Of a DNA stretch of 20,117 nucleotides, positions 1-20,117 are shown one piece after another (positions within the stretch are counted from its first letter, which is position 1; each line of letters opens with the position of its first letter). The translations under genes and the position numbers were made by a program. The stretch is from a virus. The stretch is from positions 1-20,117 of the IMG/VR virus record IMGVR_UViG_3300017769_000175. The stretch is one strand, 5' to 3'. The notes below the pieces were generated by a model. That model made no database searches and was not told the origin of the DNA. It worked only from the letters and a program-made list of their open reading frames with translations.

Positions 1-297
1 ACTGGTTGTATTTAATTGACCTACATAACCACCACTGTAAACATAAAAGTTAAAATTACTGCCCGAATCAAAACGAATTGTATCTTCTGCTGACACGCGA
101 GATGCAAACAAAGATTGAGTTGTTCCAATATTCCCACGCTTGACCCAGCCACTCCAAGTCCAAGTCTTGCGGTTGCCAGCAGCAGCCGGTGTCCAGCTTA
201 GGTACTGGCTTTCGTCATCGTTGAACTTGAGGGATTGCTGGGTGATGCCAGATGCACCTACGTTGCCCGCGCCACCGCTTGAGAATAGATTACTCAT
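1..297 (-). CDS. Tail fibre / LamG-like lectin-domain protein, N-terminal part (cut by window edge)
   Basis: The reading frame starts at an ATG at 297 and stays open for 99 codons to the left edge, so only the N-terminus is visible. It begins MSNLFSSGGAGNVGASGITQ, followed by a segment around residues 22-60 containing SLKFNDDESQYLSWTP and RKTWTWSGWVKRG. From memory this resembles the concanavalin A-like (LamG) jelly-roll start found in many marine phage fibre or appendage proteins, where it would bind carbohydrate. A good ribosome site (AAAGGCGG) lies about 8 bases upstream, in the 10-base gap after the preceding fibre gene. The position, last in the structural operon, fits a receptor-binding protein. 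The total length and the C-terminal domains are unknown. Confidence 0.8.
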   Translation of the reverse strand, partial: MSNLFSSGGAGNVGASGITQQSLKFNDDESQYLSWTPAAAGNRKTWTWSGWVKRGNIGTTQSLFASRVSAEDTIRFDSGSNFNFYVYSGGYVGQLNTTS

Positions 298-307
298 TAT
301 ACCGCCT

Positions 308-946
308 TTAGCTTACGTTTAGGCTACGACCGACTTCGTACATATTAGTGCCGTCACTGTAGAATACCAGAATATCCTTTGCTGAGGCGTCTGTGGTCAG
401 CGTTGGCGCAGTACCGCCAGCAAACTTAAACACCGCATTGTAAGACAGTGTGCGTGAGCCTGTGGCGTCTTGTATTGCCATCAGCGTGTATACGCCGCCG
501 TCAACCATATTAGTAGGCGCGGCAAGTGTGCGGTTGTCTGTCAGGGTAACGCTAGTCACCTGATTGGCTGAGGCATCCCAGCTAATGCTTGCAGCGTCTG
601 TCAGGGTGGTCGCATTGAAGTTCTGTGTCTTGGTGAACTCCTGCGCCTTTTCTAATCCAGCAATAGTCACATCAGCGTCTGGTGCTGTCAGGACTCGGGT
701 TGTGGCGGTTGTAATGCCCACCGCATCAATGCGTACCTGCTTGGTATCGTCAGCAGGGTCAGACAGCGTGAATGTGTCTTGAATAGCAGCCGTGCCAGCG
801 TTCATATCGGCTAGGTGCGCCATAACCTCGCGCAAGGCGTTGTTAACGTCACTAGGCACCATCGTGCCTTCGCCAAGGTCGATGCTGTCGATGTCTGTAT
901 TGCTTGACGCAGTTGCGTCATATTCGCTGATTTTGGTCTTTGCCAT
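308..946 (-). CDS. Putative tail fibre / virion structural protein, 212 aa
   Basis: The 212-residue protein starts MAKTKISEYDATASSNTDID and has NNALREVMAHLADM near residues 35-50. This opening resembles the N-terminal virion-attachment segment of phage tail fibres that I recall from marine podoviruses. The rest is rich in Thr, Ala, Asp and Val with alternating hydrophobic residues, consistent with beta structure. A C-terminal segment around residues 165-205 (KFAGGTAPTLTTDASAKDIL, then FYSDGTNMYEVGRS) looks like a repetitive fibre tip or a trimerising beta region. A strong ribosome site (AGGAG, 6-bp spacing) precedes the ATG. It lies between an internal virion protein gene and the LamG-like gene, as expected for a fibre. 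I see no catalytic motif. Confidence 0.7.
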   Translation of the reverse strand: MAKTKISEYDATASSNTDIDSIDLGEGTMVPSDVNNALREVMAHLADMNAGTAAIQDTFTLSDPADDTKQVRIDAVGITTATTRVLTAPDADVTIAGLEKAQEFTKTQNFNATTLTDAASISWDASANQVTSVTLTDNRTLAAPTNMVDGGVYTLMAIQDATGSRTLSYNAVFKFAGGTAPTLTTDASAKDILVFYSDGTNMYEVGRSLNVS

Positions 947-982
947 TTCTTTCTCCTAAAGGCGACAGCCTTATTTATAGCA

Positions 983-2614
983 CTATTCTTGCTCACCCGC
1001 TAGTAGACCGCCTGCCATACCGGGAATTGCCGGAACCGCAGTTGGGCCTTTTCTTAGCAGCGCACCCGGAGTCTGCAATCCTAACCTAGCAGCTTTCCGG
1101 CCAACCTGTGTCTGGTAAAACGGTTGAAGACCAAGGCCAGCTAACCCAGTAATAGGAATTAACGAAGGCTTCAAAAGCATCGCTGCGCCTAAAGCTTGTT
1201 CTGCTGGCAAAGACTTACCCATAACATCTTGTGCTGTCATAGCAAATCTTTGCTCTGGCATTCTTCCTGTAGCAAACCTTGTTTTATCAATGCTTGTATC
1301 GGCCTGCTTCATACCGCCAAGCAACTGCGCTGGCGTAAATGTTCCTACATCTTTTGCAGAAGACGTAGCAGCCTTTCTAATAGGACGAATTTGCTTAAAT
1401 GCTTCCCTTGCTTTTGCAAGTCCTTGAGCATTTGGGTTTTGTTTCATTAACTCATCCCTTAGAGCATTTTGAAACTGAAACAACGCTTTACCCATTTGTT
1501 TTTGGTCTTCTGTACTGTTTTTGTTTCTAATCAAACCTATTGCCTGCCTGCCTAAATCAGTGTCTGCTTTTTTTATAGCTTCACCACTCATTGCAAAACC
1601 TTCGTCAAATAATGACGGAGCTAGGGCTTTATTTAGTTTTTTGCGAAGCTGGTCAAAAACACCTTTTTCTAAGTCTGTGTTCTCTTGCACAATCTCGTTA
1701 ATTTTGCTCTGTAATGGTCTTGCGTCTGGCAGTCCAGCTTTAGGAATAGCTGTGCGATAATAATCAGACAAAGCATTTTCTGCCGCTTCCATAGCATCTA
1801 CGCCGGTTTTGCCAGATGGAACCTTAAACCCAATGGGAGACAATGCTCTTTCAATCATACGATTGTCAAAAGACTGCACAACCTCTCTCTGACCACCACG
1901 AATAACATCACCAAGAAGAGGCACAGAGCTAAGACGCTCTTCGACCTTTTTAGCTAAAGGCCCAAATGCTTGTCCGATAGTAGGCTCAATCTTCTCCGCA
2001 ATAAGTTTTCTTGCAGGCTCAGAAACCCTAGGCAAAACCTCACCGGCACCTCTTAATAATCCACCAGCAACCATAGACACTCCTGCTTGTGGCAATCTTT
2101 CTTTTACATCGCCTTCTGCGCTCATAAGCCCGTAAAGCCCGGCTTCGCCAGCAGCCAGACCTGTCTGTGCAAGCCTAGGAGCTTTTTGACCAATCTGACT
2201 TGCTGCTAACCGCGCTCCAGAGGCAATGCCTGTGGGTAGTGAGCCAACAATTTCTGATGCAAGAGCTGTCTTAGGGTATTCTTTCTGGAACTGCTCTCTT
2301 TGACCTCTGAACTTTGCCATAGTGTCTTGTGCTGCTGGCATAAAATCGCCGCCAGTTGCTACTGACTGCAAACCACGCAATCCACCTAGTATCTCATCAA
2401 TACTGCCAAATGTAAGACCAGAGATTGCCTCACGAGCAATTCCGGGCGCAACCTTTTGTGCAGCGGCAGTCTGCTCTGCTGGTACGGCTAGACCTAACTC
2501 TGCCATACGCTGACGAGCTATAGATGCAGGGTCGCGAGACTGTTGTGCCTCAGCCCTTAATCTCGCCGCTTTAGCTTTTAACCGGATTCGCGTTTGTGCT
2601 GCTGTTTCTGCCAT
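983..2614 (-). CDS. Putative internal virion (DNA ejection) protein, 543 aa
   Basis: I do not recognise a named family. The first 45 residues are Ala/Arg/Lys/Gln-rich and probably helical (MAETAAQTRIRLKAKAARLR). A Gly/Ala-rich region at about 60-190 includes AREAISGLTFGSIDEILGGL and several small-residue segments that could insert in membranes. A long charged helical middle part follows. Near the C-terminus (about 475-530) comes a hydrophobic Gly-rich stretch with LKPSLIPITGLAGLGLQPFY. Size, composition and position between the tail hub and fibre genes match podovirus ejection proteins, which leave the capsid with the DNA and form a channel. The ATG lies 4 bases after the stop of the preceding gene, so the two are probably translationally linked. 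No lysozyme or transglycosylase motif is evident. Confidence 0.6.
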   Translation of the reverse strand: MAETAAQTRIRLKAKAARLRAEAQQSRDPASIARQRMAELGLAVPAEQTAAAQKVAPGIAREAISGLTFGSIDEILGGLRGLQSVATGGDFMPAAQDTMAKFRGQREQFQKEYPKTALASEIVGSLPTGIASGARLAASQIGQKAPRLAQTGLAAGEAGLYGLMSAEGDVKERLPQAGVSMVAGGLLRGAGEVLPRVSEPARKLIAEKIEPTIGQAFGPLAKKVEERLSSVPLLGDVIRGGQREVVQSFDNRMIERALSPIGFKVPSGKTGVDAMEAAENALSDYYRTAIPKAGLPDARPLQSKINEIVQENTDLEKGVFDQLRKKLNKALAPSLFDEGFAMSGEAIKKADTDLGRQAIGLIRNKNSTEDQKQMGKALFQFQNALRDELMKQNPNAQGLAKAREAFKQIRPIRKAATSSAKDVGTFTPAQLLGGMKQADTSIDKTRFATGRMPEQRFAMTAQDVMGKSLPAEQALGAAMLLKPSLIPITGLAGLGLQPFYQTQVGRKAARLGLQTPGALLRKGPTAVPAIPGMAGGLLAGEQE

Positions 2615-2618
2615 TAGG

Positions 2619-4265
2619 TTATTGCCCCGCCGCTATGTATTCTCTTTTGTCATCATCGGGAAGTGCAGCCCAATCGCTAGGAGGAAACCCCTCTGGAGCG
2701 ACACTAATATCAATATCACCAGATGAGCCTGCATTTGTGCCATCATCAGAACCAGTAAGATTGTTTACACCCATTTCAGACAAAATTTTTGAATCGAACA
2801 ACCTAGCGTCAACCTCAATAGGTTCCATTAAGTCGTAACCTCTTTCTGAATAAAGGGCATTAACAGCGTTATTATAAGCAAATATATTCTTTTCATAGCC
2901 CTTGTATTTTTGAGCAAACATTCTTGATATTTGCGCTTTAACAACTGCCTTACTTTGTAGCGCATTTACGTTTCCACCTAAGTTTTCAATAACGCGAAGA
3001 GCATCTTGTTCCGTCATCACTCCACCGCCAACAGTTTCTATTCTTGCTGAACCAAGCAAGCCCTGCATCTGACCCTGAGCAATTCTCAGTGCAAGTTCCT
3101 GTTCAGTTAAGCCAAACTCTTTTGCGTTTGTTGAAAGAAATGTTTTTATGTAAGAGGTAAAGTCATCTGCAAGTCTACCGACACCCTGATTTGCTGTCTC
3201 AATATTTTTAAGGTAGCTTGCGTAGTTACGCATACTAACCTCATCCTCATTAAGCCGGTCATATATTTTTTTGAATGCAGAGAATTGAGGTATACCCATA
3301 GCTGCCATACCCTCTGTAACAGCCACCGCCCCTTTAGGGATTGGCATTTTAGTGCCGTCAGGTTGCTCTATGTATCTTTTTCCTGTGTTTCTATCGTGAG
3401 TTCCCTCACCTATTATTTTTCCGTCTAACCTATATGTTCCTAGGTTTTGAAATCTTCTTGGGTCTTGAGATTCCATAAGAACTTTAGGATTTTCTGGGTC
3501 AGAAAAATCAACAACTCCAACTCCAGTAACTGTTCTTATGTTTTCTTTAGAGACTGGCTTATCAACAATAAAGCTACCCTTACGCACAACGCGGCCTGTG
3601 GTTGGGTCTCCACCTAAAGCGGCAATGAGGGGGCTGTTTAGCGGTAAAAACGCAACATCAGCCTTTCCAGTCTCACCTGTTTCTGGGTTTTTTACTGTTT
3701 GTTGTTTCCAAGGTATGGCCTTTCCTTCTAAGACTTGACCTCGGTCTCTTTTCGCTATCTGAGACTCAATGTTGCGGCGGCTCAACTCATCAAGCTCTGC
3801 CTGCCGTTCAACAGCAGCTTTATCCGCAGCAATCTTACGCTGACGCTCTTCAGCCGTAGCATACGCCTCACGAGCCTTGCCCAAAGACGCACCAAGGATT
3901 TGCCCAAAAGTCATAGGCTTATCTTGATACCCGCCTAACTGTGACATAGTTGACCCGAAAGCACCTAATGCAGCAGAACCCGGTGTTCCGCGTCCGGGCA
4001 GCATAGAACGAAGCCCAGAAGCCGCTGTGGTGGGTGTTACAAGCCTTGCCTGCGGTATACCCATACTCGGCTTTTGTGACGCTCCTAGAGCCATCAAAGC
4101 ACGTTGACGAGCGTTCTCTACTACAGAGCCGGGTGTTTGCTGTACTGTCTGCTGTGGGGCTTGACCAGTTCTGGCATCGGCTTCTAAGAAAGCGGAGATT
4201 GCCGGTTTACGAGTAGCACCAGAAAGAACATTTCGTCTTAGGTTTAGCAGGTCTAAATCGCTCAT
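2619..4265 (-). CDS. Putative internal virion / structural protein, 548 aa
   Basis: The protein begins MSDLDLLNLRRNVLSGATRK. Residues about 60-130 are Gly/Ala/Pro/Met-rich, and about 130-175 form a charged helix rich in Ala, Glu, Lys and Arg, probably a coiled coil. A beta-rich part around 200-310 contains KGSFIVDKPVSKENI and RFQNLGTYRLDGKIIGEG. A helical C-terminal domain at about 330-490 has GLLGSARIETVGGGVMTEQD followed by ALRVIENLGG, a motif I recall from structural proteins of marine phages in this same position. The tail is acidic and ends near SDWAALPDDDKREYIAAGQ. The ribosome site is AGGAG with about 6-bp spacing. Together with its two neighbours it is probably part of an ejected core, but that role rests on position and composition only. 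Confidence 0.6.
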   Translation of the reverse strand: MSDLDLLNLRRNVLSGATRKPAISAFLEADARTGQAPQQTVQQTPGSVVENARQRALMALGASQKPSMGIPQARLVTPTTAASGLRSMLPGRGTPGSAALGAFGSTMSQLGGYQDKPMTFGQILGASLGKAREAYATAEERQRKIAADKAAVERQAELDELSRRNIESQIAKRDRGQVLEGKAIPWKQQTVKNPETGETGKADVAFLPLNSPLIAALGGDPTTGRVVRKGSFIVDKPVSKENIRTVTGVGVVDFSDPENPKVLMESQDPRRFQNLGTYRLDGKIIGEGTHDRNTGKRYIEQPDGTKMPIPKGAVAVTEGMAAMGIPQFSAFKKIYDRLNEDEVSMRNYASYLKNIETANQGVGRLADDFTSYIKTFLSTNAKEFGLTEQELALRIAQGQMQGLLGSARIETVGGGVMTEQDALRVIENLGGNVNALQSKAVVKAQISRMFAQKYKGYEKNIFAYNNAVNALYSERGYDLMEPIEVDARLFDSKILSEMGVNNLTGSDDGTNAGSSGDIDISVAPEGFPPSDWAALPDDDKREYIAAGQ

Positions 4266-4274
4266 AAAGCTCTC

Positions 4275-4985
4275 CTATGCGCCAAGTAGCCCAAGGTCGC
4301 TGGCAAGACCAACGCCCTGTGTAGCCAAACCAAGGAAGTCTGCTGTCGGGTTTCTAAACTGCGGCGTAATCTGCTCACTACCGACAGTGCCACCAGCAAC
4401 AGTAGCCATATAATCACGCAGCTTCTGCTGCTGACGGTTCTGCTCAAACTGGAAGCGTTCAATGTCTGCTGCAAGTTCTGCCTGTGACTGTGCCTCTCTT
4501 GCACCGCCAACTTGCGCCAAGCTCATTAAGTCAGCCATACCGAACTCACGAGCCGAAGGTGCCTGTGCTATTGCCGCTTGCTGTGCTTGCAATGCCATTG
4601 GTGTCAATGCTTGACCAAGTGCTGCCTGCTGATAACCAGAGCCGTAACGACCAGCTTTTGATGCTTGTGCTTCTACCTGCTCAACAACAGGGCGAAACGC
4701 AGCAGACTGTAGCGGGTTAGTACCCATCAGGTTCTGCATCACAACATCTTGTACGCCTTTGATGAAAGGGCTACCAGTGATAGCTTGCTGGCGAATGCCG
4801 GACAAAGCCATCTCAGATTCCGGCGAAAACCCTACGGTTGTCTGACCAGGGTAATACTGAGGCTGTGCAGAGCTATACAAATCCTTTGCTTGTGAAAGTC
4901 CGTACTCAAGGAATGGCTTTGCATACGATGGTGGGTTCACCATTGTATTTATTGTTCTTGTGCTGCCACCGCCACCTTTGCTCAT
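4275..4985 (-). CDS. Putative internal virion protein, Ala/Gln-rich, 236 aa
   Basis: The N-terminus is Gly/Ser-rich (MSKGGGGSTRTINTMVNPPS), followed by YAKPFLEYGLSQAKDLYSS. A helical Gln/Ala-rich body includes KAGRYGSGYQQAALGQALTP near residue 115 and a predicted coiled coil near 175-200 (AADIERFQFEQNRQQQKLRD). It ends in a hydrophobic Leu/Gly segment (FLGLATQGVGLASDLGLLGA). From memory, proteins with this layout and a central GRYGSG-type motif sit just before the large internal virion proteins in marine podoviruses and resemble T7 gp14/P22 gp7-type ejection proteins in size and composition. That comparison is inference, not an alignment. The ribosome site AAAGGAA lies about 8 bp from the ATG. 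It is probably cotranslated with the two large proteins downstream. Confidence 0.6.
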   Translation of the reverse strand: MSKGGGGSTRTINTMVNPPSYAKPFLEYGLSQAKDLYSSAQPQYYPGQTTVGFSPESEMALSGIRQQAITGSPFIKGVQDVVMQNLMGTNPLQSAAFRPVVEQVEAQASKAGRYGSGYQQAALGQALTPMALQAQQAAIAQAPSAREFGMADLMSLAQVGGAREAQSQAELAADIERFQFEQNRQQQKLRDYMATVAGGTVGSEQITPQFRNPTADFLGLATQGVGLASDLGLLGA

Positions 4986-4986
4986 C

Positions 4987-5355
4987 TTATATTTCCTTTA
5001 TCAGTACAGTTGACGCTGCGTTATAATCCTTTAGCTGACGTTCCCAGCCTTTGCGCCCGATGATTTCCATTGCATTGCATCCGTGGCCTCTAGCCCATTC
5101 AACAATCTTTTTCTCAGCCTCTATAAGCTCTTCCATATCCCCGCCTGCTAACCATATTCGGCAAACAATCTTTTGCGGGTAGTCAACCACTTCAGTCACT
5201 ATAACAGAATTTTCAAGTGGAAAAAACTGTGCGCTACCGTCCTTTATAGCATCTACAACGTGTATAAGGCTATGCGTATCGCCAGAGTACGCAAGCGCGG
5301 CTTCGATGTGATGAGCTAGTCTTTCTAGTTCATCCAATGATGAGGTAGGCAACAT
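4987..5355 (-). CDS. Small virion-operon protein, possibly GNAT (acetyltransferase)-like, 122 aa
   Basis: The protein starts MLPTSSLDELERLAHHIEAA. Its second half reads IWLAGGDMEELIEAEKKIVE, then GCNAMEIIGRKGWERQLKDY and an ending close to TVLIKEI. The pattern of an amphipathic helix, then the cysteine-preceded strand and GRKGW, then a closing strand ending in KE recalls the C-terminal half of GNAT-like proteins encoded in phage tail operons (T7 gp13 occupies a similar place). No complete acetyl-CoA pyrophosphate loop (R/Q-x-x-G-x-G/A) is visible, so catalysis is doubtful. It may be a structural relic or an assembly factor. The start overlaps the preceding gene by 26 bases, and the ribosome site is weak, which suggests coupling. 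Function is uncertain. Confidence 0.6.
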   Translation of the reverse strand: MLPTSSLDELERLAHHIEAALAYSGDTHSLIHVVDAIKDGSAQFFPLENSVIVTEVVDYPQKIVCRIWLAGGDMEELIEAEKKIVEWARGHGCNAMEIIGRKGWERQLKDYNAASTVLIKEI

Positions 5356-5653
5356 TTACATTGTGTCCGTGGTTTTTGTGTTCAATTATCATAGTTCCAT
5401 TTGTACTTGTGCTTTTTACAAATGGGTAGCTATGCTCTAATGTCTCGTTATATCCGGTAAAAAATACAACGCTCTCAACTCCATAACGAGGGTCGTTAAC
5501 CGTTGTTGTGGTTGTTCCGCTTGATAAAGTCGTATAGCCAACGCTGTTCAAACCGCCATTAATCGTGCGGTTTAGAACCTCAGCAGTTTCTCTTGTAGTC
5601 GCTGTAATAGGATTTAATATCCTAAGATTAGTAGTTCTTTGCGAAACAGTCAT
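5330..5653 (-). CDS. Small conserved phage structural protein, 107 aa
   Basis: The protein is Thr/Asn-rich (MTVSQRTTNLRILNPITATT), with a Thr run near residue 48 and an ending of GTMIIEHKNHGHNVNVAYLI plus IG. This closing pattern (a polar/aromatic strand, an H-N turn, and a strand ending in IIG) recurs in small phage proteins next to the tail hub gene, which I recall without a function. Predicted structure is mostly beta. The ATG overlaps the stop of the hub gene in an ATGA, with AGGTGG about 8 bp upstream, so synthesis is probably coupled to the hub. It could be a minor tail component or a chaperone; nothing in the sequence decides between them. Confidence 0.6.
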   Translation of the reverse strand: MTVSQRTTNLRILNPITATTRETAEVLNRTINGGLNSVGYTTLSSGTTTTTVNDPRYGVESVVFFTGYNETLEHSYPFVKSTSTNGTMIIEHKNHGHNVNVAYLIIG

Positions 5654-7110
5654 CGTCTGCCCACCTGTCTTGCTTCAACGTCAATGCCGTGAGCAAAAGA
5701 CCAGTTTCCACTGAGCAACATCTTTACGCGGTGATACCTATCTGCCGCCCGAAAAGGCACAAAACCAGCAGCATTAGTCGTGCCACCTGCTTGGAACGCA
5801 ACTGTGTCCGTAGGTGTTCCTCTGAGGCCGACAAACAACTCAACACTTCCGTCCTCGTGATAAGGATAAATTCTTGTTACAATGCTATGTTTGCCCATAC
5901 TTACGGCCGCTTCGCCTGTTGTAATGGTGGCCTGCAATGGGTCTCCAGTGAATGTGTAAAGCCGTTCACCTACAGCACCACCAAAGAAAAACTCACCGCC
6001 ACGGAATAACTGACTATCAAGAACAGTGGTCAAACCATCTAATGTTGCTGACAGATTATCTAAATCCTCGACTGTGTAACCAGCACTAAAGAACGGTGCA
6101 ACTAAGTCACTCTCAACATTGCCTATAGACCAGCGGCCAAGAGCGTAGTTGAATATCAATAGCCTGTCAGGACGGCCTGTTGTGCTAGAGGTGCTTGCAT
6201 AAGACCAAACAGCTATTTGATTTAGCGGGTCAACAGCAGAAGTCATATTATTCTTATAAGATGCGTTAAAATCCTTAAAGAAAAACTTGTCGATTTTTTC
6301 GTTGCCTATTGGCGTACTTTTTTGTCCGTCAAACATATGAAACCCATTGTCTGACAGATAAAAGACTGTAGAGCCGTAATTGCACACAGAACCAGGAACA
6401 GAACAACCACGCTGGCTTTCAACCTTGTCAAACTGCCAGATTAGCGGTGGGCCAGTATATGTTGCGCGGAAAATGGCTTTCTCACACAAAATAGTCGCAT
6501 ACTCACCACCAACTAGGCCGGTGATAGCACCAGCATCCGGCAAGTCTTGAAAGTCTGCTTGGTCAATGCCAGAAGTCCAGCTTGTGATGTCGTTGAAACC
6601 AGACCACCTTGTACGATATGGAATACGACCAGAGCCATCATCAATATTTGCTGTCCAGATAAAATCACGCACAACTGCCAAGTAATCTGCTTTTGGCGCA
6701 GAACCCGACAAGTCAGAGAATGCTGTATCTGTTCCTAGCTGCCATTTCTGCAACTCTTCACCAATACCGCCGGAAACAATAACGTACTCACCAAACTGCA
6801 CAAACCGCCACTTTTCTGCACCAGTAAGGTCATAGGCAGGGGTGCCAGCTTTACTGACATCATCAAGGTTGTTTGTTGACGGATTAAATGAGTACAGCTT
6901 TGCATCATCACCCGCAAAAAGCTTTATATTCCCATCGTTGTCTCTAGCTGGGTAAACGCCTTTGATAGTTCCATCGGCGGCGTTACTAAAGCTGATAAAC
7001 TGGTTTAGTGGGCGATAACCGTTAAACGCAGGAATAACATTCTCTGCTGTAACAACGCCTGAGTTCATAAATGCTGGCTGGTCGGGCAGCCATTCGCCAA
7101 AATTAATCAT
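5650..7110 (-). CDS. Tail hub / head-tail connector structural protein (beta-propeller-like), 486 aa
   Basis: I place the start at the ATG at 7110, which forms an ATGA overlap with the preceding stop. The frame extends 4 codons further to a TTG, which is less likely. The protein begins MINFGEWLPDQPAFMNSGVV and continues as repeating beta segments with conserved-looking pieces: TIKGVYPARDNDGNIKLFAG, EKWRFVQFGEYVIVSGG, YGSTVFYLSDNGFHMFDGQK and DPLNQIAVWSYAS. The recurring strands with display-like turns (YLSDNGFHMFDG) suggest a beta-propeller, as in P22 gp10-type DNA-stabilisation/tail-hub proteins; that family link is inferred. Cysteines in SQRGCSVPGSVCNYG could be close in space. It follows the adaptor-side genes and precedes the ejection proteins, as a hub should. 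Confidence 0.65.
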   Translation of the reverse strand: MINFGEWLPDQPAFMNSGVVTAENVIPAFNGYRPLNQFISFSNAADGTIKGVYPARDNDGNIKLFAGDDAKLYSFNPSTNNLDDVSKAGTPAYDLTGAEKWRFVQFGEYVIVSGGIGEELQKWQLGTDTAFSDLSGSAPKADYLAVVRDFIWTANIDDGSGRIPYRTRWSGFNDITSWTSGIDQADFQDLPDAGAITGLVGGEYATILCEKAIFRATYTGPPLIWQFDKVESQRGCSVPGSVCNYGSTVFYLSDNGFHMFDGQKSTPIGNEKIDKFFFKDFNASYKNNMTSAVDPLNQIAVWSYASTSSTTGRPDRLLIFNYALGRWSIGNVESDLVAPFFSAGYTVEDLDNLSATLDGLTTVLDSQLFRGGEFFFGGAVGERLYTFTGDPLQATITTGEAAVSMGKHSIVTRIYPYHEDGSVELFVGLRGTPTDTVAFQAGGTTNAAGFVPFRAADRYHRVKMLLSGNWSFAHGIDVEARQVGRR

Positions 7111-7823
7111 TGTCCTGCCCAAACCCCGCTGCTTGATTTTGGTGGCACTACACCCCAGACCTCAGAGCCAACAGCTACCGTTGACCAAACTTCCGTACCA
7201 ACAGGAACCACGCCCCACTCTTCACCAAGAATAGTCATTTTTGTTTCCTGTGAAACAACTGTGCCGCCTGTCGATGCGCCACTAAATATACCATTCACAT
7301 TGCCTACAGATGTTATTGCTGTACTTGCAGTAGCCGACATCAACGTAACAAAGTTAGAGCTAGACGTTGCCGAAGCTGATATTGCCACTGCCCCAGATAC
7401 TGTTCTAATTCTTGTGCCGTCTAACTCTGCTGTGCCTACAGCGTTAACCAAAGCCTCAAATGGTCTTACTCTAGCAAACGCTGTAGAAGCTGTTGAAACA
7501 GCCGTTACGGACGCTGCCAGTGGTCTTACTCTACTTGTACCGCTAGAGGCCGTCAGTGACGCTTGAACAGAGGCTGAAACACCTTTTAGTTTTACGGCAC
7601 TAGAAGATGCTGACGAAGCAATGTCTGCTAGTGCCTCGGCAACCTTCACTTCAAGTGACAGCGTGTCTAATGCACCGTAGTTCCAGCTATCCAGCGCACC
7701 CCATCCATCCATATGGTCTAAAGCAACGGCAGACCAAGCAACCTTGTCGCCCACTGTGTCTACAGTAAACGAAAGGCTATCTAGTGTGCCGGTTAACCTA
7801 TCTAGGGGTGCTACTGTTGACAT
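7107..7823 (-). CDS. Repeat-containing structural protein, 238 aa
   Basis: The start is placed at the ATG at 7823; one more upstream codon (TTG) is in frame. TTAGGT lies about 11 bases upstream of this ATG as a modest ribosome site. I do not recognise the family. The N-terminal 60 residues hold a short duplication of the WGALDS / YGALDT kind. Residues about 77-177 are five degenerate repeats of 20 residues, three of which start RVRP or RIRT. The last 40 residues hold three copies of a roughly 10-residue unit (GEEWGVVPV, GTEVWSTVAV, GSEVWGVVPP). The composition is Ala/Ser/Thr/Val-rich with no cysteine, typical of beta-fibrous virion parts. It could be an elongated tail or head decoration protein. 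It is coupled to the hub gene by ATGA. Confidence 0.65.
   Translation of the reverse strand: MSTVAPLDRLTGTLDSLSFTVDTVGDKVAWSAVALDHMDGWGALDSWNYGALDTLSLEVKVAEALADIASSASSSAVKLKGVSASVQASLTASSGTSRVRPLAASVTAVSTASTAFARVRPFEALVNAVGTAELDGTRIRTVSGAVAISASATSSSNFVTLMSATASTAITSVGNVNGIFSGASTGGTVVSQETKMTILGEEWGVVPVGTEVWSTVAVGSEVWGVVPPKSSSGVWAGQ
7293..7595 (-). repeat. Five degenerate 60-base (20-codon) tandem repeats inside a structural gene
   Basis: Translated, the region reads as consecutive units of 20 residues: one beginning VKLKGVSASVQ (21 residues), then RVRPLAASVTAVSTASTAFA, RVRPFEALVNAVGTAELDGT, RIRTVSGAVAISASATSSSN and FVTLMSATASTAITSVGNVN. The first positions (R-V/I-R) and the A/S-x-V-x-A core are shared by the middle units. 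DNA identity between units is partial, with ggtcttactcta visible twice on the plus strand, so this is an old duplication rather than a recent expansion. Confidence 0.65.
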
Positions 7824-7832
7824 CAACTATAC

Positions 7833-8219
7833 CTAAGCAGCCGTGATGTCCATATCACCTACAGCAATCTTTAGAATATCACCTGTTTCAATAACCTTAC
7901 TGGCAGTCAGTGCGCCGTGTATCAACAAGTTCCCGCTGCTGCTAGCATCGAACAAACCGAAATGACTTACGGTTCCCCACGACCCTGTTGCTGCTGAAAA
8001 CTCAACAGCACCGCTATTGCTTGCAGTGCCAGATGCAGCCGCGGCAAAGGCAATTGACTCACGAGCATATCCATTGCCAGTAAGCTCTGTGCCACTGTTG
8101 TCATCGTTAAATGAACCAGTAGATAATCCGACATACACTGTCGATGGCATTGTATATGCGCCAGTTCCTAAAATATGGTCGAGAATTTCGTTCTCAAGAT
8201 AATCACTCATTGCAGACAT
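7833..8219 (-). CDS. Small conserved tail/collar-type structural protein, 128 aa
   Basis: The sequence starts MSAMSDYLENEILDHILGTG and continues with YTMPSTVYVGLSTGSFNDDN, GYARESIAFAAAASG, WGTVSHFGLFDASSSGNLL and a final beta segment. The layout SDYLENxxLDHxL, then a TVYVGLST strand, then GYAR, then a FGLFD-type strand and a short closing sandwich marks a widespread small phage protein, often annotated as a tail fibre or collar protein. I recall the pattern but not a secure function. A GGAG ribosome site about 9 bp from the first ATG supports that start over the internal Met at codon 4. The gene lies 3 bases after the adaptor gene, so a role at the neck or tail is plausible. Confidence 0.65.
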   Translation of the reverse strand: MSAMSDYLENEILDHILGTGAYTMPSTVYVGLSTGSFNDDNSGTELTGNGYARESIAFAAAASGTASNSGAVEFSAATGSWGTVSHFGLFDASSSGNLLIHGALTASKVIETGDILKIAVGDMDITAA

Positions 8220-8222
8220 AGT

Positions 8223-8864
8223 TTATTTCTCCGCTGCTGTATTCTGCCGCAAATAGACAGACTTGGTTTGTAATGGCCCTGTGCCGTAATGTGAACGCTC
8301 CTCGTCCATACGAACCTCATTTATAGCACGAGTGAACTTTTCGTCATACTGTGCTGCTCTTGTCTCATCTAGCAGGTAAACATATGCCTCAGTCAAAGCA
8401 CCATAAAGGTAAATGTCAGGAGACCTAAAAAACAAGACAGGTGTGCTGACAGCCGAAAGCGTATCTACATTGCCAATATAAAGGATTTCTGCTGTATAAG
8501 CAGAATCAGGCACAGGACGTAGTTTCATCTCTTTGCCAACAATACTGTAACCAAGCGGCTTACCAAATCCGTTGCTTGAATACTGAGTATCCAAACCTGT
8601 CGGTGACGCATATTGAAGCACCGTCAAGGGGCTAGTAAGTAGCTTAACCTCACGAACCTCACGCAAATCTGTCGGCAATGCTATGTACTCATCTCCAGCA
8701 GTCAGTGCTGCTTGCACACGTTTTTCTTGCTCACGAGTTTCTAGCTCACGATTAATACGAGCTTCGGCAAGCTGAATGAAATCAGGAATCTGAGCCGTTA
8801 AATCGCTACGAGCTAAGAAGTTTGCGATTGCGGTTTGCAGGTCTGCGTAAGATGCTATAGCCAT
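8223..8864 (-). CDS. Phage head-tail adaptor protein, 213 aa
   Basis: The N-terminus (MAIASYADLQTAIANFLARS, then IPDFIQLAEARINRELETRE) is the helical bundle characteristic of phage adaptor proteins (SU10/P22 gp4/T7 gp11-type roles), which form a ring under the portal and begin the tail. A central beta part (EYIALPTDLREVREVKLL) and the C-terminal helices with DIYLYGALTEAYVYLLDETR and AAQYDEKFTRAINEVRMDEE agree with that fold and with the usual length of roughly 200 residues. The ATG overlaps the upstream stop by one base (TAATG), so translation is probably by re-initiation. The position two genes after the capsid gene is standard for connectors. Confidence 0.8.
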   Translation of the reverse strand: MAIASYADLQTAIANFLARSDLTAQIPDFIQLAEARINRELETREQEKRVQAALTAGDEYIALPTDLREVREVKLLTSPLTVLQYASPTGLDTQYSSNGFGKPLGYSIVGKEMKLRPVPDSAYTAEILYIGNVDTLSAVSTPVLFFRSPDIYLYGALTEAYVYLLDETRAAQYDEKFTRAINEVRMDEERSHYGTGPLQTKSVYLRQNTAAEK

Positions 8865-9184
8865 TAAATGTTACCGCCGCCAGTTCTGAAGTCTCGGTTC
8901 TCGCTGTTGTTCAGCCAAGCCTTCCAAGCCTTCGGGTTTTCGCTAGGCTTACCCAGCGTCTTCAGTAGGTGATGATACACTACATTGGGTATTTCTGCTA
9001 TATGCTGAACGTGCTTCTGAGTGCCGGTAAGCTGCCCCTGACGCCAATCATCAGCCATCTGTTTGTTCAGCTTCATAAGCGTGTCAAAGTTCTGCGTGTT
9101 CTCAATAAAGGTAGAGCCATCAGAATCCTGGCGCATATAAGTCTGCTTACCAGTAGCTTTATCGGATGTAAGTAATCTTTTCAT
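8864..9184 (-). CDS. Small conserved phage protein between capsid and adaptor genes, 106 aa
   Basis: The protein begins MKRLLTSDKATGKQTYMRQD. A helical centre contains QHVQHIAEIPN-like sequence (KHVQHIAEIPNVVYHHLLKT), and it ends in WKAWLNNSENRDFRTGGG plus NI. The pattern VQHIAxIPNxV, then W-x-x-WLN-x-x-x-x-RDFRTGGGxI, is one I recall from many podophage proteins in exactly this place, without a demonstrated function. It is hydrophilic with no membrane segment or signal peptide and is likely a minor virion or assembly protein. A ribosome site AGGGG lies about 7 bp upstream, just past the hairpin that follows the capsid gene. Confidence 0.65.
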   Translation of the reverse strand: MKRLLTSDKATGKQTYMRQDSDGSTFIENTQNFDTLMKLNKQMADDWRQGQLTGTQKHVQHIAEIPNVVYHHLLKTLGKPSENPKAWKAWLNNSENRDFRTGGGNI

Positions 9185-9203
9185 TTTAACCCCTAATGGA
9201 AAG

Positions 9204-9228
9204 AGAGGGCGGTAAACCCGCCCCCTCT
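9204..9228 (-). terminator. GC-rich hairpin after the capsid gene (possible attenuator/terminator)
   Basis: A stem GGGCGG/CCGCCC with a 5-base loop is extended by AGA/TCT across a two-base bulge, giving 9 pairs in a 51-base gap. On the minus strand it is followed only by CTCTTTCC, a poor uridine run. It could be a leaky terminator, or a structure that sets the 3' end or stability of the abundant capsid message. On the plus strand it is followed by ATTTTACTT, but no plus-strand gene precedes it. Confidence 0.45.
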
Positions 9229-9235
9229 ATTTTAC

Positions 9236-10186
9236 TTAGGAACCTGACAGGTCGAAGATGCCAGCGTGTGCCTTTGGAGCTTGTACTTTCAAAGCCCACT
9301 CAGTCACAATCTGGAACTTCTCTGCGTCACCTGTTGCCGCAATTTCGTTCTCTGCAAAGTTGCGACCATTGATGGTGCAAAGAGAAGCGAAGTCTGGGTC
9401 AATCAAGAACGCACGGTCATTGCCCATAAAGCGTGATGGAGCAACTTCGATGGTGCCAAAGTCAGTCAAAAAGACTGATGTTGAACCAACGTAGGTTACT
9501 TCTTTCGCCTGAGTCATATTCACTTGGTTGTTTACCAAGTTTGAAGCTGAAGTCAGGTCAGAGAAGTTTGCACGGTTTGTTGCTGAACAAACCATCATCT
9601 TTGGGTTGCCACCGTCTGTCCAAGCGTCCTGCATCGCGTCTTCGATGAGGGCGAGTGAAAGCGCACGGTCATCACCACCTGTGATGGTGTCTGTGCCATC
9701 ACCTGTGCCAAAAGCACCGGCTGTTGCACCAACTGAACCGTTTGTCATCCAGCAAGAAAGTGATGCTGACTTACGAGGGTCTGAGCCAGAACGAGCAACG
9801 TCTGTGTCACCGATTGATTTTTCGATGTCACGGCGAAGTTCCAATGATTTCAGTACCTTCTGGTATGCCAGTTCACGGTCACGGCCAGCTTTTTCGACTG
9901 CATCAAGTGTCTTTGATACAGCGACTGCTGCTACTGAAATCTGGTGGTAGTTGCCCAGACGAGTAGTAGCTGTGGGTGTGCCTATGCTGGCGTCTGCGCC
10001 TTCATTGACGTAGTTGGTGGCTGATGCGGCAGCCAATTCTTGAACCTGCCACTCAGTAAAGATACCGTTTGAGGTCTCTTTCTTGAGTGCGGAAAAGATT
10101 GGTGTCTCATCTGGGTCGATGCGATAAATCACATCTGCGAGTTGTTCTTTCTCGCCTACTGCGAGAGTGGTTGTGAATGTGGCCAT
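9236..10186 (-). CDS. Major capsid protein, SU10-type HK97 fold, 316 aa
   Basis: The sequence starts MATFTTTLAVGEKEQLADVI and continues YRIDPDETPIFSALKKETSN, the N-arm and first strand of the SU10-type major head proteins. These have a recognisable DETPxFSxL motif and a TEWQxxEL-like strand (here FTEWQVQEL). Later pieces are a helix with RRDIEKSIG, a central helix ALSLALIEDAMQDAWTDGGN, TEWALKVQAPKAHAGIFDLS near the end, and NRAFLIDPDFASL-like beta sequence. The length is within the usual range. The strongest ribosome site in the operon (AAGGAG, about 9 bp) precedes it, in keeping with high expression. The scaffold gene lies directly upstream and a hairpin directly downstream. No cleavage of a scaffold-like N-terminal domain is evident. 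Confidence 0.85.
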   Translation of the reverse strand: MATFTTTLAVGEKEQLADVIYRIDPDETPIFSALKKETSNGIFTEWQVQELAAASATNYVNEGADASIGTPTATTRLGNYHQISVAAVAVSKTLDAVEKAGRDRELAYQKVLKSLELRRDIEKSIGDTDVARSGSDPRKSASLSCWMTNGSVGATAGAFGTGDGTDTITGGDDRALSLALIEDAMQDAWTDGGNPKMMVCSATNRANFSDLTSASNLVNNQVNMTQAKEVTYVGSTSVFLTDFGTIEVAPSRFMGNDRAFLIDPDFASLCTINGRNFAENEIAATGDAEKFQIVTEWALKVQAPKAHAGIFDLSGS

Positions 10187-10200
10187 TTTGAAAACTCCTT

Positions 10201-11217
10201 CTAAGTTTTGTTGCCCATCAAGTATGATACGGCTGCATCTACTGAACGCTCTTTATTGAGCCTTCCCATAGCTTGCTGCCGCGAACGACTAGCAGCTTGT
10301 TTCTTAGACCGTGGCTGACCAGCTTTAGCCATTTTAGGAGCTTGCTTTGTGCGTTTTTTAGCATTGGGTTTCTTCTTCTGAAGATTATCCCACTGCATCG
10401 CCTTGTAAAGAAGTTCTACTGCACGAGCATCTGTTGCCTGTGCTACTTCTTGCTCACTGAAGCCAACGCTACGAGCATAGTTAATAACATTAACACGCTC
10501 TGTATCTCTGCGTTCATCATCCCGCCAAGCAGGAATACGCTCCAGCATTTCAGACCTTTGAGCGGCGAGATGTTTCTTCAACGCCTCTTCTTGCTCTGCG
10601 GCCTGTTGTTGAGCGACTGCCTGTCGCTCTTGCTCCACTCTTGCGAGGTTAGTCATACGGCTGTCGTACTCTGCTCTAATTGCGTTGTACTCTTCCGCTG
10701 TAACCTCTTTTGCTAATGAGACCCAATCAGGTTCCTGTGGAATTGTCTGACTAATCTGCTGTGCCACAACCTCAAGTTGCTGTGCGTAGTAATCACGAGC
10801 CTGCTTTGCTTCTGCTGCTTCTTTTTCAGCAGCTTTACGCATTTCAGCAGCCTCTTGGCTACGCTTGGTAAAAGCCTTTTGCCTCTGATAACCTTGTAGG
10901 GCTTCGTCCAGGCTGACCTCTAGTTCTTCGCCGTCTACTTTGACTTTGTAGAACTGTTCTTGAGGTTCCTCTTCGTCATCCTCGTAGTCATCGTCTTCAT
11001 CAGACTCATCGACATCATCAACATCATCCTCGTCATCTTCGTAGGATTCAGCCTCTGGCTGAGTATCCTCTTCCGTGATTTCGGCCTCTGTCTCCATCGG
11101 CTCGGAAGCTTCTGCTTCCTGTCGCTCTTCTTCAACCTTGTCCGGCTCGGGGGTCGTTAGAAGGCTAATTGCATCATTTACTGAAAAATTGCCGGTTCCT
11201 TGCGGATTGTCGGACAT
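10201..11217 (-). CDS. Capsid scaffolding protein, 338 aa
   Basis: The protein is strongly polarised. Residues 24-85 are extremely acidic (a run of Asp and Glu around 59-85). Residues about 88-105 hold the beta segment YKVKVDGEELEVSLDEALQG. Residues 105-245 are a long charged coiled coil rich in Ala, Glu and Gln. The last 60 residues are very basic (KKKPNAKKRTKQAPKMAK). Podophage scaffolds commonly share the VKVDGEExEVxLDExLxGY segment, the coiled coil and the basic capsid-binding tail. It sits immediately before the major capsid gene, with AAGGAAG about 7 bp from its ATG. It would guide procapsid assembly and then leave or be digested. No protease domain is visible. Confidence 0.8.
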   Translation of the reverse strand: MSDNPQGTGNFSVNDAISLLTTPEPDKVEEERQEAEASEPMETEAEITEEDTQPEAESYEDDEDDVDDVDESDEDDDYEDDEEEPQEQFYKVKVDGEELEVSLDEALQGYQRQKAFTKRSQEAAEMRKAAEKEAAEAKQARDYYAQQLEVVAQQISQTIPQEPDWVSLAKEVTAEEYNAIRAEYDSRMTNLARVEQERQAVAQQQAAEQEEALKKHLAAQRSEMLERIPAWRDDERRDTERVNVINYARSVGFSEQEVAQATDARAVELLYKAMQWDNLQKKKPNAKKRTKQAPKMAKAGQPRSKKQAASRSRQQAMGRLNKERSVDAAVSYLMGNKT

Positions 11218-11219
11218 AA

Positions 11220-11507
11220 TTACTTCCTTTTCTCAAATTGTTGACGATTATGCAACTCTTGTAGAGTCGCCTTTGCCATTTTTCCATCCTCGACTACTTT
11301 GTGTATGTAGCCTTTCAATGCTTCTAAGTTCTGGCAAAGCATATACAAACGCTCTCGTGCGTCCGTGTCTTTCAATGCGCTTTGCTTCCACGCTTGCGTA
11401 AATTCGTTTTCTAAATACTCAAAGCTCTCAATGAATATTTCGTTCCTAAGTACAGCTTCGGCTTTGTCAGCACGAGCCATATCTTCTCTAGCCTTACCTT
11501 CGTTCAT
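11220..11507 (-). CDS. Small helical conserved protein next to the scaffold gene, 95 aa
   Basis: The protein is almost entirely helical and charged (MNEGKAREDMARADKAEAVL; NEFTQAWKQSALKDTDARER). The motif AW-x-x-(S/T)-x-x-x-DxxARERLYxLxQ followed by LEALKGYIHKVVEDGKMA marks a family I recall between portal and scaffold genes in many phages, of unknown function. It might be a head-assembly chaperone or a minor capsid protein; nothing proves either. Its ATG overlaps the preceding stop in ATGA without a good ribosome site, so it depends on translation of the gene before it. The stop is 2 bases before the scaffold ATG. Confidence 0.65.
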   Translation of the reverse strand: MNEGKAREDMARADKAEAVLRNEIFIESFEYLENEFTQAWKQSALKDTDARERLYMLCQNLEALKGYIHKVVEDGKMAKATLQELHNRQQFEKRK

Positions 11508-12628
11508 CCTAGTAGCGTAAACCCTTCTCGGTCATATGGGTCTTGAAATATGCCAAACTGTGTACCAGTGCCACGGCGAAATGCCAAGTTAGCTGCGTCA
11601 AAGTCTTGTGACGGTATTCCATACTGCTCCGAAAACTCAGGCAATCCAGTTGGAGCTACATCAAGCAAACCCATCCGTGCATATGTGCCAGGAGCAAATG
11701 TATTACCAGTGCCGCCAATTCCACCTACGCCAGATACGCCGCCTGTGTCAAGGCGACAAGCCTGCAAGTCGGGGTCAAACATATAGCCTTCGTCACACTG
11801 TCCAGTAACAGGGTTTACTGGCTTTACATCTTCAATATCTCCAAAACCGCTTTCGCCGCCGCCAGCGTCATAACCTGTGCCTTCGACACCCTCAACAGGC
11901 ATACCTGTGTAAACTTCACCAAACCCAAATGGGCCTTCGTTGAATACGCCAGCAATATTTCCTGCTGCATCAAAAACAGGTCTTCCACCTGCGGATATGC
12001 CTTTACCAATTTGTCCTAATGTAAATTGACCAACGGCTCCAAGACCCTTTCCTAAAAGGCTGGGAATGCCATAGCCAGACTGAGCCTGCTGCATACGTTC
12101 CTGCAATTGCTCGTTAATTAAATTATGTATCTGGGCATTTACATAAGGAACAGAGGTAAGTTGGTTTGCGCCTTGATTACCAGCCCTTGTTAACTGACTA
12201 ACAATATCAGCTTGGACTTGCTGCGCCCTATCTGAGCCACCGCCTGTGCCTAGCTCGTTATACGCTTGAGTTTCTGTCTTTCCAGCAAACTCAGGTGTGC
12301 CAAACTGAGCCTGAGACTGACCGGGCGACATTCCTAAATCGTTATAACTTTTGCCGCCGCCGCTAGTGCTGCCACCGTCATTTCCACCGTCGTTGCCGCC
12401 ATTAGATGGGCTGGTGTCATCAGGCCCCATACTAAAATCGCCCGCGCCAGCCTCATCATCATCCGTAAAAAACGCAGGAATACCCATAGGGCCAGCTTTA
12501 CCAGCACCGCCGTTGTCCATAAGCATCTGCGCTTCTTCGGGCGTAATGTAGGCTAGTAAATGGTCTTGCCCACGAATTTCTACGCGCCGTGGTGGATTCT
12601 GGTCTTGCATCTTCTTACGTTTAGCCAT
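11504..12628 (-). CDS. Gly-rich conserved protein of unknown function, 374 aa
   Basis: The N-terminus MAKRKKMQDQNPPRRVEIRG is followed by DHLLAYITPEEAQMLMDNGG and GPMGIPAFF, an opening I recall from proteins of marine phages directly after the portal gene. Residues about 60-100 form a Gly/Asn/Asp/Ser-rich linker. Glycine-rich hydrophobic segments occur around 190-230 (GIPSLLGKGLGAVGQFTLGQ). Residues 278-291 form a small Cys module, CDEGYMFDPDLQAC, preceded by NPVTGQ. The C-terminal 80 residues are low in charge. I cannot assign a function; position suggests a virion or head-assembly protein. GAGGGTG about 7 bp upstream serves as ribosome site. Confidence 0.7.
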   Translation of the reverse strand: MAKRKKMQDQNPPRRVEIRGQDHLLAYITPEEAQMLMDNGGAGKAGPMGIPAFFTDDDEAGAGDFSMGPDDTSPSNGGNDGGNDGGSTSGGGKSYNDLGMSPGQSQAQFGTPEFAGKTETQAYNELGTGGGSDRAQQVQADIVSQLTRAGNQGANQLTSVPYVNAQIHNLINEQLQERMQQAQSGYGIPSLLGKGLGAVGQFTLGQIGKGISAGGRPVFDAAGNIAGVFNEGPFGFGEVYTGMPVEGVEGTGYDAGGGESGFGDIEDVKPVNPVTGQCDEGYMFDPDLQACRLDTGGVSGVGGIGGTGNTFAPGTYARMGLLDVAPTGLPEFSEQYGIPSQDFDAANLAFRRGTGTQFGIFQDPYDREGFTLLG

Positions 12629-12630
12629 CG

Positions 12631-14697
12631 TTACACCCTCGGCAAGTTAGTAGAAATCTGTGAATCTGTTACAGCCTTAGCCACGCGAAGCTCTGCTTCT
12701 GCTTGCAACTCTTGACGGCGTAGCTCCATTTCCATCTGCATCTTTTCGCGGTCAAGCATAAGCTGCTGTTCCATCTTCTCGCGTTGCAGCGCAATGTTCG
12801 CCTCAGCCTTCTGCTGCTCAAGAGCCTGTGCTGCCTGTGCTTTTTGCTGCTCAAGCTGCATAAGCTGCTGCATTTGCATTTGCTCTGGAGACATCTGTGG
12901 CGGCTGTTGAGCCTGCTGCTGCTGCATCATTTGTATCTGTTGTGGTGCATTAAAGAACTGGTCTGCATCCTTAAAGCCGCCAATCTCAGCAATGCTGCGA
13001 AGTGTATTAACGTACTGAGACATTGTAACAACGGGATTGTTTGGCCCTAACTGCTGCAAGATTTGCTCTTGTTTACCAGCAATCTGCGTCAGGAAAGCAA
13101 TCTTCTGCTCATCATCAGCCGTGCCAAGCCCAACCTGCACAACAACATCAAACTCGCTAGTCCATTCACGCGGGTCAATTGGCACAAAGTCATTACGCAG
13201 ACGCACGATACGCGGCTTGTTGTCGTACTTGGTGACTAGATGCAGAATGCCACGGAACAAATCCTTAACACCTGTCTCAGCCATTGTACGAGCATAGCTC
13301 TCTAACTTGACCTGTGCGCCTCTGACAGTCGCGCTAATGGCACTGGCTGTCGTAGACTGTAACGCATTTGCATCCAAACCCTGTGATGCCTTGCTCATAC
13401 CTGTGCGCTGTTCTTTTACGTTGTCCAGATAATCCATCAAAGGCCGGATTTCACCACCAACAGCAGTGCCTTGAATGGCCTGCACCATACCTGGCTGACG
13501 AGCGCGAATAATACCGCCAGCAGTACCTTCAAGCAAATCATCCAGATTCACCTGACCCTCAACAGCAACCATTCGTGGCAGAGTGCTTGTGTATACGCTG
13601 TCGAGGTACTGTCGCATCAGAGTAGACTTGATGACCTGTAAGTCCTCAGTCATATCATAGATGCTGCGTCCAATAAGGCGGTGTGGCATCAAAATCGGGC
13701 TAACAACGGCAAATGGAACGTGGTCAAACGGCTCGTTATGCAGGATGTGCGCTGCACCATCACCAATGGCACAAATACGGCGGCGTTCTGCAATACCGTC
13801 ACCATCAAAGTCCACATTCATAATGCACTCATAGTACACGACCTCACGCAATGTGGGGTCTGCTGCATCAGTGCCTGTTGTAGCCTCTAGGTCTTGGAAA
13901 CGATTGGTACGCTCTTGGTCTACGTCTAAGTCTGAAGTACCGGCGTGTGCCTCAATTTCATCTCTGTCGTAGCCCATTGCCACTAGGTCAGAAACTGTCA
14001 TTGTTGTGCGGTGCGCTACAAAATACGCTTCTTCTAGGCTAGTAGCCCTGCGATTTACCAGAAACTCCTCTGGCGGTACGTTTATGACTTTAATCTTGCC
14101 CTTGCGCTCTGTGACACGGACTGACAAGTCATAATTACTTTCAAGAGGAACCACCGTTCCATCTTCTTCCATATACGAGTTAATGACGGTTTCTTGCTGC
14201 TCAACCACATCAATATCTGGGTTAGACAAGAGTGCAGCCAGTTCATTCTCATCAAGTCCGTTATATTCTTCTTCAGTGACATTCTCTTCTTCCTCATAGA
14301 AATACTTTACAACGCCAAGACGGAATAACAACGCATCTTTGAACCAGTTATATAGAATTTTGTAGCCTTCATTATCGTGGTTGATAATGTAATTTACATA
14401 GTCACTAACCTGTTCAGCACGTTCTACATCCTCTGCGGTGCGTGGGCTAAAGCGCACATACTTGTCGTTTGCTGTAAACACACGCATCAGGTTTGGCATA
14501 ATAGCCTCAACCGTATCTGCTACCTCTGTGGTGACAACTGATGACCGGCCTTGAACCTCGTTTCCAAATGGCTCACCAAGGTAGAAATCCATTGCACGAA
14601 TGCGGTCTTGAGAAAATTCACTGTCGAAATGATTAAGAGCATCTGTTACTTCCGAAGAAACAATGCTGTTAAGCTGATACTCATCCATTTTTGGCAT
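12631..14697 (-). CDS. Portal protein, P22/SU10-like, 688 aa
   Basis: The portal forms the dodecameric ring through which DNA enters and leaves the head. I place the start at the ATG at 14697, where AAGGAA stands 7 bases upstream. An ATG ten codons earlier at 14727 has no such site. Recognisable pieces are MDFYLGEPFGNEVQGRSSVV, then VVTTEVADTVEAIMPNLMRV; a wing with RVTERKGKIKVINVPPEEFL; FDHVPFAVVSPILMPHRLIG and RSIYDMTEDLQVIKSTLMRQ; and the crown-side QGLDANALQSTTASAISATV. The last 110 residues are a Gln/Met/Glu coiled coil, the barrel seen in long P22-type portals. The stop is 2 bases before the next ATG. The start overlaps the preceding small gene by 17 bases. Confidence 0.9.
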   Translation of the reverse strand: MPKMDEYQLNSIVSSEVTDALNHFDSEFSQDRIRAMDFYLGEPFGNEVQGRSSVVTTEVADTVEAIMPNLMRVFTANDKYVRFSPRTAEDVERAEQVSDYVNYIINHDNEGYKILYNWFKDALLFRLGVVKYFYEEEENVTEEEYNGLDENELAALLSNPDIDVVEQQETVINSYMEEDGTVVPLESNYDLSVRVTERKGKIKVINVPPEEFLVNRRATSLEEAYFVAHRTTMTVSDLVAMGYDRDEIEAHAGTSDLDVDQERTNRFQDLEATTGTDAADPTLREVVYYECIMNVDFDGDGIAERRRICAIGDGAAHILHNEPFDHVPFAVVSPILMPHRLIGRSIYDMTEDLQVIKSTLMRQYLDSVYTSTLPRMVAVEGQVNLDDLLEGTAGGIIRARQPGMVQAIQGTAVGGEIRPLMDYLDNVKEQRTGMSKASQGLDANALQSTTASAISATVRGAQVKLESYARTMAETGVKDLFRGILHLVTKYDNKPRIVRLRNDFVPIDPREWTSEFDVVVQVGLGTADDEQKIAFLTQIAGKQEQILQQLGPNNPVVTMSQYVNTLRSIAEIGGFKDADQFFNAPQQIQMMQQQQAQQPPQMSPEQMQMQQLMQLEQQKAQAAQALEQQKAEANIALQREKMEQQLMLDREKMQMEMELRRQELQAEAELRVAKAVTDSQISTNLPRV

Positions 14698-14914
14698 TTG
14701 ATTTTTCCTTCGGCTTGGTTTGCCCATACATACAGCATCCAGAGCTTTTGCACATCTTCTTTGCTACGCAGCCCTTGCAAGTATCAAAACTTGGCAACGC
14801 TTCTACTTTCGCAGATGCAGAAACGGAAGCCTTAGCTATTGCTTGAGCTTCCTTACTTAGTTCTACTGGCCTGGGGCGTTGCACAGGCGGCCTTCTCATA
14901 ACTCTGGTAAACAT
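14681..14914 (-). CDS. Small cysteine-cluster protein upstream of portal, 77 aa
   Basis: The N-terminus is basic and Pro-rich (MFTRVMRRPPVQRPRPVELS), followed by an Ala/Ser/Lys helix. The cysteine cluster DTCKGCVAKKMCKSSGCC has Cys at 46, 49, 55, 60 and 61 (C-x2-C-x5-C-x4-C-C). This could bind zinc, but no family is recognised. It ends with a Lys/Asn/Glu tail. The ATG shares its A with the last base of the preceding stop (TAATG), so it is probably read by re-initiation. The stop lies within the start region of the portal gene. The presence of overlaps on both sides supports it as a real gene despite its size. Confidence 0.6.
   Translation of the reverse strand: MFTRVMRRPPVQRPRPVELSKEAQAIAKASVSASAKVEALPSFDTCKGCVAKKMCKSSGCCMYGQTKPKEKSNAKNG
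14705..14710 (-). promoter_or_regulatory. Ribosome binding site that decides the portal start
   Basis: AAGGAA on the minus strand ends 7 bases before the ATG at 14697. It lies inside the codons of the longer frame from 14727, which itself has only weak purine-rich sequence upstream. This favours the shorter, 688-residue portal. Confidence 0.6.
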
Positions 14915-15060
14915 TACTTATCGCTTGCGTAGTTTCCTGTCATTACCATCTTACCGTTTTTAACGGTATATGGAGACTTTGATGCAGCTTCGCGCCTGTC
15001 ACCAATCTTAGGCTTTGGCATTGGAATGGGTGTGCCTTTAGGTGTCTTGCCGTAGTTCAT
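14914..15060 (-). CDS. Small basic protein, 48 aa
   Basis: The translation runs MNYGKTPKGTPIPMPKPKIG, then DRREAASKSPYTVKNGKMVM and TGNYASDK. It is Lys/Pro-rich, has no hydrophobic core and may be disordered. Its ATG overlaps the stop of the gene before it in ATGA, and its own stop overlaps the next ATG in TAATG, so the frame is held at both ends by coupling signals. No family is recognised with confidence. It belongs to the tiny-gene cassette between TerL and portal. Confidence 0.6.
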   Translation of the reverse strand: MNYGKTPKGTPIPMPKPKIGDRREAASKSPYTVKNGKMVMTGNYASDK

Positions 15061-15245
15061 TTCTTTGCCGCTTTCTTTTTGGATGTCTTTTTAAGGATTC
15101 CTGTCATACCAATTCCTGTGCTTGTCATAACCGGCACAGACTCTGGTTCCTGCATAATAACAGGCTTTGCATCCTTTTTATAGGCTATACAACGTGCCTG
15201 TGCTTGACACCGGCTAGGATACGGACATTTATAACAGATACTCAT
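15057..15245 (-). CDS. Small four-cysteine protein, 62 aa
   Basis: I start it at the ATG at 15245, preceded by AAAGGAA about 7 bases upstream, rather than at the in-frame GTG 7 codons earlier. The N-terminus MSICYKCPYPSRCQAQARC has Cys at residues 4, 7, 13 and 19 (C-x2-C-x5-C-x5-C), a possible zinc or iron-sulfur knuckle. The middle is neutral and the C-terminus is a Lys-rich tail (GILKKTSKKKAAKK) that could touch nucleic acid. The stop overlaps the following ATG in ATGA. The family is unknown to me. Confidence 0.6.
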   Translation of the reverse strand: MSICYKCPYPSRCQAQARCIAYKKDAKPVIMQEPESVPVMTSTGIGMTGILKKTSKKKAAKK

Positions 15246-15246
15246 A

Positions 15247-15465
15247 CTATTTCCTTTTCTTGCCACTAGCCGTTACCGACCAGTTCACGCGTTGTGGGCC
15301 TGTCTTCTTCTTGGCCTCTTGCTTGCTAATACGGCCTGCAACACTTGCTGGCCTACAAGCAGGGTAAGCACGTTTCTCGCCTTTCTTGCGGCCACACGGC
15401 TTTCCTGTGTTTACGTCAACCCACTTGTCTTTGAACCATTTACCTAGTCCGGCTTGTGCTGGCAT
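15247..15465 (-). CDS. Small basic protein with WVDVNTGKPCGR motif, 72 aa
   Basis: The frame is open for 20 more codons upstream, but the ATG at 15465 overlaps the stop of the preceding gene in TAATG and has GGGGAAAG about 8 bases upstream, so I start there. The protein begins MPAQAGLGKWFKDKWVDVNT and continues GKPCGRKKGEKRAYPACRPA. It has a two-Cys core and a Lys/Arg-rich tail. From memory this WFKxKWVD...PCGR...YPxCRP pattern is widespread in marine phages (I associate it with DUF5872, not checked). A nucleic-acid-binding role is possible from the charge, but unproven. Confidence 0.65.
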   Translation of the reverse strand: MPAQAGLGKWFKDKWVDVNTGKPCGRKKGEKRAYPACRPASVAGRISKQEAKKKTGPQRVNWSVTASGKKRK

Positions 15466-15635
15466 TACGCTTTCCCCACACGATTGTCTGAGCCGCCCCA
15501 CTTGCCACCCTTCTCCTTGTACCACTTAGCAGCATAGGCGTTAGCGTAAGCAGAAGGATAAACCTTGTACTTACGCTTCGCCGCTGCTTTGGCTCGTGAC
15601 CAAAGCGCAGGGTCTTTTGGCTTACTTGCCGCCAC
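15465..15635 (-). CDS. Small basic protein with VYPSAYANAYAAKWY motif, 56 aa, GTG start
   Basis: The translation from the GTG at 15635 is MAASKPKDPALWSRAKAAAK, RKYKVYPSAYANAYAAKWYK and EKGGKWGGSDNRVGKA. The K-(V)YPSAYANxxAAKWYKxKGG sequence is one I have seen repeatedly in small proteins of marine and cyanobacterial phages, with no proven function. There is no in-frame ATG upstream before a stop, so the GTG start is likely despite a weak ribosome site. The stop overlaps the next ATG (TAATG). A different frame over the same bases (15440-15637) has no such family resemblance. Confidence 0.7.
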   Translation of the reverse strand: MAASKPKDPALWSRAKAAAKRKYKVYPSAYANAYAAKWYKEKGGKWGGSDNRVGKA

Positions 15636-15681
15636 AATACTTACCAGTTTTTGTGTTTGATGTTTTCTTCATTTTAGCCAT
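15622..15681 (-). CDS. Candidate micro-ORF, 19 aa
   Basis: The ATG at 15681 overlaps the stop of the preceding gene in TAATG and has AAGGTG 8 bases upstream. The frame gives MAKMKKTSNTKTGKYCGGK and ends 14 bases inside the next gene. Without it there would be a 45-base gap in an otherwise tightly packed cassette. It may be a real micropeptide or merely a ribosome bridge that carries translation to the weak GTG start. The length alone cannot decide. Confidence 0.4.
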   Translation of the reverse strand: MAKMKKTSNTKTGKYCGGK

Positions 15682-15962
15682 TACCATTTCACCTTATTTG
15701 CCCAATATGCTGCTGAACATCTGCCCTTTGCAATATTCTTGGCGTGTCTTGCCTTGAATGATTTACGCCGGGCTTTTTCTGATGCTGTACTTGGGCTTTT
15801 ACCAGCACCAGAAACTCCTTGCTGCCCAAAACGAATAGTTTTTACACTGCCATCCTCACATTTAGCCACAACAACGTGGCTTTTAGTCGGGTGGCTGGGT
15901 GTGCGCTTGGGCTTATTATAGCCGGATACGCCAATTCTTTCTAGTCGGGGGTCTTTAGGCAT
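15681..15962 (-). CDS. Conserved small basic phage protein (FGQQGV / AYWANKVKW type), 93 aa
   Basis: I start at the ATG at 15962 rather than the TTG three codons earlier. Segments are MPKDPRLERIGVSGYNKPKR, TPSHPTKSHVVVAK, KTIRFGQQGVSGAGK and a basic C-terminal helix KSFKARHAKNIAKGRCSAAY ending WANKVKW. This combination, with NKPKRTPxHxxKSHxVVAK and RFGQQGV, recurs in phage genomes from many environments; I know no function for it. The C-terminal R/K/H-rich helix could bind DNA or RNA. The ATG overlaps the previous gene by 8 bases and GAGG stands about 10 bp upstream. Confidence 0.7.
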   Translation of the reverse strand: MPKDPRLERIGVSGYNKPKRTPSHPTKSHVVVAKCEDGSVKTIRFGQQGVSGAGKSPSTASEKARRKSFKARHAKNIAKGRCSAAYWANKVKW

Positions 15963-16236
15963 CGTACTCAACCTCGTGAACTTTTGATGTTCTCATCATA
16001 TCCTGTATTTCTTCTGCGGATATACCAGCGCGAAGACCAGCACTAACAGCCATACTCATACAAGCATCCATAACGTGCTGCCATTTTGCTTCTGATGTAA
16101 CCAACAAACCTGCAACGTGCATTTCTAACATCGTATTGATGGCCTCAACCATCTCCATATATTCTTCTTCAGTCTCATCAAGCTCCACTTCAACGTCTAA
16201 GTGTCTATTCGGAAACTTTACGATGTTGTCAGTCAT
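15955..16236 (-). CDS. Small acidic helical protein after TerL, 93 aa
   Basis: The ATG at 16236 makes an ATGA overlap with the TerL stop, with AGGA 8 bases upstream; the frame extends 3 codons earlier to another ATG with worse spacing. The protein begins MTDNIVKFPNRHLDVEVELD and continues with acidic helices (EEEYMEMVEAINTMLEMHVA, WQHVMDACMSMAVSAGLRAG). The NIVKFPNR-type start occurs on small phage proteins of unknown role. It is the only acidic member of an otherwise basic cassette, so it might pair with one of them, but this is speculation. Confidence 0.6.
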   Translation of the reverse strand: MTDNIVKFPNRHLDVEVELDETEEEYMEMVEAINTMLEMHVAGLLVTSEAKWQHVMDACMSMAVSAGLRAGISAEEIQDMMRTSKVHEVEYDA

Positions 16237-17648
16237 ACCACCCATCCTGTGTTTGGCTTCAAGCTGCGCTTGCTACTATAACCTCTTGAGTAGCCGCCAG
16301 CAATGGCACCGTTTTCAGCAAAACTCAAGACAAAAGCATCTGCTACGTCTGGACTTCTCTGCCCTCTACGCTTCATCTCGTCTTTGCTCTCGACCTTCAG
16401 CTTACCATTAGATAGGTATTTATACCTAATCCCGGTGATTTCCTGTATTAACGTAGCATCATTTGGTATATGGCAATCCCTTGCCTCAAACCATTCACGA
16501 GCATTCCAGAACAATTCATCTCGCAGCCGGTTAAACCTGTCCTTCAAACTGGCAGTCTCCGACACAGATATAGCCACGGCAGGCAAATCAAGCTCTCTCA
16601 ACCTGTCAGCCAGCCCTGCACCAATGCCAATCGCATCAATATATATGCTTTGAGGGCGCATACGATAGTTGCAAGCCTCATACTCAGACAGCACAATACC
16701 TGCCATCTCCATAATATCCCTGCCCTGGTACGTCTTAATCGGCTCAACAAGCACATTACCTTGCCGTTTAGCGATAGCACTCCTGTCACCGCCAAATCTT
16801 GCAACGTCTACTCCCCATACAACCGGCGTAGTGGGTGAGGCTTCGACTTCTCTCTTAGTTGCCTCTTCAACCAAATAGAGCGGCAATAACACATCATCAG
16901 ATTGCGTAGGAAACTGACCAAGTACACGCACCCTGTAAACATTAGACTCTTCACCGTATTTGTCCTTCATCTCCTCAAGAAACTGCTCAGAAACCGTGGT
17001 TGCCTCGTGACAACTCACCGTCATCGTGTGCCAACGCTCACGCTGAGAATGGTGACTATCAAAGAAAAAACCTTCAGACCGCGTAGGATTTCCGCACATA
17101 ACCGTCTTCGCACCGGCAGTGGACATTGCACCCTCACCGACCTGGAAGACAACATCCGGTATACCTGACGCTTCCTCACACAAGAATAACATATTCTCTG
17201 AGTGAAAACCCTGCAAAGCCTCTGGGTTCTCCCTGCGACTTGTTCGCGCAACCGCAAAACTATCACTAGCCCCTTTGAGGCTAATCTTGTCGCTCTTGAA
17301 CTCCAGTAACTGCTTGAAACCCTCGGGCAGCTTCCTTGCCCATTTATCTATCTCAGTCCACAAAACATCACTCAACTGATGCGCTGTGTTTGCCGTCACA
17401 GCCACCTTGCAAGGATAATGCGTTACAAGCCACCACAACACCAACCAACTCTGAAACGCCGTCTTGCCGACACCGTGACCAGAAGCAATGCTAACCTTAT
17501 CGTGACTTGCAACGGCCTTGAGTGCCTCGGCTTGCCACGGCTGGGGTTCTGCCTTGAGAATGCTGGTAACGAATAAAACAGGGTCATTGTGCAACTGAAC
17601 AAGCAGGTCGGTGTTCTCAGTCTTTTTCAACTTCAACAGCCTCCGCAT
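16233..17648 (-). CDS. terL: Terminase large subunit (ATPase/nuclease), 471 aa
   Basis: TerL powers DNA packaging into the procapsid and cuts the concatemer. The ATPase P-loop is SIASGHGVGKT at residues 53-63. Walker B with the catalytic Glu is LFLCEEAS at about 154-161, and a coupling motif is near CGNPTRSEG (185-193). The RNase H-like nuclease has its acidic residues at D281 (VWGVDVARFGGD), D338 (IYIDAIGIG) and D434/D437 (SPDVADAF). The length is normal and all key residues are present, so it looks intact. I use the ATG at 17648; a TTG directly before it is also possible, with AGAGGA 8 bases upstream of that TTG. The start overlaps terS by 32 bases. Confidence 0.9.
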   Translation of the reverse strand: MRRLLKLKKTENTDLLVQLHNDPVLFVTSILKAEPQPWQAEALKAVASHDKVSIASGHGVGKTAFQSWLVLWWLVTHYPCKVAVTANTAHQLSDVLWTEIDKWARKLPEGFKQLLEFKSDKISLKGASDSFAVARTSRRENPEALQGFHSENMLFLCEEASGIPDVVFQVGEGAMSTAGAKTVMCGNPTRSEGFFFDSHHSQRERWHTMTVSCHEATTVSEQFLEEMKDKYGEESNVYRVRVLGQFPTQSDDVLLPLYLVEEATKREVEASPTTPVVWGVDVARFGGDRSAIAKRQGNVLVEPIKTYQGRDIMEMAGIVLSEYEACNYRMRPQSIYIDAIGIGAGLADRLRELDLPAVAISVSETASLKDRFNRLRDELFWNAREWFEARDCHIPNDATLIQEITGIRYKYLSNGKLKVESKDEMKRRGQRSPDVADAFVLSFAENGAIAGGYSRGYSSKRSLKPNTGWVV

Positions 17649-18081
17649 CAATGGTCTTTTCCTCTAGCCGCTGACGCTCTATCTGCGCCGCTGCCAGCTT
17701 CAACTCGTCAACAAAGCTTACAACCTTATGCTCGTGTTCGACTTTCTGGTTCTCGCCGTAAAACTTCGGATACAACTTCGCTGCTCGCCACTTGTAAGTA
17801 TCAATGACAACTCGCGCTTGCTGGGCGTCAAGCTCTCCATACTTCATAAGCTCAATAGCATCGTCAATATCATCATCAATCTTCTGGGCGCGAAGCTCCA
17901 TAGCGACCTTGTACTGGTCGCGGAAATCAGCGTCATCACGCAGCCACTTGCTAATCGTCATAAACGTAGGGATTTGCTTGTGAGTGCAAGCCTTACGAGC
18001 AGACATACCGTCAGAAACAAGCTCTATGAACTTCTTTTTGCCACGGTCTATCTCTTTCGGGTCAGTGATTTTACGCCCCAT
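17617..18081 (-). CDS. terS: Terminase small subunit, 154 aa
   Basis: The small subunit recognises phage DNA and presents it to TerL. The N-terminal part (MGRKITDPKEIDRGKKKFIE, then SDGMSARKACTHKQIPTFMT and ISKWLRDDADFRDQY) is a helix-turn-helix of the SARKAC...TISKWLRDD type seen in phage TerS proteins. A helical oligomerisation segment (RAQKIDDDIDDAIELM) is followed by KWRAAKLYPKFYG, a typical TerS motif, and a charged C-terminal tail likely to contact TerL. A strong AGAGGAG ribosome site is 8 bp upstream. It is the first gene of the minus-strand operon and is overlapped by terL. Confidence 0.85.
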   Translation of the reverse strand: MGRKITDPKEIDRGKKKFIELVSDGMSARKACTHKQIPTFMTISKWLRDDADFRDQYKVAMELRAQKIDDDIDDAIELMKYGELDAQQARVVIDTYKWRAAKLYPKFYGENQKVEHEHKVVSFVDELKLAAAQIERQRLEEKTIDAEAVEVEKD

Positions 18082-18146
18082 TTGGTACTCCTCTATTCGT
18101 CACATAGCAGACTTGATATAGCAGTGCAAGAAAACTTGCAACTTTT

Positions 18147-18191
18147 GGGGGTGTGGGGGTGGTTTTAGGCGTGGTAGAAAGAAGGGGGGGG
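18147..18191 (+). repeat. Plus-strand G-tracts (5, 5 and 8 G)
   Basis: GGGGG-TGT-GGGGG is followed after a purine-rich spacer by a run of eight G. The tracts lie upstream of terS on its template strand. They could form a four-stranded structure only with uneven loops, so they are weaker than the C-tract cluster at 18457-18504. Confidence 0.5.
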
Positions 18192-18204
18192 TGAGATGTG
18201 GACT

Positions 18205-18210
18205 ATTATA
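18205..18210 (-). promoter_or_regulatory. Candidate -10 box for the late operon
   Basis: TATAAT, a perfect sigma70-type -10 hexamer, is on the minus strand about 125 bases before the terS start. No matching -35 box stands at 17 bases (that place is G-rich), so it would need an activator or be a chance match in the AT-rich patch. Confidence 0.35.
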
Positions 18211-18221
18211 TATTTATGCCG

Positions 18222-18246
18222 CCCCCCGCGCAGATTCGATGGGGGG
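18222..18246 (+). repeat. CCCCCC / GGGGGG inverted repeat
   Basis: Six C and six G flank a 13-base loop (GCGCAGATTCGAT) that contains a GANTC site (GATTC). It could fold as a hairpin in single-stranded form. There is no uridine run on either side, so I do not call it a terminator. The strand is arbitrary. Confidence 0.4.
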
Positions 18247-18276
18247 TGTATCAGCGTATTAGCACATAAGCACACC

Positions 18277-18315
18277 AACATTATGCGACAAAGATAATAA
18301 ACATTATGCGACAAA
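18277..18315 (+). repeat. Perfect 16-base direct repeat, period 23
   Basis: AACATTATGCGACAAA occurs at 18277-18292 and again at 18300-18315, separated by seven bases (GATAATA). A spacing of 23 puts the copies about two helical turns apart, on nearly the same DNA face, as for paired operator sites, iterons or terminase-binding repeats. Neither repeat lies in a gene. Confidence 0.7.
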
Positions 18316-18430
18316 TGCCAGGCCGCCAGGTTGAGGCGTGACGGCTTGCAACGACTGCCGATGATGAATCATACACCGGAACCACCAACGCCAGCCAGTG
18401 AGCGAATATGAGCGATTGTCGCGCGTGTGG

Positions 18431-18439
18431 TGATATAAT
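18431..18439 (+). promoter_or_regulatory. Candidate extended -10 promoter, plus strand
   Basis: TGATATAAT contains the extended -10 dinucleotide TG one base before a perfect TATAAT. The region at -35 has no TTGACA match, which an extended -10 can tolerate. A transcript would start near 18446, run through the C-tract cluster and reach the GP88-like gene after about 175 bases. Confidence 0.45.
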
Positions 18440-18456
18440 ACCGCATTGAGGTGATG

Positions 18457-18504
18457 CCCCCTAATCCCCTATCAAATCCCCTAACCCATCCCCATCCCAT
18501 CCCC
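18457..18504 (-). repeat. G-quadruplex-prone cluster on the minus strand
   Basis: Seven G-tracts of 3 to 5 follow each other. The tightest four, GGGGATGGGATGGGGATGGG, have two-base AT loops, a strong quadruplex pattern. The plus strand is correspondingly C-rich, with repeated ATCCC/CCCAT units. Confidence 0.6.
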
Positions 18505-18552
18505 TTACCAACCGCGCTAGCCGTTGCAAGTTTTTCTATATTATCTGCCATT

Positions 18553-18581
18553 TTGCGCTTGCATTGTGTCAATTATATATT
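18553..18581 (+). promoter_or_regulatory. Candidate sigma70-like promoter for the plus-strand module
   Basis: TTGCGC and TATATT are separated by 17 bases, 40 bases before the start codon at 18622. The -10 matches 5 of 6 consensus bases, the -35 only 3 of 6. The AT-rich context (AATTATATATTAACATATAT) supports melting but also raises the chance of a false match. Confidence 0.4.
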
Positions 18582-18621
18582 AACATATATATGAAGCATT
18601 ACAGAAAAGGGAACCAAAACA

Positions 18622-19389
18622 ATGAAACAATTGACCAAGACACAAATGGCCGTGATAGCTGGAAAATCCGTCTATCATTCGCTTCGCGTCAAATCCGTTG
18701 CCGATGGTATGGCAAAGACAGAACGCGCTTTGAAAGCTTCAACAAATGTAAAGCTTGGCAAGCGCGTCACGAAGGGCAAGCTTGCTGGCTTTCCCATTCT
18801 TACATTGACACTAGAAGAACGCGCCACTTGTCCGGCGTCTTGCATTCATTATGCTGATTGTTACGGCAATAATATGATGAACGCCACCCGCTATGCCGCC
18901 GATGAAGCATTGTTGCAGCAAATCGAATCTGATTTGTCTTTCTATCAATCAAAGCACCCGAACGGCTTTCTTGTCCGTTTGCACGTTCTTGGCGATTTTT
19001 TCAGCGTTGCCTATGTCGCAAAATGGGCGAAATGGCTGTCAATGTTTCCGGCTTTGCACGTTTATGGGTACACTGCCAACCAATATGACGCTATTGACAG
19101 CAAAGAACGCGCCATTGGCGAAGCTTTGCTTTCGTTGCGTTTGGCTTGCGGCATTCGCTTTGCCGTCCGGTTTTCCGGCTCATATAGCGATTCATTCGCT
19201 GCATTATCGCAAGACGATGAACGAAGCAATGCCTTGCTAGCTGAAAAGAAAGCTTTCCTTTGCCCTACGCAAATCAGCAAGGAAACCGGCGAGCTTGCAA
19301 AGAAAGACGAAGAGACAATTTTGCCGGATTGCGGTTCTTGCGGCCTATGCTGGCAAGCTTCAAAGCCGGTTGTGTTCTTAACCCATTAG
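18622..19389 (+). CDS. GP88-like phage cysteine protein, 255 aa
   Basis: This resembles the phage 'gene product 88' family, named from mycobacteriophage; its function is unknown. An N-terminal cysteine motif, ERATCPASCIHYADCYGN, has Cys 70, 74 and 80. A central RLHVLGDFFSVAYVAKWAKW (119-138) is followed by a YGYT strand and VRFSGSYSDS. The C-terminal module has Cys 214 (FLCPTQ) and CGSCGLC at 237-243, ending VVFLTH. Seven well-placed cysteines in two groups suggest metal or an iron-sulfur cluster. The C-x3-C-x5-C spacing differs from the classic radical-SAM C-x3-C-x2-C, so I do not claim that chemistry. AAAGGGA precedes the ATG by about 9 bases. It is the first gene of the plus-strand module and looks complete. 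Confidence 0.75.
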   Translation: MKQLTKTQMAVIAGKSVYHSLRVKSVADGMAKTERALKASTNVKLGKRVTKGKLAGFPILTLTLEERATCPASCIHYADCYGNNMMNATRYAADEALLQQIESDLSFYQSKHPNGFLVRLHVLGDFFSVAYVAKWAKWLSMFPALHVYGYTANQYDAIDSKERAIGEALLSLRLACGIRFAVRFSGSYSDSFAALSQDDERSNALLAEKKAFLCPTQISKETGELAKKDEETILPDCGSCGLCWQASKPVVFLTH

Positions 19390-19403
19390 AAAGGAAAAAA
19401 AAT

Positions 19404-19517
19404 ATGTATGTATACCGCAACAAACAAGGCCATATCGTCAAATTTATTAAGCCTGTATCGCGTAAAGCGCAAGCCATACTAGGCTTTAAAAACATACCAC
19501 AAAAGCGAAAGGCATAA
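19404..19517 (+). CDS. Small basic peptide, 37 aa
   Basis: A longer open frame reaches back into the GP88-like gene, but the ATG at 19404 is preceded by AAAGGA at about 9 bases and is the credible start. The product, MYVYRNKQGHIVKFIKPVSR then KAQAILGFKNIPQKRKA, is very basic with an amphipathic centre. No family is recognised. It lies 14 bases after the GP88-like stop and just before two hairpins. A small regulator or host-directed peptide is possible but not shown. Confidence 0.55.
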   Translation: MYVYRNKQGHIVKFIKPVSRKAQAILGFKNIPQKRKA

Positions 19518-19524
19518 ACAGGCT

Positions 19525-19541
19525 GGCAGGGAATCCCTGCC
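19525..19541 (+). terminator. Hairpin GGCAGGG/CCCTGCC, possible weak terminator
   Basis: A perfect 7-bp stem closes a 3-base loop (AAT), starting 8 bases after the stop of the 37-residue gene. It is followed by GCTTTATAG, a short T-run. It could be a partial terminator or protect the 3' end of the first message. Confidence 0.45.
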
Positions 19542-19545
19542 GCTT

Positions 19546-19577
19546 TATAGCCGCCAGTCAACCGGCTGGCGTCTATA
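19546..19577 (+). repeat. Second hairpin, 11 pairs with one mismatch
   Basis: TATAG-C-CGCCAG pairs with CTGGCG-T-CTATA around an 8-base loop. It directly follows the first hairpin and lies 39 bases before the next ATG. There is no T-run, so it is more likely an mRNA stability or processing structure, or a protein-binding site, than a terminator. Confidence 0.5.
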
Positions 19578-19616
19578 TGGCGAAAGCCTAACACGAAGCA
19601 ACGAAAGGAAAACACA

Positions 19617-19847
19617 ATGACACATCACTATTTGATTTGGGGAAAATATGGCAGCGATAAATTAGAGTCACTGTTAGTCGAAACCGTTAACGGTGGTTAC
19701 ATCCAGACAATAGCGCAAGCAAACGCAATTATTCGCTATTGGCAAGAAAAGGCTAACGATGGAATGGTTGAAAAAGTCAGAGATTGGCGCATTGCTAAGG
19801 TTGATTATTCTAATCAGCCGGATTTTGCTGGCACGATTAACGTATAA
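19617..19847 (+). CDS. Small protein of unknown function, 76 aa
   Basis: The product begins MTHHYLIWGKYGSDKLESLL and continues VETVNGGYIQTIAQANAIIR, YWQEKANDGMVEKVRDWRIA and KVDYSNQPDFAGTINV. It has a beta start, a central helix (TIAQANAIIRYWQEKA) and a closing strand, a compact alpha/beta look. There is no cysteine, signal or membrane segment. AAAGGA stands about 9 bases before the ATG. The next gene follows after 11 bases, so they are probably cotranscribed. No family is recognised. Confidence 0.65.
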   Translation: MTHHYLIWGKYGSDKLESLLVETVNGGYIQTIAQANAIIRYWQEKANDGMVEKVRDWRIAKVDYSNQPDFAGTINV

Positions 19848-19858
19848 GGGGAAAACCA

Positions 19859-20017
19859 ATGCAAAAAACTAATTACGATTGCGGCAATTGTCACCACCAC
19901 TGGCAAGCCGACAAGCTGCAAATAGAATGCCCCGAATGCGAGTCGTTCTACATCGCCGCGACTAACGAATGGGATTATCACGACAGCCGCGAACCACTCT
20001 TTGAAGACGTAACATAA
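19859..20017 (+). CDS. Small zinc-ribbon-like protein, 52 aa
   Basis: The frame gives MQKTNYDCGNCHHHWQADKL then QIECPECESFYIAATNEWDY and an acidic tail. Two CxxC knuckles (Cys 8/11 and 24/27), each followed by aromatic or His residues, are separated by 12 residues, the layout of a rubredoxin-like zinc ribbon. Such small phage proteins may bind nucleic acid or a host enzyme. AAGGGG lies about 8 bases upstream. The stop overlaps the next ATG in TAATG. Confidence 0.65.
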   Translation: MQKTNYDCGNCHHHWQADKLQIECPECESFYIAATNEWDYHDSREPLFEDVT

Positions 20018-20117
20018 TGAACCGTGAAACCATATCAGGCGGGCTTGCGCTAATTGCGCTTTTCCTTGCCTTTGTTGCGGCATCACTGGCAAGCGATGGC
20101 TTGCCGTTGTTGCTAAC
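20017..20117 (+). CDS. Small membrane protein, start only (cut by right edge)
   Basis: The ATG shares one base with the preceding stop (TAATG). Thirty-three codons are visible: MNRETISGGLALIALFLAFV then AASLASDGLPLLL. Residues 7-24 form a strongly hydrophobic helix, either a transmembrane anchor or, less likely given MNRET, a signal peptide with an ASLAS-type site. It could be an inner-membrane phage protein such as a holin-like factor, but too little is seen to say. Confidence 0.55.
   Translation, partial: MNRETISGGLALIALFLAFVAASLASDGLPLLL

Follow-up and report, generated by a model that had tools for sequence, protein, structure and literature searches.

The gene at positions 18622–19389 on the plus strand of the viral DNA stretch analysed here (the window, 20,117 bases) encodes a member of the GP88 family, which we tentatively explain as an early-expressed phage enzyme that resembles radical-SAM enzymes and acts on DNA. 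In this explanation a radical-SAM-like fold carrying a metal cluster is probable, and once this part is granted we lean towards DNA as the substrate. We will present the evidence from the conservation of the protein, from structure models of two distant branches and from the gene fusions and neighbourhoods, and weigh it against three other explanations.

The reading frame starts with ATG and encodes 255 amino acids followed by a stop codon. Its product, called P0001 below, belongs to the GP88 family of Pfam (PF17338) with an E-value of 1e-11 and a whole-protein score of 45.6 bits, to be compared with the curated cut-off of 24.4, which bears out the family assignment made in the preliminary description. 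Since the start methionine is shared by P0001 and its close relatives and dN/dS is ca 0.05–0.11 relative to 17 of them, with several values being upper bounds (dS saturated), we consider this a real gene under purifying selection; L022 and L024 were left out of the calculation, as an indel puts them out of register. The seven cysteines previously noticed in two groups around a VLGDFFS core are confirmed by the reading frame. All on the plus strand, the first group, C70-x3-C74-x5-C80, lies at 18829–18861, and the core (residues 122–128) is part of RLHVLGDFFS (residues 119–128, at 18976–19005). The second group (residues 214–243, at 19261–19350) consists of C214, within CPTQ, and C237-x2-C240-x2-C243, within CGSCGLC.

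The family is indeed, as had been stated, common in phages and unexplained. It was found in at least about 600 stretches in each of three viral-contig scans, and a tblastn search places it in 151 Mycobacterium phage records. No function is described in open-licence PMC papers for GP88 (PF17338), DUF7227 (PF23872) or the "gene product 88" domain names. In the annotated phage records examined, the gene is called a hypothetical protein, is named after a helix-turn-helix (HTH) domain or, once, is labelled a DNA methyltransferase. The last case is Tunturi_1 gp84 (L192:5752–6444, plus strand), whose protein has the GP88 cysteines; the label is probably a transferred one, or a mis-annotation. NCBIfam gave 0 matches, no GP88 match was found in plasmids, and none of P0001, P0002 and P0003 matches a PADLOC-DB defence model at E ≤ 1. 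An Mpo1-like identity for P0001 was discarded (Pfam match at 0.02, under the cut-off), and so was the "gp88" of ICP1, which, as far as the available part of the source goes (PMC8263062), has the number in common with GP88.

The preliminary description had staked its proposal on the cysteines being conserved in the family, and conserved they are. In an alignment of 87 non-redundant viral members, taken from among the matches listed, all seven are present in 87/87. Equally invariant are K44, L64, E66, G82, R90, W135, G149, R183, S185, P215 and F252, together with R119, L120, H121, G124, D125 and F126, the conservation of the stretch R119–F126 being partly ascertained, as RLHxLGDF itself served in retrieval; cysteines were likewise part of some of the patterns used. 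The second cysteine group was absent from the retrieval patterns of two of the viral-contig scans, and both groups are found in 20/20 of those members that match no cysteine-containing pattern (20/87). The C-terminal last residue, H255 (19384–19386, plus strand), is kept in 86/87 viral members and is missing in the mycobacteriophage branch. P0001 has an eighth cysteine, C176, which is conserved in only 16/87. We have also considered copies in bacterial genomes, for which the GP88 reading frame was obtained from 46/49 loci (L241 and L242 were left out). All 46 have the seven cysteines; the proline of CPxQ is replaced by leucine in two, and in one an intein splits the first group.

Although GP88 is otherwise kept, its first group drifts in spacing. 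It is C-x3-C-x5-C in 84/87 of the viral members and C-x2-C-x5-C in 3/87, C-x6-C-x3-C in 54/54 non-redundant members of the mycobacteriophage branch, and C-x3-C-x6-C in six of the seven members of the Tunturi_1 branch, the seventh being longer. The four cysteines of the second group, on the other hand, are present in 54/54 and 7/7 members of these two branches. The three branches are ca 21–25% identical, and what is kept across all of them includes the first and third cysteines of the first group, CY, R-x-H-x2-G-D, a tyrosine in the YT strand, a serine in strand 4 and all four second-group cysteines. With respect to named families, the window protein is a member of GP88 and does not differ from it; in the alignment A4, 84/84 members match GP88 and 69/84 match DUF7227 at E ≤ 1. 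The "Gene product 88 domain-containing" relatives named in BFVD include proteins of Halogranum tailed virus 1 and of a Nitrosopumilus spindle-shaped virus, and the family therefore appears to span archaeal viruses.

Structures were predicted with AlphaFold2 for P0001 (pLDDT 95.3, pTM 0.91) and for L275 of the mycobacteriophage branch (pLDDT 92.8, pTM 0.90). The order of elements is the same in both models, namely strand, first cysteine group, long strand, G-D motif, helix, YT strand, helix and S strand; the second cysteine group then lies close to the C-terminal end. In P0001, the first group follows a predicted strand at residues 58–62, while RLHVLGDFFS comprises the end of the predicted strand 116–120 and the G-D motif. 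In radical-SAM enzymes, the "GE" motif sits after strand 2. With the first cysteine group after the first barrel strand and G-D after the second, both models would reproduce the placement of the radical-SAM cluster loop and of this "GE" motif, which is named in PMC9692996.

The comparison with radical-SAM barrels proposed in the preliminary description was carried out with VIA-align, and the models of the two distant branches both rank radical-SAM enzymes first. For P0001 such enzymes, the class being assigned from the entry titles, occupy 11 of the best 12 rows, the best match being the PFL-activating enzyme 8fo0 (Z 5.6, rmsd 4.0, 153 aligned), and for L275 they occupy 18 of the best 20, led by the spore photoproduct lyase 4fhg (Z 7.2, rmsd 3.6, 164 aligned); all values for both models are below 8, where Z according to the tool's note may reflect only a common arrangement. 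Other matches are viperins (5.0), QueE (4.9), RlmN (4.8) and LIAS (4.7) for P0001, with RsbS placed second among its rows, and viperin (7.0), QueE (6.6), EpeE (6.3) and NifB (6.0) for L275, for which the scores of unrelated barrels go up to Z 6.4 and so come within 1 of the best. SDR reductases, chitinases and cellobiohydrolases also came up as possible structural kin and were taken as noise from a common layout. In BFVD, the matches of the P0001 model begin with GP88 relatives, behind which come a Gp37/Gp68-like protein (E 6e-3), one resembling QueE and one with a radical-SAM core.

The same relationship was sought by other means. Foldseek against the PDB left both models without a match at E ≤ 0.001, the Pfam Radical_SAM family (PF04055) is not among the matches of P0001 at E ≤ 10, and the canonical CX3CX2C cluster motif is absent from the 87 viral members and from the two distant branches. 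A sequence search for a relative of solved structure found none for P0001 and chance rows only for the profiles A4 and A7. Four hhalign runs of GP88 against DUF5131 and against MoaA were not significant (probability 0.2–0.5%); the top local alignment of two runs pairs GDFFS with SDLFH, or the first cysteine group with the MoaA motif, which at P 0.2–0.4 counts for nothing. The earlier idea of an iron–sulfur enzyme with non-standard spacing is thus upheld in part, in that the cysteines are conserved and two models rank radical-SAM enzymes first, whereas the Z values stay below 8 and the profile–profile tests are negative. The agreement between models of two proteins that are ca 21% identical is suggestive of a radical-SAM likeness, keeping in mind that the models are not wholly independent, as seven of the 68 rows in the A7 alignment behind the L275 model come from the main branch, P0001 being one of them. 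Taken together, the results support the view that GP88 works like a radical-SAM enzyme, and we do not file it as a member of the superfamily.

A mechanism can be sketched on this basis. The loop of the first group (C70, C74, C80) would hold a site-differentiated [4Fe-4S] cluster, in which SAM would bind to the one iron left open. SAM would be held by the G-D loop that follows strand 2, possibly also by R183 and S185, which belong to the R183-F-S185 segment (19168–19176, plus strand) in the predicted fourth strand (residues 180–185). One-electron reduction would then cleave SAM to yield a 5'-deoxyadenosyl radical. The four-cysteine group may hold an auxiliary iron–sulfur cluster or zinc. DNA-binding modules, either fused or supplied by partners, would bring GP88 to DNA, where it might install a carbon-centred base modification, for anti-restriction or marking, or repair a lesion in roughly the manner of spore photoproduct lyase.

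Spore photoproduct lyase, the top structural match of the L275 model, illustrates by analogy that a radical-SAM fold can act on DNA. It differs from GP88 in the spacing of the first group and in that GP88 has a second, four-cysteine group. Spore photoproduct lyase also has an additional cysteine that acts as hydrogen donor; no eighth cysteine is conserved in GP88, and its last step would therefore have to be different. The PFL-activating enzyme, viperin and QueE carry CX3CX2C or known variants of it. They are top structural matches of the P0001 model (Z 4.7–5.6) but only ca 10–12% identical to GP88 over the aligned part. DUF5131, or Gp37/Gp68 (PF07505), is linked to phages, its conserved motifs GC..C-x2-CYA and SDLF resemble CYG and GDF of GP88, and it includes the Gp37/Gp68-like BFVD match mentioned above. 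When 20 genomes were searched, GP88 and DUF5131 were found on the same contig, 3–45 kb apart, in 5/9 of the DUF5131 genomes (G002, G004, G006, G010 and G012). The DUF5131 alignment A5, however, has no conserved second cysteine group, and hhalign between the two families gives a probability of 0.3%, with small profiles (8 vs 84 and 68 sequences). The non-canonical radical-SAM enzyme Dph1–Dph2, likened here by description, offers a precedent only, as according to PMC11048331 it carries out radical chemistry with SAM although its cysteines do not form CX3CX2C, and its motif spacing is unrelated to that of GP88.

We now turn to the evidence that concerns the target. In many relatives, GP88 makes up the C-terminal portion of a larger protein. 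Among 23 N-extended members, chosen by length and scanned for HTH domains, an HTH model is at or above the Pfam cut-off in six, namely P0004 (Ruegeria phage 45A6), L182 (only when its N-terminus is scanned alone), L198, L211, L218 and L239. In another seven, an HTH model matches at E ≤ 0.01 but stays under the cut-off, two of these matches being GcrA-like, while none was found in the other 10, nor in P0001 itself in the Pfam search. As the HTH types differ (HTH_23, MarR, GcrA, sigma-70 region 4 and LexA), the fusion has probably arisen several times. In Thalassobaculum litoreum (L211:5062–7338, plus strand), a single 759-residue frame combines GP88 with a MarR-like winged HTH ahead of it and a GcrA-like HTH at the C-terminus.

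The neighbouring genes point to DNA as well. A recurrent replication/recombination operon in 13/87 loci has the order primase/VapE-like, PD-(D/E)XK nuclease, GP88, SNF2 helicase, Pam3 gp33-like and Pam3 gp34-like, with not every gene being present in every locus; 5/87 loci gave no neighbourhood, the crude gene caller having masked GP88. In raw counts, Pfam C5-methylase matches account for 9/258 neighbour proteins (3/84, 2/90 and 4/84), and a local search of our own for these enzymes near GP88 found fewer, in 3/133 loci. Also present, again as raw occurrence, are N6/N4 methylases, MT-A70, primases, DnaA, sliding clamps and helicases, and GcrA genes occur among the neighbours as well. These fusions and neighbours make DNA the favoured target of GP88, by guilt by association and not by chemistry. 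As a separate observation, a CsrA-like gene (L119:278–481, plus strand; PF02599, 35.9 bits) lies upstream of the primase/nuclease/GP88/helicase operon, in a cluster that spans 7/87 loci.

One prophage copy singles out the cysteine loop. In a Caulobacterales MAG (L238:4633–6927, plus strand), the GP88 frame reads CPRSCAVWAD, then an intein of about 255 residues (recognised by eye), then CYGNAMPYARR. The intein begins CLAPGTRILTADLQWTPVEAL and ends FLAHN, and its insertion point lies immediately ahead of the first group's third cysteine, the equivalent of C80. Inteins tend to favour active-site motifs of nucleic-acid enzymes. The insertion is suggestive in this respect, as one case that carries no statistic; a pattern scan of the retrieved loci found no second intein. 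The L238 intein also contains a stretch resembling a homing-endonuclease motif.

In the window, GP88 stands at the head of the plus-strand module, as had been described. The minus-strand terminase-type genes end at 18081, about 540 bases before it, with a 154-residue reading frame that by eye is terminase-small-subunit-like (17617–18081, minus strand), marking the end of the late module in the same arrangement as in L001 and L009. Terminase-type genes on the minus strand followed by GP88 on the plus strand recur, judged by eye, in L001, L009, L059, L062, L100, L101 and L185, among others. The intergenic stretch 18082–18621 separates the divergent late and early modules; its plus strand gave no match to a sigma-70-like promoter, and promoter and terminator scans around GP88 showed no excess over shuffled sequences. 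In the T7-like Roseobacter phage CRP-114, GP88 is gene 1, with a protein 66% identical to P0001. The early region of phages of this type is called a host takeover module in PMC11092137, the available part of which does not mention the GP88 gene. From its position, GP88 is presumably expressed early.

Three other explanations have to be weighed. Viperin and QueE act on nucleotides or nucleotide precursors, and they rank beside spore photoproduct lyase or the PFL-activating enzyme in both models. GP88 could accordingly be a radical-SAM-type enzyme with a target other than DNA, either the nucleotide pool or a host protein or tRNA that GP88, made early, would modify to disarm the host, in which case the DNA-binding fusions would serve autoregulation. 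Its place as gene 1 of CRP-114 would suit such a role, the early region of these phages being called the host takeover module in PMC11092137. The HTH domains, which flank GP88 on one side or, as in L211, on both, and the recombination operon fit DNA better, however, and we regard a non-DNA target as unlikely, if a serious contender. The fusions are also compatible with a metal-stabilised, DNA-associated regulator or scaffold with a barrel-like fold that holds zinc or a redox-inert iron–sulfur cluster and performs no SAM chemistry. Such a structural role would agree with the variable spacing of the first group, and also with the C-x2-C-x2-C of the second, which resembles common structural sites. 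It is less easily reconciled with K44, E66, R90, R119, H121, D125 and R183, which are present in 87/87 and look catalytic or ligand-binding, or with an intein in the cysteine loop, and we find it distinctly unlikely.

The radical-SAM likeness might, finally, come from nothing but the common (beta-alpha) layout, with GP88 being another metal-site barrel enzyme, like IspG, methionine synthase or the amidohydrolases. All three are among the structural matches of the L275 model, and the Z values are middling. The concentration of radical-SAM rows at the top for two models, of proteins as different as these, makes this improbable.

Returning to the DNA-directed radical enzyme, a more far-reaching version of it is possible but doubtful. 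GP88 would then constitute a large, unrecognised, virus-borne radical-SAM-like branch with at least four cysteine spacings and interchangeable HTH tethers, performing radical chemistry on DNA, by which a base modification (or a lesion) is installed or removed as infection begins or while replication is under way. If the enzyme is DNA-directed, phages would possess a radical chemistry on DNA for which no description of an assay came to our notice. The copies in mycobacteriophages, with their workable laboratory host, would then make it directly testable. The variable cysteine spacing on a kept fold would, if real, be a natural series for the drift of a SAM-radical motif.

Some smaller reading frames of the window should also be mentioned. 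Downstream of GP88, on the plus strand, are frames of 37 residues (19404–19517), with no family match, and 76 residues (19617–19847), with no convincing one. Between the portal-like and terminase-like genes, two small cysteine-rich frames on the minus strand (14681–14914 and 15057–15266) have a similar C-x2-C-x5-C and may be paralogues. Further downstream of GP88, a small frame on the plus strand (19859–20017) that starts MQKTNYDCGNCHHHW has two C-x2-C pairs and is zinc-ribbon-like, with several ribbon families matching below the cut-off.
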